In this document: positions 1 to 64,000 of the stretch, one piece after another
How positions within the stretch are numbered: position 1 is the stretch's first letter
Layout: the number at the start of each line of letters is the position of its first letter
Assembly (NCBI RefSeq): GCF_020171845.1
Contig: NZ_JAIVAM010000008.1
Span: forward strand, 62,001 to 126,000
DNA: 64,000 nt
Source of the DNA: Cytobacillus kochii
Lineage (GTDB): Bacteria; Bacillota; Bacilli; Bacillales; Cytobacillaceae
Reading direction: 5' to 3'
The notes under the pieces: model-generated
What the model saw: only the letters and a program-made list of their open reading frames with translations
The model's database searches: none
Told to the model about the DNA's origin: nothing
Translations under genes and position numbers: made by a program

Positions 1-198
1 GATTTTCTCATTGAATTTGTATAAAAAGCCAATTGGAACAAAAAATAGATGTATTGTTAGCTTCCTCGCTGATTAGTAAACGTGAAAAAAGATGAGATCG
101 AGGATTAACTGTTACAGCCATCATTTTTTGCCTGCAAAACGCCATATTAGGTTACCTGATTGTTTAACAGATGAAAAGATGTATTTTTGGAGGTTAGT
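1..198. other. Upstream region of sleB
   Basis: No complete gene is visible here. The forward frame starting at base 1 is open only to a stop at 22-24, so this could be the tail of an upstream gene, but that cannot be shown. A CATATTA sequence at 143-149 resembles the -10 element of forespore sigma-G promoters, which would suit sleB, but I see no good matching -35 element. The sleB ribosome binding site GGAGG is at 189-193. Confidence 0.3.
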
Positions 199-1044
199 AT
201 GATGAAACAACTATTGATGTTTACTAAAGTGATGCTAATACTACTGCTTATAGCGACGACTATTCCAATGGCTGAATTGGATAAGTCGGCAAATGCTTTT
301 TCGAATCAAGTGATTAGACAAGGAGCGATAGGCGATGATGTCATTGAGCTACAAGCAAGATTGCAATATTTAGGATTCTATAATGGTAAAATCGATGGGG
401 TCTTCGGATGGGGCACATATTGGGCATTACGTAATTTTCAATATGAATTTGGCTTGGATATAGATGGGCTTGCTGGTTCTGGTACGAAGGAAAAGTTGGT
501 GAGTGCGTCAAATTATGATAAGCAATATGTGAAGAATCAAATTAATCAAGGGAATTCATTTACACATTATGGCGGCACGGATTTAAGTCAACAAGCACCT
601 GCTAATAATAGTGGATCAAATCAAAATGATGGTAATGCATCAAGTGGTAATTCCGGTGGTACAACTTCAGCAAATGTTCCTAGTGGATTCTCGGAAAACG
701 ACATACAAATGATGGCAAATGCGGTATACGGTGAGGCGCGTGGCGAACCTTATATAGGGCAGGTAGCGGTAGCGGCAGTAATATTGAACAGAGTAGAAAG
801 TGCGTCTTTTCCAGATACGGTTTATGGTGTGATCTTTGAACCAAGAGCATTTACGGCGGTTGCAGATGGGCAAATTTGGCTAACACCTAATGAAACAGCG
901 AGGGAAGCAGTGATAGATGCAATTAATGGCTGGGATCCGAGTGGAGATGCCCTTTATTACTTTAATCCAGATACTGCAACAAGTCCATGGATTTGGACAA
1001 GGCCACAAATTAAAAAAATTGGACAACATATTTTCTGTAAATAA
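199..1044 (+). CDS. sleB: Spore cortex-lytic enzyme SleB
   Basis: SleB is a lytic transglycosylase that degrades spore cortex peptidoglycan containing muramic delta-lactam during germination. The protein of about 281 residues has an N-terminal hydrophobic export signal, a peptidoglycan-binding type 1 domain (around residues 45-100, with GDDVIELQARLQYLGFYNG), a Ser/Asn/Gly-rich linker, and a C-terminal SleB/CwlJ hydrolase domain (from about 165; NAVYGEARGEPYIGQVAVAA). The start is placed at the ATG at 199 (or 202) because GGAGG at 189-193 lies just upstream; an in-frame TTG at 187 overlaps that site. ypeB follows 13 bases downstream, the usual partnership in which SleB and YpeB depend on each other for stability in the dormant spore. 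Confidence 0.96.
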   Translation: MMKQLLMFTKVMLILLLIATTIPMAELDKSANAFSNQVIRQGAIGDDVIELQARLQYLGFYNGKIDGVFGWGTYWALRNFQYEFGLDIDGLAGSGTKEKLVSASNYDKQYVKNQINQGNSFTHYGGTDLSQQAPANNSGSNQNDGNASSGNSGGTTSANVPSGFSENDIQMMANAVYGEARGEPYIGQVAVAAVILNRVESASFPDTVYGVIFEPRAFTAVADGQIWLTPNETAREAVIDAINGWDPSGDALYYFNPDTATSPWIWTRPQIKKIGQHIFCK

Positions 1045-1057
1045 GGAGTGAAGTCAC

Positions 1058-2407
1058 GTGTTAAAAGGAATACTCATAACTGTTCTTTCAGTTGGTGTTA
1101 TCGGAACTGCTGTCTGGGGTTATCAAGAACATCGTGAGAAAAATGCGATATTAATTAACGCAGAAAACAATTATCAACGTGCATTTCATGAACTCACTTA
1201 TGAAATCGATGTATTACATGATAAAATCGGATCTACATTGGCAATGAATTCTAGAAGTTCACTGTCTCCTGCGCTTGCGGATGTTTGGAGAATTACCTCT
1301 CAAGCACATTCAGATGTAGGTCAACTACCACTATCCCTTTTACCATTTAATAAGACGGAAGAATTTTTAGCACAAATTGGTGAGTTTAGTTATAAGGCAG
1401 CGATTAGAGACTTGGATAAAGACCCATTGACTGATGAAGAATATCAGTCTTTACAAGGATTATATAAGCAGGCAGCAGATATTCAATCAGAATTACGGAA
1501 TGTGCAGCATATGGTCGTCAAAAATGACTTACGTTGGATGGATGTAGAAACAGCGCTTGCTACAAATAATGAAGCAGCAGATAATACAATTATAGACGGC
1601 TTTCAAACCGTCGAAAAAACAGTTGAGGGATACGATGAAACGGATTTAGGTCCCGCATTTGTAAGTATGCAAAAGAAAGATGAGAACTATCAATACTTAG
1701 AAGGAAAAGAAATATCTAAAAAAGAAGCTGTATCAGAAGCGAAGAAATATGCGCAATCCCCTGATGATGTTAAAGCAACCGTGGCAGAAAATGGCGAAGG
1801 ATCGGATTATGGATTTTTTAGTGTATCACTAAGGTCTCCTAAAGAAAGTATAGAAACCAATTTAGATATTACTAAAAAGGGCGGTTATCCTATTTGGCTT
1901 ATCACGGCAAGAGGTGTAAAACAACAAAAAATTAGTCTGGAAGATGCTCATCAATCAGCAGTGAAATTTTTAAGGGATAATGAATTTGAAGATCTTGATC
2001 TATTTGAAAGTGTGCAATATGATCAAATGGGCGTGTTTACATTTGTGTCTAAACAGGACGATGTAAGAATTTACCCAGATTCAATTAAGATGAAAGTAGC
2101 ATTAGATAATGGGCAAATTTTAGGATTTTCAGCAGAGGATTATTTGAAATCCCATCATAAGCGAGATATTCCTCAAGCTGTGTTAGCAAAAGAGGAAGCA
2201 AGAGAAAAAATCAATAGTCAACTAAAAATTATGGATGACCGTTTAGCGATTATATTGAATGATAGTAATGAAGAAGTACTTTGTTATGAATTTACTGGGA
2301 CATTAGGTGAAGACACGTATCGCATCTATATTAATAGTGAAAATGGAAGAGAAGAAAAAGTAGAAAAATTGCAAAATGCAGAACCGATTTATGAAGATGT
2401 GGTATAA
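1058..2407 (+). CDS. ypeB: Germination protein YpeB
   Basis: YpeB is a forespore membrane protein needed for assembly and stability of SleB in the spore. The 449-residue product has an N-terminal transmembrane anchor (about residues 3-22) and a long extracytoplasmic part ending in PepSY-type repeats (for example the KEAVSEAKKYA and EDAHQSAVKFL stretches, about 225-450). The start is GTG at 1058, preceded by AAGGAGTG at 1043-1050. It is the second gene of a sleB-ypeB operon and is followed directly by an intrinsic terminator. The length matches the family. Confidence 0.95.
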   Translation: MLKGILITVLSVGVIGTAVWGYQEHREKNAILINAENNYQRAFHELTYEIDVLHDKIGSTLAMNSRSSLSPALADVWRITSQAHSDVGQLPLSLLPFNKTEEFLAQIGEFSYKAAIRDLDKDPLTDEEYQSLQGLYKQAADIQSELRNVQHMVVKNDLRWMDVETALATNNEAADNTIIDGFQTVEKTVEGYDETDLGPAFVSMQKKDENYQYLEGKEISKKEAVSEAKKYAQSPDDVKATVAENGEGSDYGFFSVSLRSPKESIETNLDITKKGGYPIWLITARGVKQQKISLEDAHQSAVKFLRDNEFEDLDLFESVQYDQMGVFTFVSKQDDVRIYPDSIKMKVALDNGQILGFSAEDYLKSHHKRDIPQAVLAKEEAREKINSQLKIMDDRLAIILNDSNEEVLCYEFTGTLGEDTYRIYINSENGREEKVEKLQNAEPIYEDVV

Positions 2408-2416
2408 GGCAAATAA

Positions 2417-2447
2417 GGACCCGAAAAGGGTTCTTTTTGTTTTTTTT
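2417..2447 (+). terminator. Intrinsic terminator of sleB-ypeB
   Basis: A short GGACCC/GGGTTC stem (one G-U pair) with a GAAA-type loop is followed by a long T-rich tract. It starts about ten bases after the ypeB stop codon. Confidence 0.8.
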
Positions 2448-2636
2448 ATGGAAATCATTGGCTAAATAAAGACATGAAGATGAAATATAAACGTAGAAAA
2501 AAATTAGGACTAAATAGAGTAATGCGATTATACCATGATGTTAATAAATCTCATCTCATTCAAATAAAAATATAGTTCTTTTGTAACAGTTAAGTGATAA
2601 AATAAGGAAAAGTAGAAAAGATTAGGAGGGAATACA

Positions 2637-3290
2637 TTGTCACCAGGTGATCAATTGTATATAGAACATTATCTATCAAGTGAGGGCAAGTACATATCTA
2701 GAATTGCTGAAATTAAAGAGGATATATTACATATTCATTATCCCGTTTGTTTACAAACGAATCGGAAAATGTACTTAGTAGATGGAAGAAGAATTAAGTG
2801 TGTTGCTTACAATGCAAATGGGAAAATGTTTTTCTTCTCTGGAAGAGTGGTCGGTCGAATGATGCAGTCAACACCATTATTGAAAATTGCTTATGCAAAA
2901 GAATTTACTCATGAGAAGGAACAAATGAGGGAGTATGTTAGAGTTGATTTCAATGAATCTGTTGAAATTCAACCCGTAGGTGAAGGGATGTCTCATTCTA
3001 TTATAGGGATAAGTAGAAATATAAGTGCAGGGGGAATAGCTGTAGTTGTTAATCATTTCACCTATTTGTATAAACCATCGCCCTATTTATTGCGTTTTAC
3101 ACTTGTGATAGAAGGTAAAAAGCGTTCCTTTGTTTTAGCGTCAGAATATGTAAGGAAAGAGGCATTAGCAGATGGGCGTCTCGTTATATCATTTAGATTT
3201 CCACAAATAAATGCAGAAGATAGACAAGCAATGATGAGGTTTTGCTTCGAACAACAGTTACTTCATATGAAGAAAAGTAAACAATCTTAA
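2637..3290 (+). CDS. motI: PilZ-domain c-di-GMP receptor MotI (YpfA/DgrA)
   Basis: This 217-residue protein has the two-domain YcgR-like layout: an N-terminal YcgR_2-type barrel (about 1-95) and a C-terminal PilZ domain (about 98-210). The c-di-GMP-binding signature is intact: RxxxR in MREYVR (about residue 99-104) and NxSxxG in RNISAGG (about 128). In B. subtilis the orthologue binds c-di-GMP and inhibits the flagellar motor by contacting MotA. The start is TTG at 2637, chosen because AGGAGG lies at 2624-2629 with 7-base spacing. It sits between ypeB and ypfB as in B. subtilis. Motor inhibition here is inferred from the family. Confidence 0.9.
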   Translation: MSPGDQLYIEHYLSSEGKYISRIAEIKEDILHIHYPVCLQTNRKMYLVDGRRIKCVAYNANGKMFFFSGRVVGRMMQSTPLLKIAYAKEFTHEKEQMREYVRVDFNESVEIQPVGEGMSHSIIGISRNISAGGIAVVVNHFTYLYKPSPYLLRFTLVIEGKKRSFVLASEYVRKEALADGRLVISFRFPQINAEDRQAMMRFCFEQQLLHMKKSKQS

Positions 3291-3346
3291 GCAGAACAGC
3301 ATAAAATCTCTTTTGTGTCTCCATAATGATTAATGGAGGTGGAAGG

Positions 3347-3532
3347 GTGAAAGTATTCGAACGTACACTCATACTATTAATCATTTTTCATCTTGGGTTG
3401 TTACTATTATTTCAAACCGTTTTTCATTATTTACATCTATTTCCGGATTTTAATGAAGTGACAAGATATGAAGGAGTGAATCATCATTTAGAATATAATG
3501 ATGAGGAAGTATTTTACTTAAATAGGCCTTAA
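3347..3532 (+). CDS. ypfB: Small membrane protein YpfB
   Basis: A 61-residue protein with a single N-terminal transmembrane helix (about residues 6-28, LILLIIFHLGLLLLFQ) and a short acidic C-terminus. GTG at 3347 is the likely start, since GGAGG at 3335-3339 lies 7 bases before it; an in-frame ATG at 3326 lies upstream of that site. Position between motI and cmk and the size match B. subtilis YpfB, whose function is unknown. It is probably co-transcribed with motI. Confidence 0.75.
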   Translation: MKVFERTLILLIIFHLGLLLLFQTVFHYLHLFPDFNEVTRYEGVNHHLEYNDEEVFYLNRP

Positions 3533-3587
3533 CTTGATTTTATGATGAAAGTCAGGCCAACAGAAACAATAGCTTTACAGACCTTTT

Positions 3588-3617
3588 GGATTGTTCTTCC
3601 TGAGAACATCCTTTTTT
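3588..3617 (+). terminator. Intrinsic terminator after ypfB
   Basis: GGATTGTTCT pairs with AGAACATCC (one bulged T) around a TCCTG loop, followed by TTTTTT. It separates the motI-ypfB unit from cmk. Confidence 0.7.
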
Positions 3618-3709
3618 AGTGTTTCTCTTATTTTTTTTAAACGACCATATTATTTTAATTAATAAAAAGACTCCTTATTAGAAGAGGGGATTATTAATGA
3701 CACATAATC

Positions 3710-3737
3710 ATTACAACTAATTAAGTGAATTTATGAT
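3710..3737 (+). promoter_or_regulatory. Possible sigma-A promoter for cmk
   Basis: ATTACA (-35-like, 4/6) and TATGAT (-10, 5/6) are separated by 16 bases, about 50 bases before cmk. The match is moderate. Confidence 0.4.
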
Positions 3738-3787
3738 AGAATATAAAACGTAAAGAATATATTTGTATAGGTATTTCAGGAGGGTTT

Positions 3788-4459
3788 ATGAATAAAATAT
3801 CAATTGCCATAGATGGACCTGCAGCAGCGGGGAAAAGTACAGTTGCTAAAATCATAGCTGAGAAGCTTCATTATATTTATATAGATACAGGGGCGATGTA
3901 TCGCGCGTTAACATTTAAAGCGTTGCAGTCAGAAATAGATATAAATGATGAAGAATCTTTAATTCATTTGTTAAAAGAGACAGACATTGTCTTAAATCCT
4001 GGAGAATCTGGCCAACGTATTCTTTTAGATGGGTTAGATGTTTCTACGGAAATTAGAACAGCTGAAGTAACTAATTCAGTGTCTACGGTTTCTAAACATA
4101 AGCAGGTAAGAGAAGAAATGGTTGCCCGTCAACAACGCTTCGGTCAAGAAGGTGGTGTAGTGATGGATGGCCGCGATATTGGTACACATGTTTTACCTGA
4201 TGCAGAAGTAAAAGTGTTTCTTTTAGCATCAGTGGATGAACGAGCAGCTCGACGCCACGCTGAAAACTTAGAAAAGGGTTTTCCTTCAGATTTAGCTCTT
4301 TTAAAAGAGGAAATTGCTAATAGAGATAAGTTAGATTCGGAAAGGGAAGTTGCACCACTCAAAAAAGCTGAGGATGCAGTGGAATTGGATACAACATCAC
4401 TAAGCATTCACGAAGTTGTTGATAGAATTATGAAGTTGGTTGAGGAAAGGATTCAATAA
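3788..4459 (+). CDS. cmk: Cytidylate kinase
   Basis: Phosphorylates CMP and dCMP to the diphosphates with ATP, in nucleotide salvage and RNA turnover. The 223-residue protein carries the P-loop GPAAAGKST at residues 10-18, the CMP-binding IDTGAMYRA segment (about 34-42), the DGRDIGT motif (about 127-133) and the lid region with ERAARR. The start ATG at 3788 follows GGAGGG. It heads a likely operon with the acyltransferase gene two bases downstream and the S1-like gene, a typical Bacillus arrangement. Confidence 0.97.
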
Positions 4460-4460
4460 T

Positions 4461-5042
4461 ATGAGTGTATATACATTTGCACGCTCTTTAGTATACGGCT
4501 TATTAAAGCCCGTTTATCGCATGGATGTGAAAGGTAGGGAGAATGTCCCAGCAGAAGGTGGCGTCCTTTTATGTTGCAATCATATTGATAACCTGGATCC
4601 GCCAATTGTAGGGATTACAGCGCCACGAGACATTCACTTTATGGCAAAAGAAGAGTTGTTTAACGTGCCAGTTTTAGGGAAGTTATTACCACATCTGAAT
4701 GCTTTTTCTGTAAAAAGAGGAATGAGTGATCGTGAAGCGTTGAGAAAAGGGTTAAAGGTTCTTAAAGAAGGGCATGTTTTAGGTTTATTTCCAGAAGGGA
4801 CGAGGAGTAAAACGGGAGAAGTTGGTAAAGGTCTTGCTGGTGCAGGGTTCTTTGCTCTTCGTTCTGATGCTGCTGTCGTACCTTGTGCCATCATTGGCCC
4901 GTATAAACCTTTTAAGAAATTAAAAGTTGTCTACGGAAAGCCTATCCCAATGGATGAAATCCGGGCAAACAAAGTCAACGCAGAAGAAACAACGGATATC
5001 ATTATGAATGAAATTAAAAAATTAATCGAACAGAATCGCTAA
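4461..5042 (+). CDS. plsC: 1-acyl-sn-glycerol-3-phosphate acyltransferase (PlsC family)
   Basis: Transfers an acyl chain to lysophosphatidic acid at the membrane, the second acylation of phospholipid synthesis. The 193-residue protein has the acyltransferase signatures NHxxxxD (NHIDNLD, about residue 42-48) and FPEGTRS (about 110-116). The start is ATG at 4461, with GAGGAAAGG at 4442-4449 inside the end of cmk; an in-frame upstream TTG would overlap cmk. Family membership is clear. The exact acyl donor cannot be read from the sequence. Confidence 0.88.
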   Translation: MSVYTFARSLVYGLLKPVYRMDVKGRENVPAEGGVLLCCNHIDNLDPPIVGITAPRDIHFMAKEELFNVPVLGKLLPHLNAFSVKRGMSDREALRKGLKVLKEGHVLGLFPEGTRSKTGEVGKGLAGAGFFALRSDAAVVPCAIIGPYKPFKKLKVVYGKPIPMDEIRANKVNAEETTDIIMNEIKKLIEQNR

Positions 5043-5044
5043 AC

Positions 5045-5165
5045 CTTCTTACTTGACAAAAGGTGCTATTTGTAAGAAGTTTATAAAAAGGCATTTTATA
5101 TTTCAGGATCAAAGTGGTTTTACAACTCTAGTTTATTTAGTGCAATTTACACTTTGTAAGATTGC
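5045..5165 (+). promoter_or_regulatory. Structured leader before the S1-like gene
   Basis: Two hairpins lie in the 173-base gap before the S1-domain gene. One pairs CTTCTTAC (5045-5052) perfectly with GTAAGAAG (5072-5079). The other, at 5142-5165, pairs GCAATTTAC with GTAAGATTGC around ACTTT, leaving one bulged G. A TTGACA at 5053-5058 has no convincing -10 at the right distance. Ribosomal protein S1 genes are autoregulated through leaders in other bacteria, but such a role here is only inferred. Confidence 0.4.
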
Positions 5166-5215
5166 ATTTTATAAGTGGAAAATGAAATTAGCCATTGGAT
5201 TAAGGAGGAATACAT

Positions 5216-7427
<2,212 letters not shown>

Positions 7428-7438
7428 TGTTTAAAAAA

Positions 7439-7470
7439 AGAGGCTACTTACAAAAGTAGTCTCTTTTTTT
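7439..7470 (+). terminator. Intrinsic terminator after fni
   Basis: An 11-bp stem (AGAGGCTACTT with AAGTAGTCTCT, one G-U pair) around ACAA is followed by seven T's, ten bases after the fni stop. Confidence 0.9.
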
Positions 7471-7518
7471 ACGTTAAAAGTTTTTTGATTTTTAAACTAT
7501 ATCATTAATCAAAGTCAT

Positions 7519-7569
7519 AAAAAAGAAGAGCGCGACTTTGTTGACTGAATACAAAACAAAAGTCGCGCT
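7519..7569 (-). terminator. Intrinsic terminator of ypzI (reverse strand)
   Basis: Read on the minus strand, AGCGCGACTTT pairs with AAAGTCGCGCT around a loop of about 19 bases, followed by CTTCTTTTTT. It lies downstream of the reverse-strand gene ypzI. An additional short GCGCG-type inverted repeat (ACGCGAA/TTCGCGT) lies between it and the gene. Confidence 0.7.
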
Positions 7570-7656
7570 AATACGCGAAAAGGACAAAAATACTTAAAGT
7601 AAAACAGTTAAATAAAGAGTATTCGCGTTACTAAGAGGTTTCACAATTCTTTTAAG

Positions 7657-7794
7657 TTATTCATTATTATTTAATTTGCGTGCATTTTCTGGACTTTGCA
7701 TTGATGTTGCCCCGTCGTATTGAATACTTTGGTCACGATCTGATTCTACTCTCTTACTGCTTTTTAGTTTTTTTTCCTGACGATCTTTTCCCAT
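7657..7794 (-). CDS. ypzI: YpzI family small protein
   Basis: A 45-residue reading frame on the reverse strand beginning MGKDRQEKKLKSSKRV and ending in an Asn-rich tail (KLNNNE). A very strong ribosome site, AGGAGGTG, lies 6 bases before the ATG on the minus strand. The highly charged sequence with the SPENARK segment matches my recollection of the Bacillus YpzI family, found at this position between fni and yphA. Function is unknown. It is transcribed against its neighbours and has its own terminator, which supports it being a real independent gene. Confidence 0.8.
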   Translation of the reverse strand: MGKDRQEKKLKSSKRVESDRDQSIQYDGATSMQSPENARKLNNNE

Positions 7795-7900
7795 ATCTAC
7801 ACCTCCTAATTATTAAGATAAGAAATCAGACATTTTTTATTCAAATAGATTAAACTACATATTTTCTACCCATAATGGGGATAGTAGGAGGTGTATTTAT

Positions 7901-8512
7901 TTGGAAGGTCTTTTCTTTTATTGGATTGCTTGGTCGCTTTGGATTATTGTCACATTTTTCGTAAGTAAGGCAAATACATACCGTTATTTAGCGTCATTCG
8001 CACTATTATTGCTTATTATCATTACGCCTTATCATTTTTCAATTGGAACGACAGAAATTGGTGTGAGTTTCTTTCTTCTCTACATTGCCGCTAGTTTTCT
8101 CTTTGTAAAATCGCAATGTGGTCATCCTCTCTATTTGGTTACATGTATGCTCATTGTCTCATTTGCTTACTGTGCTTTTCTCTGCTTTGAGATGTTTGAT
8201 CCAATTTGGGTTGTTTTTAACCGTGACTGGATGTTAGCCGGTATGTTAGCGTGTTTAGTCATACTTCTTCATAAGCAAGCGTTAAGCCGTATTTGTATAT
8301 TAATATTTGCTGCATTAAACGGGGAGGTAATATTTGCCCTTATTATTCAAAAGTATGGCTTTCCTTTCCAAATTGGATCTTTTGGCTTTCTTGATGTCCT
8401 AAGTATGGCATTTGTAGTTGTTTCTGGATGGAATATGATTGAATATTTGGCTGCTTACCTAGAAAGAAACTTAAACCCATTAGTAAAGGAGAAGCAAAAT
8501 TATCATGAATGA
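7901..8512 (+). CDS. yphA: Integral membrane protein YphA
   Basis: A 203-residue, very hydrophobic protein with about six or seven predicted transmembrane segments and no catalytic motif I can recognise. TTG at 7901 is the likely start because TAGGAGGTG lies at 7885-7893. It overlaps the next gene by 8 bases, so the two are translationally coupled. Position and length match B. subtilis YphA, which has no established function. Proximity to the YIEGIA protein suggests a joint role, perhaps in sporulation, but this is inference. Confidence 0.8.
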   Translation: MEGLFFYWIAWSLWIIVTFFVSKANTYRYLASFALLLLIIITPYHFSIGTTEIGVSFFLLYIAASFLFVKSQCGHPLYLVTCMLIVSFAYCAFLCFEMFDPIWVVFNRDWMLAGMLACLVILLHKQALSRICILIFAALNGEVIFALIIQKYGFPFQIGSFGFLDVLSMAFVVVSGWNMIEYLAAYLERNLNPLVKEKQNYHE

Positions 8513-9383
8513 ATATATCTATCCAGTTGTTTTAGGTGTAATTGTTGGCACATTAACAAGGATTTATATGTTAAGAACAGATTATCGACAGTACCCAACC
8601 TATCTACATGGGAAGATTATTCATATTGCTTTAGGTTTTATCGCTGCTGGATTAGGCAGTGTTGCCATCCCGTCAATCATGGAGGAGGATTTTACTGCAA
8701 TTACCTTCTTAACCGTTGCTGCTTCACAGTTCCGTGAGGTTAGAAATATGGAAAGAAATACGTTAACTGAGTTAGATAGTTATGAAATGGTTCCCCGAGG
8801 TAGGACTTATATAGAAGGAATTGCTATTGCCTTTGAAAGCAGGAATTATTTAGTCATGTTTACATCTCTTATTACTACATTATTTTACCTCTTATTTAAT
8901 CTTTGGGTAGCAATTATCGCTGCTGCTATTGCCGTCGTGTTATCAAAAGTAATGATGAGTGGTGGTAAGTTATCAGATATCGTGGAAATCAAATATGTAA
9001 AGCCGCATTTCGACGGAGCCGGATTATATGTTGATAACATTTATATTATGAACATTGGACTTCCGGAAAGACAAGAAGAAATTTTAAAGTATGGGATGGG
9101 TTTTATTCTGGTTCCGAAAAATTTTAATGTAAATACGACCATTGCAAATTTAGGGCAAAGACAAGCGATATTACATGATGTTTCAACGGCTCTAGGGGTC
9201 GTTACGGATTCCGGTGCCCCAGCACTTGTGCCATTAGCTAAACGGGATTTAGATGATGGGCGGGTAGGGGTATTCATTCTTCCTCAGGAAAGAACAGTTG
9301 AAAAAGCAATTAAAGTAATTGGTGGTGTACCAACTCTGGAAAATGCAATAAAAATGCCAAAAGAAATGCATGTACCGAAATAA
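8505..9383 (+). CDS. yphB: YIEGIA family membrane protein YphB
   Basis: A 292-residue protein with several transmembrane segments in its N-terminal half (about 5-25, 42-60, 120-150) and a soluble C-terminal half (about 165-290). It contains the family-naming sequence YIEGIAIAF at about residues 101-109. The ATG at 8505 overlaps yphA, and the nearest ribosome site AAGGAG (8487-8491) is rather distant, so translation probably depends on coupling. It is followed by the small gene annotated in this family as its capping complex subunit. Restriction to spore-formers suggests a sporulation role; the biochemical function is not known to me. Confidence 0.85.
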   Translation: MNEYIYPVVLGVIVGTLTRIYMLRTDYRQYPTYLHGKIIHIALGFIAAGLGSVAIPSIMEEDFTAITFLTVAASQFREVRNMERNTLTELDSYEMVPRGRTYIEGIAIAFESRNYLVMFTSLITTLFYLLFNLWVAIIAAAIAVVLSKVMMSGGKLSDIVEIKYVKPHFDGAGLYVDNIYIMNIGLPERQEEILKYGMGFILVPKNFNVNTTIANLGQRQAILHDVSTALGVVTDSGAPALVPLAKRDLDDGRVGVFILPQERTVEKAIKVIGGVPTLENAIKMPKEMHVPK

Positions 9384-9395
9384 AGGGAGGGACAA

Positions 9396-9584
9396 ATGAT
9401 GGAAATCAATAAATTTGTACTTGCAGTTATTACAACAAACCCAAAGAAAGTCCCTAGTGGTGCAGCCGTGTTTCATTGTGAGGATAAAAGAGAAATGGAA
9501 GTGATTGCTACAAATTTAGAAGCTATTTTAGACGGAATCGCTCATATGCTGACTGAAGAAATGTACGTGATTGTCCGCCATTAA
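9396..9584 (+). CDS. Small partner protein of YIEGIA (capping complex subunit family)
   Basis: A 61-62 residue soluble protein (MEINKFVLAVITTNPKK...) encoded 12 bases after yphB. The ATG at 9399 has GGGAGG at 9385-9390 at the better spacing; ATG at 9396 is the alternative. It matches the short conserved proteins found next to YIEGIA genes and called capping complex subunit for YIEGIA in protein family collections. No enzymatic motif is visible. The pairing suggests direct contact with the soluble half of the upstream membrane protein. Confidence 0.75.
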   Translation: MMEINKFVLAVITTNPKKVPSGAAVFHCEDKREMEVIATNLEAILDGIAHMLTEEMYVIVRH

Positions 9585-9644
9585 ATAATGAATATGCAGC
9601 TTCTCCTTGTAAGGAAGGTGGCTGTTTGGTAATATATTATAGTT

Positions 9645-9674
9645 GAACCCTTCATTAGTTGAAGGGTTTCTTTT
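9645..9674 (+). terminator. Intrinsic terminator after the yphA-yphB unit
   Basis: AACCCTTCA pairs with TGAAGGGTT around a TTAGT loop and is followed by a short T-rich stretch (TCTTTT). Confidence 0.8.
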
Positions 9675-9740
9675 AAATCAAATTTGCTTACATTAAATTA
9701 ATATAAGCAAGTATTTTAATGAAATTGAGGGGTGATGTTC

Positions 9741-11051
9741 GTGACAAAACCAGTACTGGCAATTGTCGGACGTCCAAACGTAGGAAAATCTACTATTTTT
9801 AACAGAATTGTTGGTGAACGAATTTCAATCGTTGAAGATATTCCTGGCGTTACAAGAGATCGCATTTATAGTTCTGCAGAATGGTTAACTCATGACTTTA
9901 ATATTATTGATACAGGTGGCATAGATATTGGGGACGAGCCCTTTTTAGAACAAATTCGTCAACAAGCTGAAATCGCTATCGACGAGGCTGATGTGATCGT
10001 TTTCTTAGTAAACGGTCGTGAAGGTGTGACATCTGCGGATGAAGAAGTAGCGAAAATTTTGTATAAAGCAAAAAAGCCTGTTGTTCTTGGAGTCAATAAA
10101 ATTGATAATCCAGAAATGAGACAAATGATTTATGACTTTTATTCCCTAGGCTTTGGTGAACCGTTTCCAATCTCAGGATCACATGGTTTAGGTTTGGGTG
10201 ATTTATTAGATGAGGCAGCTAAGAGCTTCCCTAATCATGAAGAAAATCAATACGATGATGATGTCATAAAGTTCTCGCTTATAGGCCGTCCAAATGTAGG
10301 GAAATCATCTTTAGTAAATGCTATTCTAGGAGAAGATCGCGTCATTGTTTCTAATGTAGCAGGAACGACAAGAGATGCGATTGACTCACAGCTTAAGTAT
10401 AATGGTGATGAGTATGTCATTATAGATACAGCGGGTATGCGGAAAAAAGGTAAAGTGTACGAAACGACTGAGAAATATAGTGTGTTACGTGCTTTAAGAG
10501 CCATAGAACGTTCTGACGTTGTTCTCATTGTACTAGATGGAGAAGAAGGTATCATTGAACAAGATAAGCGAATTGCAGGCTATGCACATGAAGCTGGTAG
10601 GGCTGTCATCATTGTTGTGAATAAATGGGATGCTGTTGAAAAAGATGAGAAAACAATGAAGAAGTTCGAACAAAATATTAGGGATCATTTCCAATTCCTT
10701 GATTACGCACCGATTGTTTTTCTATCAGCATTGACAAAGAAAAGAATTCATACATTGATTCCAATGGTGAACATTGCTAGTGAAAATCATATGATGCGCG
10801 TGGAAACAAATGTTTTAAATGATGTTATAATGGATGCAGTGGCAATGAACCCAACACCAACAGATAAGGGAAGAAGACTGCGAATATATTATGCTACCCA
10901 AGTAGCAATCAAACCGCCGACCTTCGTCGTATTTGTTAATGATCCTGAGCTTCTACACTTCTCTTATGAAAGATTTCTTGAAAACAGAATTAGAGATGCT
11001 TTTGGATTTGAAGGGACGCCAATTAAAATTATTGCAAGAGAGCGAAAATAA
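9741..11051 (+). CDS. der: Ribosome biogenesis GTPase Der (EngA)
   Basis: Der is an essential GTPase with two tandem G domains that assists 50S subunit assembly. Both P-loops are visible (GRPNVGKST near residue 10 and GRPNVGKSS near residue 182), each with DTGG/DTAG G3 and NKID/NKWD G4 motifs, followed by a C-terminal KH-like domain (about 350-436). GTG at 9741 is chosen: GAGGGG at 9727-9732 is 8 bases upstream and the product then begins [12 protein letters not shown], giving 436 residues as in B. subtilis. Confidence 0.97.
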
Positions 11052-11294
11052 ACTATTCACTATTAGCATAGTAAAAGCGGACAGCTGTACGATTTGATGA
11101 CTCATCATTTCATAATAGCTGTCCCTTACATAATGATGTTTCTAGCTTTATGGGACCAGCGGCTCTTTAGTATATGCCAATTAATAAAGGTAAAAAAACG
11201 ACTATTCTTCCGCTGTACTAACGTTTTTCTCAGATTGGCGGTTCCTTTCCTTCTTTTAAATAGGCGAAATGAATTGAAATGAGGTGAATGCAAG

Positions 11295-12344
11295 ATGAGT
11301 CAAAAAGAAAAAATAGCTGTTATTGGTGCCGGAAGTTGGGGTACAGCCCTTGCGATGGTGCTGGCAGATAATGACCATGAAGTGCGTTTATGGGGTCACA
11401 AGGAAAAACAAATCAAAGAAATTAATGAAAACCATACAAACGAGGCATATTTACCTGCGATTTCTTTACCAAAAAATATCGTAGGTTATACAAAGCTTGA
11501 TCAAGTATTAGAAGGTATCGAAACAATCATTTTAGCTGTACCTACGAAAGCGATTAGAGAAGTTTTACAGAGCATAGCTGAAGTGAGAAAAGAACCACTG
11601 ACCATCGTACATGTGAGTAAAGGGATTGAACCAGATACTTCAAAAAGAATTTCCGAAATGATTGAAGAAGTGACACCTAAAACCCTTTTAAAAGATGTGG
11701 TTGTTCTATCAGGGCCTAGTCATGCAGAAGAAGTGAGTTTGCGTCACCCGACAACTGTAGCTGTCTCCTCTAAAAATATGAAGGCAGCTGAAAAAGTCCA
11801 AGATTTATTTATTAACCAAAACTTTAGAGTATACACTAATCCGGATATTGTTGGCGTTGAAATTGGTGGCGCATTAAAAAACATTATTGCATTAGCAGCC
11901 GGCATTTCAGATGGACTTGGTTATGGAGATAATGCTAAAGCAGCGCTAGTAACTAGAGGATTAGCAGAAATCACCAGACTAGGTGTAAAAATGGGCGCAA
12001 GTCCGCTAACTTTCTCAGGTCTAGCTGGCATAGGTGATTTAATTGTGACTTGTACAAGTACTCATTCGAGAAACTGGCGTGCAGGGAATCTTCTAGGCAA
12101 AGGCAAAAACTTAGATGAAGTATTAGAAAATATGGGTATGGTTGTTGAAGGTGTTCGAACAACAAGGGCAGCCTATCAATTAGCAGAGAAATACGATGTG
12201 CAAATGCCCATAACTTCTGTTCTATATGACATTTTATTTAATGATATCGATGCTAAAGATGGAGTTGACCGTCTAATGGCGCGTACAAAAACAAATGAAA
12301 TGGAAGATATTGCGGATATTTTTATGGCGCAAAATCAAGATTAA
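11295..12344 (+). CDS. gpsA: NAD(P)H-dependent glycerol-3-phosphate dehydrogenase
   Basis: Reduces dihydroxyacetone phosphate to sn-glycerol 3-phosphate, the backbone for phospholipids and some teichoic acids. The 349-residue protein has the dinucleotide-binding [10 protein letters not shown] motif (residues 11-20), HVSKGIE, GPSHAEE and the substrate-binding [17 protein letters not shown] region (about 192-208). ATG at 11295 follows GAGGTG. A 243-base gap to der contains a long-range inverted repeat (GGACAGCT at 11079 with AGCTGTCC at 11116) without a T tract. Confidence 0.97.
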
Positions 12345-12471
12345 CTAATAATTTGGTGCTGTTTATAAAAATATAGGCATATGAGGAGACGGGCGGCTTA
12401 TCCTTTGCATACAATGCCTTTGAAGCAAACTGGTAAAATGAACAGGGTGAATAGGGTATTTTAGTCATTTG

Positions 12472-12514
12472 CCGAGGATAAGGGAGCCCCTTCTTATTCC
12501 TCGGTTATTTTTTA
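12472..12514 (+). terminator. Intrinsic terminator after gpsA
   Basis: CCGAGGATAAG pairs with CTTATTCCTCGG (one bulged T) and is followed by TTATTTTTTAT. It lies about 130 bases after gpsA; I see no gene in the intervening bases. Confidence 0.75.
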
Positions 12515-12518
12515 TACT

Positions 12519-12547
12519 TTGACTTGCTATGTTACCATTCATATAAA
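12519..12547 (+). promoter_or_regulatory. Sigma-A promoter upstream of yphE
   Basis: TTGACT and TATAAA are separated by 17 bases. The expected start point near 12554 would give a long leader of about 160 bases before yphE that includes a ten-codon reading frame. Confidence 0.6.
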
Positions 12548-12581
12548 TGGAGAATAAGAAGTCAAAGAGGGGATTCCTACA

Positions 12582-12614
12582 ATGGATATTGAGAATGTTC
12601 AATTAGTCAAATAA
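12582..12614 (+). other. Possible ten-codon leader reading frame
   Basis: ATG at 12582 is preceded by AGAGGGG at 12566-12572 with 9-base spacing and encodes MDIENVQLVK then TAA. It lies just after a good promoter. It could be a leader peptide or chance; nothing in the composition (no codon run) suggests an attenuation target. Confidence 0.2.
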
Positions 12615-12678
12615 TTGCTTGCCTTTTACTGCAATACATAAAATTATCTGATAATGCTGTCAAAGCGAACGAACTGTA

Positions 12679-12687
12679 TGGTATAAT
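12679..12687 (+). promoter_or_regulatory. Extended -10 promoter for yphE
   Basis: TGGTATAAT gives a perfect TATAAT with the upstream TG of an extended -10. The -35 region is weak. The start point would lie close to 12694, only a few bases before the yphE ribosome site. Confidence 0.45.
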
Positions 12688-12713
12688 ACAATTCGGAAAA
12701 AGGAGTGAATGAG

Positions 12714-12917
12714 ATGTCACCTGGTTTAATGAAAATGTGGATTGCCCTTGCTTCAATGGGCTTTATGTTTATTGCTATTTTACTTATTTATTTAAGTCGG
12801 TTTAAGTTGAAAAATGGGGTATTGAAAGGGGTAACTGCTCTATTTGCCTATAGTTTTATGGTAGTAAGTGGTCTCATTATTTTTCTAGTCGTATTTAGCG
12901 GTCCCGTTTCAGAATAG
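12714..12917 (+). CDS. yphE: DUF2768 family membrane protein YphE
   Basis: A 67-residue protein with two transmembrane segments (about 4-26 and 37-60) ending VVFSGPVSE. ATG at 12714 is chosen with AAAGGAG at 12699-12705 eight bases upstream; an in-frame GTG at 12705 overlaps that site. It corresponds in position and size to B. subtilis YphE. Function unknown; found in spore-formers. Confidence 0.8.
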   Translation: MSPGLMKMWIALASMGFMFIAILLIYLSRFKLKNGVLKGVTALFAYSFMVVSGLIIFLVVFSGPVSE

Positions 12918-12967
12918 AACATCGCAAGGGATTTTCCCTGAAAATACATAATTAAAGGTTGATGTAT

Positions 12968-13678
12968 ATGAAAAAAAAGAGCTATTTAACTAGCTTATTT
13001 ATACTCATAACCCTTCTTTTATCTGGATGTATGTATCCAGAAGAAGAAAGAGCAAAAAATCAAATTCCTTACGAGGATGAAATTAATCGCGTACAAACAG
13101 CCATCAAGCAATATCAAGATGAGACAGGTGGTCTATTACCTATAAAAACGACCGAAGAAGATACACCGCTATTTCAAAAATATCCAATTGATTTTAAGAA
13201 ACTTGTACCAAAGTATATGGCTGAGTATCCTAGCAATGCATTTGAATCCGGAGGCGTTTTTCAATATGTACTGATTGATGTTGAAGATGATCCGAAAGTG
13301 AAATTGTCTGATTTACGTATTGCTGATGAAATCAGAGATATTACTCTTCGAATTCGCATGGAAGGATATCCACCATATAAGGATAATATCGGTGAAAATG
13401 TATACTCATTAGATTTCTCTAAAATCGGTTATAATGAAGAACCGAAAGCTGTTAGTCCGTTTAGTGGTAACGAACTATCGTATGTGGTGACAAGCGACGG
13501 AGAAGTATTCGTTGATTATCGTACCGACTTAATGCAATTAATGGAGGCTGGGGATATTAAAGCTGAAAACAGTGATATTCGCTTCCATTTAGTTGAAGAT
13601 TCACCTTTTGTACCATCTTATTCATTACCGTATACAATAGATGAAAAAAAGAATGAACCAATATTTTTAGTGAATTAG
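12968..13678 (+). CDS. yphF: Lipoprotein YphF
   Basis: A 236-residue predicted lipoprotein: lysine-rich start, hydrophobic segment and the lipobox LLSGC with Cys at about residue 21. The mature part is soluble and charged, without a motif I recognise. ATG at 12968 is favoured (AAAGG at 12954-12958); ATG at 12962 is too close. It sits between yphE and spoIVA as in B. subtilis, where the function is unknown. A strong terminator follows the stop. Confidence 0.8.
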   Translation: MKKKSYLTSLFILITLLLSGCMYPEEERAKNQIPYEDEINRVQTAIKQYQDETGGLLPIKTTEEDTPLFQKYPIDFKKLVPKYMAEYPSNAFESGGVFQYVLIDVEDDPKVKLSDLRIADEIRDITLRIRMEGYPPYKDNIGENVYSLDFSKIGYNEEPKAVSPFSGNELSYVVTSDGEVFVDYRTDLMQLMEAGDIKAENSDIRFHLVEDSPFVPSYSLPYTIDEKKNEPIFLVN

Positions 13679-13682
13679 TCAT

Positions 13683-13727
13683 AACCCTCTCTCTACAAAA
13701 TATATTGTAGAGGGAGGGTTTTTTTCT
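13683..13727 (+). terminator. Intrinsic terminator after yphF
   Basis: A long, nearly perfect stem (ACCCTCTCTCTACA against TTGTAGAGGGAGGGT) with an AT-rich loop is followed by seven T's, starting right after the yphF stop. Confidence 0.92.
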
Positions 13728-13803
13728 CTTTTAATACAATAATGAAAAGCAACAATTGATTGCATAAAGAAAAAGTGAGAAAGGGGATTTTTTTAAAAAG
13801 TTG

Positions 13804-13833
13804 GCATATTCATATCGGACAACATCATAGATA
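13804..13833 (+). promoter_or_regulatory. Probable sigma-E promoter of spoIVA
   Basis: GCATATT (-35-like) and CATAGATA (-10-like) are spaced by 15 bases, close to the mother-cell sigma-E pattern. spoIVA is a sigma-E gene in B. subtilis, and the distance of about 70 bases to its ribosome site is reasonable. The -10 deviates from CATACA at one position. Confidence 0.5.
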
Positions 13834-13900
13834 TATAGTGTACAAATATAAATTATTGGATAATATTATCCCACTAACTCATGATTCAGGAGGGGATCAC

Positions 13901-15379
13901 TTGGAAAAGGTAGATATTTTTAAAGATATTGCCGAACGAACAGGCGGTGATATCTATTTTGGAGTAGTAGGTGCAGTCCGTACTGGAAAATCGACATTTA
14001 TTAAGAAATTCATGGAGCTAGCAGTCCTCCCAAATATGGACAATGAGGCTGATCGAGCACGTACCCAGGATGAGCTCCCTCAAAGTGCAGCAGGAAAAAC
14101 AATTATGACTACAGAACCAAAGTTTGTGCCGAATCAAGCTGCTAATGTCCATGTAGATGAAGGCTTGGAGGTAAATATCCGTCTTGTTGATTGTGTTGGA
14201 TATACAGTCCCAGGAGCAAAAGGATATGAGGATGAAAATGGTCCAAGAATGATCAATACTCCTTGGTATGAGGAGCCGATTCCATTTCACGAAGCTGCTG
14301 AAATTGGTACAAGAAAAGTCATTCAAGAACACTCTACAATTGGTGTCGTCATTACGACAGATGGTACAATTGGAGAAATTCCTCGCGCAAACTACATCGA
14401 GGCTGAAGAAAGAGTAATTGAAGAGCTGAAAGAAGTAGGAAAACCATTTATTATGGTCATCAATAGTGTGCAACCACACCATCCGGCGACGGAGGATCTT
14501 CGTTTGAAGCTATCAGAGAAATATGATATCCCTGTACTTGCTATGAGTGTAGAAGGAATGAGGGAATCTGATGTATATAGCGTGATGCGAGAAGCGTTGT
14601 ACGAATTCCCTGTTTTAGAAGTAAATGTAAACTTGCCAAGTTGGGTAATGGTCCTCCACGAAGATCATTGGTTACGTGAGAGTTATCAAGAAGCCGTAAA
14701 AGAGACTGTCAAAGATATTAAGAGGTTACGAGATGTTGATCGTGTTGTACATCAGTTTAGTGATTTCGAATTTATTGATCGTGCAGGCTTAGCCGGTATA
14801 GAAATGGGTCAAGGGATCGCTGAAATTGATTTATATGCGCCTGATGATTTATATGATGAAGTATTAAAAGAAATTGTCGGTGTTGAAATACGTGGCAAAG
14901 ATCATCTTCTTGAACTGATGCAAGAATTTGCCCATGCAAAATCAGAATATGATCAAATCTCAGATGCGCTTAGAATGGTGAAACAGACAGGATATGGCAT
15001 CGCAGCTCCATCACTGTCTGATATGAGTTTAGATGAGCCTGAAATAACAAGACATGGTTCAAGGTTTGGGGTTCGTTTGAAAGCTGTTGCTCCGTCTATT
15101 CATATGATCAAAGTTGATGTCGAATCTGAATTTTCTCCGATTATCGGAACAGAGAAACAAAGTGAAGAATTAGTTCGTTACTTAATGCAAGACTTTGAAG
15201 ATGATCCCCTTTCAATTTGGAATTCAGATATCTTTGGTCGGTCGCTTAGTTCGATTGTTAGAGAAGGAATCCAAGCGAAGCTATCATTGATGCCTGAGAA
15301 TGCTAGATATAAACTCAAAGAGACTTTAGAAAGAATTATAAACGAAGGCTCTGGGGGACTCATTGCCATTATTTTGTAG
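13901..15379 (+). CDS. spoIVA: Stage IV sporulation protein A (spore coat basement ATPase)
   Basis: SpoIVA is the ATPase that polymerises on the forespore surface to form the basement layer of the coat, anchored by SpoVM. The 492-residue protein has a Walker A motif GAVRTGKST (Lys at about residue 30), the DCVGY and TTDGT switch-like motifs, a long middle domain, and the conserved C-terminus GGLIAIIL. The start is TTG at 13901 with CAGGAGGGG at 13888-13896, giving exactly the B. subtilis length; a longer in-frame extension upstream has no family match. Confidence 0.98.
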   Translation: MEKVDIFKDIAERTGGDIYFGVVGAVRTGKSTFIKKFMELAVLPNMDNEADRARTQDELPQSAAGKTIMTTEPKFVPNQAANVHVDEGLEVNIRLVDCVGYTVPGAKGYEDENGPRMINTPWYEEPIPFHEAAEIGTRKVIQEHSTIGVVITTDGTIGEIPRANYIEAEERVIEELKEVGKPFIMVINSVQPHHPATEDLRLKLSEKYDIPVLAMSVEGMRESDVYSVMREALYEFPVLEVNVNLPSWVMVLHEDHWLRESYQEAVKETVKDIKRLRDVDRVVHQFSDFEFIDRAGLAGIEMGQGIAEIDLYAPDDLYDEVLKEIVGVEIRGKDHLLELMQEFAHAKSEYDQISDALRMVKQTGYGIAAPSLSDMSLDEPEITRHGSRFGVRLKAVAPSIHMIKVDVESEFSPIIGTEKQSEELVRYLMQDFEDDPLSIWNSDIFGRSLSSIVREGIQAKLSLMPENARYKLKETLERIINEGSGGLIAIIL

Positions 15380-15387
15380 AAATAAAA

Positions 15388-15428
15388 GGCGACTTTCATT
15401 CTATTCGGATGAAAAGTTGTCTTTTTTT
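15388..15428 (+). terminator. Intrinsic terminator after spoIVA
   Basis: GGCGACTTTCAT pairs with ATGAAAAGTTGTC, with one bulge and G-U pairs, followed by TTTTTTT. Confidence 0.75.
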
Positions 15429-15791
15429 ATGGTTAAAAAAGTATGAACGGATGAGTGGTTAAATAGAGTATTATCTAAAACGAAAGAAGCGTGGAATTTC
15501 GGTAGAAGCTATACTTGAATTTCCTTCTAAGACCATTCAAATTTTCGTCTACATAGAAACGAATAAAAATACAGTATGGTTACTTTGATTTGTTCTTTAT
15601 AAAGAATTGTATTATTAAAATGAAAGAGCTTACATTTTTTATCTCTACAAATTTGTCAAGCTTTAAGCCTAGATTGACGGGTTTTCTTTCCCCTTATTAC
15701 AAATTTGTTTCAAATAAGAAAAGATTGCCATCAAATCATGAAATATCCTTGATATGCTCAATTGATTATGATAATCTTTTAAGCAGAATTA
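15429..15791. other. Intergenic region between spoIVA and hbs
   Basis: No gene supported. A forward frame from 15590 (77 codons) has no ribosome site and no recognisable sequence, and I take it as chance. The following bases hold a terminator-like hairpin, paired boxes and the hbs promoter, listed separately. Confidence 0.5.
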
Positions 15792-15810
15792 ACGTTGTAA
15801 CGGTAAGAAC

Positions 15811-15831
15811 CCTTATGAAATAAGGCTTTTT
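15811..15831 (+). terminator. Short terminator-like hairpin upstream of hbs
   Basis: CCTTAT pairs with ATAAGG around a GAA triloop, followed by CTTTTTG. The stem is only 6 bp, so it would be a weak terminator. Confidence 0.4.
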
Positions 15832-15843
15832 GCATCAAAAAAG

Positions 15844-15872
15844 TTGAAATTCTTCTTTTTTTGAGATATGAT
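15844..15872 (+). promoter_or_regulatory. Sigma-A promoter of hbs
   Basis: TTGAAA and TATGAT are separated by 17 bases, both 5/6 matches. The leader to the hbs start would be about 115 bases. A second possible promoter (TTTACA with TTTATT, 17-base spacing) lies closer, near 15925-15955. Confidence 0.65.
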
Positions 15873-15995
15873 AAGTTTCTGCTTCAACAAAAATGCGTTA
15901 CAACGTATAGAATTCAGTAATTTTGTTTACAAATGAATGTAAGGAATCTTTATTTTACTGGGTTTACGATATTTTTTTGGGAGGAGGTGAAAGTA

Positions 15996-16268
15996 ATGAA
16001 CAAAACTGAACTAATTAATGCAGTTGCAGAAGCTAGCGAGCTTTCTAAGAAAGATGCTACTAAAGCAGTTGATGCTGTTTTCGATACAGTGCTTGATGCA
16101 CTTAAAAATGGTGATAAAGTACAACTAATTGGTTTTGGTAACTTTGAAGTTCGTGAACGTGCAGCACGTAAAGGCCGCAACCCACAAACTGGCGAAGAAA
16201 TCGAAATCGCTGCAAGCAAAGTTCCTGCTTTCAAACCAGGAAAAGCGCTTAAAGATGCAGTAAAGTAA
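15996..16268 (+). CDS. hbs: DNA-binding protein HU (HBsu)
   Basis: HU is the abundant histone-like dimer that bends and compacts DNA. The 90-residue product starts [21 protein letters not shown] and carries the arm signature [21 protein letters not shown] (split here: [10 protein letters not shown], then [11 protein letters not shown], about residues 46-66) and the conserved [12 protein letters not shown] end. ATG at 15996 follows GGGAGGAGGTGA. Codons look strongly optimised (GCA, CGT, AAA, GGT), as expected for a highly expressed gene. A strong terminator follows. Confidence 0.98.
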
Positions 16269-16294
16269 TTAATTACATAATTAATTGCTTAAGG

Positions 16295-16325
16295 AAAAAC
16301 CGCGAATTTTTTTCGCGGTTTTTCT
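16295..16325 (+). terminator. Intrinsic terminator after hbs
   Basis: AAAAACCGCGAA pairs with TTCGCGGTTTTT around a T-rich loop, ending in a T tract. Its A-rich 5' flank means it could act in both directions. Confidence 0.92.
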
Positions 16326-16775
16326 TATAAATTTACGATTATTTTCAAACATTGCCTAGTCCTATACAACAGTTTGCAATCCACAAAGGTAAAGGGGCTA
16401 AAGTCTACGGATTCTTTTACTCTTCGTTAAATGATTAAGAAGACCCCAATAACTGACTGACAATTAAAATGAATGATTCACGTCGTTCTTCATTCTCTTT
16501 ACAAAATCAATGCACATTCCACCATTTCAAGTGAATGACCGTTTTATGAATGAGTTATAAAAAACTATGTTTTTTGCTACTATTTGTACTTAACATATAG
16601 ATTTCTTTTCAAAACCATCATAGGAGTTTGACGGTACTTGTGTTCATTTATATAATAGTATCCTAAAAGGAAGAAAGTTTATCCTTTATTTTTTCTATAA
16701 CTTTTTGTCTGTTAGGAAATAATTATGCTAGCATGTAAGATAATAGTTTATAGTTCCGTAATAGGAGGTAGCTGA
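16326..16775 (+). promoter_or_regulatory. Intergenic region and leader of folE-mtrB, with sigma-A promoter
   Basis: No gene is visible in the first 300 bases. A very good sigma-A promoter is at 16628-16656 (TTGACG, 17 bases, TATAAT). Just downstream, AAAGGA (16666-16671) can pair with TCCTTT (16682-16687) before ATTTTTTC, giving a short hairpin plus T tract within the leader. This could be a weak attenuator; the stem is only six pairs. Confidence 0.55.
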
Positions 16776-17342
16776 ATGTCAGAAGTAAATCGCGCTCAAA
16801 TTGAAGAAGCTGTAAAGCTTATATTAGACGCTATTGGAGAAGACCCGAACCGAGAGGGGTTATTAGATACACCAAAAAGAGTAGCAAAAATGTATGAAGA
16901 GGTGTTTTCGGGCATACACCAGGACCCTGAAGAATATTTTGAAACCGTTTTTGGTGAAGACCATGAAGAACTTGTCCTTGTAAAAGATATTCCATTCTTT
17001 TCAATGTGTGAACATCATCTTGTCCCTTTCTTTGGGAAGGCGCATGTTGCTTATATTCCTAGAAATGGTAAGGTGACGGGATTAAGCAAGTTAGCAAGGG
17101 CTGTAGAAACTGTTGCAAGAAGACCACAACTTCAAGAGCGCATTACAGCTACAGTAGCAGATGCAATATTACATAAATTAGATCCTCATGGTGTGATGGT
17201 AGTCGTAGAGGCAGAACATATGTGTATGACGATGCGTGGTGTGAAAAAACCTGGTAGTAAAACAGTCACCTCTGCGGTTAGAGGTGTTTTTGCGGAAGAT
17301 GGAAATACAAGAGCAGAAGTGTTGTCATTTATAAAAGGGTAA
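16776..17342 (+). CDS. folE: GTP cyclohydrolase I
   Basis: Converts GTP to dihydroneopterin triphosphate, the first step of folate synthesis. The 188-residue protein contains the zinc and active-site sequence [22 protein letters not shown] (Cys and His ligands around residue 74-78), LSKLARAVE, and the second zinc ligand in [18 protein letters not shown] at 16776 follows AGGAGGT. It is the mtrA gene of the mtrAB operon in B. subtilis, co-transcribed with the TRAP gene 19 bases downstream. Confidence 0.97.
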
Positions 17343-17361
17343 TAGGATAGAGGTGACTCAA

Positions 17362-17595
17362 ATGGAGAGAACAAATCCTGGCAATGAATATGTCGTCATT
17401 AAAGCAAAAGAAGATGGCGTAAATGTGATTGGTTTAACAAGAGGCTCGGACACGAGGTTTCATCATTCGGAGAAATTAGATGAGGGAGAAGTCATGATTG
17501 CTCAATTTACGGAGCATACTTCTGCTATTAAAATACGAGGGCATGCGTCCATCGTAACAGCATATGGAGAAGTAGAAAGTGAAAAGAAAGCTTAA
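17362..17595 (+). CDS. mtrB: Trp RNA-binding attenuation protein TRAP
   Basis: TRAP forms an 11-subunit ring that, with tryptophan bound, wraps (G/U)AG repeats in trp leader RNA and shuts down trp gene expression. The 77-residue protein closely follows the family: [23 protein letters not shown] and the RNA-contact residues in the KIRG stretch and FHHSEK. (These are split: [11 protein letters not shown], then [12 protein letters not shown].) ATG at 17362 is chosen with AGAGGTG six to seven bases upstream. It is paired with folE as in B. subtilis. Oddly, no trp operon is present at its usual place between aroH and hisC in this window. Confidence 0.97.
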
Positions 17596-17906
17596 AGGTA
17601 TGATCGATTGACATGAATTTATATGCCTTTCCTTTATATTCCCCTAACAAGTCACTTTGTTTTATGATATAATTGTCACTGGCTTATCATTGAAGTCAAG
17701 CGCTCTACCATTCAAGTTAAATAAGCTTTAAAAAAGGAATGGAAGCAATGATTTTATAAAAGTGAGAGGCTTTTTTTATGTCTAAGGGAGAACAATTAAG
17801 TCACTTTTTGGGCAATGTAAAAGGGAAGTGCTACTATAATTAATCTTTAGTAAATGATTGGTTCATATGTCGATCATAAGGATTGCCCGTATCGGGGGAA
17901 TATATA
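17596..17906 (+). other. Intergenic region mtrB-hepS
   Basis: No certain gene. AAAGG after the mtrB stop can pair with CCTTT near 17636 to make a weak terminator. Several TATAAT-like elements (17669, 17836) lack good -35 partners. A 21-codon frame at 17778-17843 (MSKGEQLSHFLGNVKGK...) has a modest GAGAGG site 8 bases upstream and cannot be judged. The decamer AAGTCACTTT occurs twice, at 17649 and 17798. The hepS ribosome site GGGGGA is at 17894-17899. Confidence 0.4.
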
Positions 17907-18743
17907 ATGAATGCAAACAAGAACGCCAAACTACAAGATATGAATACACGATTAATGAACTTAAAGGAAGTTCTTCAGAAAAAAACAAGTCAACCTTATA
18001 TGTCAAAGATCATTCAACAACCATATATTGACGAAGACAAGCTTCTTTTAATCATGTTTATTGTCGATAACCTGCAAATACCGAAATCCAAAGCAGATAA
18101 ATATATCATAACGACCATGCTTGTGCAAATCGCCCTTGATACACACGAAAGCGTTCAAAATGAACCTCTGCCATTAGAGCGTCTAAAGGGAAGGCAGCTC
18201 ACCATTTTAGCAGGAACTTATTATAGTGGATTATACTACCAAATTTTAGCTGAAATAGATGATATTTTTATGATACGAACTTTAGCTGAAGGTATTATGG
18301 AAGTAAATGAACATAAAGTTTCTGTTTATAGCCATGCCAGAGTTACTGTAGAATCGTTAATGGAGTCTTTAAAAAAGACGGAGTCCTCTTTATTTGATCG
18401 TATTACTCACTTTTACAATAGAGGTGAGCTTGGAGAATTAGCAGCAAATCTTGTTTTTATTAATAGAGTGTTACTCGAGAAAAAGCAATTTTTAGCTGGT
18501 AAACCGTCCATTTTATTTGACGCTTTATCTAAATTATTTGAGACTGAGCAAAGTGTACCATTTACTTTGCATAACAATAAACAAAGTCTTATTCATATTT
18601 GTGATAAATACGTCTCCTTATCCTTTAAAGAAATTGAGCAATCCATTGATAAATGCGAACATACAGAGCTATTTAGAGAAAAACTAAAATGGATGAAAAG
18701 CCAGCAACAAGAAGCTGTTCAGTCATTTGTAGAGGAAGGTTAA
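17907..18743 (+). CDS. hepS: Heptaprenyl diphosphate synthase component 1
   Basis: The small, non-catalytic subunit of heptaprenyl diphosphate synthase, which with HepT makes the C35 side chain of menaquinone-7. The 278-residue, largely helical protein contains the family region [24 protein letters not shown] (in parts, [18 protein letters not shown] at about residue 97-115). It is somewhat longer than the 251 residues of B. subtilis. The start ATG at 17907 follows GGGGGA. The context hepS-menG-hepT is diagnostic. Confidence 0.93.
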
Positions 18744-18747
18744 ATAC

Positions 18748-19449
18748 ATGGTACAATCGAAAGAAGAACGTGTGCATAAAGTATTTGAAAAAATATATGG
18801 TAATTACGATAAGATGAACTCAGTCATTAGTTTTCAACAGCACCTGCGCTGGCGGAAAGATACGATGAAACGAATGGATGTAAAGCCTGGGGCAAAAGCG
18901 CTCGATATTTGTTGTGGAACGGGCGATTGGACGATAGCATTATCAGAAGCTATAGGTGAAAAAGGGGAAGTCATTGGTTTAGATTTTAGCAAAAATATGC
19001 TTAAGATTGGTGAAGAGAAGGTGAGCAATCACCCAATCAAGAACATAGAATTAGTCCATGGAAACGCGATGGAATTACCATACCCTGATAATAGCTTTGA
19101 CTATGTAACAATCGGATTCGGCTTACGGAATGTTCCTGATTATATGCAAGTCTTAAAGGAAATGTATCGTGTAGTGAAGCCTGGTGGTATAGCTGTTTGC
19201 TTAGAAACTTCTCAACCGACAATGATTGGCTTTAAACAAGGCTACCGTTTTTATTTCCGTTTTATTATGCCGGCATTTGGTAAAATCTTTGCAAAAAGCT
19301 ATGAGGAATATTCATGGTTACAAGAGTCTGCTAAAGATTTTCCTGGTATAAAAGAATTAGCGGGAATGTTTAAAAAAGCAGGTTTTCGTGATGTTGAGTA
19401 TAAGCCATATACTGGTGGCGTTGCGGCGGTCCATATTGGACATAAATAA
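18748..19449 (+). CDS. menG: Demethylmenaquinone methyltransferase
   Basis: SAM-dependent C-methyltransferase for the last step of menaquinone synthesis (UbiE/MenG family; gerCB in older Bacillus naming). The 233-residue protein has SAM motif [12 protein letters not shown] (about residues 50-60), the ubiE signature GFGLRNVPD (about 124-132) and ETSQP, and ends [11 protein letters not shown] at 18748 follows the hepS stop by a few bases, with GAGGAAGG as ribosome site. It is the middle gene of the hepS-menG-hepT operon. Confidence 0.97.
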
Positions 19450-19526
19450 TAATTTGTTCTGAAATGTAATTCATCATTGACAAGTATGAATGTGCATGAA
19501 GGATTTAAAGCTGGGTGAGTATCGAT

Positions 19527-20489
19527 ATGAAATTAAAGATGATCTATTCTTTTTTGAATGCTGACATCAATATTATTGAAAAAGAATTAGAGGACACTAT
19601 ACAGGCTGAATCGCCTTTGCTTCATGAGGCATCCCTTTCATTATTACAGGCTGGTGGAAAAAGATTACGACCCGTATTTGTTTTACTTGGTGGTAAATTT
19701 GGCAACTATGATATTAATAACATAAAAAATGTAGCAGTTTCATTAGAACTCATCCATATGGCGTCACTTGTTCATGATGATGTAATTGATGATGCAGATT
19801 TGCGTCGCGGACAGCCGACAATTAAATCTAGGTGGGATAACCGGATTGCTATGTATACCGGTGATTATATTTTTGCGAGAGCCCTTGATGTTCTCTCTAA
19901 CATTAATAAACCGATTGCGCACCAAATTTTAGCTCACACGCTTGTGGAATTATGTTTAGGTGAAATTGAACAGATTGAGGATAAATTTCAATTTAATCAA
20001 AATTTGCGAAAGTACTTACGTCGAATTAGAAGAAAAACCGCTATACTCATTGCAGCGAGCTGTCAATTAGGAGCAATCGCAGCTGATGTAGAGGATGAGT
20101 TACATAAAAAGTTATATTATATAGGTTATTATATTGGAATGAGTTATCAAATTATTGATGATGTGCTTGATTTTGTAGGGACAGAAAAAGAGCTAGGGAA
20201 ACCTGCTGGTGGTGATTTGAAGCAAGGGAATATTACTTTACCTGTTTTACTGGCTATGGAAACACCTGCCATTAAAGACGATTTAGTAAAAATAACTGAC
20301 CATTCAACAGAAGCAGAAATTGAGCGAGCATTAGAATTGATAAAAAATTCCGATGCGATTGATCGTAGCTTAACATTAAGTGAATTATACCTTGAAAAAG
20401 CGCTAAATTTAATTGCTGAGCTTCCACAAAACCGCGCAAAAAATTTACTGCGAGATATTGCGAAAACAATTGGTAAAAGAAAGTTTTAA
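19527..20489 (+). CDS. hepT: Heptaprenyl diphosphate synthase component 2
   Basis: Catalytic trans-prenyltransferase subunit that extends farnesyl diphosphate with four isopentenyl units. The 320-residue protein has the first Asp-rich motif DDVIDDADLRRG (about residue 84-95) and the second DDVLDF (about 210-215), plus GGKRLRP and GDYIFARA. The start is ATG at 19527 with the weak ribosome site GGGTGAG; this aligns with the MKLKM(I/A)YSFLN part of the B. subtilis protein, which has a longer N-terminus. An in-frame GTG at 19515 is an alternative. Confidence 0.95.
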   Translation: MKLKMIYSFLNADINIIEKELEDTIQAESPLLHEASLSLLQAGGKRLRPVFVLLGGKFGNYDINNIKNVAVSLELIHMASLVHDDVIDDADLRRGQPTIKSRWDNRIAMYTGDYIFARALDVLSNINKPIAHQILAHTLVELCLGEIEQIEDKFQFNQNLRKYLRRIRRKTAILIAASCQLGAIAADVEDELHKKLYYIGYYIGMSYQIIDDVLDFVGTEKELGKPAGGDLKQGNITLPVLLAMETPAIKDDLVKITDHSTEAEIERALELIKNSDAIDRSLTLSELYLEKALNLIAELPQNRAKNLLRDIAKTIGKRKF

Positions 20490-20600
20490 CCGAAACGGTC
20501 ATTTTATCAATTGGAAGTTGCTAAATTGTCAAAACAATGATAATATTTTTGATGGATTATGGATGATAAATAATACATAGAGCAAGAGGAGTGTTTGAAA

Positions 20601-21047
20601 ATGGAACAAACTTTTTTAATGGTTAAACCAGATGGTGTACAACGTAATTTAATTGGAGAAATCGTTTCTCGTTTTGAAAAGAAAGGCTTCCAACTAAAAG
20701 GCGCTAAGTTAATGAGTATTCCTACTGAGCTTGCAGAAGAGCATTATGGGGAGCATAAAGAGCGTCCTTTCTTTGGTGAATTAGTAGACTTTATTACTTC
20801 TGGACCCGTTTTTGCAATGGTTTGGGAAGGTGAAAATGTGATTGCCACAGCTCGTCAAATGATGGGTGCAACTAACCCTAAAGATGCTGTACCAGGTTCT
20901 ATCCGTGGTGATTTCGCAGTAACTGTTGGTAAGAATGTTATTCATGGTTCAGACTCAAAAGAAAGTGCAGAACGTGAAATCGGTCTGTTCTTTAAAGAAG
21001 AGCAAATTGTCGAATACAAAAAGTTAATCAACGATTGGTCTAACTAA
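20601..21047 (+). CDS. ndk: Nucleoside diphosphate kinase
   Basis: Transfers the gamma phosphate between nucleoside triphosphates and diphosphates through a phosphohistidine. The 148-residue protein begins [16 protein letters not shown] and contains the active-site [13 protein letters not shown] with its catalytic His at about 115. ATG at 20601 follows AGAGGAG. It is followed by a strong terminator and lies between hepT and cheR as in B. subtilis. Confidence 0.98.
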
Positions 21048-21058
21048 TCTATTCACTC

Positions 21059-21091
21059 TAAAAACGTCTGGCAATTGCCAGGCGTTTTTTT
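21059..21091 (+). terminator. Intrinsic terminator after ndk
   Basis: A long stem (AACGTCTGGCAA against TTGCCAGGCGTT, one G-U pair, minimal loop) is followed by seven T's. Confidence 0.93.
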
Positions 21092-21387
21092 GCTTAAATA
21101 ATGGCTCTATTAATTTTTGTGTTTATATACAGTTGAGGAGAAGGGATTAACGCATCCATCAAGAGTAAGAAAGAAAAAATTTAGCTGAGCAAAGTCGTTT
21201 AAGGACAATTTATTAAGCTGCTCTAGCATGAGTAGAGTGAAAACGATAAACTCTCACTTGATCTTTTGTATACTTTTTATAAAGCAAATCGAATTATTTA
21301 CGGCAATTCAAAAAAATTTCAACATTATTTGCACTTTTGTTTTATACTAGATAGAAAATGTAGCTTTATAAGGGAGGTGTACACCTC
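21092..21387 (+). promoter_or_regulatory. cheR upstream region with palindrome over the ribosome site
   Basis: No gene is visible. The 14-base perfect palindrome GAGGTGTACACCTC (21374-21387) overlaps the cheR ribosome binding site AGGGAGGTG (21371-21379) and ends directly at the start codon. As RNA it could fold into a 5-bp hairpin that hides the site. TATACT at about 21341-21346 is a possible -10, but its -35 is weak. Confidence 0.5.
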
Positions 21388-22185
21388 ATGTACGAACATG
21401 AATATGAGCAATTTATTGAAAAGGTTAACCAATATACGGGCATTGATTTGGCTCAATATAAAGAAACACAAATGAAAAGGCGACTTCAAGCTTTCTATGA
21501 TAAAAAGGGGTATACATCTTTTAACCAGTTATATCTTGCGATGGTTAAAGACAAAAAGCTGTTGGCTGAGTTTTTAGATCGTATGACGATTAATGTCTCT
21601 GAGTTTTACCGAAATCGAAAGAGGTGGGAAGTGTTAGAAAAAGAAATACTACCTCTATTGTTACAGAAGAAAGAGCCATTGAAGTTATGGAGTGCTGCCT
21701 GTTCAACAGGAGAGGAGCCATACACACTAGCGATGATCTTATCTAAGTATTTACCTCTTTCAAAAATCCGAATTTTTGCTACTGATATTGATGAATCTGC
21801 ACTACTGAGAGCAAAAACAGGCATTTACCATGAACGATCTCTTCAGGAGATACCTGATGAAATGAAAAAGAAGTATTTTTTTCAAGAAGGAAAACAATAT
21901 ATTCTATCAGATGAGATTAAACAAACAGTAGTCTTCCAAAAGCAAAATTTACTTGCCGATTCTTTTTTAAAAGACTATGACTTAATTATTTGTCGAAATG
22001 TCCTTATTTATTTTACCGAAGAAGCAAAAGCAATGATTTATAGCAAATTTAGTAAAGCACTTAAAAATGGTGGTTACTTATTTGTTGGAAGTACGGAACA
22101 AATATTTAATCCCTCTCTATATGACTTGAAAAATCAGCAATCTTTCTTTTATAAAAAGACAAGCGGACTGCCGTTAATAAAATAA
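21388..22185 (+). CDS. cheR: Chemotaxis protein methyltransferase CheR
   Basis: SAM-dependent methyltransferase that methylates glutamate residues on chemoreceptors for adaptation. The 265-residue protein has the all-helical CheR N domain (about 5-75) and the methyltransferase domain with [17 protein letters not shown] (motif I, about 98-114), [10 protein letters not shown] and [12 protein letters not shown] (about 196-207). ATG at 21388 follows AGGGAGGTG. It is alone between ndk and the aro genes, as in B. subtilis. Its presence implies the organism has chemotaxis genes elsewhere. Confidence 0.96.
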
Positions 22186-22320
22186 ATAGGCTTTTCAACC
22201 TAACTAGTTACATATTTTTTATAGAAATAAAAGATTATTTTTAAATTTATACTATGTTTATAGATGTTCATATGTTATATTGATACATAATCCTTTAAAG
22301 CGTTGAAGGGGGAAAGAGTA

Positions 22321-23493
22321 ATGAGATATTTAACTTCTGGGGAATCACATGGACCCCAATTAACAACAATTATTGAAGGCTTGCCTGCAGGGTTGCCATT
22401 ACTAGAAACAGATATTAATGAGTCACTTGCAAGAAGGCAAAAAGGATATGGTCGTGGCCGTAGGATGCAAATTGAAAAAGATACTGTCCAGATTACATCC
22501 GGCGTTAGACATGGATATACATTAGGATCACCGGTTGGACTTGTCGTTGAGAACGATGATTGGAAGCATTGGACTAAGATTATGGGGCAAGCACCAATCG
22601 AACCGGAGGAATTAGAAGAAGTAAAAAGAAAAATAACAAGACCGAGACCAGGTCATGCGGATTTAAATGGTGCTGTAAAATACGGTCATAGAGATATGAG
22701 AAATGTATTAGAACGTTCATCAGCTCGAGAAACAACAGTAAGAGTAGCAGCGGGTGCAGTAGCGAAAAAGTTATTATCATCTTTAGGCATTGAAGTTGTG
22801 GGTCATGTTGTGGAGATCGGTGGAATCGTCTCAAATGTGAAAAGTTATTCTTCAATGGAAGAATTAAAAACAATAACTGAAGAGTCTCCAGTTCGTTGTT
22901 TAGACAGTGTAGCAGCAGAAGAGATGATGGCAGCGATTGACAATGCCAAGAAGAATGGTGATTCTATTGGTGGTGTCGTTGAAGTAGTTGTAGAAGGTAT
23001 GCCTTCGGGAGTTGGTAGTTATGTTCATTATGATCGTAAACTAGATGCAAAACTTGCTTATGCGATGTTGAGTATAAACGCCTTTAAAGGTGTTGAATTT
23101 GGTATTGGCTTTGAAGCCGCTAAAAAGCCAGGTAGTCAAGTACATGATGAGATTGCTTGGAGTGAGGAGAAAGGTTATTATCGTAAAACCAATAATCTTG
23201 GTGGTTTTGAAGGAGGCATGACAACTGGTATGCCGATTGTTGTTAAAGGTGTAATGAAACCTATACCAACACTATATAAACCATTAGAAAGTGTAGATAT
23301 TGATACGAAAGAACCTTTTAATGCTAGTATTGAACGTTCAGATAGTTGTGCAGTACCAGCGGCGGCAGTAGTGGCAGAGCATGTAATTGCTTGGGAGTTA
23401 GCAAGCGCGATTGTTGAACAATTCTATGCAGATCGCTTTGAGACGTTAAAGGATATAATTGCCGATCAAAAACGGTATGCAAAGGAGTTTTAA
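22321..23493 (+). CDS. aroC: Chorismate synthase
   Basis: FMN-dependent conversion of EPSP to chorismate (named aroF in B. subtilis). The 390-residue protein has the signatures GESHGPQL near the N-terminus, [19 protein letters not shown] (about 120-138, family signature 2) and the C-terminal [19 protein letters not shown] at 22321 follows GGGGGA. It is the first gene of the aromatic cluster and ends two bases before aroB. Confidence 0.97.
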
Positions 23494-23495
23494 AG

Positions 23496-24578
23496 ATGGT
23501 GCAGCTGCAAATTTCAACTCAACATCACTCTTATCCAGTCGTTATTGGTAGCGGCGCTATTCATGGTGTACAAGCATTCATTCAAGAAAATATGAAGGAA
23601 GTCACCAATATTGGCATCATTATTGATGAAAAGGTAGCGGATATTTATTGGAACGACTTAAAGGCAGCTTTTAATGAGCTGCCCTTCTCCGTTTACATTG
23701 CACCTAGCGGAGAAAATGCAAAGACTTTTGATGTCTATTATGACATTACCGGCTTTTTGCTTGAGAAAAAGCTCGATAGAAAATCGCTTATTATTGCTAT
23801 AGGTGGAGGGGCAATTGGTGACTTGGCAGGGTTTGTTGCTTCTACGTTTATGAGAGGTATCCCTTTTATACAGATCCCAACAACCATTCTTGCCCACGAT
23901 AGTGCAGTAGGTGGTAAAGTAGCCATCAATCATCCTTTAGGAAAGAATATGATTGGTGCTTTTCATCAGCCGGAAGCAGTTTTTTATGATTTAGAATTTT
24001 TGCAATCACTATCTTTGCAGGAAAAACGCTCAGGGTTCGCTGAAGTAATTAAGCATGGACTCATTCATGATGAAGTGTTTTATGCACAGATGCGTAGTGA
24101 ACTCCATACGCTAGAAGAACTTTCTCCTACGTTACTTTCATCCTTTTTAACAAGAGGCATAGAAATAAAAGGAGAGTTTGTCGCAGCGGATGAAAAAGAA
24201 AAAGGTGTGCGAGCATATTTAAACTTTGGTCATACATTAGGTCATGCGATTGAGGCAGAAATGGGCTACGGCGGTTGGACGCATGGTGAATCGGTCGCAG
24301 TTGGAATGATTTTTGCTCTTAAATTAAGTCAGAAAAAATTAAATCTTTCATTTAATGTAGAAGATTTCACACAATGGTTACAGATTTTAGGATATACAAC
24401 CACGATTCCTGTTCATATAAGTCATGAAAATCTATTAAAAAGAATGAAACAAGATAAAAAGAGTGTTGCAGGCCAAGTAAAGTTTGTGTTGTTAACCAGA
24501 ATCGGGAAACCAGTTTTAGAGGATATTTCCGATGAAATCATACTAGAAGAATTGGCAAGCTTTCATAAGGGGGGATAA
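23496..24578 (+). CDS. aroB: 3-dehydroquinate synthase
   Basis: Cyclises DAHP to 3-dehydroquinate with NAD and a divalent metal. The 360-residue protein has the NAD-binding IAIGGGAIGDLAGFVAST (about 98-115), QIPTTILAHDSAVGGKVAIN (about 126-145), and metal ligands in GEFVAADEKEKG (Glu) and LNFGHTLGHAIE (His). ATG at 23496 follows AAAGGAG. Tight spacing to aroC and aroH supports one operon. Confidence 0.97.
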   Translation: MVQLQISTQHHSYPVVIGSGAIHGVQAFIQENMKEVTNIGIIIDEKVADIYWNDLKAAFNELPFSVYIAPSGENAKTFDVYYDITGFLLEKKLDRKSLIIAIGGGAIGDLAGFVASTFMRGIPFIQIPTTILAHDSAVGGKVAINHPLGKNMIGAFHQPEAVFYDLEFLQSLSLQEKRSGFAEVIKHGLIHDEVFYAQMRSELHTLEELSPTLLSSFLTRGIEIKGEFVAADEKEKGVRAYLNFGHTLGHAIEAEMGYGGWTHGESVAVGMIFALKLSQKKLNLSFNVEDFTQWLQILGYTTTIPVHISHENLLKRMKQDKKSVAGQVKFVLLTRIGKPVLEDISDEIILEELASFHKGG

Positions 24579-24580
24579 AG

Positions 24581-24955
24581 GTGATACGTGGGGTGAGAGG
24601 TGCGGTTACTGTTGAAAAGAATGAAGAAAAAGAAATAGTGGCAGCTACCGAGCAGTTGCTACGAGAAATGATTAAGGAGAATCATATAGATGCACATTCT
24701 GTCGTAAGTGTATTTATTTCTGTAACAGATGACATCACAGAAGCCTTTCCAGCAAAGGCGCTCCGGGCAATTGAGGGATGGACATATGTGCCCGTTATGT
24801 GTATGAGAGAAATTCCTGTTCCAAAAGGTTTAACAAAATGTATTCGGGTGATGATGCATGTGAACACGGAGATTGCTCAAGAAAAAATTTCTCATATTTA
24901 TTTAGGAAATGCAGTATCATTACGACCGGATTTACAACAAGAATTAAATAGATAA
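24581..24955 (+). CDS. aroH: Chorismate mutase (AroH type)
   Basis: Monofunctional trimeric chorismate mutase making prephenate for Phe and Tyr. The 124-residue protein shows the family's N-terminal [15 protein letters not shown] (Arg7 equivalent), [20 protein letters not shown] (Glu78 region further on, CMREIPV with its Arg90 equivalent) and the C-terminal [17 protein letters not shown] at 24581 follows AAGGGGGG. In B. subtilis the trp operon follows; here hisC comes next. Confidence 0.96.
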
Positions 24956-24975
24956 AGAAGAGGAGTATGAGGAAA

Positions 24976-26076
24976 ATGAAGTGGAAGCAGCAAATATTAA
25001 ATTTGACCCCTTACCAACCTGGAAAATCTATAGATGAAGTAAAAAAACAATATGGACTAAGTGAAATAACAAAACTTGCTTCTAATGAAAATCCCTTCGG
25101 TTGTTCACCAAAAGCGTCAGAGGCAATTCAGCAACCTTCTGCATTTTTTGCTTTATATCCGGACGGATATGCTGCAAATTTGCGTGAAGCCCTAGCTAGT
25201 CATCTTGGTGTGAGTCAGGATCAATTAATCTTTGGAAATGGCTCGGATGAGACAATTATGATGCTTTCTCGTGCATTATTAAGTCCTGAAACAAATACTG
25301 TTATGGCTACACCAACCTTTCCTCAATATAAACATAATGCAATCATTGAAGGAGCAGAGGTACGTGAGGTACCGCTAAAAGAAGGGCAGCATGATCTAGA
25401 GAATATGTTAGCGCAAATTGATGAGCAAACAGCAATCGTTTGGGTTTGTAGTCCGAACAACCCAACTGGCACCTATATTCCCAACGATGAACTAGTGTCG
25501 TTTATTAGTAAAGTTCCTGAAGATGTATTAGTGGTACTAGATGAAGCGTATTGTGAATATACGACAGCAGAAGATTACCATGATTCCATTAAAATTGTTG
25601 AGGCTTTTCCACATGTCATCGCTCTTCGTACTTTCTCTAAGATTTATGGACTTGCTAGCCTACGTATTGGTTACGGGATTGCTCAAGCACCACTCATTCG
25701 CGCGTTAGAGCCAGTCAGGGAACCATTCAATGCCAACCGCTTCGGTCAAGAAGTAGCTATACAGGCGTTATCTGACGATGTGTTCATTGAAAAATGTAGA
25801 CAAGAGAATCGTAGTGGATTAGCGCAATTTTATCAATTTTGTGAGGAAAACGGATTAGATTACTATCCATCCCAAGGAAATTTTATTTTAATTGACTTTG
25901 CTGTGGAGGGAAATCGCGTCTTTCAATCACTATTAGAAAAGGGCTATATTGTTAGATCGGGTCAAGCATTAGGTTTTCCTACAGCTGTTCGGGTAACAGT
26001 TGGATCGAAGGAACAAAATGATGGTGTTATACAAGCGATGTCTCAATTTCTATCAGAAATCAAGACAGTATCTTAA
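24976..26076 (+). CDS. hisC: Histidinol-phosphate / aromatic aminotransferase
   Basis: PLP-dependent class II aminotransferase that works in histidine synthesis and also transaminates phenylpyruvate and hydroxyphenylpyruvate, which explains its place in the aromatic cluster. The 366-residue protein shows ASNENPFG, the PLP lysine in [17 protein letters not shown] (Lys at about residue 220), and [11 protein letters not shown] at 24976 gives [17 protein letters not shown], aligning with the family; ATG at 24967 sits too close to AGGAG at 24961-24965. It follows aroH by about 20 bases. Confidence 0.94.
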
Positions 26077-26089
26077 TTAGGAATTTTTT

Positions 26090-26125
26090 ATTTCAGAGGC
26101 GAAAATCGTCTCTGAAATTGTTTTA
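26090..26125 (+). terminator. Intrinsic terminator after hisC
   Basis: A 13-bp stem (ATTTCAGAGGCGA with TCGTCTCTGAAAT, one G-U pair) around AAA, followed by TGTTTT. It divides aroC-hisC from tyrA-aroA. Confidence 0.8.
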
Positions 26126-26226
26126 CATGAAAAAGTATTTGTAGGGTAGTGGTATTTTTCTATTTAGCAATTTAACCTCATACCTTCGTCAATCAATGAG
26201 TTTTCTAACAAGAGGTGTGTTAAAAC

Positions 26227-27333
26227 ATGAATGGACAAGTATTTGTTATTGGTCTAGGATTAATCGGTGGTTCTATTGCACTTTCAATTAAGCATACTCA
26301 TCTTGAAGCCAAATGTAGCGGTTATGATGTAAATAAAGAACAGTTAAAACTCGGTAAGATGTTGGGTGTAATTGATGAGTCAGTTTCAACTATTCGTGAA
26401 GGTGCTGAGAAGGCTGACCTGATTATTATTGCTACACCAGTAAATGAGACAAAAAGAATAGTAGAAGAGCTCGCATACATGGATCTTAAAAGAGATGTAA
26501 TTATAACAGATGCGGGAAGTACGAAGAAAGAAATTATATCATCTGCCAATGATTTAAAACAAAAAGGTTTTACATTCATTGGTGGTCATCCGATGGCCGG
26601 TTCACATAAGAGTGGTGTATCTGCAGCCAGACGACTTTTATTTGAGAATGCCTTCTATCTTTTAACACCTGAACCGCATATTACGGAAGAGAAAATCGAT
26701 CGTTTAAAAGAGTGGCTGACTAGTACAAAGGCAAAGTTTATTACAGTGACACCACATGAGCACGATTACTTAACAGGTGTGATTAGTCATTTTCCGCATA
26801 TTATTGCTGCTTCTCTCGTTCGTCGAGCCGAAGAGAGTAGTCAAACACAAAAGCTGATTCCCCGCCTTGCTGCAGGTGGATTTAGGGATATTACAAGAAT
26901 TGCTTCTAGTAGCCCAGCGATGTGGCGTGATATTCTCTTGCAAAATAATGAGGTGTTGTTAGATTTATTAGAAGACTGGAAGAAAGAAATGAACTATGTC
27001 TATGAAATGCTTACTACTGCGGATAATGAAGAGATCTTTCAATATTTCCAATCTGCCAAAACCTTTCGTGATGAAATGCCACAAAAACAAAAAGGAGCCA
27101 TTCCGGCCTTTTATGACCTATTTGTCGATGTCCCTGATTATCCAGGTGTCATTTCGGAAATTACTGGATATTTAGCAAAGGAAGAGATTAGTATCACAAA
27201 TATTAGTATTAGAGAAACGAGAGAAGAAATAACTGGCGTGCTTGTGATTAGCTTTCAAACAGAAGAGGATCGTGATCGTGCGATAGATTGCATAAATAGA
27301 CAAACATCTTTTGAACATACAATTGGCATGTAA
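26227..27333 (+). CDS. tyrA: Prephenate dehydrogenase
   Basis: NAD-dependent oxidative decarboxylation of prephenate to 4-hydroxyphenylpyruvate in tyrosine synthesis. The 368-residue protein has the Rossmann motif GLGLIGGS (about residues 9-16), GGHPMAGSHKSG (about 119-130) with the catalytic His, and a C-terminal ACT regulatory domain (from about 296: FVDVPDYPGVISEITGYLAK). ATG at 26227 follows AGAGGTGTG. aroA follows after 26 bases. Confidence 0.97.
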   Translation: MNGQVFVIGLGLIGGSIALSIKHTHLEAKCSGYDVNKEQLKLGKMLGVIDESVSTIREGAEKADLIIIATPVNETKRIVEELAYMDLKRDVIITDAGSTKKEIISSANDLKQKGFTFIGGHPMAGSHKSGVSAARRLLFENAFYLLTPEPHITEEKIDRLKEWLTSTKAKFITVTPHEHDYLTGVISHFPHIIAASLVRRAEESSQTQKLIPRLAAGGFRDITRIASSSPAMWRDILLQNNEVLLDLLEDWKKEMNYVYEMLTTADNEEIFQYFQSAKTFRDEMPQKQKGAIPAFYDLFVDVPDYPGVISEITGYLAKEEISITNISIRETREEITGVLVISFQTEEDRDRAIDCINRQTSFEHTIGM

Positions 27334-27359
27334 CAATGTTAAAAAAAGGGTGATTAAGT

Positions 27360-28655
27360 GTGAGCGTAAAGAATTTGAATTTTACACATAATGGATTATC
27401 TGGTGAGATTCATATCCCTGGTGATAAATCGATTTCTCATCGGTCGATTATGTTCGGTTCAATTGCAAAAGGGAAAACAGTCGTTAAGAATTTTTTAGCT
27501 GGTGAAGATTGCCTTAGTACAATTGCTTGTTTTAGAAAACTTGGTGTTAAAATAGAGCATGAAAATCAAACAGTTATTATTCATGGTGAAGGTATGGACG
27601 CCCTAAAAGAACCAGAAGAAGTACTTGATGTCGGTAATTCAGGAACAACCATTCGTCTCATTATGGGTATCCTTTCTGGGCGCCCTTTTCATAGTGTTTT
27701 AATCGGTGATTCGTCAATTGGTAAACGTCCTATGACAAGAGTGGTTGGACCCTTAAAGGAAATGGGTGCTAAAATTGAGGGACGTCAATCAGGTGAGTTC
27801 ACTCCCTTATCTGTTACAGGTGGTGAGCTTGAATCAATCACCTACACTTTACCAGTAGCCAGTGCTCAAGTGAAATCTGCCATCATACTTGCTGGATTAC
27901 AAGCAAAAGGGACAACAAAAATTATTGAACCTGAAAAAACGAGAGATCATACAGAAAGAATGATCCATGCCTTCAGTGGAAAAGTGTCAAATGATAATGG
28001 AATGATTTCAGTTGAAGGTGGTCAATCATTTAAAGCAACGAATCTTATCGTACCAGGAGATATTTCCTCAGCTGCCTTTTTCCTAGCAGCAGGAGCTATC
28101 GTACCTAATAGTAAAATCGTCCTCAAAAATGTGGGTTTAAATCCAACAAGAACAGGTATCATTGATGTACTAAAAGAAATGGGTGCAAAAATGACGATTG
28201 AGCCTTATGAGAGTAACGGTCACGAGGAGCCTGCAGGTGATATTTTTATTGAAACATCTGAACTTAAAGGTGTCACAATTGATGGAGAAATGATTCCGAG
28301 ATTAATTGATGAAATACCAATTATTGCCCTACTTTCGACACAAGCTACCGGGAAAACGATTATTAAAGATGCGCAAGAATTAAAAGTAAAAGAAACGAAT
28401 CGTATTGATACAGTTGTGAATGAGTTGAAAAAACTAGGTGCAAATATTGAAGCAACTGATGATGGGATGATTATTGAAGGTCAAACTTCTCTATCGGGAG
28501 GAACTGTCGAGAGCTATGGTGATCATCGTATTGGTATGATGCTGTCCATTGCTTCATTAATTTCAGACGGGGATATAGAACTCTATCAGCCAGATGCTAT
28601 CGCTGTTTCTTATCCAAGCTTCTTTGATCATATTGATCATTTATTAGTAAAGTAA
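27360..28655 (+). CDS. aroA: 3-phosphoshikimate 1-carboxyvinyltransferase (EPSP synthase)
   Basis: Adds enolpyruvate from PEP to shikimate 3-phosphate (named aroE in B. subtilis). The 431-residue protein has [16 protein letters not shown] (about 21-36), the signature [17 protein letters not shown] (about 92-108) and the second signature [10 protein letters not shown] (about 345-354), DxxRIGMML near the end. GTG at 27360 is the start; the ribosome site AAGGGTGA is modest. It closes the aromatic group and is followed by a terminator. Confidence 0.97.
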
Positions 28656-28675
28656 ATATAAATCATATCTATTCG

Positions 28676-28729
28676 CTTGTGGTACATGCCAATGATGACA
28701 TACGGTATGCACCACAAGTTTTTCTTTTT
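28676..28729 (+). terminator. Intrinsic terminator after aroA
   Basis: CTTGTGGT pairs with ACCACAAG, extended by CAT/ATG past one mismatch, with a T-rich tail (TTTTTCTTTTTG). Confidence 0.8.
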
Positions 28730-28810
28730 GTGAGCGAAATGTAAAAACTAATCATATATTCTTGTTTTCATCATAGCTTGTCTAAAAAGATGAGATAAGG
28801 ATGATGATAA

Positions 28811-29710
28811 ATGGTATATATGATTGAGAACGTTTATCGACAGAATAAAAGCAAGGGCGCCTATGTTCCTACCTCTTACGTTATCGGTAATGAGAAAATC
28901 CTTTCCGTTAGAGAAGCACCCTTTAGGCAATATACGTATATGAAAATAGACGGAGATCCGTACGTGATTTCTCCTCCCCTCGTTAAGTATGTTGAGACAA
29001 TACCTGACGATATGCCTAACTTCTTTCTTTCTGAGCTGATTTTAAAGGGATGTTTAGTGTTCATGACGAAAGTGGAAATAAGCTATAAACATCAATTAAA
29101 GTCAGCTATCCAACTGTTGGATGATAAGCTGAAAATTTCTCCAATTGATTATTTGTTAGGGGTGCAATTGCCATTGGCTTCACTGCAGCCAGACATGATA
29201 AGATTATTAAGAAAAGAAAAAATTCCTGCTGTTTTTGTGGAAATAACGGGAATCAATGATTTAGACGATATGCCATGGGGATGGGTGAAAGAAGCGTTCT
29301 TTCCTTACTTTAGTAACTTAATCCCTATTTTTAAGCATGTTGATAATGAAAAAGACTACCGTTTACTGCAACAAAAGTGGGTGTATTATATGAAAAAGCA
29401 TCGCCTGCCATATGTGGCTCATCCATTGAAAAATGGTGAATTAATCAATGAGCAAACGCAAGCAACAATCGGTATATACCCTTTTAAAACACAATTACAA
29501 CCTGGATTAGAAGCGAATTATAATTTTTACAAACGAGGCAGGGAAATCACAAATATTGAAGAATTAGATGTATATCATTATCATAGAGAGAGGCTGGTCA
29601 TCTCATGTTTACGTGGGAGAGTCTTACGGGCAGGTGATTGGCATCATCCGCTTGAAGGATTTGGTAAGAGAGTCATGATTAAGACACCATCATACTACCA
29701 GCTATCATAA
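28811..29710 (+). CDS. Protein of unknown function, possibly a degenerate amidohydrolase-like protein
   Basis: I do not recognise this 299-residue protein. It is soluble, without signal or membrane segment. The first 60 residues (IENVYRQNKSKG...SYVIGNEKILSV...DGDPYVISPPLV) and the end (SCLRGRVLRAGDW...GFGKRV) resemble in pattern the composite beta-sandwich parts that flank amidohydrolase barrels, where one expects VIDAEGKYVLPG and GKVVR-GRW. The His-x-His metal ligands that should follow are absent. This similarity is by eye only. The start could be ATG 28811 or 28820, with AAGG at 28797-28800. It precedes ypiA by 21 bases and is likely in its operon; B. subtilis has no gene here that I recall. 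Confidence 0.7.
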   Translation: MVYMIENVYRQNKSKGAYVPTSYVIGNEKILSVREAPFRQYTYMKIDGDPYVISPPLVKYVETIPDDMPNFFLSELILKGCLVFMTKVEISYKHQLKSAIQLLDDKLKISPIDYLLGVQLPLASLQPDMIRLLRKEKIPAVFVEITGINDLDDMPWGWVKEAFFPYFSNLIPIFKHVDNEKDYRLLQQKWVYYMKKHRLPYVAHPLKNGELINEQTQATIGIYPFKTQLQPGLEANYNFYKRGREITNIEELDVYHYHRERLVISCLRGRVLRAGDWHHPLEGFGKRVMIKTPSYYQLS

Positions 29711-29731
29711 TTGTATTGAAAGGATATAGAT

Positions 29732-30994
29732 ATGGATAAAGTAAAAAAGATTATAGCCTTGTTAGAAAATGGGTTACATGATGAGGCATTAGAAAAATAT
29801 AAAGAAATACTTTCTCATGGTACACATGAAGAAAGGTTTGTTTTAGCGGAAGAACTGATGCAATATGGGTTTCTAAAAGAGGCACACCAACTAATAGAGA
29901 GGCTGTTAGATGCCTACCCTGAGGAAGGCGAACTGCTTGTAATGAAAGCAGAAATCTTCATTGATCTAGGAAATGAAGAAGAAGCAGTGCTCGTATTAGA
30001 GCAAGTAAATCAACAAGATGCTAGTTATCCACAAGCCTTATTATTGTTGGCAGACTTATATCAGATGGAAGGTTTATATGAGGTAAGTGAAAGAAAGTTA
30101 TTAGATGCGAAAGCGATACTTCCCGAGGAGCCAATTATCGATTTTGCCTTAGGTGAGTTGAGTGCAGAACAAGGAAAATTTTTAGAAGCAGTTAAATTAT
30201 ATGAAAAAGTACTGACAAAAAAGGAGCTTATTGGCGGTGTAAACGTTAACCAAAGAATGGCTGAAAGTTTAAGTGCAGGGGGTGCTTTTGAAGAAGCATT
30301 GCCTTATTATGAAAAAGCGCTTGAAGAAAAGTTGGAAATACATACGCTATTTAGCTATGCATTCACAGCTTTACAAGCTGGTTATAATCAAGTAGCCATT
30401 GAGAAATTTAATGAGCTCAAAGAAATAGATCCAGAATTTCACTCGCTGTATTTACATCTCGCAAAGGCATATGAACGTGAAGAACAAGTTCAAGAAGCTT
30501 TAGCAACAGTAAAACTGGGAATTAAACAAGATGAATATAATAAAGAACTTTATTTTTATGGTGGTAAGCTAGCCTTGAAAATTCCAGATGAACAACTAGC
30601 AGTTGACCTCCTAAGAGAAGCGTTAGCGATTGATCCAGAATATATTGATGCTGCTATTGTGATTAATAAAGTTTTTATGAATAACGAGCGTTTCAATGAT
30701 GTAATTGAAATTGCAGAATTAATGCAAAGCGCAGAAGTGATTGATCCACAACTATTATGGGATGCAGCAAAAAGTTATCAAGAAATAGAAGAATATTCAC
30801 AGGCATTAAACAAATACAATGAAGCATATACTTATTTTAAACAGCAGCCGGATTTCTTGGCAGACTATGGATATTTTCTAATTGAAGAAGGAAAACGAAA
30901 GGAGGCTGCCGAACTTTTTAGTAAGCTTACTCGTTTGGAACCTCACAACGAAGAATATCAGGATATCCTGCAGCGGCTTTCAGATGAGTCGTAG
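29732..30994 (+). CDS. ypiA: TPR repeat protein YpiA
   Basis: A 420-residue acidic, all-helical protein built of about ten tetratricopeptide repeats, visible as alternating patterns such as EEALPYYEKALEEK, YNQVAIEKFNELKEIDPEF and QEALATVKLGIKQD. No catalytic residues. TPR proteins mediate protein contacts. In B. subtilis and Listeria the neighbouring YpiB/ReoY takes part in ClpCP-dependent control of MurA, so YpiA may belong to that pathway; this is inferred from adjacency. ATG at 29732 follows AAAGGATA. Confidence 0.92.
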   Translation: MDKVKKIIALLENGLHDEALEKYKEILSHGTHEERFVLAEELMQYGFLKEAHQLIERLLDAYPEEGELLVMKAEIFIDLGNEEEAVLVLEQVNQQDASYPQALLLLADLYQMEGLYEVSERKLLDAKAILPEEPIIDFALGELSAEQGKFLEAVKLYEKVLTKKELIGGVNVNQRMAESLSAGGAFEEALPYYEKALEEKLEIHTLFSYAFTALQAGYNQVAIEKFNELKEIDPEFHSLYLHLAKAYEREEQVQEALATVKLGIKQDEYNKELYFYGGKLALKIPDEQLAVDLLREALAIDPEYIDAAIVINKVFMNNERFNDVIEIAELMQSAEVIDPQLLWDAAKSYQEIEEYSQALNKYNEAYTYFKQQPDFLADYGYFLIEEGKRKEAAELFSKLTRLEPHNEEYQDILQRLSDES

Positions 30995-31071
30995 AGGTTT
31001 GCATCATCAGAAAGTCTACCTGAAGCTTAAGTGAAAAAAAAATTAAAGCTGCAGCAGAGGAGGGAATCAAA

Positions 31072-31614
31072 ATGACGGCCCCTGTATCTGTCAATGAAAA
31101 GAAAGACTTTATTCGTTGGTTTCTTAATCATTATCAGTTAAAAAGAAGAGAGTGTGTTTGGATTCTTAACTACTTAATGAGTCATGATCAATTAATGGAG
31201 AAGGTTCATTTTGTGGAACAGGCTCAGTATTGTCCGAGAGGATTAATTATGTCTACACATTGTGTCGATGAAGCGCCTTTTCGTTTTTACAAAGAGAATG
31301 TAATGACAACTGACGCAGAAAAGTCATTTCATGATATCCGCTTAAATAGAGAAGAAGATATATTTATTCAGTTGAACTTCCATGCTGCCAATAAAGCTCA
31401 TCAATATGCAGCGGTGTTAGAAGAAAATCCTTTTATGCCAAAGACATTAAGAATAAGTGAAAAAGACCGTATGATAGCTGAAAGATTCTTAACAGAGAGC
31501 TTAGCGCGTTTTCAAAAGGAAAAATTACTCAAAGAAATTGATGAGGCATTAGATAAACAAGATAAAGAAAGATTTATTCTATTAACAACGAAATTGAATA
31601 AACTTCAAACATAG
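31072..31614 (+). CDS. reoY: ReoY family protein (YpiB, UPF0302)
   Basis: A 180-residue soluble protein of the UPF0302 family. In Listeria, ReoY works with ReoM to deliver MurA, the first committed enzyme of peptidoglycan synthesis, to the ClpCP protease; the B. subtilis counterpart is YpiB. Family features seen: [26 protein letters not shown] (in parts; residues about 15-40), the central SADEAPFRF-like [12 protein letters not shown], and a charged helical tail. ATG at 31072 follows GAGGAGGG. It lies between ypiA and ypiF as in B. subtilis. Confidence 0.93.
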
Positions 31615-31640
31615 GTTTTTATTTATAGAAAAGTACAGAC

Positions 31641-31688
31641 AAAAAAGATATGCTTCCTATTTTTTTAAGGGAGTCATATCTTTTTTTT
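31641..31688 (+). terminator. Intrinsic terminator after reoY
   Basis: AAAAAAGATATG with CTTCCT pairs with AGGGAG and CATATCTTTTTTTT, giving a long stem and an eight-T tail about 30 bases after the stop. Between here and the ypiF promoter (31689-31952) I see no gene. Confidence 0.88.
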
Positions 31689-31952
31689 GATTTCATTATA
31701 TGTTGAGACGGAAGAGGATGAAATGAAAACAGGGGGCATATGATTCTTGTGAAAGCGAATAGGGAAGTCCCAATATAGCACACCAAGCTTTTAGAGTTTA
31801 ATTCTACCACATTAAGAGTTTTAAAGTTTTAATTAAAATAATGGGCGTGACGAACCTTAGGAATATTAATAATACCTATACCATCTTCGTCTAAGTATAA
31901 AAAATATATTTAATGAATTCTGAAATGTTCAAAAAATAGACACTGTTGCCTT

Positions 31953-31981
31953 TTGATAGAAGGTCATTTCCGTGGTATGAT
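31953..31981 (+). promoter_or_regulatory. Sigma-A promoter of ypiF
   Basis: TTGATA and TATGAT separated by 17 bases, with TG one base before the -10 (extended). The start point would be about 30 bases before the ypiF start. Confidence 0.7.
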
Positions 31982-32018
31982 AAATAAGGAATATTAAGGC
32001 GTAATTGGAGTGATTAGG

Positions 32019-32483
32019 ATGAAGTGGCATACACAGGATATACAATTGTTTTTGAAAGAAAGAGATTATATTGATACAGTCATACTTCCTCTTTATCCGG
32101 TATCTTTTGCAGATGATATCCAGCAAACAGTGGCAATGACCGAATTTATTAACCTCTTATCTGGGCAACTTGAAAAGCAATTCAAAGGCAGAATTCTTAT
32201 GTTACCAGGAATGAGCTATCTAAAGACCATTTCTGAGGAGAAACGGCTTGCAGATTTAATAGAATGGGAAAAAGAATTAATTTCTCAAGATTTTAAACAT
32301 ATTTTTTACATAACTTCTGATAGTGATTGGAAAACTGTAGAAGAACAGTTAGATGGAGGGTTAATTTGGATGCCTTCAATTCCGCTAGATAACATGGATG
32401 ATCAGTACAAGCTTTCAATTTTAGAAGATCAGGTAAAACAATTACTGAATGTATTTGTGAAGAAATGGCAGAATAATGATTGA
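32019..32483 (+). CDS. ypiF: DUF2487 family protein YpiF
   Basis: A 154-residue soluble protein immediately upstream of the qcr genes, as in B. subtilis. It starts MKWHTQDIQLFLKERDYIDT. No enzymatic motif visible; alternating hydrophobic strands and helices suggest a compact alpha/beta fold. ATG at 32019 has TTGGAG at 32005-32010; an in-frame GTG at 32010 overlaps this site. Possibly linked to cytochrome bc complex formation by context only. Confidence 0.85.
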   Translation: MKWHTQDIQLFLKERDYIDTVILPLYPVSFADDIQQTVAMTEFINLLSGQLEKQFKGRILMLPGMSYLKTISEEKRLADLIEWEKELISQDFKHIFYITSDSDWKTVEEQLDGGLIWMPSIPLDNMDDQYKLSILEDQVKQLLNVFVKKWQNND

Positions 32484-32530
32484 AGAGTCACATAAATCTC
32501 ATAGTTGTGATGATTCAGTGAAGGATTATA

Positions 32531-32559
32531 TTGACCTTCCATAAAGATTGATATATCAT
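32531..32559 (+). promoter_or_regulatory. Sigma-A promoter of qcrABC
   Basis: TTGACC and TATCAT separated by 17 bases, about 75 bases before the qcrA start. Confidence 0.6.
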
Positions 32560-32632
32560 TGGTATGTCCTAGTTTTATATTGTGTTGAACTTTGTCCGTT
32601 GGACTTAACTTCATAATAGAGGGGGGAAAAGT

Positions 32633-33130
32633 ATGAGCAAAAATCGTGTGACAAGACGTCAATTCCTTAATTACACACTCACAGGTGTAGGCGGGTTCAT
32701 GGCAGCAGGAATGTTGTTACCTATGGTGCGGTTTGCAGTAGATCCGGTCCTACAAAAGAAAGGTGAAAGCGATTTTATTGCAACAAATCAGAAGGTTGCT
32801 GACCTAACAACAGAGCCTACTAGGGTTGACTATTCGTTTGAACAACAAGATGGCTGGTATTCTTCGGAAGAAACTGGAACTGCATGGGTTTACAAAGATG
32901 AGAATGATAAAGTTGTCGCATTATCACCTGTATGTAAACATTTAGGTTGTACAGTTAACTGGAATGGAGATAAGGCAAATGAAAATCATTTCTATTGTCC
33001 TTGTCACGGAGGTCTTTATACAAAAGATGGTACAAATGTTCCAGGTACACCACCAATTGCAGCACTTGATGTTTTTCCAACAAAAGAAGTAGATGGGTTC
33101 TTACACTTAGGTAAGGCAGAACCGCGATAA
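32633..33130 (+). CDS. qcrA: Menaquinol:cytochrome c reductase Rieske iron-sulfur subunit
   Basis: Rieske protein of the cytochrome bc complex. The 165-residue protein has an N-terminal twin-arginine signal anchor (TRRQFLNYTL, then a hydrophobic segment about 15-35) and the [2Fe-2S] ligand motifs CKHLGC (about residue 103-108) and CPCHGG (about 123-128), followed by the PGTPP turn. ATG at 32633 follows AGGGGGG. First gene of the qcrABC operon. Confidence 0.98.
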   Translation: MSKNRVTRRQFLNYTLTGVGGFMAAGMLLPMVRFAVDPVLQKKGESDFIATNQKVADLTTEPTRVDYSFEQQDGWYSSEETGTAWVYKDENDKVVALSPVCKHLGCTVNWNGDKANENHFYCPCHGGLYTKDGTNVPGTPPIAALDVFPTKEVDGFLHLGKAEPR

Positions 33131-33143
33131 GGAGGCGTAATCA

Positions 33144-33818
33144 TTGTTCAATAAAATTTATGATTGGGTTGATGAACGTTTGGATATTACGCCAATTTGG
33201 CGAGATATTGCTGACCATGAAGTACCTGAGCATGTAAACCCAGCGCATCACTTTTCGGCGTTTGTTTACTGCTTCGGAGGTCTAACGTTCTTTGTAACTG
33301 TCATTCAAATCTTGTCTGGAATGTTCTTAACGATGTACTATGTTCCAGATATCAAAAATGCTTGGGAGTCTGTGTATTATTTACAAAACCATGTAGCATT
33401 CGGACAAATTGTTCGTGGCATGCATCACTGGGGAGCTAGCTTAGTTATTGTTATGATGTTTTTACATACTTTACGCGTATTCTTCCAAGGTGCTTACAAA
33501 AAACCACGTGAATTAAACTGGCTCGTTGGAGTAGGAATATTCTTTGTAATGTTAGCACTTGGATTAACAGGCTATCTATTACCATGGGATATGAAAGCTT
33601 TATTTGCAACAAAAGTTACCATTCAAATTGTCGAATCAACTCCATTTATTGGTGAAATGTTAAAAACACTTATTGCTGGGGACGCATCTATTGTCGGAGC
33701 TCAAACGATAACACGATTCTTCGCCATTCACGTTTTCTTCCTACCAGCAGTATTATTTGGCTTAATGGCTGCTCACTTTATTATGATTCGTAAACAAGGT
33801 ATTTCTGGTCCATTGTAA
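33144..33818 (+). CDS. qcrB: Menaquinol:cytochrome c reductase cytochrome b subunit
   Basis: Cytochrome b6-type membrane subunit with four transmembrane helices. The 224-residue protein contains the heme-ligand histidines in RGMHHWGASLVIVMMFLHTLRVFF (in parts: MHHWGASL and FLHTLRVFF, about 93-112) and in the AIHVFFLP helix (about 198), and ends ISGPL. TTG at 33144 is the start, with AAGGAGGCG; the length equals B. subtilis QcrB. Confidence 0.97.
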   Translation: MFNKIYDWVDERLDITPIWRDIADHEVPEHVNPAHHFSAFVYCFGGLTFFVTVIQILSGMFLTMYYVPDIKNAWESVYYLQNHVAFGQIVRGMHHWGASLVIVMMFLHTLRVFFQGAYKKPRELNWLVGVGIFFVMLALGLTGYLLPWDMKALFATKVTIQIVESTPFIGEMLKTLIAGDASIVGAQTITRFFAIHVFFLPAVLFGLMAAHFIMIRKQGISGPL

Positions 33819-33854
33819 AATGAAATCTTCTATTAAAAGGAGGGGAATTATTAC

Positions 33855-34622
33855 ATGCATCGCGGAAAAGGAATGAAATTCGTAGGTGATTCCCGTATAT
33901 CTGCTGAACGTAAGACTTTCATTCCGAAAGATTATTCGGAATATCCAGGCAAAACAGAAGCTTTCTGGCCAAACTTCTTACTAAAAGAATGGATGGTAGG
34001 AGCCGTTTTCCTAGTAGGTTTCTTATGTTTAACAATTGCGCACGAACCACCGCTTGAAAAAATCGCGGATCCGAGTGATACAGCTTATATTCCGCTACCA
34101 GACTGGTATTTCTTATTCTTATATCAATTGCTAAAATACACATATGCATCAGGACCATATAATGTTATTGGTGCATTTATTATTCCAGGATTAGTATTTG
34201 GTGCACTTGCATTGGCGCCATTTATCGATCGCGGTCCTGAACGTAGACCATCAAAACGTCCTTTTGCCACAGGTTTTATGTTACTTGCATTGGCGGGGGT
34301 TACCTTCCTAACATGGGAATCAGTTGCTCACCATGACTGGGAGGCTGCAGCAGAACAAGGAAAAATCGTCGCAGATGCTGAAGTCGATACCGAGGCAGAG
34401 GGGTATAAGCTCATGGAAGCGAATACTTGTTTAACTTGCCACGGTAATGAATTGCAAGGTGGTGCAGGTGCACCTGCTTTAATCGATGTTGAATTATCAC
34501 CTGAAGAGATTAAAGATGTGATTCAAAACGGCCGTGGAGCTATGCCAGCAGGTATATTCACAGGTAGTGATGAAGAACTTGATAAAGTGGTCGAATTTAT
34601 CGACAGTATAGAATCTGAATAA
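33855..34622 (+). CDS. qcrC: Menaquinol:cytochrome c reductase cytochrome b/c subunit
   Basis: A fusion of the subunit IV part of cytochrome b (three transmembrane helices, about residues 45-165) with a C-terminal cytochrome c domain carrying the heme attachment site CLTCHG (about residue 194-199) and the axial ligand in RGAMPAG. The 255-residue length is typical of Bacillus. ATG at 33855 follows AAGGAGGGG. It ends the operon before a terminator. Confidence 0.97.
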   Translation: MHRGKGMKFVGDSRISAERKTFIPKDYSEYPGKTEAFWPNFLLKEWMVGAVFLVGFLCLTIAHEPPLEKIADPSDTAYIPLPDWYFLFLYQLLKYTYASGPYNVIGAFIIPGLVFGALALAPFIDRGPERRPSKRPFATGFMLLALAGVTFLTWESVAHHDWEAAAEQGKIVADAEVDTEAEGYKLMEANTCLTCHGNELQGGAGAPALIDVELSPEEIKDVIQNGRGAMPAGIFTGSDEELDKVVEFIDSIESE

Positions 34623-34627
34623 AGTGA

Positions 34628-34663
34628 AAAAGAAGCTGACCAGCAGTTGTCAGCTTCTTTTCG
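34628..34663 (+). terminator. Intrinsic terminator after qcrC
   Basis: A perfect 13-bp stem (AAAAGAAGCTGAC with GTCAGCTTCTTTT) around CAGCAGTT; the right arm supplies the T run. Confidence 0.92.
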
Positions 34664-34697
34664 TATCGTACATAAAAAGTAGTAAGTGAGGTAGTCT

Positions 34698-35303
34698 ATG
34701 AAACAAATATATACGATATTGGGTAATCGAAGCTTTTTAATTCTTCTCTTAATCATCAATATTGCCGGGACTGTATATGGTTACGATTGGTATATGTGGC
34801 AATTAGTTGATACACCAGCAATATTCCTTCCATTTGTTCCTGATAGTCCAACTGCTAGTTTGTTTTTCGTTATTGTTCTTATTGCTTTTTTATTAGGTAG
34901 AAATTGGCCTATTTTTGAAGCGCTCGCAATTGTTACACTTGTGAAATACGGTATCTGGGCAGTTGTGATGAATTTACTTGTGTTCCAAGTGACAGGTGAA
35001 GTGGAGATAACGGCACTCATGCTTATTGTTTCCCATGGTGCTATGGCTGTACAAGGTGTGCTCTATGCCCCTTTTTATCGCATAAAAGCTTGGCATCTTA
35101 TAATTGCTGCTATTTGGACTTTGCATAATGATGTGATTGACTACGTTTTCTTTATGTTACCGAGATATTCTGTACTTAATGAATATATTCCGCAAATCGG
35201 TTATTTTACTTTCTGGCTTAGCCTATTTTCTTTAGGTCTGACCTATCTATTATGTATTCGAAAAGGGCGATATCAGCTGAAAATGCCCTCCATTCATCAA
35301 TAA
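34698..35303 (+). CDS. ypjA: DUF1405 membrane protein YpjA
   Basis: A 201-residue integral membrane protein with about five or six transmembrane helices (for example SFLILLLIINIAGTVYGY, ASLFFVIVLIAFLLG, and IGYFTFWLSLFSLGLTYLL). It follows qcrC as in B. subtilis. The function is unknown. ATG at 34698 is preceded by GTGAGGTAG. A GAACTTCCA/TGGAAGTTC hairpin at 35359-35381 lies about 55 bases after the stop but lacks a T tract. Confidence 0.88.
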   Translation: MKQIYTILGNRSFLILLLIINIAGTVYGYDWYMWQLVDTPAIFLPFVPDSPTASLFFVIVLIAFLLGRNWPIFEALAIVTLVKYGIWAVVMNLLVFQVTGEVEITALMLIVSHGAMAVQGVLYAPFYRIKAWHLIIAAIWTLHNDVIDYVFFMLPRYSVLNEYIPQIGYFTFWLSLFSLGLTYLLCIRKGRYQLKMPSIHQ

Positions 35304-35358
35304 CCTTTTATCAATAGGTTATGTTAAAAATTAATGTTGATAGTTATAGAAAACAAAG

Positions 35359-35381
35359 GAACTTCCAAGTAATGGAAGTTC
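35359..35381 (+). repeat. 9-bp perfect hairpin after ypjA
   Basis: GAACTTCCA pairs perfectly with TGGAAGTTC around AGTAA. No T tract follows on the plus strand. The related sequence AGAACTTCCATATAGAAGT occurs at about 36490, so the two similar elements bracket the accessory patch with the membrane gene and the transposase remnant. Confidence 0.5.
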
Positions 35382-35447
35382 TATTGCTTAATGTTTGCTT
35401 CTTCTATTATCCCAACCGTTAATTAAACACTTGTTACCTTGTTAATT

Positions 35448-35747
35448 CTAAAAAAAATTCATAACGAAAGGGTATATGTATAGTAAAGTGAGAATAAAAA
35501 AAGCAATCAAGCCTATTACGGATATTAAAAACACCCAAACTTTTTTTATCCTTAACTGTACATAAGCAGATACCAACACAAGAAACATAAAAATACAAAT
35601 CAATGAACCCCAACCCCAATTATAAATTGCGGCTCGGTCTGGGTCTGGTGCAGCAATGCTAAACATTGGACCTATACCAATAAGAGCTACGAATATGAAT
35701 ATTAATACGTGTACCAAATATACTGCTGACCTAAACAATGAAACCAC
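35448..35747 (-). CDS. Small membrane protein, unknown function
   Basis: A 99-residue reverse-strand frame with three clear transmembrane segments (about residues 8-29, 45-65 and 70-94) separated by a short DPDRAAIYNWGWG loop. The start could be GTG at 35747 with GGAGAG upstream, or an internal TTG at 35738 with TAGGTGG. I do not recognise a family. The hydrophobic pattern and ribosome site make it more likely real than chance, but it is not part of the conserved gene order and lies next to a transposase remnant. Confidence 0.5.
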   Translation of the reverse strand: MVSLFRSAVYLVHVLIFIFVALIGIGPMFSIAAPDPDRAAIYNWGWGSLICIFMFLVLVSAYVQLRIKKVWVFLISVIGLIAFFILTLLYIYPFVMNFF

Positions 35748-35841
35748 CTACTCTCTCCAGTCTCAATTATTAGTAAAAACAATCCTTTCTCCCTTAATTG
35801 GCCGTTTGCCGAATGAAAATAATTTCTATATCGTGAATTAC

Positions 35842-36402
35842 TTAACTTGAATGTACATTGTTTTGATACTGTATGCTTTCTAAGACTTGAAACCAAGTGA
35901 GATAATTTTCTAAATATTTGGTTGCCACACCGTTAAAACGTTGTATCAACCTTTTAGCATTTCTTGATAATTGTTTACGTTCTGAATGTGATAAAGACCT
36001 TTTGTGCGTACTTTTCCATCTGATTTGAATTGATATATTTCCATTCCCTTTTCATTCGCGTAAACTTTAAAAGCTCTCCAGGCATCAGTACATCATACAT
36101 TACCTTTTGAAAGCTTATGCCCAATTGCTTTATCTAAATTCCCTTTGGTTATTCTACCCATACCCAATGTACGTGATAATTGCTAGTTTATCACGATCTG
36201 TTGCGACTAGAACACATACTTGTTCTTTGCTTATGCCACGTTTCTTTGCAGCACCACCACGCTTACGAGGCTGTCTTCCTTTTATCTCCTTAGATGATGC
36301 AGTAAGTTTTTCAATTAGGTATTCTCTTAATCGGTGTTTCTCAGCTGGATTTAGTTTATGAATTGCTTTTAAAATATCAGTTACCTTCACATTCATCACC
36401 AA
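35842..36402 (-). pseudogene. Decayed IS1595-family transposase
   Basis: Reading the minus strand from ATG at 36402: an N-terminal helical region (NVKVTDILKAIHKLNPAEKH), then directly KGRQPRKRGGAAKKRGISKEQVCVLVATDRD, the middle of an ISXO2-like transposase. A stop at 36154-36156 with a frame change is followed by GRITKGNLDKAIGHKL, an in-frame TGA at 36093-36095, CTDAWRAF, GLYHIQNVN, a further frame change near 35950, and the family end RFNGVATKYLENYLTWFQVLE to TAA at 35842. The zinc-ribbon and first catalytic Asp region between the N-terminus and KGRQP is missing. It is thus internally deleted and broken by two frameshifts and a stop. I could not define terminal inverted repeats. Confidence 0.88.
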
Positions 36403-36651
36403 CCTCGCTATTCATAGCTTATTCATAGCCTGTTTGTTCGATTATAACGAATATCAACAACAAAGATTAACATAGCCTATCAATAGAAAAATAAAGTTAG
36501 AACTTCCATATAGAAGTCTTCTAGCTTTATTTCCTCATTATTGCCAATATTGCTTCTAGTGTTTCGTAGATAAATCTATTGATTAATGGTCTAACCTTGT
36601 CCACATCGTCATACAATGCTATTAGCAATCCGATAAGGAGGACAGGTACGT

Positions 36652-37443
36652 ATGAAATGGAGAGTTGTGGCTATTATTTTAGTTATTGCACTCATTTTCC
36701 CTTACATGATAGTAGCAGAGACAGAAAATGACGATGGCATGATGAATCAATTGGATCTATTATCAGATGAAGTTCTACACTTGGTTAAAGCGCAAAAATA
36801 TGAAGAGGCTAGTAGAATGTTGAATTATTTCACAGACCAATTTGTATTGGCTACAAGCACATCAACTGCGATGACGAGGGAAAGTTTGAGAACTGTCACA
36901 TCTGTTCACCAAGAAGTAGTTGAAGAAATAAAGAAAGAACAAAGCTCGTATGAGTCGAAAGTACAAAAAGCAACCAAACTTCGGATATTAATGGACGCCC
37001 TATCTCCTGCAAAAGAACCGATGTGGCATGAAATGAAAGGACCGATGTTAAGTACACTTGGGGAAGTAAGGGAGTCAATAGAAGCGGGTGATAGCGAGAG
37101 CTTTCATACACAGTACAATACCTTTCTCTCTCTTTATGATACAATTTACCCTTCATTAAAATTGGAAGTAGAGCCAGCAACTATTCAACAATTGCATACA
37201 CGCATTCAATATATTGATCAATATCGTCGAGATGTAATGGTGAAAGAAGAAGGTAAAAGGGAACTAGAATTATTGAATAGTGAGCTAGAAGATATTTTCG
37301 ATACAATAACAGATGATGAAGCTGATCCATCACTTTGGTGGGTAATTATTTCAACTGGAAGTATTATTATATTAACGCTTTCGTATGTCGGTTTTAAAAA
37401 ATATAAGGGCGGAAAGAAAAAAGAAAAAAATCCAGAGAGCTAA
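36652..37443 (+). CDS. ypjB: Sporulation protein YpjB
   Basis: A 263-residue protein with an N-terminal signal or anchor (about 4-21), a mostly helical external domain and a C-terminal transmembrane segment (about 228-250, WWVIISTGSIIILTLSYVGF) followed by a lysine-rich tail. This is the layout of the spore-former family YpjB, whose molecular role is unknown. ATG at 36652 follows AAGGAGGAC. Neighbours match B. subtilis apart from the transposase remnant upstream. Confidence 0.9.
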   Translation: MKWRVVAIILVIALIFPYMIVAETENDDGMMNQLDLLSDEVLHLVKAQKYEEASRMLNYFTDQFVLATSTSTAMTRESLRTVTSVHQEVVEEIKKEQSSYESKVQKATKLRILMDALSPAKEPMWHEMKGPMLSTLGEVRESIEAGDSESFHTQYNTFLSLYDTIYPSLKLEVEPATIQQLHTRIQYIDQYRRDVMVKEEGKRELELLNSELEDIFDTITDDEADPSLWWVIISTGSIIILTLSYVGFKKYKGGKKKEKNPES

Positions 37444-37831
37444 GGCTAAACGCTTGAATTGTCTTATAAGAAAAAGGTAAAATGAAATCAAAGCATAAAC
37501 ATGATAAGCTTTTCCTTAAGGTAGATTAAAGAAGGAAAAGGCAATGGGAGAATGAGATGGCAGGAAAAATGGACTTTCATCTTGAGGCATCTAGAGACGA
37601 AGCTACCCATTTTTTTTTGAATTGTTTGTAAGCAAGAATGTACCAATTATCAAGTTTTTTTTAGAAACAAGCATCCATGTAAAGTCGTGTTTTCACTATT
37701 TACAAAGCCATTCTGTCATACTGAGTGACTAACTAAAAGCTTTTAGCTTAGTATGTGAATATTTCTTCCAGTGTTTGTCTACATGATGCACATGTAGATG
37801 AGAAGCTTATACTTTATTAGGAGGTTCACCT
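37444..37831 (+). promoter_or_regulatory. Intergenic region with two strong hairpins before the YugP-type gene
   Basis: No gene is visible. AAAATGG at about 37568 can pair with CCATTTT before a T8-9 run near 37610, a possible terminator for ypjB with a long loop. CATACT (37717-37722) pairs with AGTATG (37750-37755) and encloses the perfect 14-base palindrome CTAAAAGCTTTTAG (37733-37746). Immediately downstream TCTACATG (37778-37785) pairs with CATGTAGA (37791-37798) around ATGCA. The next gene starts at 37832. Confidence 0.5.
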
Positions 37832-38509
37832 ATGTCGTTTTTGATTTACTTTATCATTATTATGATTGTCCCGATTGCTATTCAAATGTACTTGAAGAAG
37901 ACGTATAAGAAACATTTACAAATATCTACTTCTTCAAATATGACTGGAGCAGAAGCGGCTAGAAAAGTTTTAGATGAAAATGGGCTTTATAATGTCTCTA
38001 TCGAACCAGTAAAGGGGCAACTTTCAGACCATTATGATCCGAGGGATAAGACCGTGAGATTATCTGAGGATAATTATTATGGATCTTCCATTGCTTCCGT
38101 ATCAGTGGCGACACACGAAGTGGGTCATGCCATTCAAGATGCTGAAGACTACGCTTTCTTACGCTTTAGACATGCGCTTGTTCCAGTTGCAAACATTGGC
38201 TCTAACTTATCCTTCTTTTTCATCTTAGGAGGATTGTTGTTTCAATTTACTGGTATGATGTTACTTGGTATCATTTTCTTTGCTGCAGCGGTATTATTCC
38301 AGGTAATTACATTACCGGTTGAGTTTAACGCCTCATCTAGAGCACTCAATGTTATGGTAAGCTCGGGTGTGATTAGAAATGATGAAGAGTCTGGCGCTAA
38401 AAAGGTATTAAATGCAGCAGCTCTAACTTATGTAGCGGCAACAGTTATCGCTGTTATGGAATTACTGCGTTTTGTTCTTGCTTTTATTGGCATGAACAAT
38501 GATGATTAA
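37832..38509 (+). CDS. Zinc metallopeptidase, YugP family
   Basis: A 225-residue membrane protein with the zinc protease motif HEVGH in VATHEVGHAIQDAE (about residue 93-97). It has an N-terminal transmembrane helix (about 3-20) and further helices at about 122-165 and 190-220. The family (Pfam Zn_peptidase_2) has unknown substrates, presumably membrane-linked proteins. ATG at 37832 follows AGGAGG. In B. subtilis yugP lies elsewhere, so its position here differs. Two hairpins upstream may regulate it. Confidence 0.88.
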   Translation: MSFLIYFIIIMIVPIAIQMYLKKTYKKHLQISTSSNMTGAEAARKVLDENGLYNVSIEPVKGQLSDHYDPRDKTVRLSEDNYYGSSIASVSVATHEVGHAIQDAEDYAFLRFRHALVPVANIGSNLSFFFILGGLLFQFTGMMLLGIIFFAAAVLFQVITLPVEFNASSRALNVMVSSGVIRNDEESGAKKVLNAAALTYVAATVIAVMELLRFVLAFIGMNNDD

Positions 38510-38524
38510 TAAATTTTAAAATGT

Positions 38525-38558
38525 AAAAGCAACTGCTCACTTGAGGTAGTTGCTTTTT
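38525..38558. terminator. Bidirectional terminator between convergent genes
   Basis: AAAAGCAACT pairs with AGTTGCTTTTT (small internal bulge) with A's on one side and T's on the other. It lies between the forward peptidase gene and the reverse YitT gene. Confidence 0.85.
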
Positions 38559-38575
38559 GTTAGTTTTTAGTAATC

Positions 38576-39445
38576 TCAGCGTTCTAAAGGTTTTTTGTTT
38601 TCATCCAATGTGAATCCTTCTCCTAAGACATCGTGCACTTGTGATACGGTGACAAATGCATTAGGATCAACTGAATGGATAAGGTTCTTCAATTTAGTTA
38701 GTTCATTTCTAGCTACTACGCAATATAATACTTCACGATCCAGCTTAGTAAAAGACCCTCGACCTTTTAAAACTGTGACTCCCCTCTCCATTTCATAGAG
38801 AATTTTCGCTGATATCTCTTCATTTTTCTCAGAGATAATCATTGCACCTCTTGCAGAATAAGCTCCTTCTTGGATAAAGTCAATCACTTTCGCGCCAACA
38901 AAAACGGCAACTAGAGTATACATTGCCTCATAATATTTGAGATAAAAAATCAGTGATAATGCAATCACACAAAAGTCAAACACAAACATCGTTTTACCCA
39001 TGGAAGTACCGGTATACTTATTAACAAGTCGTGCAATAATATCAACGCCACCCGTTGTTCCACCATACCTGAAAATTATACCGAGACCAACACCGATAAA
39101 AACACCTGCGAACAGTGCAGCTAAAGTAAGATCATTCTTTAATGGCATATGTATTTGATATCTTTGGAATATTTCAAGGAAAAGAGAAACGCCTAGCGTT
39201 CCAATAATCGTATAGATAAATGCTTTTTTACCTAGTAGTTTCCATCCTATAAAAAATAAAGGAATATTTAATATCAAATTCGTATAAGATGGATTCCAAT
39301 CAAATAGGAAATACAATAAGAGCGTGATACCTGTAAAGCCACCTTCTGCTAAGTTGTTTTGCATATTAAAGTGAACAATACCGAAAGAGAATATACTAGC
39401 GCCAAACAGAATAAGGATAATATTCTTAATTTTCAATCCAAACAT
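38576..39445 (-). CDS. ypjC: YitT family membrane protein YpjC
   Basis: A 289-residue protein with about five transmembrane helices in the first 190 residues and a soluble C-terminal DUF2179 domain (about 205-285; AYSARGAMIISEKNEEISAKI, split as AYSARGAMIISEKN). Family signature YGGTTGGVDIIARLV at about 127-141. The function is unknown; transporter-like. ATG at 39445 has GGAGGG 8 bases upstream on the reverse strand. Position between ypjB and ypjD supports ypjC, though YitT paralogues are numerous. It is antisense to its neighbours. Confidence 0.85.
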   Translation of the reverse strand: MFGLKIKNIILILFGASIFSFGIVHFNMQNNLAEGGFTGITLLLYFLFDWNPSYTNLILNIPLFFIGWKLLGKKAFIYTIIGTLGVSLFLEIFQRYQIHMPLKNDLTLAALFAGVFIGVGLGIIFRYGGTTGGVDIIARLVNKYTGTSMGKTMFVFDFCVIALSLIFYLKYYEAMYTLVAVFVGAKVIDFIQEGAYSARGAMIISEKNEEISAKILYEMERGVTVLKGRGSFTKLDREVLYCVVARNELTKLKNLIHSVDPNAFVTVSQVHDVLGEGFTLDENKKPLER

Positions 39446-39686
39446 TCACAGTGCCCTCCGAAATGATGAAATATATTACTTGCCATCTCATTATATAGAT
39501 TCAATAGAGGATAAGCAATCACGCTTGACAGGGGAGCAAGGCAGCACATTCTCTCATTCATAGACTATTTTTATGGGACAGAAATAAAGAATTAAACGAT
39601 AGGAATTGTAAAAATGGCTATGTTTAGCTAACATGGAGAGTGTGAATAAAATGATTTGAAAAGGTATGTATATGAGGTGAGAAGCA

Positions 39687-40037
39687 ATGAGTAAGTCGAT
39701 GGAAGAATTACAGAGGGAAGTAGATACCTATATTGGGCAATTTAAAGAGGGGTATTTTAGTCCACTTGCTATGGTGGCAAGATTGACAGAGGAATTAGGG
39801 GAGCTGGCAAGAGAAGTCAATCATACATATGGTGAAAAACCAAAAAAGAGTACAGAAAAAGAAAAGGCAATAGAAGAAGAAATGGGAGACATGCTTTTTG
39901 TTTTAATTTGTCTTGCTAATTCTCTAAATATAGATTTAGCAAAAGCGCATGACCAAGTAATGCACAAGTTTCAAACGCGCGATAAAGATAGATGGACACG
40001 TATTGAAGAAGGGGGAAAAAATAATGAACACAATTAA
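39687..40037 (+). CDS. ypjD: MazG-like nucleotide pyrophosphohydrolase YpjD
   Basis: A 116-residue all-alpha NTP pyrophosphohydrolase. The metal-binding EExxE...ExxD pattern is visible: [12 protein letters not shown] (about 35-46) and EEMGDMLF (about 65-72). Family members hydrolyse non-canonical or excess (d)NTPs. ATG at 39687 follows GAGGTGAG. It overlaps dapB by 14 bases, so the two are translationally coupled. It appears to start the long operon ypjD to birA. Confidence 0.93.
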
Positions 40038-40824
40038 AATCGTGATTGCAGGTCCAAGAGGTAGAATGGGAAGTGAGGCAGTTAAGTTAGTTCAGAACAA
40101 AGATAATTATGAATTAGTAGCAGTTGTAGATCATAAAAATGATGGTGGCATTTTAAGTGATTTTAAAGGTTTTGAGGGAATCGATGTTCCTGTTTATTCT
40201 GATATAGAAAAATGTTTTAAAAATGAAGCGTGTGATGTTCTTATTGATTTAACCACGCCTGAAGTTGGTATGCATCATACGAAAACAGCGCTTACTTATG
40301 GAGTGAGACCAGTTGTTGGTACAACTGGATTTACCAAAGAGAACTTACAAGAACTAGAGGATTTATGTCATGATACCAGTTTAGGTGCGATTATTGCGCC
40401 AAACTTTGCTGTTGGTGCTGTGCTTATGATGAAGTTTTCTCAAATGGCAGCTAAGTACTTTAATGATGTAGAGATTATTGAAATGCATCATGATCAAAAA
40501 TTAGATGCGCCATCTGGCACTGCTGTTAAAACAGCTGAGATGATTCGTGATGTAAGAGAGAGTAAGCAACAAGGACATCCTAATGAAAAGGAAACGCTAG
40601 CTGGAGCTCGTGGGGCTGATTTTGATGGAATGCATATTCACTCCGTTAGACTTCCTGGCTTAATTGCACATCAACAAGTAATGTTTGGTTCTAGTGGACA
40701 AACACTGCAAATTCGCCATGATTCATACAATCGCGAATCATTCATGAGTGGTGTAGCATTAGCTGTCGATACTGTAGTTAAAATTGATACGTTAGTTTAC
40801 GGATTAGAAAATATTATGGAGTAA
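40024..40824 (+). CDS. dapB: 4-hydroxy-tetrahydrodipicolinate reductase
   Basis: NAD(P)H-dependent step in lysine, meso-diaminopimelate and dipicolinic acid synthesis. The 266-residue protein has [11 protein letters not shown] (about 9-19), GTTGFT (about 101-106), the family signature [18 protein letters not shown] (about 153-170; His-His and Lys catalytic residues). ATG at 40024 follows AAGGGGG within the end of ypjD. No lysine riboswitch is seen upstream of the operon. Confidence 0.97.
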
Positions 40825-40841
40825 GTATGGAGGCGGTGCCG

Positions 40842-41246
40842 ATGAACATTGCATTAATTGCTCATGACAAAAAGAAGAATGATATTGTGAATTTTTCTAA
40901 AGCGTATCAAGTTATTCTTTCACAGCACCAATTATTTGCAACTGGTACGACGGGTTTAAGGTTACAGCAGGAAGCTAATCTAACTGTGCATCGTTTTCAA
41001 TCTGGACCACTGGGTGGGGATCAGCAAATTGGAAGTATGATTGCGCAAAATAAAATGGATCTCGTCTTGTTTTTTAGAGACCCGCTCACCGCACAACCAC
41101 ATGAACCAGATATTACGGCGTTAATCCGATTATGTGATGTTTACGCTGTACCCTTAGCGACAAATATGGGCACAGCGGAAGTCTTAATAAAAGGACTTGA
41201 ACGAGGAGATTTTTCCTGGAGAGAAATTATAAAAGAGAGTGAATAG
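40842..41246 (+). CDS. mgsA: Methylglyoxal synthase
   Basis: Converts dihydroxyacetone phosphate to methylglyoxal and phosphate. The 134-residue protein begins [14 protein letters not shown] and shows ATGTTG (phosphate-binding), [11 protein letters not shown] and the catalytic-region [17 protein letters not shown] at 40842 is chosen, with GGAGGCG six bases upstream; an in-frame ATG at 40827 precedes the ribosome site. Location next to the bacillithiol genes fits, since bacillithiol takes part in methylglyoxal detoxification. Confidence 0.97.
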
Positions 41247-41248
41247 AA

Positions 41249-41959
41249 ATGAACGAAATAAAGCTTGATATCCTTGCTTTCGGAGCGCATGCCGATGATG
41301 TAGAAATCGGCATGTCAGGAACAATAGCGAAGTATGTGGAAAAAGGTTATAAAGTAGGGATTTGCGATTTAACAGAAGCCGAGTTGTCGTCTAACGGTAA
41401 TCCTACTCTGAGGAAAACAGAAGCAATTGCAGCAGGGCGAATATTAAATGTGTCTGTAAGAGAAGGACTTCATTTAGGTGATAGACAGTTATTTTTAACA
41501 AGTGAGCGTATCAAACAGGTAGTAGAAATGATTAGGAAGTATCAGCCGACAATTGTCTTTGCACCATATGAAATAGATAGGCACCCAGATCATGCGAATG
41601 CAACGAAAATTGTCGAGGAAGCAGTCTTTTCTGCAGGTATTCGTAAATATCAAACGAATGAGTATCAAACGGATCATAAAGTGAAAAGCTTTTACTATTA
41701 TATGATTAATGGATTTCACCAACCTGATTTTATGATAGATATTACATCAACAATAGACAAAAAGATCGCCAGTTTAAACGCTTACCAAAGTCAATTCACG
41801 AAAACGGAGGGAGCTGTCGATACTCCGTTAACAAATGGCTATGTGGAAATGGTTGAAGCTAGAGAACGCCTATTTGGACAGCAAGTTGGTGTTAAATATG
41901 CAGAAGGTTTTATGGTGAAAAAACCTTTGATGATCGAAAACGATTTATTTGGAGTGTAA
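41249..41959 (+). CDS. bshB1: Bacillithiol biosynthesis deacetylase BshB1
   Basis: Zinc LmbE/PIG-L family enzyme that deacetylates GlcNAc-malate to GlcN-malate in bacillithiol synthesis. The 236-residue protein shows the metal-binding AHADDVE (about residues 13-19) and the second motif HPDHANA (about 111-117). ATG at 41249 lies 2 bases after mgsA; bshA follows after 2 bases. The mgsA-bshB1-bshA order is standard in Bacillus. Confidence 0.96.
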
Positions 41960-41961
41960 GA

Positions 41962-43101
41962 ATGAATAGAAAACTTAAAATAGGGATTACTTGCTATCCG
42001 ACTGTTGGTGGATCAGGGGTAATTGCCACAGAACTCGGAAAAATGCTGGCAGAAAGAGGACATGAAATACACTTTATTTCTTCAAGCATTCCTTTTCGTT
42101 TAAATAAGATATATCATAATATTTTTTACCATCAAGTAGAGGTTAATCAATACTCCGTTTTTCAATATGCGCCTTATGACATCGCGTTAGCAAGCAAGAT
42201 GGCAGAAGTCATTAAAAGAGAAAATCTTGACTTACTTCATGTACATTATGCGGTGCCACATGCGATCTGTGCCATATTAGGGAAGCAAATGAGCGGGCGT
42301 GATGTTAAAATCGTTACAACTTTGCATGGAACAGATATTACGGTTCTTGGTTATGACTCATCATTAACTGATGCAATAAAGTTTGGAATTGAACAATCGG
42401 ATCGTGTTACTGCTGTTTCCAATGCATTAATTGCACAAACTTACGACTTAATCAATCCACAGAAAAAAATTGTTCCCGTATACAATTTTATTGATGAGCG
42501 TGAATATGTAAAAAAAGATGTAGATTACTTGAAAGAAGAATTTCAAATAGCTGAAGACGAGAAGGTTATTATTCATGTGTCTAACTTTCGTGGTGTAAAA
42601 AGGGTAGATGATGTCGTGCGTTCGTTTGCTAAAATTGCCGAACATATAAAAGCTAAGCTCCTACTTGTAGGTGATGGTCCACAGATGAGTGATATTTCAA
42701 AATTAGTAGACCAATTATCCTTAAAACACCAAGTCATTTTTCTTGGCAAACAAGACAACTTAGCGGAACTTTATTCCATTAGTGACTTGATGCTTTTATT
42801 GTCCGAAAAGGAAAGCTTTGGTTTAGTCGCACTTGAGGCAATGGCATGCAATGTACCGTGTATAGGGACAAATGTTGGAGGGATTCCGGAAGTTATCCAA
42901 GATGGTGTAAATGGCTATATTTGTGAACTGGGTGATATAGAAAGTATTGCAGCAGTCGCATTAGATATTTTACAAGATGAAAAATTACATACAAAATTAT
43001 CATTACAAGCAAAAGAATCTGTACTGACAAGTTTCCATGCCGATAAGATTGTTTCACAATACGAGCAGCTTTATTTTGATCTATTAAGTGAGGCGAAATG
43101 A
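41962..43101 (+). CDS. bshA: N-acetyl-alpha-D-glucosaminyl L-malate synthase BshA
   Basis: GT4-family retaining glycosyltransferase that joins GlcNAc from UDP-GlcNAc to L-malate, first step of bacillithiol synthesis. The 379-residue protein has the N-terminal glycine loop [14 protein letters not shown] (about 14-27), [11 protein letters not shown] (about 114-124) and the C-terminal [20 protein letters not shown] (about 283-302) with the EX7E motif. ATG at 41962; the stop overlaps the cca start (ATGA). Confidence 0.97.
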
Positions 43102-44297
43102 TGAAACCAATTTTTCAAAGAGCTATTCCGATTATTGAAAAGCTTGAGGAAGCAGGTTATGAAGCTTATTTTGTCGGTGGTGCAGTGAGGGATCTTCTAA
43201 TTGGTCGTGAAATAGCAGATGTAGATATCGCTACATCTGCTACACCGATTGAAATGAAAGCGATTTTTTCTAAAACGGTTGATGTAGGTATTGAGCATGG
43301 TACCATACTTATTCTCCTAAAAGGTGAAGCATATGAAGTAACAACATATAGGGCAGAGTCAACGTATAGTGACTTTAGAAGACCAGATGAAGTCCGTTTT
43401 ATCCGTCATTTAAAGGAAGATTTACAGAGAAGAGACTTTACTATGAATAGCATTGCTATGGATAAAAATGGTGAATTAATTGACCCCTTCGCTGGAAGGG
43501 AATCAATTCAAAATAGAGAAATAAAGACCGTTGGTTCAAGTGAAGAACGCTTTAATGAGGATGCCTTAAGAATGATGCGAGCGCTTCGCTTTAAAAGTCA
43601 ATTAGGTTTCCTGCTCGAAGAAGGAACATATGATGCATTAAAAAAGAAAGCCCATCTACTGCAACATGTGGCAGTTGAAAGGAAGCTTGTTGAATTTAAT
43701 AAATTATTACAAGGAGACTATCGAGTAGATGCCTTGACGCTTCTGCAAGACTCAAACTTGCATCTCTATTTACCAATGCTTTCGCAAAAGGAGAAGGGAC
43801 TTGATCAGCTCGTCACTTATCCTCTTCAATCATTATCCTTGCTTGAAATATGGGTTCTGCTCTTAAAGGTTTTTCAATTAAATGAGCATGAAGCAAAGTT
43901 AGGATTAAAAGAATGGAAGATGTCAAGTAAAGACCTGAAAGAAATACTCAATCTATATCAGTGGTTCCAAAAAAGACTTTCAACACCTTTTCAAGCTACT
44001 ACAATTTACCACAGTGGTTTATCAGTAGCAGTGAGTGCTGAAAAACTTCATCAAGTATACAATCATGAAAGAGTAGAATATCCTGATCATTTAGTTGAAA
44101 TGTATAGCAAATTGTCGATTACTTCAAGAAAACAATTAGCAGTCAATGGCACTGATATTATCACTTGGAGTCAGCAATCAGCTGGCCCTTGGCTAAAGGA
44201 ATTATTAGCAAAAGTTGAGGAAGCAATTATACTTGGAGAATTACAAAATAATAAAGAAGATATCAGGGAGTGGCTGTTTCAATGGAATCAGAAATAA
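43101..44297 (+). CDS. cca: CCA-adding tRNA nucleotidyltransferase
   Basis: Adds the 3'-CCA end to tRNAs without a nucleic acid template. The 398-residue class II enzyme has the catalytic head GGAVRDLLIGREIADVDIATSA (with the DxD Asp pair, about residue 25-46), RRDFTMNSIAMD (about 113-124) and RMMRALRFKSQLGF. The start is ATG at 43101 (overlapping the bshA stop) with GAGG 7 bases upstream, or ATG at 43098. birA overlaps its 3' end. Confidence 0.96.
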   Translation: MKPIFQRAIPIIEKLEEAGYEAYFVGGAVRDLLIGREIADVDIATSATPIEMKAIFSKTVDVGIEHGTILILLKGEAYEVTTYRAESTYSDFRRPDEVRFIRHLKEDLQRRDFTMNSIAMDKNGELIDPFAGRESIQNREIKTVGSSEERFNEDALRMMRALRFKSQLGFLLEEGTYDALKKKAHLLQHVAVERKLVEFNKLLQGDYRVDALTLLQDSNLHLYLPMLSQKEKGLDQLVTYPLQSLSLLEIWVLLLKVFQLNEHEAKLGLKEWKMSSKDLKEILNLYQWFQKRLSTPFQATTIYHSGLSVAVSAEKLHQVYNHERVEYPDHLVEMYSKLSITSRKQLAVNGTDIITWSQQSAGPWLKELLAKVEEAIILGELQNNKEDIREWLFQWNQK

Positions 44298-45262
44298 GGA
44301 AGAAGTTATTAAATGCCTTCACGACTCACCAAGATGATTATTTGTCCGGGCAAGCTATTGCAGATTTACTCGGTTGTTCACGCACAGCAGTGTGGAAGCA
44401 TATAGAGAATCTTCGGAAAGAAGGGTTTGAATTTGAAGCGGTGAGAAGAAAAGGATATCGCATCATTGCTACACCCAAAAAAGTGATTGCTGATGAAATA
44501 CGTTATGGTTTGAAAACAAAAATACTTGGTAGTCATATCCATTATGAGGAATCAGTGGACTCCACACAAAAAGTAGCCCATCAATTAGCAACAGATGGTG
44601 CTTGTGAAGGTACGATTGTAGTAGCAGAAGAGCAAATAAGCGGTAGAGGGAGAATGGACCGAAAATGGATATCCCCTAAATATACGGGTGTTTGGATGAG
44701 CGTCATTCTTAGGCCACAGCTTCCCCCTCATCGTGCACCCCAATTAACACTTATTGCGGCTGTTGCAGTTGTTCAGGCAATCGAGGAAGTGACCGGTTTA
44801 ACAGCTGAAATTAAATGGCCTAATGATGTGTTGATTAATGGTAAAAAAGTAACAGGGATATTAACAGAGATGCAAGCAGATGCAGATCGAATCGTTTCTA
44901 TAATTATGGGAATTGGTATTAATGTGAATCAGAAATTAGAAGACTACCCCGAGGAGATTCAACCTATCGCCACCTCCCTTGCAATTGAAAAGAAAGAAGA
45001 AATCTCGCGCGCACAGATTATTCAAACACTTTTATTCAACCTCGAAAAACTTTATCAACTTTATTTACAGAATGGTTTTCAACCGATAAGAATTTTATGG
45101 GAAAGTTATGCCATTAGTATAGGAAAAAATATAAAAGCGCGTACACTATCTGGTACCATAGCGGGTAAAGCGATAGGAATTACAGATGAAGGCATATTGC
45201 TTTTAGAAGATGAGGCTGGTGTGCGACATCAAATTTATTCTGCAGATATTGATTTAGAATAA
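44282..45262 (+). CDS. birA: Biotin-protein ligase / biotin repressor BirA
   Basis: Attaches biotin to acetyl-CoA carboxylase and represses biotin genes. The 326-residue protein has an N-terminal winged helix (SGQAIADLLGCSRTAVWKHIENLRKEGF, about 18-45), the ligase ATP/biotin loop GRGRMDRKW (about 120-128), KWPNDVLINGKKVTGIL (about 183-199), and a C-terminal SH3-like domain. ATG at 44282 aligns with the B. subtilis start; AGGGAG lies 11 bases upstream, rather far, and an in-frame GTG at 44270 is possible. It overlaps cca by 16 bases. Confidence 0.95.
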   Translation: MESEIRKKLLNAFTTHQDDYLSGQAIADLLGCSRTAVWKHIENLRKEGFEFEAVRRKGYRIIATPKKVIADEIRYGLKTKILGSHIHYEESVDSTQKVAHQLATDGACEGTIVVAEEQISGRGRMDRKWISPKYTGVWMSVILRPQLPPHRAPQLTLIAAVAVVQAIEEVTGLTAEIKWPNDVLINGKKVTGILTEMQADADRIVSIIMGIGINVNQKLEDYPEEIQPIATSLAIEKKEEISRAQIIQTLLFNLEKLYQLYLQNGFQPIRILWESYAISIGKNIKARTLSGTIAGKAIGITDEGILLLEDEAGVRHQIYSADIDLE

Positions 45263-45275
45263 TAGATATTTTTTA

Positions 45276-45304
45276 TAGAAAGTTAACACAATTATTGATA
45301 TACT
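45276..45304 (+). promoter_or_regulatory. Promoter of the panBCD leader
   Basis: TGATATACT at 45296-45304 is an extended -10 (TG plus TATACT). TAGAAA, a 4/6 -35 match, lies 17 bases upstream. The start point would be about 45310, exactly at the first leader hairpin. Confidence 0.5.
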
Positions 45305-45310
45305 TTGTGT

Positions 45311-45392
45311 GGGCAGTATCGGTAAGAACTGCACCTGTTTGACCATCATTTATACGCGAAATCTGCCTAGATCCATTTAGGACCAGGACAGA
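45311..45392 (+). ncRNA. pan-motif-like leader RNA (two bulged-A hairpins) upstream of panB
   Basis: Two tandem hairpins precede panB. In the first, GGGCAGT (45311-45317) pairs with ACTGC-A-CC (45328-45335), leaving a bulged A. In the second, TCTG-CCT (45362-45368) pairs with AGG-A-CAGA (45385-45392), again with a bulged A, and an inner TCC/GGA stem closes an ATTTA loop past an AGA/CC internal loop. Paired hairpins with bulged A residues upstream of panB are the description of the pan RNA motif, a candidate cis-regulatory RNA of pantothenate synthesis genes. The match is from memory of the architecture and has not been scored. Confidence 0.6.
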
Positions 45393-45424
45393 GGGATGAG
45401 TTTAATAATGAGAATATACACTAT

Positions 45425-45459
45425 CCTTCTGCACTTTTTTTGTAGAAGGTTATTTTTAT
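45425..45459 (+). terminator. Leader terminator between the pan-like RNA and panB
   Basis: CCTTCTGCA pairs with TGTAGAAGG (one G-U) around CTTTTTT, followed by TTATTTTTAT. It could end birA transcription, or act as the expression platform of the leader RNA, since it lies between the two hairpins and panB. Confidence 0.75.
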
Positions 45460-45516
45460 GTCTTTCTCATTATCAGTAGATCATCACCTCTTCCTATTAA
45501 AAAAGGAGGAAGTAGG

Positions 45517-46353
45517 ATGAAACAAACGACTGATTTTTTGAAAATGAAAAGTAAAGGTGAGAAAATAGCCATGCTCACGGCATACGATTTTCCACAGGCT
45601 AAATTATCAGAGCAAGCTAATGTCGATATAATTCTTGTCGGCGACTCACTAGGAATGGTTGTATTAGGTTATGATTCAACGATTCCGGTCACAATGAATG
45701 ATATGATTCACCACGCTAAAGCTGTGAAGCGCGGGGCAAAAGACACTTTTATCGTGGTAGATATGCCGTTTATGAGCTACCATATTTCCATGGAAGATGC
45801 GCTCATAAATGCGAGAACCTTGATTCAAGAAACTGGTGCTCATGCAGTTAAGGTTGAGGGTGGAGATGAAGTAATAGATAAAATTGCTGCAATGACAAAT
45901 GCAGGTATACCAGTTGTCGCACATTTAGGTTTAACACCACAATCAGTTGGTGTGTTAGGTGGTTACAAAGTACAGGGTAAAGATGCAAAAACAGCCCAAA
46001 AACTAATCAATGATGCAAGAAAATGTGAACAGGCGGGGGCTTTTGCTCTTGTTCTTGAATGTGTGCCACAACAGCTATCTAAAGAAGTATCATTAATCTT
46101 AAATATCCCGACAATTGGGATTGGTGCGGGTGTGCATACAGATGGCCAAGTACTTGTGTACCACGACATTCTCACATATGGCGTGGAGAGGGTACCAAAG
46201 TTTGTTAAGCGCTATTTAAATAGTGGAGAAATGATGGAAGAAGCCATTTCTGCGTATGTAAAAGAGGTTAAGAGTAGACAATTTCCAGAGGATAGCCATT
46301 CTTTTAATATGAAAGAAGAAGAACTTTTAAGTCTCTACGGAGGAAAGAAATGA
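45517..46353 (+). CDS. panB: 3-methyl-2-oxobutanoate hydroxymethyltransferase
   Basis: Forms ketopantoate from alpha-ketoisovalerate and methylene-tetrahydrofolate, first step of pantothenate synthesis. The 278-residue TIM-barrel protein has [31 protein letters not shown] (about 42-60, metal and substrate site) and AVKVEGG, with GIGAG near the C-terminus. ATG at 45517 follows AAAGGAGGAAG. The stop overlaps the panC start. Confidence 0.98.
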
Positions 46354-47195
46354 AAAAAGTGACAAGCATCAAAGAAATGCAGAAAATCATCAAAGACTTC
46401 CAAAGAGAAGGGAAATCAATTGGGCTTATCCCGACTATGGGTTATTTGCATGAAGGCCACTTAACACTAGCTAAAAAAGCACGTTTACAGAATGATATAG
46501 TCGTCATGAGTGTTTTTGTAAATCCGCTACAGTTCGGAGAAAATGAAGATTTGGCCACTTATCCGAGGAATTTAGACAGAGATATGCAATTAGCAGCAGA
46601 AGTGAAGGTAGATTACCTGTTTCATCCAACAGCAGATGAAATGTATCCGCAGAAGCAAGCGATAACAATTCATGTTGAAGAAAGAACAGAAAGACTTTGT
46701 GGTGCTTCTAGACCTGGACATTTTGACGGTGTTGTCGTGGTTGTTTCTAAATTATTTAATATTATTCAGCCGGAAAGAGCTTACTTCGGTAAAAAAGACG
46801 CACAACAACTTGCAGTAATAGATTTGCTTGTAAAAAATTTAAATTTTCCGATTGAACTCATTGCGGTGGATACGGTGAGAGAAAGTGATGGCTTGGCAAA
46901 GAGCTCAAGAAATGTATTTTTAACAGAAATAGAACGCAAAGAGGCGGCTGTGCTTTTTGAGAGTTTACAGGCAGCGGAAGCAATCATCACAGAAGGAGAA
47001 AGAAATACAGCTCGTATAATTGAAGTGATGAAAACAATGCTTCATGAGAAGACAAGTGGTGAAGTCGATTATATTGAGATTCTTTCTTATCCAGAATTAC
47101 AACCAAGCAATGAAGTTAACGGTGTAATCATTATTGCGTTGGCCGTGAAATTTTCCAATGCCCGCTTAATCGATAATATCATCATTACAGCATGA
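46350..47195 (+). CDS. panC: Pantoate-beta-alanine ligase (pantothenate synthetase)
   Basis: ATP-dependent joining of pantoate and beta-alanine. The 281-residue nucleotidyltransferase-fold protein has [14 protein letters not shown] (HIGH-type motif, about 27-40), FVNPLQFG, and the KSSRN (KMSKS-like) loop at about 186-190. ATG at 46350 overlaps the panB stop (ATGA), with GGAGGAAAG just upstream. Confidence 0.98.
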
Positions 47196-47216
47196 GGTCA
47201 TAGAGGAGGGTTTAAT

Positions 47217-47600
47217 ATGTACAGAACAATGATGAATGGCAAAATTCATAGAGCAACAGTAACAGAAGCGAACCTAAACTACGTCGGCAGTATTACGATT
47301 GATAGTGATATTTTAGATGCTGTTGATATGTTACCAAATGAGAAGGTACAAATCGTTAATAATAATAATGGAGCAAGATTCGAAACGTATATTATCCCTG
47401 GTGAAAGAGGGAGTGGTGTTATTTGTGTTAACGGCGCTGCCGCACGTCTCGTGCAACAAGGGGATATTGTGATTATCATTTCATATGCTCAAGTAGCGGA
47501 GGAAAAACTCAAAGGTCATCAACCAAAAGTAGCGATTATGGGAGCAGATAATCAAATAATTGATATGCTTCACCAGGAACCAGCTAGTACGATTTTGTGA
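47217..47600 (+). CDS. panD: Aspartate 1-decarboxylase
   Basis: Pyruvoyl enzyme producing beta-alanine from aspartate. The 127-residue pro-enzyme is expected to self-cleave between Gly24 and Ser25 in NYVGSITID; Lys9 and Tyr58-region residues ([12 protein letters not shown]) are present. ATG at 47217 follows GAGGAGGG. Last gene of panBCD, with a strong terminator after it. Confidence 0.98.
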
Positions 47601-47637
47601 AAATGCCTGAACTGTTTGAGAAAAATGCTTGATTGAA

Positions 47638-47690
47638 TAAGCACGAACAAATTCTGTTTTAAAAAGGATTTGTTTGTGCTTTTTATTTTA
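47638..47690 (+). terminator. Intrinsic terminator after panD
   Basis: AAGCACGAACAAATTC pairs with GGATTTGTTTGTGCTT (G-U and one mismatch) around a T/A-rich loop, followed by TTTATTTTATT. Confidence 0.88.
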
Positions 47691-47871
47691 TTGTGTTTAT
47701 CGACACAAATGGTTACTAATTTATTATTAGCCGAAAGGGGTCATTACAGACTTGTTATTTTCATAGTTTCTTTTTGTACAAAATGACAACAGTTTTAGTT
47801 AATAATGGTAAAATAATTCGTATGAGTATGAAGGGATAAAGAGAAATAAACCATTGAAGGAGACGATCAAG

Positions 47872-49242
47872 GTGAAAAAAACCGCTTTTTTATTTGCATT
47901 AGCAGTGTTGTCGATATTTATCATTGTTGCATGTAGCAACGAAGAGACAAAAAAAGAAGAAGTTATAGATGAGGATAAATCAATTGAGGCTGTAGCAGAT
48001 AAAGCAAATGATATAAAAGATGAAGAAAATCCAGTTTCTCAAACTTTGTTACCTATTCCCCAATCGTTTAAGGAATCAGTTGACTATGGTTACACAGGTG
48101 AATGGGCGATGAAGGAATTTTCCAATGAAGTAAAGTCGGCACTTGATCAGCTACCCTCTATTACGATGGAGGCTACAGAAGAAGAGATTGATGCCTATGA
48201 ACGTGAAATCTTTTCCCTATTTAAAGAGAATTTAAGTATGCCAAATGTACCGATTGATCAATGGCAAGCAATGAAATTTGCAGATCCAACCGTTACTGAA
48301 GAGGAAAGCCAATTAAAGAAAAATTATAATGTAGCTATATTACTTGATGCTAGTGGTAGTATGGGTGCTCTAGAAAATGGAAAAACAAGAATGGAACTTG
48401 CAAAAGAAGCGATTAATCAATTTGTTGATAGTTTGCCAGAAAAAGCGAAAGTTTCATTAACTGTATATGGACATAAAGGAACAGGAGATGAAGCAGATAA
48501 AGAGGTTTCATGCAGTACTGTAGAACAAGTGTATTCTCTTTCAGCCTATGATAGTAAAGAGTTTACAAATGCCCTAGGTAAATTTAATCCAGCTGGATGG
48601 ACACCAATGACAAAAGCAGTTGAACAAGCAATGGTTAATTTAGAATCACATGATGGTTCAGAGAATACGAATATTATTTATCTTGTGAGTGATGGAATCG
48701 AAACTTGTGGAGGAAATCCTGTACAGGCAATGGAAAAACTGAGTGATTCTAACTTAAGTCCAGTCGTTCAAATCATTGGCTATCAAGTTAATAACGATGG
48801 TTTAACGCAGTTGAAAGAAATGGCAAGGGCTGCAAATGGACAGTTTATTAATGTCCAAAATCAAGAGGATCTAAAGGCAGAATTTAAACGAACCACGGAA
48901 ATGGCTGAAGTATGGTCAGAATGGCATAGAAATAGCAATGATGCCATTAATAATCTTAATAAAACGGTGCAAAAACAATTAAATGACTGGCATCATAAAG
49001 AGCAGGAAAAGATGAATAGAGAGCGTAAAAATCTACAATTGGCTATCAATTATTTAAATGAGGAAAACAAGATAGATACCGATGTTTTCTTACGCTTAGA
49101 TGAAAACTATCGGGCATACTATTTACAAGTCGATAAAGAAGCACGTAATCTTTATCTTGAACTGGATCAACTGAATAGGGAATCATTTCTTGATAACTGG
49201 GAAGAGATTAGTGAGATATTCTTAAAAAATGTGAGTGAATAA
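47872..49242 (+). CDS. von Willebrand factor A domain lipoprotein
   Basis: A 456-residue predicted lipoprotein: N-terminal signal with the lipobox IVAC (Cys at about residue 21), an acidic linker, a VWA domain (about 152-345) with an intact metal-ion site (DASGSMG at about 159-165, Thr in GWTPMTKA, Asp in VSDGIETCGG), and a C-terminal helical, coiled-coil-like region (about 350-456). VWA lipoproteins bind partner proteins at the outer membrane face; the partner is unknown. GTG at 47872 is preceded by AAGGAG (47857-47862). B. subtilis has no gene here between panD and dinG, so this is a local insertion. Confidence 0.85.
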   Translation: MKKTAFLFALAVLSIFIIVACSNEETKKEEVIDEDKSIEAVADKANDIKDEENPVSQTLLPIPQSFKESVDYGYTGEWAMKEFSNEVKSALDQLPSITMEATEEEIDAYEREIFSLFKENLSMPNVPIDQWQAMKFADPTVTEEESQLKKNYNVAILLDASGSMGALENGKTRMELAKEAINQFVDSLPEKAKVSLTVYGHKGTGDEADKEVSCSTVEQVYSLSAYDSKEFTNALGKFNPAGWTPMTKAVEQAMVNLESHDGSENTNIIYLVSDGIETCGGNPVQAMEKLSDSNLSPVVQIIGYQVNNDGLTQLKEMARAANGQFINVQNQEDLKAEFKRTTEMAEVWSEWHRNSNDAINNLNKTVQKQLNDWHHKEQEKMNRERKNLQLAINYLNEENKIDTDVFLRLDENYRAYYLQVDKEARNLYLELDQLNRESFLDNWEEISEIFLKNVSE

Positions 49243-49467
49243 GAAGATAAAATGTACAATTTGCAAAAGTATTCAGAAGAGGAGTAAATGCTCATTTGGT
49301 AGGGTGTAAATTGATAGGGTTATGCAAATTTATTATATTTATTTACTATAAACAAAGGGTATTTTTTTGATGATTAAAACCCTCATTTGCGAAATAAAGA
49401 AAGATAACTTTCTCTTTTATCCTTTTTATGATAACGTTTTGTGTGACAGAATGTTCGAGGTGTAACC

Positions 49468-52269
49468 ATGAGTAATAAATATGTTGTCGTAGATTTAGAA
49501 ACAACAGGAAATTCACCTAAAAAGGGTGATCAAATTATACAATTAGCAGCAGTAGTGATTGAAAATGGACAGATAACTGAACAGTACGCTTCACTTGTAC
49601 AACCAAGTCACAGTATCCCTCCATTTATAGAAGAACTAACCGGACTAACAGACGAAATGGTGGCCTCTGCACCTAAATTTTCAGAGATTGCCAAGAAAGT
49701 GGAGCAAATGCTTGAAGGTGCCTACTTCGTTGCACATAATGTCCTTTTTGATTTATCGTTTTTACAGGAAGAGTTTAAAATGGCTGGTTTAGCAGGTTTT
49801 TATGGCCCAATTATAGATACAGTTGAACTGGCAAGGATTTTTTTACCAAGTGAGGATAGCTATAAGCTATCTGATTTATCGCTAAACTTAGGGCTCTCTC
49901 ATGAGAGGCCACATCAAGCGGATAGCGATGCTTATGTAACAGCAGAATTACTTTTAATATTAGAACAGAAAATGAAAAGCTTACCATTGCTTACTTTGAA
50001 ACAATTAAAAGATATTTCCTTTGGCTTAAAAAGTGACTTAGATTTATATTTAGATGATTGGATTCAATGGAAAGAGGAGAGCCATCAATCCCTTCCTAGC
50101 AATTTAGAAATTAATCATGGGATCGCTCTTCGTAAAAGTCAAAACAAGCAAGTAGGGAAATTAAACAAATCTGGTATCTTGTATCCTTATACAAAAGAAG
50201 AAAAAGAAGCTTATTTGCAAAAAGTGTTCAAACCTTTTGAATCACGAGAGGGACAATATCAGATGATGGATGCCGTTTATAAGGCATTTATTTCCGAACA
50301 ACATTCACTTATTGAAGCAGGAACTGGTGTAGGTAAATCATTGGCTTATTTACTTCCTTCGATTATTTTTTCTTTGCAGGAAAACGAAAGAATCGTGATT
50401 AGTACCTTCACAACTCAACTTCAAGATCAATTGCTTCAGAAGGACTTACCCTTACTAACGCAAATGATACCAATGCCCATCAAGGCAAGTATTCTAAAGG
50501 GAAGAAATCATTATATTAGTTTAGCAAAGTTTATTCATACACTTAGAAGTCATGATGATAACTATGATACATGCTTAACGAAGATGCAAATTTTAGTATG
50601 GTTAACAGAAACAACAACAGGCGATGTCGACGAACTTAATTTATCTAGTGGCGGTCAATTGTATTGGAATCAAATTAAAAATAACCGCATGTTATTCATT
50701 AACGACAAGGACTTTAGAGAAAAAGACTTTTATAATCGTGCAAAGAAGCAAGCTGAGTCAGCACAATTGATTATTACGAATCACAGTATGTTACTTTCTG
50801 ATACAATCAGTGATTATGATATATTGCCATCATATCAATATGCAATTATTGATGAGGCTCATCATTTTGTAAAAGCTGCATCTCCTTATTTTGGACGCAT
50901 GCTAGATTTTATGACTGTTCGGCTCACGATTAATAAATTAGGATTATTCGAACAAAAAGAGTGGATCTTTCAGCTTGAGCAATTGCTAGAAGAAGTCGGT
51001 GTTTCAAATGAGGTTATTCATTCATTTGAGGTCAATGAAATGATGGAGAGCTTACATAGAGAAATGGATGAGTTCTTTTACTTAATTTCGAAGCTTGTGC
51101 AAAAATCTAGTCCTAAGAAGAGTAAATTAGTGCGAGTGAAAATGAATGTCCAAAACCTAATCGCTAAATATGGGCGTCAAATTGACATTCAAGTGGAGAG
51201 GTTTTCTTCTATTCTAAAAGAGGTTATACAAATGTTGACAGCAAGGTTACATGCTATTCAGAATGGACCATCTCCTATTGCGGAGAAGTCGCAGCCTTTA
51301 TTAGAGGATGTCTCATCTGCTGTAAGGGAATTAGAAGGTTATGTCAATTCGTTGCACTTCTTTTTTAAAAACAGCCAAAATTTCCCCTTAGCATCTTGGG
51401 TAGAAGTTGATTTACGTGCAATTCAGAATGTCACTTCTATTTATGCAGAACCATTAGATGTCTCTGAACGACTAAGTCAGTCCTTTTTTACCAAGAAAAA
51501 AAGCGTTGTTTTAGCCTCTGCTACAATGACCGTAAATCAGTCGTTTCAATATATGGAGAAAGAATTAGGCCTAGAAGGTTTACCTTGTACTAGTCAGCAA
51601 ATCCCTTCACCATTTCAATATGAAAGACAAGTGAAAATGATTATACCGAAAGACTTACCAGATATAAAAACGGTGAAAATGGAAGAGTATATTGCCAGTA
51701 TCGCAGAGCAAATTATTTCCATTGCTGAAGTAACCAAGGGACGTATGCTCATTTTATTCACTTCATTTGAAATGCTTAAAGAAACATATCAACTCATAAA
51801 GGAATCGGACTTTCTTAGTGATTATGCGATCTTTGCTCAAGGAATCTCAGGGGGTAGTCGTTCGCGATTGACAAGAAATTTCCAAAAGTTTGATAAAGCA
51901 ATATTATTAGGCGCAAGTAGTTTTTGGGAAGGAGTAGATATTCCTGGAGAAGACTTATCGTGCTTGATTATCGTTCGCCTACCATTTGCACCGCCAGATG
52001 ACCCTGTAGCTAGTGCGAAAGCTGCAAAGATGAAAAGAGATGGGGGAAATCCTTTTAAAGAGCTCGCCATACCGGAAGCTGTGATTCGTTTTAAACAAGG
52101 GTTCGGCCGCTTAATTCGTTCGAATACTGACAGGGGTGTTGTGATTGTATTTGATAGAAGAATTAAAACCGCAAGTTATGGAAAAGCTTTTCTACAATCG
52201 ATACCGTCTGTAGAAGCAAAAGAGTGTGATTTGAATGAAACGATTCATATCATTGAACAATGGTTATAA
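49468..52269 (+). CDS. dinG: DinG family exonuclease-helicase
   Basis: A 933-residue fusion typical of Firmicutes: an N-terminal DnaQ-like 3'-5' exonuclease (about 1-165; VVDLETTGNS with the DxE ligands, and HQADSDAYVT with the final Asp) and a C-terminal XPD/DinG-type helicase with Walker A EAGTGVGKS (about 285-293), DEAH box (IIDEAHHF, about 470) and C-terminal QGFGRLIRS. In S. aureus the homologue acts as a nuclease; the Bacillus role is DNA repair by inference. Unlike E. coli DinG, I see no four-cysteine iron-sulfur cluster region. ATG at 49468 follows GAGGTG. Confidence 0.95.
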   Translation: MSNKYVVVDLETTGNSPKKGDQIIQLAAVVIENGQITEQYASLVQPSHSIPPFIEELTGLTDEMVASAPKFSEIAKKVEQMLEGAYFVAHNVLFDLSFLQEEFKMAGLAGFYGPIIDTVELARIFLPSEDSYKLSDLSLNLGLSHERPHQADSDAYVTAELLLILEQKMKSLPLLTLKQLKDISFGLKSDLDLYLDDWIQWKEESHQSLPSNLEINHGIALRKSQNKQVGKLNKSGILYPYTKEEKEAYLQKVFKPFESREGQYQMMDAVYKAFISEQHSLIEAGTGVGKSLAYLLPSIIFSLQENERIVISTFTTQLQDQLLQKDLPLLTQMIPMPIKASILKGRNHYISLAKFIHTLRSHDDNYDTCLTKMQILVWLTETTTGDVDELNLSSGGQLYWNQIKNNRMLFINDKDFREKDFYNRAKKQAESAQLIITNHSMLLSDTISDYDILPSYQYAIIDEAHHFVKAASPYFGRMLDFMTVRLTINKLGLFEQKEWIFQLEQLLEEVGVSNEVIHSFEVNEMMESLHREMDEFFYLISKLVQKSSPKKSKLVRVKMNVQNLIAKYGRQIDIQVERFSSILKEVIQMLTARLHAIQNGPSPIAEKSQPLLEDVSSAVRELEGYVNSLHFFFKNSQNFPLASWVEVDLRAIQNVTSIYAEPLDVSERLSQSFFTKKKSVVLASATMTVNQSFQYMEKELGLEGLPCTSQQIPSPFQYERQVKMIIPKDLPDIKTVKMEEYIASIAEQIISIAEVTKGRMLILFTSFEMLKETYQLIKESDFLSDYAIFAQGISGGSRSRLTRNFQKFDKAILLGASSFWEGVDIPGEDLSCLIIVRLPFAPPDDPVASAKAAKMKRDGGNPFKELAIPEAVIRFKQGFGRLIRSNTDRGVVIVFDRRIKTASYGKAFLQSIPSVEAKECDLNETIHIIEQWL

Positions 52270-52372
52270 TTTTTAAAAACTAATCGTCTAATATTTATGC
52301 AAACCACTTTTACTGGTATACTATTAGACGTAACAAAGAAAATGGGCCTTACTTGTCAAGGAGGAAATACAG

Positions 52373-52543
52373 ATGGAAAGCAAGATTGAGATCTTATCAA
52401 CAGTAACGATTCAAAATAGTCCAGATTTATACAAAATTGTTGATAGTTTAAACAGAACACTAAAAGAAAAAGATTTAATGTTCGGCTTAGCATTGGATAA
52501 GGATGATGATAGCAAAGCTGTTTTTACAATATATCGTACATAG
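52373..52543 (+). CDS. ypmA: Small protein YpmA (DUF4264)
   Basis: A 56-residue frame beginning MESKIEILSTVTIQNSPDLYK and ending VFTIYRT. AAGGAGG at 52358-52364 lies 8 bases before the ATG. Size and position between dinG and ypmB match B. subtilis YpmA, of unknown function. An extended -10 (TGGTATACT, about 52315-52323) upstream may be its promoter. Confidence 0.85.
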   Translation: MESKIEILSTVTIQNSPDLYKIVDSLNRTLKEKDLMFGLALDKDDDSKAVFTIYRT

Positions 52544-52555
52544 GTAGTGAAAAGA

Positions 52556-53035
52556 ATGAAAAAAATACTAATCATCGTACTAGCCATTATGGTTGTCATT
52601 ATCGGTTTTTCGGCAAAAGTTTATATAAAAGCGATGGAGCCGATAAATCAAGCGGAAAAAGTGGCAAAAGAAAAAGCGGAAAATGAGGCGAATCTACAGA
52701 CCGTAAAAAGAGTAACTCTATACAATGGTAATGAAACGTATTACATTATTGATGGAATTACAAAAGAAGATGAAGAGGTGTATGTATGGGTTTCAGCCGA
52801 TTCTGAGGATGAAGTAATCATAAAAAATAAAAAAGATGGGATTTCGAAAGAAGAAGCAATCGAAAAGGCAATGAATAAAAAAAATCCCACTGATATTATT
52901 TCTGTCAACCTTGGAATGGAAAAATCTATCCCTCTGTGGGAGATTTCCTATAAAACTGGCGAAGGTCTTCTTAATTATTATGTAATAGATTATGAGACAG
53001 GTAACGAAGAATTAAAAATATTAGAAAATCTTTAA
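52556..53035 (+). CDS. tseB: Cell wall elongation regulator TseB (YpmB)
   Basis: A 159-residue membrane-anchored protein: N-terminal transmembrane helix (about 3-22) followed by two PepSY-like alpha/beta repeats outside the cell. In B. subtilis, YpmB/TseB binds the elongation transpeptidase PBP2A and modulates its activity. ATG at 52556 is favoured, with AGGTAGTG as weak ribosome site; GTG at 52547 is possible. It follows ypmA by 12 bases and precedes aspB as in B. subtilis. Confidence 0.88.
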   Translation: MKKILIIVLAIMVVIIGFSAKVYIKAMEPINQAEKVAKEKAENEANLQTVKRVTLYNGNETYYIIDGITKEDEEVYVWVSADSEDEVIIKNKKDGISKEEAIEKAMNKKNPTDIISVNLGMEKSIPLWEISYKTGEGLLNYYVIDYETGNEELKILENL

Positions 53036-53112
53036 ATAAGTGGTTCGGCTGACTATTCCATGGTCAGTTCATATATAAAATGATAGATTACACATTCTGG
53101 AGGATTAGGATA

Positions 53113-54303
53113 ATGAACTTTGAACTAGCACAAAGAGTGCAATCACTGACACCATCTACAACTTTAGCAATTACAGCTAAGGCAAAAGAAATGAAGGCAC
53201 AAGGAATTGATGTTATTGGTTTAGGTGCGGGTGAACCAGACTTTAATACACCCCAGCATATTATTGATGAAGCTGTTCAATCAATGAATGAAGGATATAC
53301 GAAGTATACTGCAGCTGCAGGACTACCAAAACTCAAAGAAGCCATTTCTAACAAGTTTAAACAAGATCAAGGGATTGATATTCCAGCGTCAGATATTATT
53401 GTTACAAGTGGTGCTAAGCATGCGTTATACACTTTATTTCAAGTCATCTTAAATAAAGGTGATGAGGTCATTATTCCAACTCCGTATTGGGTAAGTTATC
53501 CAGAGCAAGTTAAACTATCAGGCGGAAAGCCAGTATTTATTGATGGTCTTGAAGAAAATGAATATAAGGTCACGCCTCAGCAGTTAGAGAGCGTTATAAC
53601 AGATCGCACAAAAGCTGTCATCATTAATTCACCTAGTAACCCAACAGGCATGCTATATAGCAAGCCGGAACTAGAAGCGATTGGTGAGTTTTGTTTGAAA
53701 CATAATATCTTAATTATTTCTGATGAAATCTATGAAAAGTTGACTTATGATGGACATCAGCATATTTCGATCGCACAAATCAGTCCAGAATTGAAAGAGC
53801 AGACGATTATCATTAATGGCGTTTCAAAGTCTCATTCAATGACAGGTTGGAGAATTGGTTATGCTGCCGGAAATACAGCCATTATAAAAGCAATGACAAA
53901 CCTAGCAAGTCATAGTACGTCTAATCCAACTACTCCTTCTCAATACGGCGCGATTGCAGCGTATAATGGTTCACAGCAACCTGTAGAAGAAATGAAAAAT
54001 GCGTTTGAAGAACGTTTAAATATTATCTATCAACAATTAGTAGCTATTCCAGGTTTCACATGTATTAAACCACAAGGTGCTTTTTATCTATTCCCTAACG
54101 TAGAAGAAGCAGCAAAGCTTACAGGTTATGAAGATGTTGATGCGTTTGTAAAAGGTTTATTAGAAGAAGCGAAGGTAGCTGTTATTCCTGGTTCTGGTTT
54201 TGGATCTCCGAAAAATATTCGTTTATCCTATGCAACATCACTTGACCTATTAGAAGCCGCTGTTCGTCGAATACATGAATTTGTGAATCATAAACTGCAG
54301 TAA
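53113..54303 (+). CDS. aspB: Aspartate aminotransferase
   Basis: Class I PLP aminotransferase interconverting aspartate and oxaloacetate. The 396-residue protein has GAGEPDFNTP (about 37-46), NSPSNPTG (about 175-182), and the PLP lysine in NGVSKSHSMTGWRIGY (Lys at about 240). ATG at 53113 is chosen with GGAGG 9 bases upstream and aligns with B. subtilis AspB; an upstream in-frame ATG at 53080 lacks a ribosome site. Confidence 0.96.
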   Translation: MNFELAQRVQSLTPSTTLAITAKAKEMKAQGIDVIGLGAGEPDFNTPQHIIDEAVQSMNEGYTKYTAAAGLPKLKEAISNKFKQDQGIDIPASDIIVTSGAKHALYTLFQVILNKGDEVIIPTPYWVSYPEQVKLSGGKPVFIDGLEENEYKVTPQQLESVITDRTKAVIINSPSNPTGMLYSKPELEAIGEFCLKHNILIISDEIYEKLTYDGHQHISIAQISPELKEQTIIINGVSKSHSMTGWRIGYAAGNTAIIKAMTNLASHSTSNPTTPSQYGAIAAYNGSQQPVEEMKNAFEERLNIIYQQLVAIPGFTCIKPQGAFYLFPNVEEAAKLTGYEDVDAFVKGLLEEAKVAVIPGSGFGSPKNIRLSYATSLDLLEAAVRRIHEFVNHKLQ

Positions 54304-54308
54304 TCGTT

Positions 54309-54339
54309 AAAGGAAGTGGAGCCCTTCACTTCCTTTTCT
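54309..54339 (+). terminator. Intrinsic terminator after aspB
   Basis: AAAGGAAGTG pairs perfectly with CACTTCCTTT around GAGCCCTT and continues into TTCTC. Confidence 0.85.
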
Positions 54340-54366
54340 CATGCAAGAGTTATGTATGATGAAAAG

Positions 54367-54395
54367 TTGCCTCGAGAATCAGAGAAGGGTATAAT
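54367..54395 (+). promoter_or_regulatory. Sigma-A promoter of asnS
   Basis: TTGCCT and TATAAT separated by 17 bases. The predicted leader is only about 40 bases, so no T-box riboswitch fits in front of asnS. Confidence 0.75.
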
Positions 54396-54444
54396 AAAGG
54401 CGACTTGAATCTAATTGGTAAATGTTTTTGGAAGGGGTATTAAA

Positions 54445-55740
54445 TTGATTAAAACGACAATTGCTGAAACGTATAAATATGTTGATCAAGAAGTGAAAAT
54501 TGGTGCATGGATTGCTAATAAACGCTCCAGTGGGAAAATTGCCTTTCTACAGCTACGTGATGGGTCTGGCTTTATCCAAGGTGTGGTCGTAAAAGCAGAT
54601 GTATCTGAAGAAGTATTTAAAGCAGCAAAATCGGTTACACAAGAATCTAGTGTGTACGTAATAGGGAAAGTACAAAAAGAAGATCGTTCACCTTTAGGAT
54701 ATGAATTACTCGTTACAGGTGTAGAAGTGATTCATGAATCTACTGATTATCCAATTACACCGAAAAATCATGGAACAGAGTTTTTGATGGATCACCGCCA
54801 CCTATGGTTACGCTCAAGAAAACAACATGCTGTCATGAAAATTCGAAATGAAATCATTCGTGCTACATATGAATTCTTTAATGAAAATGGTTTCTCAAAG
54901 GTTGATCCACCAATTCTAACAGGTAGTGCACCTGAAGGGACATCTGAGTTATTTGCTACTAAGTACTTCGATGAAGATGCATACTTATCTCAGAGCGGTC
55001 AATTATATATGGAAGCTGCGGCGATGGCTTTAGGGAAAGTGTTCTCGTTTGGGCCAACATTCCGAGCTGAGAAGTCAAAAACGAGACGCCATCTAATCGA
55101 ATTTTGGATGATTGAACCGGAAATGGCTTTTTATGAGTTTGAAGACAATTTGAAAGTGCAAGAAGAATATGTCTCCTATATTGTCCAAGCTGTTGTGAAA
55201 AACTGCCAAGTTGAATTGAAGACATTAGACAGAGATGTGTCTAAATTGGAGAAAATTCAAGCACCATTCCCAAGAATTTCATATGATGAAGCCATTACAT
55301 TTTTACAAGAAAAAGGGTTTGATGATATCACATGGGGAGAAGACTTTGGCGCGCCACACGAAACAGCGATTGCCGAGAGCTATGATAAACCCGTTTTTAT
55401 TACACATTACCCAACAAAAATCAAGCCTTTCTACATGCAGCCAGATGCTGAAAGAGAAGATGTTGTCCTTTGTGCGGATTTAATAGCGCCAGAAGGATAT
55501 GGTGAAATTATTGGCGGATCAGAGCGTATCCACGATTACGAGCTATTGAAACAAAGATTAGCAGAACATGAATTAGATATGGATGCATACAAATGGTATT
55601 TAGAATTAAGACAATACGGTTCAGTTCCTCATTCTGGTTTTGGATTAGGTCTAGAGCGAACAGTTGCTTGGATTAGTGGCGTGGAGCATGTGAGAGAGTC
55701 GATTCCATTCCCAAGACTTTTAAACCGCTTATATCCGTAA
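54445..55740 (+). CDS. asnS: Asparaginyl-tRNA synthetase
   Basis: Class IIb synthetase charging tRNA-Asn. The 431-residue protein has the N-terminal OB-fold anticodon domain (about 1-110; [21 protein letters not shown], split as [10 protein letters not shown] and [11 protein letters not shown]), motif 2 ([21 protein letters not shown], in parts) and motif 3 [11 protein letters not shown] near the C-terminus. TTG at 54445 is the likely start: GAAGGGG at 54431-54437 and alignment with the 430-residue B. subtilis protein. dnaD follows after a terminator. Confidence 0.96.
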
Positions 55741-55759
55741 GCTTTTCACAATAACAAAC

Positions 55760-55798
55760 GAAAAAGAGTCATTTTGTGGCTCTTTTTCACTTTTTTAC
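55760..55798 (+). terminator. Intrinsic terminator after asnS
   Basis: AAAAAGAGTCA pairs with TGGCTCTTTTT (one G-U pair) around TTTTG, followed by CACTTTTTT. Confidence 0.9.
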
Positions 55799-55870
55799 AC
55801 CTTTTATTTGAATACATTTCTATACTTTTCTTAAAAGGGTTCATGATATACTTGTATGGAGGTGTGTATG

Positions 55871-56578
55871 ATGCCAAAGAAAATATTATTAAAATGGTTA
55901 CAGGAAAAAGACATTACAATTCCTGGAGCTTTATTAACGCAGTACAAAGCAATGAACCTAAAAGAAGAAGAAGTAGTTCTTATCCTCCATTTGATTTCAA
56001 TTAGTGATAAGGGAAATGACTTCCCGACACCTTTTGAACTTGCAGAAGTAATGACTTATTCAGCAGAGGACTGTGCGGGGATGCTTCGCCGTTTAATACA
56101 AAAAGGGTTAATCACTATAAATGAGGGTTATAGTGAAGAAGGTATTCGCTTTGAAAAATACTGTTTAGATAGTTTTTGGGAAAAATTAGCAGATGCTTTT
56201 TTAATTGCAGATAAAAGAAAAGAAGCAAAAGAAAATCAGCAAGACGAAATTGATTTGTATTCAGTGTTTGAAAGTGAATTTGGCAGGCCACTTTCTCCTT
56301 TTGAATGTGAAACTCTAGCCCTTTGGTTAGATGATGACCATCATGAGGTGAAAATCATTAAGGCGGCCTTAAAAGAAGCGGTGATATCTGGTAAATTGAA
56401 TTTCCGCTATATTGATCGCATCTTGTTTGAGTGGAAAAAGAATGGTATAAAAACAGTAGAACAAGCAACAAATCAAGGGAAGAAATTTAGACAAAACCAA
56501 GTGAAGAGAATGAAAAGTGTAGAGAATAGTGATAAGAGAAATGAGTCGCTACCTTTTTATAATTGGTTAGAACAATAG
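55871..56578 (+). CDS. dnaD: DNA replication initiation protein DnaD
   Basis: Primosomal protein that with DnaB and DnaI loads the DnaC helicase at oriC and at PriA forks. The 235-residue protein has an N-terminal winged helix (about 1-110) and the C-terminal DnaB/DnaD domain with the YxxxIxxxW-type signature in FRYIDRILFEWKKNG (about 182-196), ending FYNWLEQ as in B. subtilis. ATG at 55871 has GGAGG (55858-55862) at 8-base spacing; ATG 55868 is equally possible. Confidence 0.95.
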   Translation: MPKKILLKWLQEKDITIPGALLTQYKAMNLKEEEVVLILHLISISDKGNDFPTPFELAEVMTYSAEDCAGMLRRLIQKGLITINEGYSEEGIRFEKYCLDSFWEKLADAFLIADKRKEAKENQQDEIDLYSVFESEFGRPLSPFECETLALWLDDDHHEVKIIKAALKEAVISGKLNFRYIDRILFEWKKNGIKTVEQATNQGKKFRQNQVKRMKSVENSDKRNESLPFYNWLEQ

Positions 56579-56596
56579 TTTGAATGGTGATGATAT

Positions 56597-57250
56597 ATGT
56601 TAAATAAGAAAGACATTAGATATTGTTTAGATAAAATGGGAGAAATGTTTCCCGATGCTCACTGCGAGCTCGTTCATAAGAATCCTTTTGAACTTGTTAT
56701 TGCGGTGGCATTATCAGCGCAGTGTACCGATGTATTAGTGAATAAAGTGACGAGCAAGCTTTTTTTAAAGTACAAAACACCAGAGGATTATTTAAATGTA
56801 TCCATTGAAGAATTACAACAGGATATCCGCTCGATTGGTTTATATAGAAATAAGGCAAAAAACATTCAAAAACTATGTCGCATGTTAATAGATGACTATG
56901 ATGGTGTGGTTCCTGCTGATCGCGATGAATTAACAAAGTTACCAGGAGTCGGAAGGAAGACAGCGAATGTGGTTGTATCAGTGGCCTATAATGTCCCTGC
57001 AATAGCTGTTGATACACATGTGGAGAGGGTAAGTAAACGTCTTGGCTTTTGTAGATGGAAGGATTCAGTTCTAGAGGTCGAAAAAGCACTTATGAAGAAA
57101 ATACCAGAAGAAGAGTGGTCTGTGACCCACCATCGCTTAATTTTCTTTGGGCGTTATCATTGCAAAGCACAAAATCCAAAGTGCCAAGAATGTCCAGTTC
57201 TTGATATTTGTAGAGAAGGTAAAAAGAGAATGAAAAGTTTAGGTGCGTAA
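56597..57250 (+). CDS. nth: Endonuclease III (DNA glycosylase/AP lyase)
   Basis: Removes oxidised pyrimidines and cleaves at AP sites. The 217-residue protein has the helix-hairpin-helix LPGVGRKTANVV with the catalytic Lys (about 115-126), the catalytic Asp in AVDTHVERVSKRLG (about 138-151) and a C-terminal [4Fe-4S] motif C-x6-C-x2-C-x5-C. ATG at 56597 follows GGTGATGAT, a weak site. dnaD-nth-ypoC are close together and likely one operon. Confidence 0.97.
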   Translation: MLNKKDIRYCLDKMGEMFPDAHCELVHKNPFELVIAVALSAQCTDVLVNKVTSKLFLKYKTPEDYLNVSIEELQQDIRSIGLYRNKAKNIQKLCRMLIDDYDGVVPADRDELTKLPGVGRKTANVVVSVAYNVPAIAVDTHVERVSKRLGFCRWKDSVLEVEKALMKKIPEEEWSVTHHRLIFFGRYHCKAQNPKCQECPVLDICREGKKRMKSLGA

Positions 57251-57256
57251 AATAAT

Positions 57257-57736
57257 ATGAATGAGCGGTTAAAAAGGTTACAGCATCCTTTTTTTAATAA
57301 TATACAGGATCAAGTAGGGGAGTTTGTCCCATTTTATTACGAAAGACAGTTGTATCAAGGAATAGCTTCTGAAAAACCCTGGGAAGAGTCAGAGCGATTC
57401 ATCGCAATGATTCTTAAAGAATGGGATCAATTAAAGATCAGGCTAAAATCAGCCCATCAACAAAGAGATAAGCAGGAAGCAGAGCAACTCATGGTTTTGG
57501 GAGTTGCCCTTTTAGTTCAATATGTGTATTGGTTAAATGAAAAACCAGTATCACTGGATGAACAACAAATAGGTGATGGTTTGGTACATCTCCCATTCAA
57601 CTTTGCCGATCGATTACAATTTATTATGGGGCAACCTGCACTTCATTTAGCTTTTATTCAATTAATAGAACTCATGAATGAAGTAATTAAATTAGATGCT
57701 AAGAATAGGGTAAGAAAAAAACACTCGAAGCACTAA
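57257..57736 (+). CDS. ypoC: YpoC family protein
   Basis: A 159-residue soluble, helical protein starting MNERLKRLQHPFFNN, seven bases after nth. Position and size correspond to B. subtilis YpoC, of unknown function. No clear ribosome site precedes ATG 57257 (GGTGCG at about 57241), so translation is probably coupled to nth. Its stop codon lies inside the left part of a terminator hairpin. Confidence 0.85.
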   Translation: MNERLKRLQHPFFNNIQDQVGEFVPFYYERQLYQGIASEKPWEESERFIAMILKEWDQLKIRLKSAHQQRDKQEAEQLMVLGVALLVQYVYWLNEKPVSLDEQQIGDGLVHLPFNFADRLQFIMGQPALHLAFIQLIELMNEVIKLDAKNRVRKKHSKH

Positions 57737-57757
57737 AAATGCGAAGAGTGTTTTTTA
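57716..57757 (+). terminator. Intrinsic terminator after ypoC
   Basis: AAAAAACACTC pairs with GAGTGTTTTTT, with an inner GCA/TGC pairing. The left arm overlaps the last codons of ypoC. Confidence 0.88.
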
Positions 57758-57817
57758 TTATGCAGAAGCTTTAGCAAATGCCTTCTTGAATATTTTGAAA
57801 CAATCACACAGGTAAGA

Positions 57818-57848
57818 TAAAGGCAGAGAAGGTAGCTTCTCTGCCTTT
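57818..57848 (-). terminator. Terminator-like hairpin after ponA (reverse strand)
   Basis: AAAGGCAGAGAAG pairs perfectly with CTTCTCTGCCTTT around GTAG (plus-strand reading). On the minus strand it follows the ponA stop directly; the tail (TTTATCTT) is only moderately T-rich. Confidence 0.75.
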
Positions 57849-57858
57849 AACATAACGA

Positions 57859-60501
57859 TTATTCCTCAGGGTTTTCATCTGGTGGTGATGGTGGTTGTTC
57901 TTCTTCAGGTGATTGATTTTCTTCTTCACTATTATCTTCATTACCATTCTCATTCTCATTACCATTACCATTGTTGTTATCGTTGCCCTCACCATTGTTA
58001 TTTCCATTTCCATCGCCATTTTCGCTGTTATTTCCGTCACCATTGCCATTCTCGTTCTCATTGCCACCTTCTTCGTCTCCAGGTGGTTGTTGTCCATCAC
58101 CTGGTGTTTCTTCGTCAGGTGGTTCGACTTCTTCTGGCTCTTCTTCAGTGGCCGGTATGTCAACAGATGTTTGGGCAGCATCACTTTCCTTATCATCTTG
58201 AACCGCTTTGACGGTGAATGTATATGTGCTATCAGGTTCAGGATTTTCAATTGTAAGTGATGTTTCAGATGTTGTCGTGAGCTCTTGGGCACCGCCATCA
58301 TTAATAGCGCCGGTCACTACAAACTGAGTATTATCTTTGTCTTTATGTTTCCATACGAGTTCAATCGTATTGGCTTCTTTATTATATTTGGCATTGAAAC
58401 CATTCGGTGCTTCAAGTTTATCGAACTTTTCAGAGACGGTTTTTGGTGCATTTCCTTTGACAGCGTACTCTGTAATAATTTGATCACTTGGTGTATATTC
58501 GCTTGCTAGTTTTGCAGGGTTGCTACCTTTTTCAATCGCCACTTTTTCAACAGAGTTAGGCATTTTGAAATCAGCTGTTTCTTTCCCTTCTGAAGCATAT
58601 TGCATAATGTTTTTAAAGAGCATTTGGGCAATCTTCTGATCGTAACCGTTTGATGGTAGGTAAGTCTTCCTACTTTCATATCCGGTCCAAATTGCTGCCG
58701 TATAATTCGTTGTATAACCAGCAAACCAGGCATCTGGTGTTGCACCGTTAGGGATATCATACTTTTGTTTTTCTTCTGCTGTATAATTTGTTGTCCCTGT
58801 TTTTCCAGCTACAGGTAATCCCGGGATATTTGCTGTTGTACCGGTACCGCTTGAGATAGCTGTCTTCAGCATATCTGTAATCATAAAGGCAGTGTAATCA
58901 TTCATCACCGCTTCACTTTCAGGTGTGGTGTCAATTTTCGTACCATCACGCATTTCAATGGCTTTGACAGTATGAGGATCTGTATAGAAACCTTCATTGG
59001 CGAATGCGCTATAAGCACCTGCCATTTCCATTGGAGAAACGGCCTTTGTACCAAGTACAGATGACTCATAATATTCATCTTTAAAGTTAAAGCCTAGTCG
59101 ATTAGCAAATTCCATTGATTGCTCAGTGCCCACTTCTTGAATAGCTTTAACAGCAGGTATATTCCGTGACTCTGCCAATGCTTGGCGCATCGTCATCGTC
59201 CCTTTAAACGAGTTATCCCAGTTATTTACTTCGGTTCCTTCACTGTATTTATATGGCTCATCAACAAGTGTATGATAAGTGCCCCATTGATTAAATTCAA
59301 TGGCAGGTGCATATCCGGCGATCGGTTTAAATGTTGAACCTGCTTGACGTTTTTGGTCTGTGGCAAAGTTGAAGCCACGTTTTACTTCTTGATTCCGTCC
59401 GCCACCAATCGCCCGAACTTCACCAGTACTTGAATCTAATAAAGTAATCCCTGCTTGGAATTCTTCATCAGGATATTGTATGACATCTTCGCTATTTAAG
59501 ATATTTGAAACATATTTTTGGATATCTTTGTCTGCTGTTGTATGAATTGTTAAACCATCGGAAAAGATATCGAGGTCAGGATATTTTTCAGTTACTTCAT
59601 CAATGACAACATCGACAAATGAATCATAAGGTGTATCATCTTCTATTTCTCTTTCACCTTCAGCAACTAACCCTTCAGTGACAGGAATGGATTGTGCTTC
59701 AGTCTTTTGCTCTTCGGAAATGAATCCATGTTGGTTCATTAAAGATAAAACAATGTTACGTCGTTTTTCGGCATTTTCTGGATGAGTAAACGGGTTATAG
59801 TTGTTTGGACTTTGCGGCATCCCTGCAAGTAATGCGGCTTCATGTAACTCCAGTTCATCCAAATCTTTACCAAAATATAAACGTGATGCTGTTAACACAC
59901 CGTGACTATTTTCTGACATGTAAATTTTATTCACATACATTTCAAAGATTTCTTGCTTCGTATATTTTCGTTCCAATTGGAATGAAAGCCAAGCCTCTTG
60001 TGCTTTACGGCTAATTGTTTTTTCATTATTTAAGAATGAGTTCTTTACGACCTGTTGAGTAATCGTACTAGCGCCCTCAGAACCAAAACCTTTTGTTACG
60101 TTGGCGATAACTGCTCCACCTAATCGAATTAAATCCATGCCATTATGTTCATAAAAGCGAACATCTTCTGTTGCCAGAAAAGCATTTTCAACAAGGTCAG
60201 GTATATCTTCATATTCAACATAATCTAAATTTCCAGCACCGACTTCCGTAATTTTTTCACCATTTATATCGAGAAGTACCGACGGAATAGGGTCCTTTAA
60301 TAGTGCTGGATCTAGCTCGGGAGCATCCTTAACCATAAAGGCAAATGTAGCTGCGCCTGCAATCATCCCAACAATACCGAGTGCAATTAATGTGAGAAAA
60401 ATCTTCTTGAATAACGTTTTTCCTGATTTTTTCTTCTTCGGTTTAGGTGATTGCTGTTGTTGTTTTCGGCGCTCCTCCCTAGATTTATACTGTTCTGACA
60501 T
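57859..60501 (-). CDS. ponA: Penicillin-binding protein 1 (class A, PonA)
   Basis: Bifunctional peptidoglycan polymerase. The 880-residue protein has a basic cytoplasmic tail, one transmembrane helix (about 33-57), a GT51 transglycosylase domain (EDVRFYEHNG, catalytic Glu about 112; STITQQ about 145-150), a transpeptidase domain with STFK (Ser about 389), SRN (about 445-447) and KTG (about 567-569), a fibronectin type III domain (about 690-785) and an Asn/Glu/Gly/Asp-rich low-complexity tail to the end. ATG at 60501 has GGAAGG upstream on the reverse strand. It is followed by no gene on this strand and preceded by recU, 27 bases away, as in B. subtilis. Confidence 0.97.
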   Translation of the reverse strand: MSEQYKSREERRKQQQQSPKPKKKKSGKTLFKKIFLTLIALGIVGMIAGAATFAFMVKDAPELDPALLKDPIPSVLLDINGEKITEVGAGNLDYVEYEDIPDLVENAFLATEDVRFYEHNGMDLIRLGGAVIANVTKGFGSEGASTITQQVVKNSFLNNEKTISRKAQEAWLSFQLERKYTKQEIFEMYVNKIYMSENSHGVLTASRLYFGKDLDELELHEAALLAGMPQSPNNYNPFTHPENAEKRRNIVLSLMNQHGFISEEQKTEAQSIPVTEGLVAEGEREIEDDTPYDSFVDVVIDEVTEKYPDLDIFSDGLTIHTTADKDIQKYVSNILNSEDVIQYPDEEFQAGITLLDSSTGEVRAIGGGRNQEVKRGFNFATDQKRQAGSTFKPIAGYAPAIEFNQWGTYHTLVDEPYKYSEGTEVNNWDNSFKGTMTMRQALAESRNIPAVKAIQEVGTEQSMEFANRLGFNFKDEYYESSVLGTKAVSPMEMAGAYSAFANEGFYTDPHTVKAIEMRDGTKIDTTPESEAVMNDYTAFMITDMLKTAISSGTGTTANIPGLPVAGKTGTTNYTAEEKQKYDIPNGATPDAWFAGYTTNYTAAIWTGYESRKTYLPSNGYDQKIAQMLFKNIMQYASEGKETADFKMPNSVEKVAIEKGSNPAKLASEYTPSDQIITEYAVKGNAPKTVSEKFDKLEAPNGFNAKYNKEANTIELVWKHKDKDNTQFVVTGAINDGGAQELTTTSETSLTIENPEPDSTYTFTVKAVQDDKESDAAQTSVDIPATEEEPEEVEPPDEETPGDGQQPPGDEEGGNENENGNGDGNNSENGDGNGNNNGEGNDNNNGNGNENENGNEDNSEEENQSPEEEQPPSPPDENPEE
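57862..58140 (-). repeat. Low-complexity coding repeat in ponA
   Basis: The 3' end of ponA encodes about 90 residues almost entirely of Asn, Glu, Gly, Asp, Ser and Pro, written in degenerate 6-base units such as GGTAAT and GAGAAT on the coding strand. B. subtilis PBP1 also ends in an Asn-rich tail. The DNA is prone to slippage, so tail length may vary between strains. Confidence 0.8.
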
Positions 60502-60528
60502 ATAAGTCCTTCCTTTCTATCTCAAACC

Positions 60529-61149
60529 TTATGTTGAGCTATCAAGCTGATAAATGTTATCTAATATCTTAATATAATCAATTCTCGGTTGAAAGCCAAG
60601 TATTATGCGATGCCCTTTTTCTATCACTTCATCCTTTGTCATCGATTTCCTTCCGCCATTTTCCATGCGTTCCCAAAAAACAAGTAATTCCTTAGCTTCT
60701 AGTAAAAATAACTCGCCAGTTGTCGAAAAGCGTAAAATGACAAAGCAAATGCCCCTTTGTTTAATGATGTTCCTCATATGTTCAATTTGATGCAAATGGA
60801 AGTTATTAAAAGGAAATGAAGTGGTGTTTTTAGTTTCCTTTGCTTCGAAATCAATATACTTACCCTTGTAAATGCCGTTATAGTCAGTTGTCGATGCCTG
60901 TTTAAAGTATGCTTCTTTAATGACGGCAGCACTTCTTGCAGGATAATCCACTTGAACAATCTGTACTGGTGTTGGTTTCTTGTGTATGACCGCGATCCCT
61001 CTATCTAAGTAATATTGGTTGCTGTCGTTTATATCGTCCTCCAATGTCATACCTCTTTTACCATATGACGGATTCTTGCGTTTTCTTTTTTCTAATGTGC
61101 TTTTTTCTGCAGGTACGTATTTCCTCCCGTTCGGGTAATGAAATGCCAT
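60529..61149 (-). CDS. recU: Holliday junction resolvase RecU
   Basis: Structure-specific nuclease that cleaves Holliday junctions and modulates RecA. The 206-residue protein starts [11 protein letters not shown] and contains the conserved [15 protein letters not shown], the nuclease residues in [15 protein letters not shown] (Asp, Glu, Lys; about 97-111), and [12 protein letters not shown] at 61149 with GAGGTG six bases upstream gives exactly the B. subtilis length; GTG at 61158 is in frame but overlaps the ribosome site. Co-transcribed with ponA. Confidence 0.96.
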
Positions 61150-61468
61150 AGACTTCACCTCACAAACTATACCTTATCATACCAGAAGCAAGATGTAATC
61201 GGGTGGTCAAAAAGCACTAATCCAACAAGGTGTACTTGTTTTGTAATATTTGACGTAATAGAAGGCAAAAATGTTTCATTTTCTTTTCAGTGTTGCCGTT
61301 TAGTCATATTTTCAAACGTTTATTCATATGCTGTCGAAAGAAGGTCATTATATAAAAAATCCTTCTTTCTTTGCCGAATCAGTTCTAGTTTTGTCAATCG
61401 CAAAGGAGAAAAAAATAGGAAAGCGAATGTACATTATATCAAAGACGCGACCTTAAAGGAGGCATGAC
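61150..61468. promoter_or_regulatory. Divergent intergenic region recU / yppD-like gene
   Basis: On the minus strand, TGGTATGAT (extended -10, at 61176-61184) about 30 bases before recU is the best promoter candidate for recU-ponA. On the plus strand, GAAAGAAGG (61336-61344) pairs perfectly with CCTTCTTTC (61361-61369) before TTTG, a hairpin in the presumed leader of the forward gene. No gene is visible. Confidence 0.5.
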
Positions 61469-61729
61469 TTGTCAATGAAACCCAATATGACAGAAAAACA
61501 AGAATTATTACTCATGCTAGAGGATATCTATAATCAATTGGAGGCTTTAGAGACAGCTGTGCAAAAGAATCTACAACAATTAAAGTTCAATCAACAAGAA
61601 GAACAAATAGAAAAAGTAGAAGCGTGTCATAAAAAGTTAGAGGAATTAGAAAGATTTCCGATGGACGAGCTTCATCAACAAGATACGACGGATTCACATT
61701 TTGTGAAATACAAACTTGGTTATCGCTAA
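61469..61729 (+). CDS. Small helical protein at the yppD position
   Basis: An 86-residue, highly charged protein predicted to be a coiled coil in its first two thirds (LLLMLEDIYNQLEALETAVQ, then KVEACHKKLEELERFP). TTG at 61469 has AAAGGAGG at 61455-61462 at 6-base spacing; ATG at 61475 is in frame but 12 bases away. It lies between recU and yppE where B. subtilis has yppC and yppD; the larger yppC is absent. I cannot confirm homology to YppD by eye. Function unknown. Confidence 0.7.
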   Translation: MSMKPNMTEKQELLLMLEDIYNQLEALETAVQKNLQQLKFNQQEEQIEKVEACHKKLEELERFPMDELHQQDTTDSHFVKYKLGYR

Positions 61730-61806
61730 TCATTTACGAGTAGTATAGTCGTAAGCTACAATAAGGTTAGCTCATCTATGATTTTACAGAATGACTGGAG
61801 ATGAAC

Positions 61807-62172
61807 ATGATGAACAAGCTAGCCAAACACTCAAAAGAGATGTTAATGCATTTGGAATGGATAGAGAAGCGCTATATAGATGGTAGAAAAGAAAATAAGA
61901 AAGCGGATTTTTTCGGCGAAGTTAAGCCTTATGCAGACAAGGTGAAACAAGAGTTGGATGTATGGCAGGAAGAAGCACTTCATTTTTTACAGTCCAAAGC
62001 AACGAAGAAGCTGTGGCCGATGCAAATTAATTCCGCCTATGACCAAATTGAAACATGCTCCATTCAAGCCTTTTATCCTGAAACAAGTAAATCGAGATTT
62101 ACAAATCAATTGCAGTCTGCAAAATATGTTGTTGAGACGTTGTTAAGAATCGTAGAAGAAAGTGAAGTGTGA
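61807..62172 (+). CDS. yppE: YppE family protein (DUF1798)
   Basis: A roughly 121-residue all-helical soluble protein (MMNKLAKHSKEMLMHLEWIEKRY in parts) of the Bacillus YppE family, of unknown function. The ribosome site GGAG at 61797-61800 suits ATG at 61807 or 61810; the ATG at 61801 is too close. It follows the previous gene by about 75 bases and is followed by the strong bidirectional terminator. Confidence 0.82.
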   Translation: MMNKLAKHSKEMLMHLEWIEKRYIDGRKENKKADFFGEVKPYADKVKQELDVWQEEALHFLQSKATKKLWPMQINSAYDQIETCSIQAFYPETSKSRFTNQLQSAKYVVETLLRIVEESEV

Positions 62173-62287
62173 ACAAGACTAAGACTGAGGATTTAAAGGT
62201 CCTAACTTTGGACGAATGAAATAATCGAGCGACTTTTTCTTACAAAGAATGAGTGGAAAAGGGAGAGCAGGCTTCAGTATAAATAAT

Positions 62288-62331
62288 AGAAGGAAAAAGG
62301 AGTCACTAAAAAGTGACTCCTTTTTCCTTCT
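62288..62331. terminator. Bidirectional terminator with 20-bp perfect stem
   Basis: Bases 62288-62307 pair perfectly with 62312-62331 around an AAAA loop. Each arm contains a five-base A or T run plus purine/pyrimidine flanks, so it can stop transcription from yppE (forward) and yppF (reverse). Confidence 0.92.
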
Positions 62332-62350
62332 GAGTTATGAATGTTTTTTC

Positions 62351-62563
62351 CTATTTCATAGTAATTAGGGATCCGTCTTTAAAAAAACTTTCAGGAATGA
62401 CAGCACCTAATGATTCTAATTCACGAACAAGATTTCGATAATCCAAAATGGAAATTTCATTGTGGATATAAGCTCGTTTAGAGAAATCTAGTAGTTGGTT
62501 CGCGTGATCTGGCTTAACTTCCTTCACTTGTTGAAACTTCTGCTTTAGCTCGTGAATATTCAT
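62351..62563 (-). CDS. yppF: YppF family small protein
   Basis: A 70-residue soluble protein beginning MNIHELKQKFQQVKEVKPDHANQ, with FSKRAYIHNEISILDYRNLVRELE in the middle (in parts). ATG at 62563 is preceded on the reverse strand by GGGGGAGGAAG. The pattern and position next to yppE and yppG match Bacillus YppF, function unknown. It is divergent from yppG. Confidence 0.85.
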   Translation of the reverse strand: MNIHELKQKFQQVKEVKPDHANQLLDFSKRAYIHNEISILDYRNLVRELESLGAVIPESFFKDGSLITMK

Positions 62564-62801
62564 TTGAATCTTCCTCCCCCAAATAATGAAATAATCTTAA
62601 AAGGATATTCATCCAATCATGCGATGAAATATGAAGTTTTAAAGAAATGTAGGAAAAAACAAATCTTTAAATTTATAGTAACACGAAATAAATAGATTGT
62701 TTATTTTTCAAAAATTTAAACTTCCGACAAAGTTCAACAATTAATGACAGAATGAAAAGTAAGGATATCTTGTTTAAAATGCAAATTTTATTGAGGATAA
62801 T

Positions 62802-62830
62802 CACCTAATGCGCCTATTCATCATACAGTA
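62802..62830 (+). promoter_or_regulatory. Probable sigma-K promoter of yppG
   Basis: CACC (-35, mACm pattern) and CATACAGTA (-10, CATAnnnTA pattern) are separated by 16 bases, 32 bases before the yppG start. The -10 also fits sigma-E (CATACA-T). Late mother-cell expression would suit a coat-type protein. Confidence 0.5.
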
Positions 62831-62861
62831 TAATGATGATGAATAAGGAGGATGTTTGCCC

Positions 62862-63437
62862 ATGTTTGGCCGTAAAAGAAATGAGAAAAGTAAACGAAAT
62901 ATGCCTGTTGCATGGAGCTTTAATCCATATTATGCACCTTACCAATCTAATATGTCCTACCCTACTGAAATAAGACAACTGCCGGTAATGCAGTCCGTTC
63001 CACACCCAATAATGAATGGACAACAACAGCCATTATGGAACCAATCTCAAATAAATTATGCTTACACGAATAACTATCCCTATCAGACAATTCCATATGG
63101 GAATATGTATCCACCTCAACATGATGTAAATAATCACCAACCAGACTACCCTTTACAGGATAGTCCGAATTATTTTCACAATCCACTCGAGCCCAATGAA
63201 CAGCCGGTAAATAAATCTTATAATATGCAAAGCCAATATAACACCATGAACCCGTATCCAAAACAATCTTTTGTTGCGAAACAACCTAATAATGTTCAAT
63301 CGATTATGAATAGCTTTAAGTCACAAGATGGTTCACTTGATTTTAATAAGATGATGGATACAGCGGGACAAATGATGAATGCTGTAAACCAAGTGTCGTC
63401 AATGGTAAAAGGGGTCGGTGGTTTCTTTAAGGTGTAG
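62862..63437 (+). CDS. yppG: YppG family coat-like protein
   Basis: A 191-residue protein with a basic start (MFGRKRNEKSKRN), a long low-complexity middle rich in Pro, Tyr, Gln, Asn and Met (about 20-130), and a conserved C-terminal domain (MNSFKSQDGSLDFNKMMDTAGQ, in parts, to GVGGFFKV). Composition resembles spore coat proteins, and YppG is associated with the spore coat in B. subtilis. ATG at 62862 has AAGGAGG at 62845-62851; an in-frame TTG at 62856 is possible. The integrated element begins directly after its stop codon. Confidence 0.85.
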   Translation: MFGRKRNEKSKRNMPVAWSFNPYYAPYQSNMSYPTEIRQLPVMQSVPHPIMNGQQQPLWNQSQINYAYTNNYPYQTIPYGNMYPPQHDVNNHQPDYPLQDSPNYFHNPLEPNEQPVNKSYNMQSQYNTMNPYPKQSFVAKQPNNVQSIMNSFKSQDGSLDFNKMMDTAGQMMNAVNQVSSMVKGVGGFFKV

Positions 63438-63458
63438 GGTTTAAGCGCTCCTCAATAC

Positions 63459-64000
63459 TTAGTTGCTCACAATTTGACCACTTTTCATAGCTTTCGAGAA
63501 TTGGTCTATTAGATTTTGTTGCATTTCTGGTAGAACATGAGAATAAGTATCTAGTGTAATCTTAACGCTAGAATGTCCTAACCTATCGGCCACTAGTTTT
63601 GGGTTTACGCCCATTTGTAATAAAATAGTGGCATGGGTATGTCTAAGGTCGTGAAACCTCATCTGAGGGAGCTTGGACTGTCTAATGAACCGAGAAAATA
63701 ATTGGTTTACTGCAGTAGGGTTTATGAACTCGCCCGTTTCTTGTGCAAAAACCATATTATGTTCTCTGTAGACAGTCCCAAACTTCATCTTTTCAATGTT
63801 TTGTTTTACTTTTTGCTTTTTTAAAAATCTTATAAGATCTTCATCCATATATATTGTTCTAACAGATGAAGGTGATTTGGGAGATTGCGAGAGAAATTCT
63901 CCTGTTATTTTATATAGTGTTCTATTGACTTTTAATTTTCTAGATTCAAAATCAACATCAACATCTTCCCAAGTTAACCCGAGAATTTCTCCCTTTCTCA
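63459..64000 (-). CDS. Tyrosine-type site-specific recombinase (integrase), partial
   Basis: The reverse-strand reading frame is open from the stop at 63459-63461 to the window edge, so the 5' end is missing (about 180 residues seen). Catalytic residues: Arg in the edge segment RKGEILGLTWEDVD, then HDLRHTHATILLQMGVNP (HxxR), LGHSSVKITLDTYSHV with the second His and the nucleophile Tyr. The part SPSSVRTIYMDEDLI and the tail match phage and ICE integrases of Gram-positive bacteria. It lies only 21 bases from yppG, oriented towards it, as expected for an integrase gene at the end of an integrated element with the attachment site beside or within the end of yppG. Confidence 0.93.
   Translation of the reverse strand, partial: RKGEILGLTWEDVDVDFESRKLKVNRTLYKITGEFLSQSPKSPSSVRTIYMDEDLIRFLKKQKVKQNIEKMKFGTVYREHNMVFAQETGEFINPTAVNQLFSRFIRQSKLPQMRFHDLRHTHATILLQMGVNPKLVADRLGHSSVKITLDTYSHVLPEMQQNLIDQFSKAMKSGQIVSN

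Follow-up and report, generated by a model that had tools for sequence, protein, structure and literature searches.

A pan RNA in front of panBCD of Cytobacillus kochii and a proposed OFF-switch in which one strand may choose between hairpin 2, a terminator and the ribosome-binding region

The analysed window is a 64,000-nt stretch of the Cytobacillus kochii contig NZ_JAIVAM010000008.1. Its panBCD genes (45517-47600), consisting of panB (45517-46353, PF02548), panC (46350-47195, PF02569) and panD (47217-47600, PF02261), all on the plus strand, lie downstream of a pan RNA, and a glycosyltransferase gene, a cca-like gene and birA (44270-45262) lie upstream of it. birA is directly upstream of pan in the window and directly downstream of pan in two other loci (L261 and L315), suggesting from gene order that the biotin ligase and pantothenate genes remain neighbours despite the changed arrangement. 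Between panD and a dinG-like gene, which encodes RNase_T plus helicase domains, 47854-49242 encodes a 462-aa protein with a von Willebrand A domain and, by eye, a lipoprotein-like N-terminus.

The leader itself holds three features of gene expression on the plus strand. A consensus scan gives the extended -10 promoter-like site that the original prediction had placed before the hairpins (45276-45304), with a weak -35 (45276-45281), TG (45296-45297) and the -10 TATACT (45299-45304), a match at 9 of 12 consensus positions that is in itself no evidence of function. The -10 is identical in the nearest relative, and transcription would be expected to start near 45311. The intrinsic terminator predicted downstream of the hairpins was also found by sequence scan (45425-45459); its stem (45425-45449) has nine pairs and is followed by TTATTTTTAT, with a T-rich tail. 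The ribosome-binding site of panB, AGGAGG (45504-45509), was assigned by sequence and is paired in the minimum-energy fold.

A covariance search of the window shows a match to Rfam RF01749 (pan) at 45310-45395 on the plus strand, with 60.9 bits (gathering score 36.2 bits) and an E value of 3.5e-8, in which model positions 1-92 of 92 are aligned. RF01749 is the sole match, and other Rfam families, such as T-box, were not found in the 64-kb window. This significant hit confirms 45310-45395 as a genuine copy of the known pan RNA family, the identity originally predicted for the leader of panB. According to the Rfam structure line, hairpin 1 (45310-45335) carries bulged A45318 and A45333 and hairpin 2 (45363-45391) carries bulged A45371 and A45388, and the alignment to RF01749 thus contains two hairpins with two conserved bulged A's apiece, as the family definition asks. 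The bulged A predicted on the 3' side of each hairpin is present, but it is not the single bulge of the stem, as a second A lies on the 5' strand. The leader folds below its dinucleotide shuffles by 2.6 sd for 45308-45470 and by 3.9 sd for 45308-45530, and 0 of 200 shuffles fold as stably. The genome contains one pan copy. B. subtilis likewise gives a pan match.

At E values up to 0.001, pan is present in all 193 searched genomes of the family Cytobacillaceae, in 319 of 397 genomes sampled from the order and in 116 of the 299 phylum genomes sampled; one related family has it in 14 of 15 genomes searched, 13 of them above the cut-off. With every searched genome of the family carrying pan, the window copy, which had been suggested as a useful model for the motif, does not stand out in that role. 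Because the element is ordinary in its distribution, the useful question is its mode of action. The nearest named panB, from Cytobacillus stercorigallinarum, shows 97% identity in a comparison that may omit records of the window's own genome, and relative to a leader whose panB is 97% identical, the region from hairpin 2 to the start codon contains one base change, located in the spacer. Two genomes have a second, weaker pan (G066, with L159 and L171; G192, with L161 and L170); unrelated sequence displaces hairpin 1 in L171, and the normal panB start was not recognised in L159.

The base of hairpin 2 (CAG) and the conserved tail behind it make up the strand CAGAGGGAU (45389-45397), which pairs without interruption over nine positions, including one G-U, with AUCCUUCUG (45423-45431), a segment that shares bases with the terminator's 5' arm. 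The tail part of this putative switch strand is the end left unpaired by the Rfam model, and its GGGAU (45393-45397), single-stranded in pan, would serve as a toehold. The terminator arm repeats UCUG from the 5' strand of hairpin 2, and by sequence the antiterminator excludes both hairpin 2 and the terminator. We then compared relatives, using 160 parsed leaders from 171 loci (nine of the other 11 lacked the hairpin-2 pattern and two a recognised panB), 156 of which enter the duplex and antiterminator swap tests. In these 156 order leaders the duplex of a 14-base tail and the arm has a mean energy of -14.2 kcal/mol vs -9.0 with shuffled arms, and 152 of the duplexes are stronger than the average of their own shuffles. 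A pan terminator was found in 58 of 81 sources for the comparison with 158 other terminator-like hairpins, drawn from the window and 80 named loci; pan tails reach -14.3 with the pan terminators vs -6.2 with the others. All 58 pan terminators pair more strongly than the 5th percentile of the other hairpins, 38 of them more strongly than the 1st, while the duplex of the window has -15.1 kcal/mol and the best of 30 other window hairpins -13.3. Strong pairing with the pan tail is a property of the pan terminator specifically.

No column-level co-variation of the antiterminator is seen in 39 aligned family leaders, because both strands are almost invariant there; column-by-column analysis is uninformative in the family, and own and swapped partners were therefore compared in wider sets. 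Across the phylum the tail varies (e.g. GACGGAAGG) and the arm varies with it (CCUUUCGG, CCUUCCGU). Read by eye, ACGAAUGCG stands opposite CGCAUUUGU in L263, where the automatic terminator call picked another site, and GGGAAAGA stands opposite UCUUUCUC in L309. In permutations that ignore relatedness among leaders, 0 of 5000 swaps were as good as the own partners in 63 leaders representing all groups, with one leader per tail, and again 0 of 5000 in 58 phylum leaders. The corresponding counts are 22 of 5000 in the order alone (n=17) and 27 of 5000 for the GACGG tails (n=45), a weak result, and with one leader per 17-nt tail in the order (n=39) the test is not significant (313/5000). A six-class test of tail vs terminator arm gives 28/720. 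The phylum set comprises 67 loci with pan sites taken from search coordinates, as pattern finding failed at many loci; one gave no terminator, three duplicates were left out of the antiterminator and helix swap tests, and some chosen start codons are doubtful. Automatic terminator calls look wrong in several of these loci (L259, L263, L296), which weakens the test built on them. The co-variation predicted for relatives' leaders is thus present in the phylum swaps but not significant in one of the two order tests and absent from the near-invariant family columns. Control by transcription termination, as originally predicted, is supported, since the leaders conserve an antiterminator that competes with hairpin 2 as well as with the terminator and that shows co-variation across the phylum, and on this pairing evidence we regard the antiterminator as the firm part of the proposed expression platform.

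The direction of the putative switch was examined by constrained folding, at equilibrium and not co-transcriptionally, of 141 of the 160 leaders; the 19 skipped include L162, L163 and L165-L169, which have long linkers, as well as L112 and L151. The hairpin 2 contrast sets the forced hairpin against its blocked 5' strand, and the hairpin 1 control sets blocked against free. Opening hairpin 2 lowers the terminator probability by more than 0.1 in 69 leaders and raises it in 3, and increases ribosome-site accessibility in 68 and decreases it in 3, with less change in the remaining 69 and 70, respectively, so that roughly one leader in two shifts by less than 0.1. Blocking hairpin 1 shows no such bias (terminator, 16 falls and 13 rises; ribosome site, 4 rises and 12 falls). 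The mean terminator probability is 0.78 in free leaders, 0.58 with hairpin 2 blocked and 0.78 with hairpin 1 blocked, and the mean ribosome-site accessibility is 0.19, 0.33 and 0.17 in the same order. When the window leader goes from hairpin 2 forced to its 5' strand blocked, the terminator falls from 0.56 to 0.33 and ribosome-site accessibility rises from 0.007 to 0.58. Together with the swap tests, the comparison with other terminators and the relatives whose tail is itself the ribosome-binding site, the computed folds indicate that closed hairpin 2 should be the OFF state, firmly at transcription and less firmly at translation. At the point where transcription has just completed the terminator arm, the antiterminator is on average 1.5 kcal/mol more favourable than hairpin 2 (sd 2.1) among 140 of the 160 leaders, and it is the favoured structure in 102 of these 140; the comparison requires the antiterminator motif and thus cannot show that the motif exists. 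The energies in the window are -31.5 for the antiterminator vs -28.5 for hairpin 2. Two structures so close in energy would make a poised switch that a bound effector could tip.

The tail has a further potential partner beyond the terminator. A long-range helix pairs 45390-45399 (AGAGG, GAUGA) with UCAUC-A-CCUCU at 45481-45491, and its second segment in the minimum-energy fold pairs 45405-45414 with 45464-45473, which are complementary at 10 of 10 positions. CCUCU (45487-45491) is alternatively able to face the ribosome-binding site of panB, and none of its bases, which lie a short way ahead of AGGAGG, is retained in fewer than 36 of the 39 aligned family leaders. In the minimum-energy fold of the whole leader, hairpin 2 coexists with the greater part of the long-range helix and the ribosome-binding site is paired, and this modelled fold would be an OFF state. 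Because the 3' strand of the helix is transcribed after the terminator, the helix would act only on read-through RNA.

We propose, with a probability of roughly 0.65, that the pan leader is a genetic OFF-switch in which one strand chooses between hairpin 2, the terminator and the ribosome-binding region. Polymerase would transcribe both pan hairpins first, and an effector, probably either a pantothenate/CoA pathway product or a protein that signals the state of that pathway, would keep hairpin 2 closed, so that the terminator forms and panBCD stay untranscribed. Without the effector, the tail GGGAU would pair with the emerging terminator arm and invade hairpin 2, giving the CAGAGGGAU/AUCCUUCUG duplex, which would block the terminator and let transcription continue. 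Past the terminator, pairing of the switch strand with UCAUC-A-CCUCU would hold CCUCU away from the ribosome-binding site and leave translation on; if hairpin 2 is closed in read-through RNA, CCUCU would mask that site as a second OFF layer.

As for the effector, open-licence literature including riboswitch reviews yielded no ligand or mechanism for pan, in agreement with the original view that its ligand or factor is unsettled; subscription papers and supplements, mostly outside that literature, may hold one. In the passages concerned, transcriptome studies list pan before panB and give no mechanism. Our survey of the first genes downstream of pan did not settle the effector either. In L278 and L280, pan lies upstream of a gene of the sodium/bile-acid symporter family (PF01758 in L280; L278 similar by eye), and a relative, PanS, is a pantoate transporter; by this analogy the symporter genes may hint at the effector. 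Among the loci outside the order (L252-L320), the first gene is Rossmann-type oxidoreductase-like by its GxGxxG pattern in 34 of 67 (e.g. L256, L271, L282, L299), with PF10728 DUF2520 and PF10727 in L256, and it may stand in for ketopantoate reductase. In L285 a weaker pan match lies before a BioY family gene, with a promoter-like stretch between, and in L308 another lies before an amidohydrolase gene.

The effector could also be a dimeric protein that binds the two hairpins as two sites, in place of a small molecule. The linker between the hairpins varies widely, pan matches in the genus spanning, for example, 86 to 158 bases, which suits such a protein. Several genus relatives (L162-L169) have linkers much longer than that of the window, with matches up to 158 bases. 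The guanidine-II riboswitch, however, is also built of two small hairpins with a variable linker, and no protein candidate emerged in this analysis. Guanidine-II differs from pan in sequence and genes, and a ligand of pan is only putative. A dimeric protein-binding motif was suggested, on account of the simple tandem structure, in the text that described pan upstream of pantothenate genes (Weinberg et al. 2010, PMC2864571). We place the chance of a dimeric protein a little short of even, and it would fit either platform, the one proposed here or termination alone.

Transcription attenuation alone, with the post-terminator helix as a stability or insulating stem or with CCUCU pairing only with the ribosome-binding site, is an unlikely account that bears on the second layer. 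The translational layer is computed, the family alignment of 39 leaders contains few two-sided changes in the long-range helix, and the helix swap test is not significant in 43-44 phylum leaders (379/5000), although in L295 and L305 the helix pairs over nine bases. The six-class test of the tail alone vs the post-terminator stretch likewise shows no class preference (451/720). Against attenuation alone, tail plus spacer pair with the post-terminator stretch of their own leader at -16.5 vs -13.6 when swapped, with 0 of 5000 permutations as good in 88 order leaders, and in terminator-less relatives the ribosome-binding site is involved through the tail or through the tail's partner (L112/L321, L151/L324, L323, L329, L331). 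Read by eye, the tail AGAAGGAG is the apparent ribosome-binding site of L321 and L324, a few bases before ATG, and in L329 and L331 a CCUUCUU strand stands opposite AAGAAGGAG with no T-run, where the tail's partner masks the ribosome-binding site without a terminator; other leaders of the same related family retain terminators. These sequences suggest that closed hairpin 2 would be OFF in the terminator-less variants too. In one clade (L038, L041, L044, L048) the terminator region (AACCUCC...GGAGGUU) is outsized and contains an inner hairpin, and a CCCCUGUC strand there could also face the pan tail.

In an activating switch, binding would open hairpin 2 or stabilise the antiterminator and the effector would turn panBCD on. 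The antiterminator is also a conserved structure, but the conserved structure of the family is hairpin 2, which is exclusive with the antiterminator, and feedback on biosynthesis genes usually represses, making activation improbable. A fixed, unregulated attenuator with real structures and an unresponsive read-through ratio suits the leaders that scarcely respond in folding, but is very improbable given that all searched family genomes retain pan and that compensating changes preserve the platform in the wider sets.

The proposed OFF-switch resembles the TPP and FMN riboswitches of Bacillus, which are terminator-type OFF switches, in having a mutually exclusive sensor, antiterminator and terminator before biosynthesis genes; in pan, the last sensor hairpin and its conserved tail would themselves be the antiterminator strand. 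The HMP-PP (thiS) riboswitch, as far as its description goes (PMC6478431), is similar in that a compact sensor is directly wired to the terminator decision, but it is terminator-embedded, whereas the pan sensor precedes the terminator and shares only the antiterminator strand. Compared with the pan motif as described (PMC2864571), the window has the same tandem hairpins with two conserved bulged A's each before panB-panC-panD in Bacillota, and the motif is no different; the antiterminator, the long-range helix and the ribosome-site pairing are absent from that description, supplements aside. The element is therefore of a known family, and the expression platform, which is partly supported by co-variation, is a testable proposal of this analysis.

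There is slightly better than an even chance, in our estimate, that the Rfam-unpaired tail acts both as toehold and as switch strand, for which hairpin 2, the 5' arm of the terminator and the strand masking the ribosome-binding site compete, and that the pan family as a whole is a two-layer OFF-switch whose partner has been exchanged between lineages. If this is true, the last pan hairpin would be wired directly into the expression platform, and lineages would exchange the terminator and the ribosome site as its partner. Vitamin B5 production in Bacillus is of industrial use. With a predicted switching strand, direction and set of partners, mutants and a read-through assay would have a predicted sign, and effectors could be screened.
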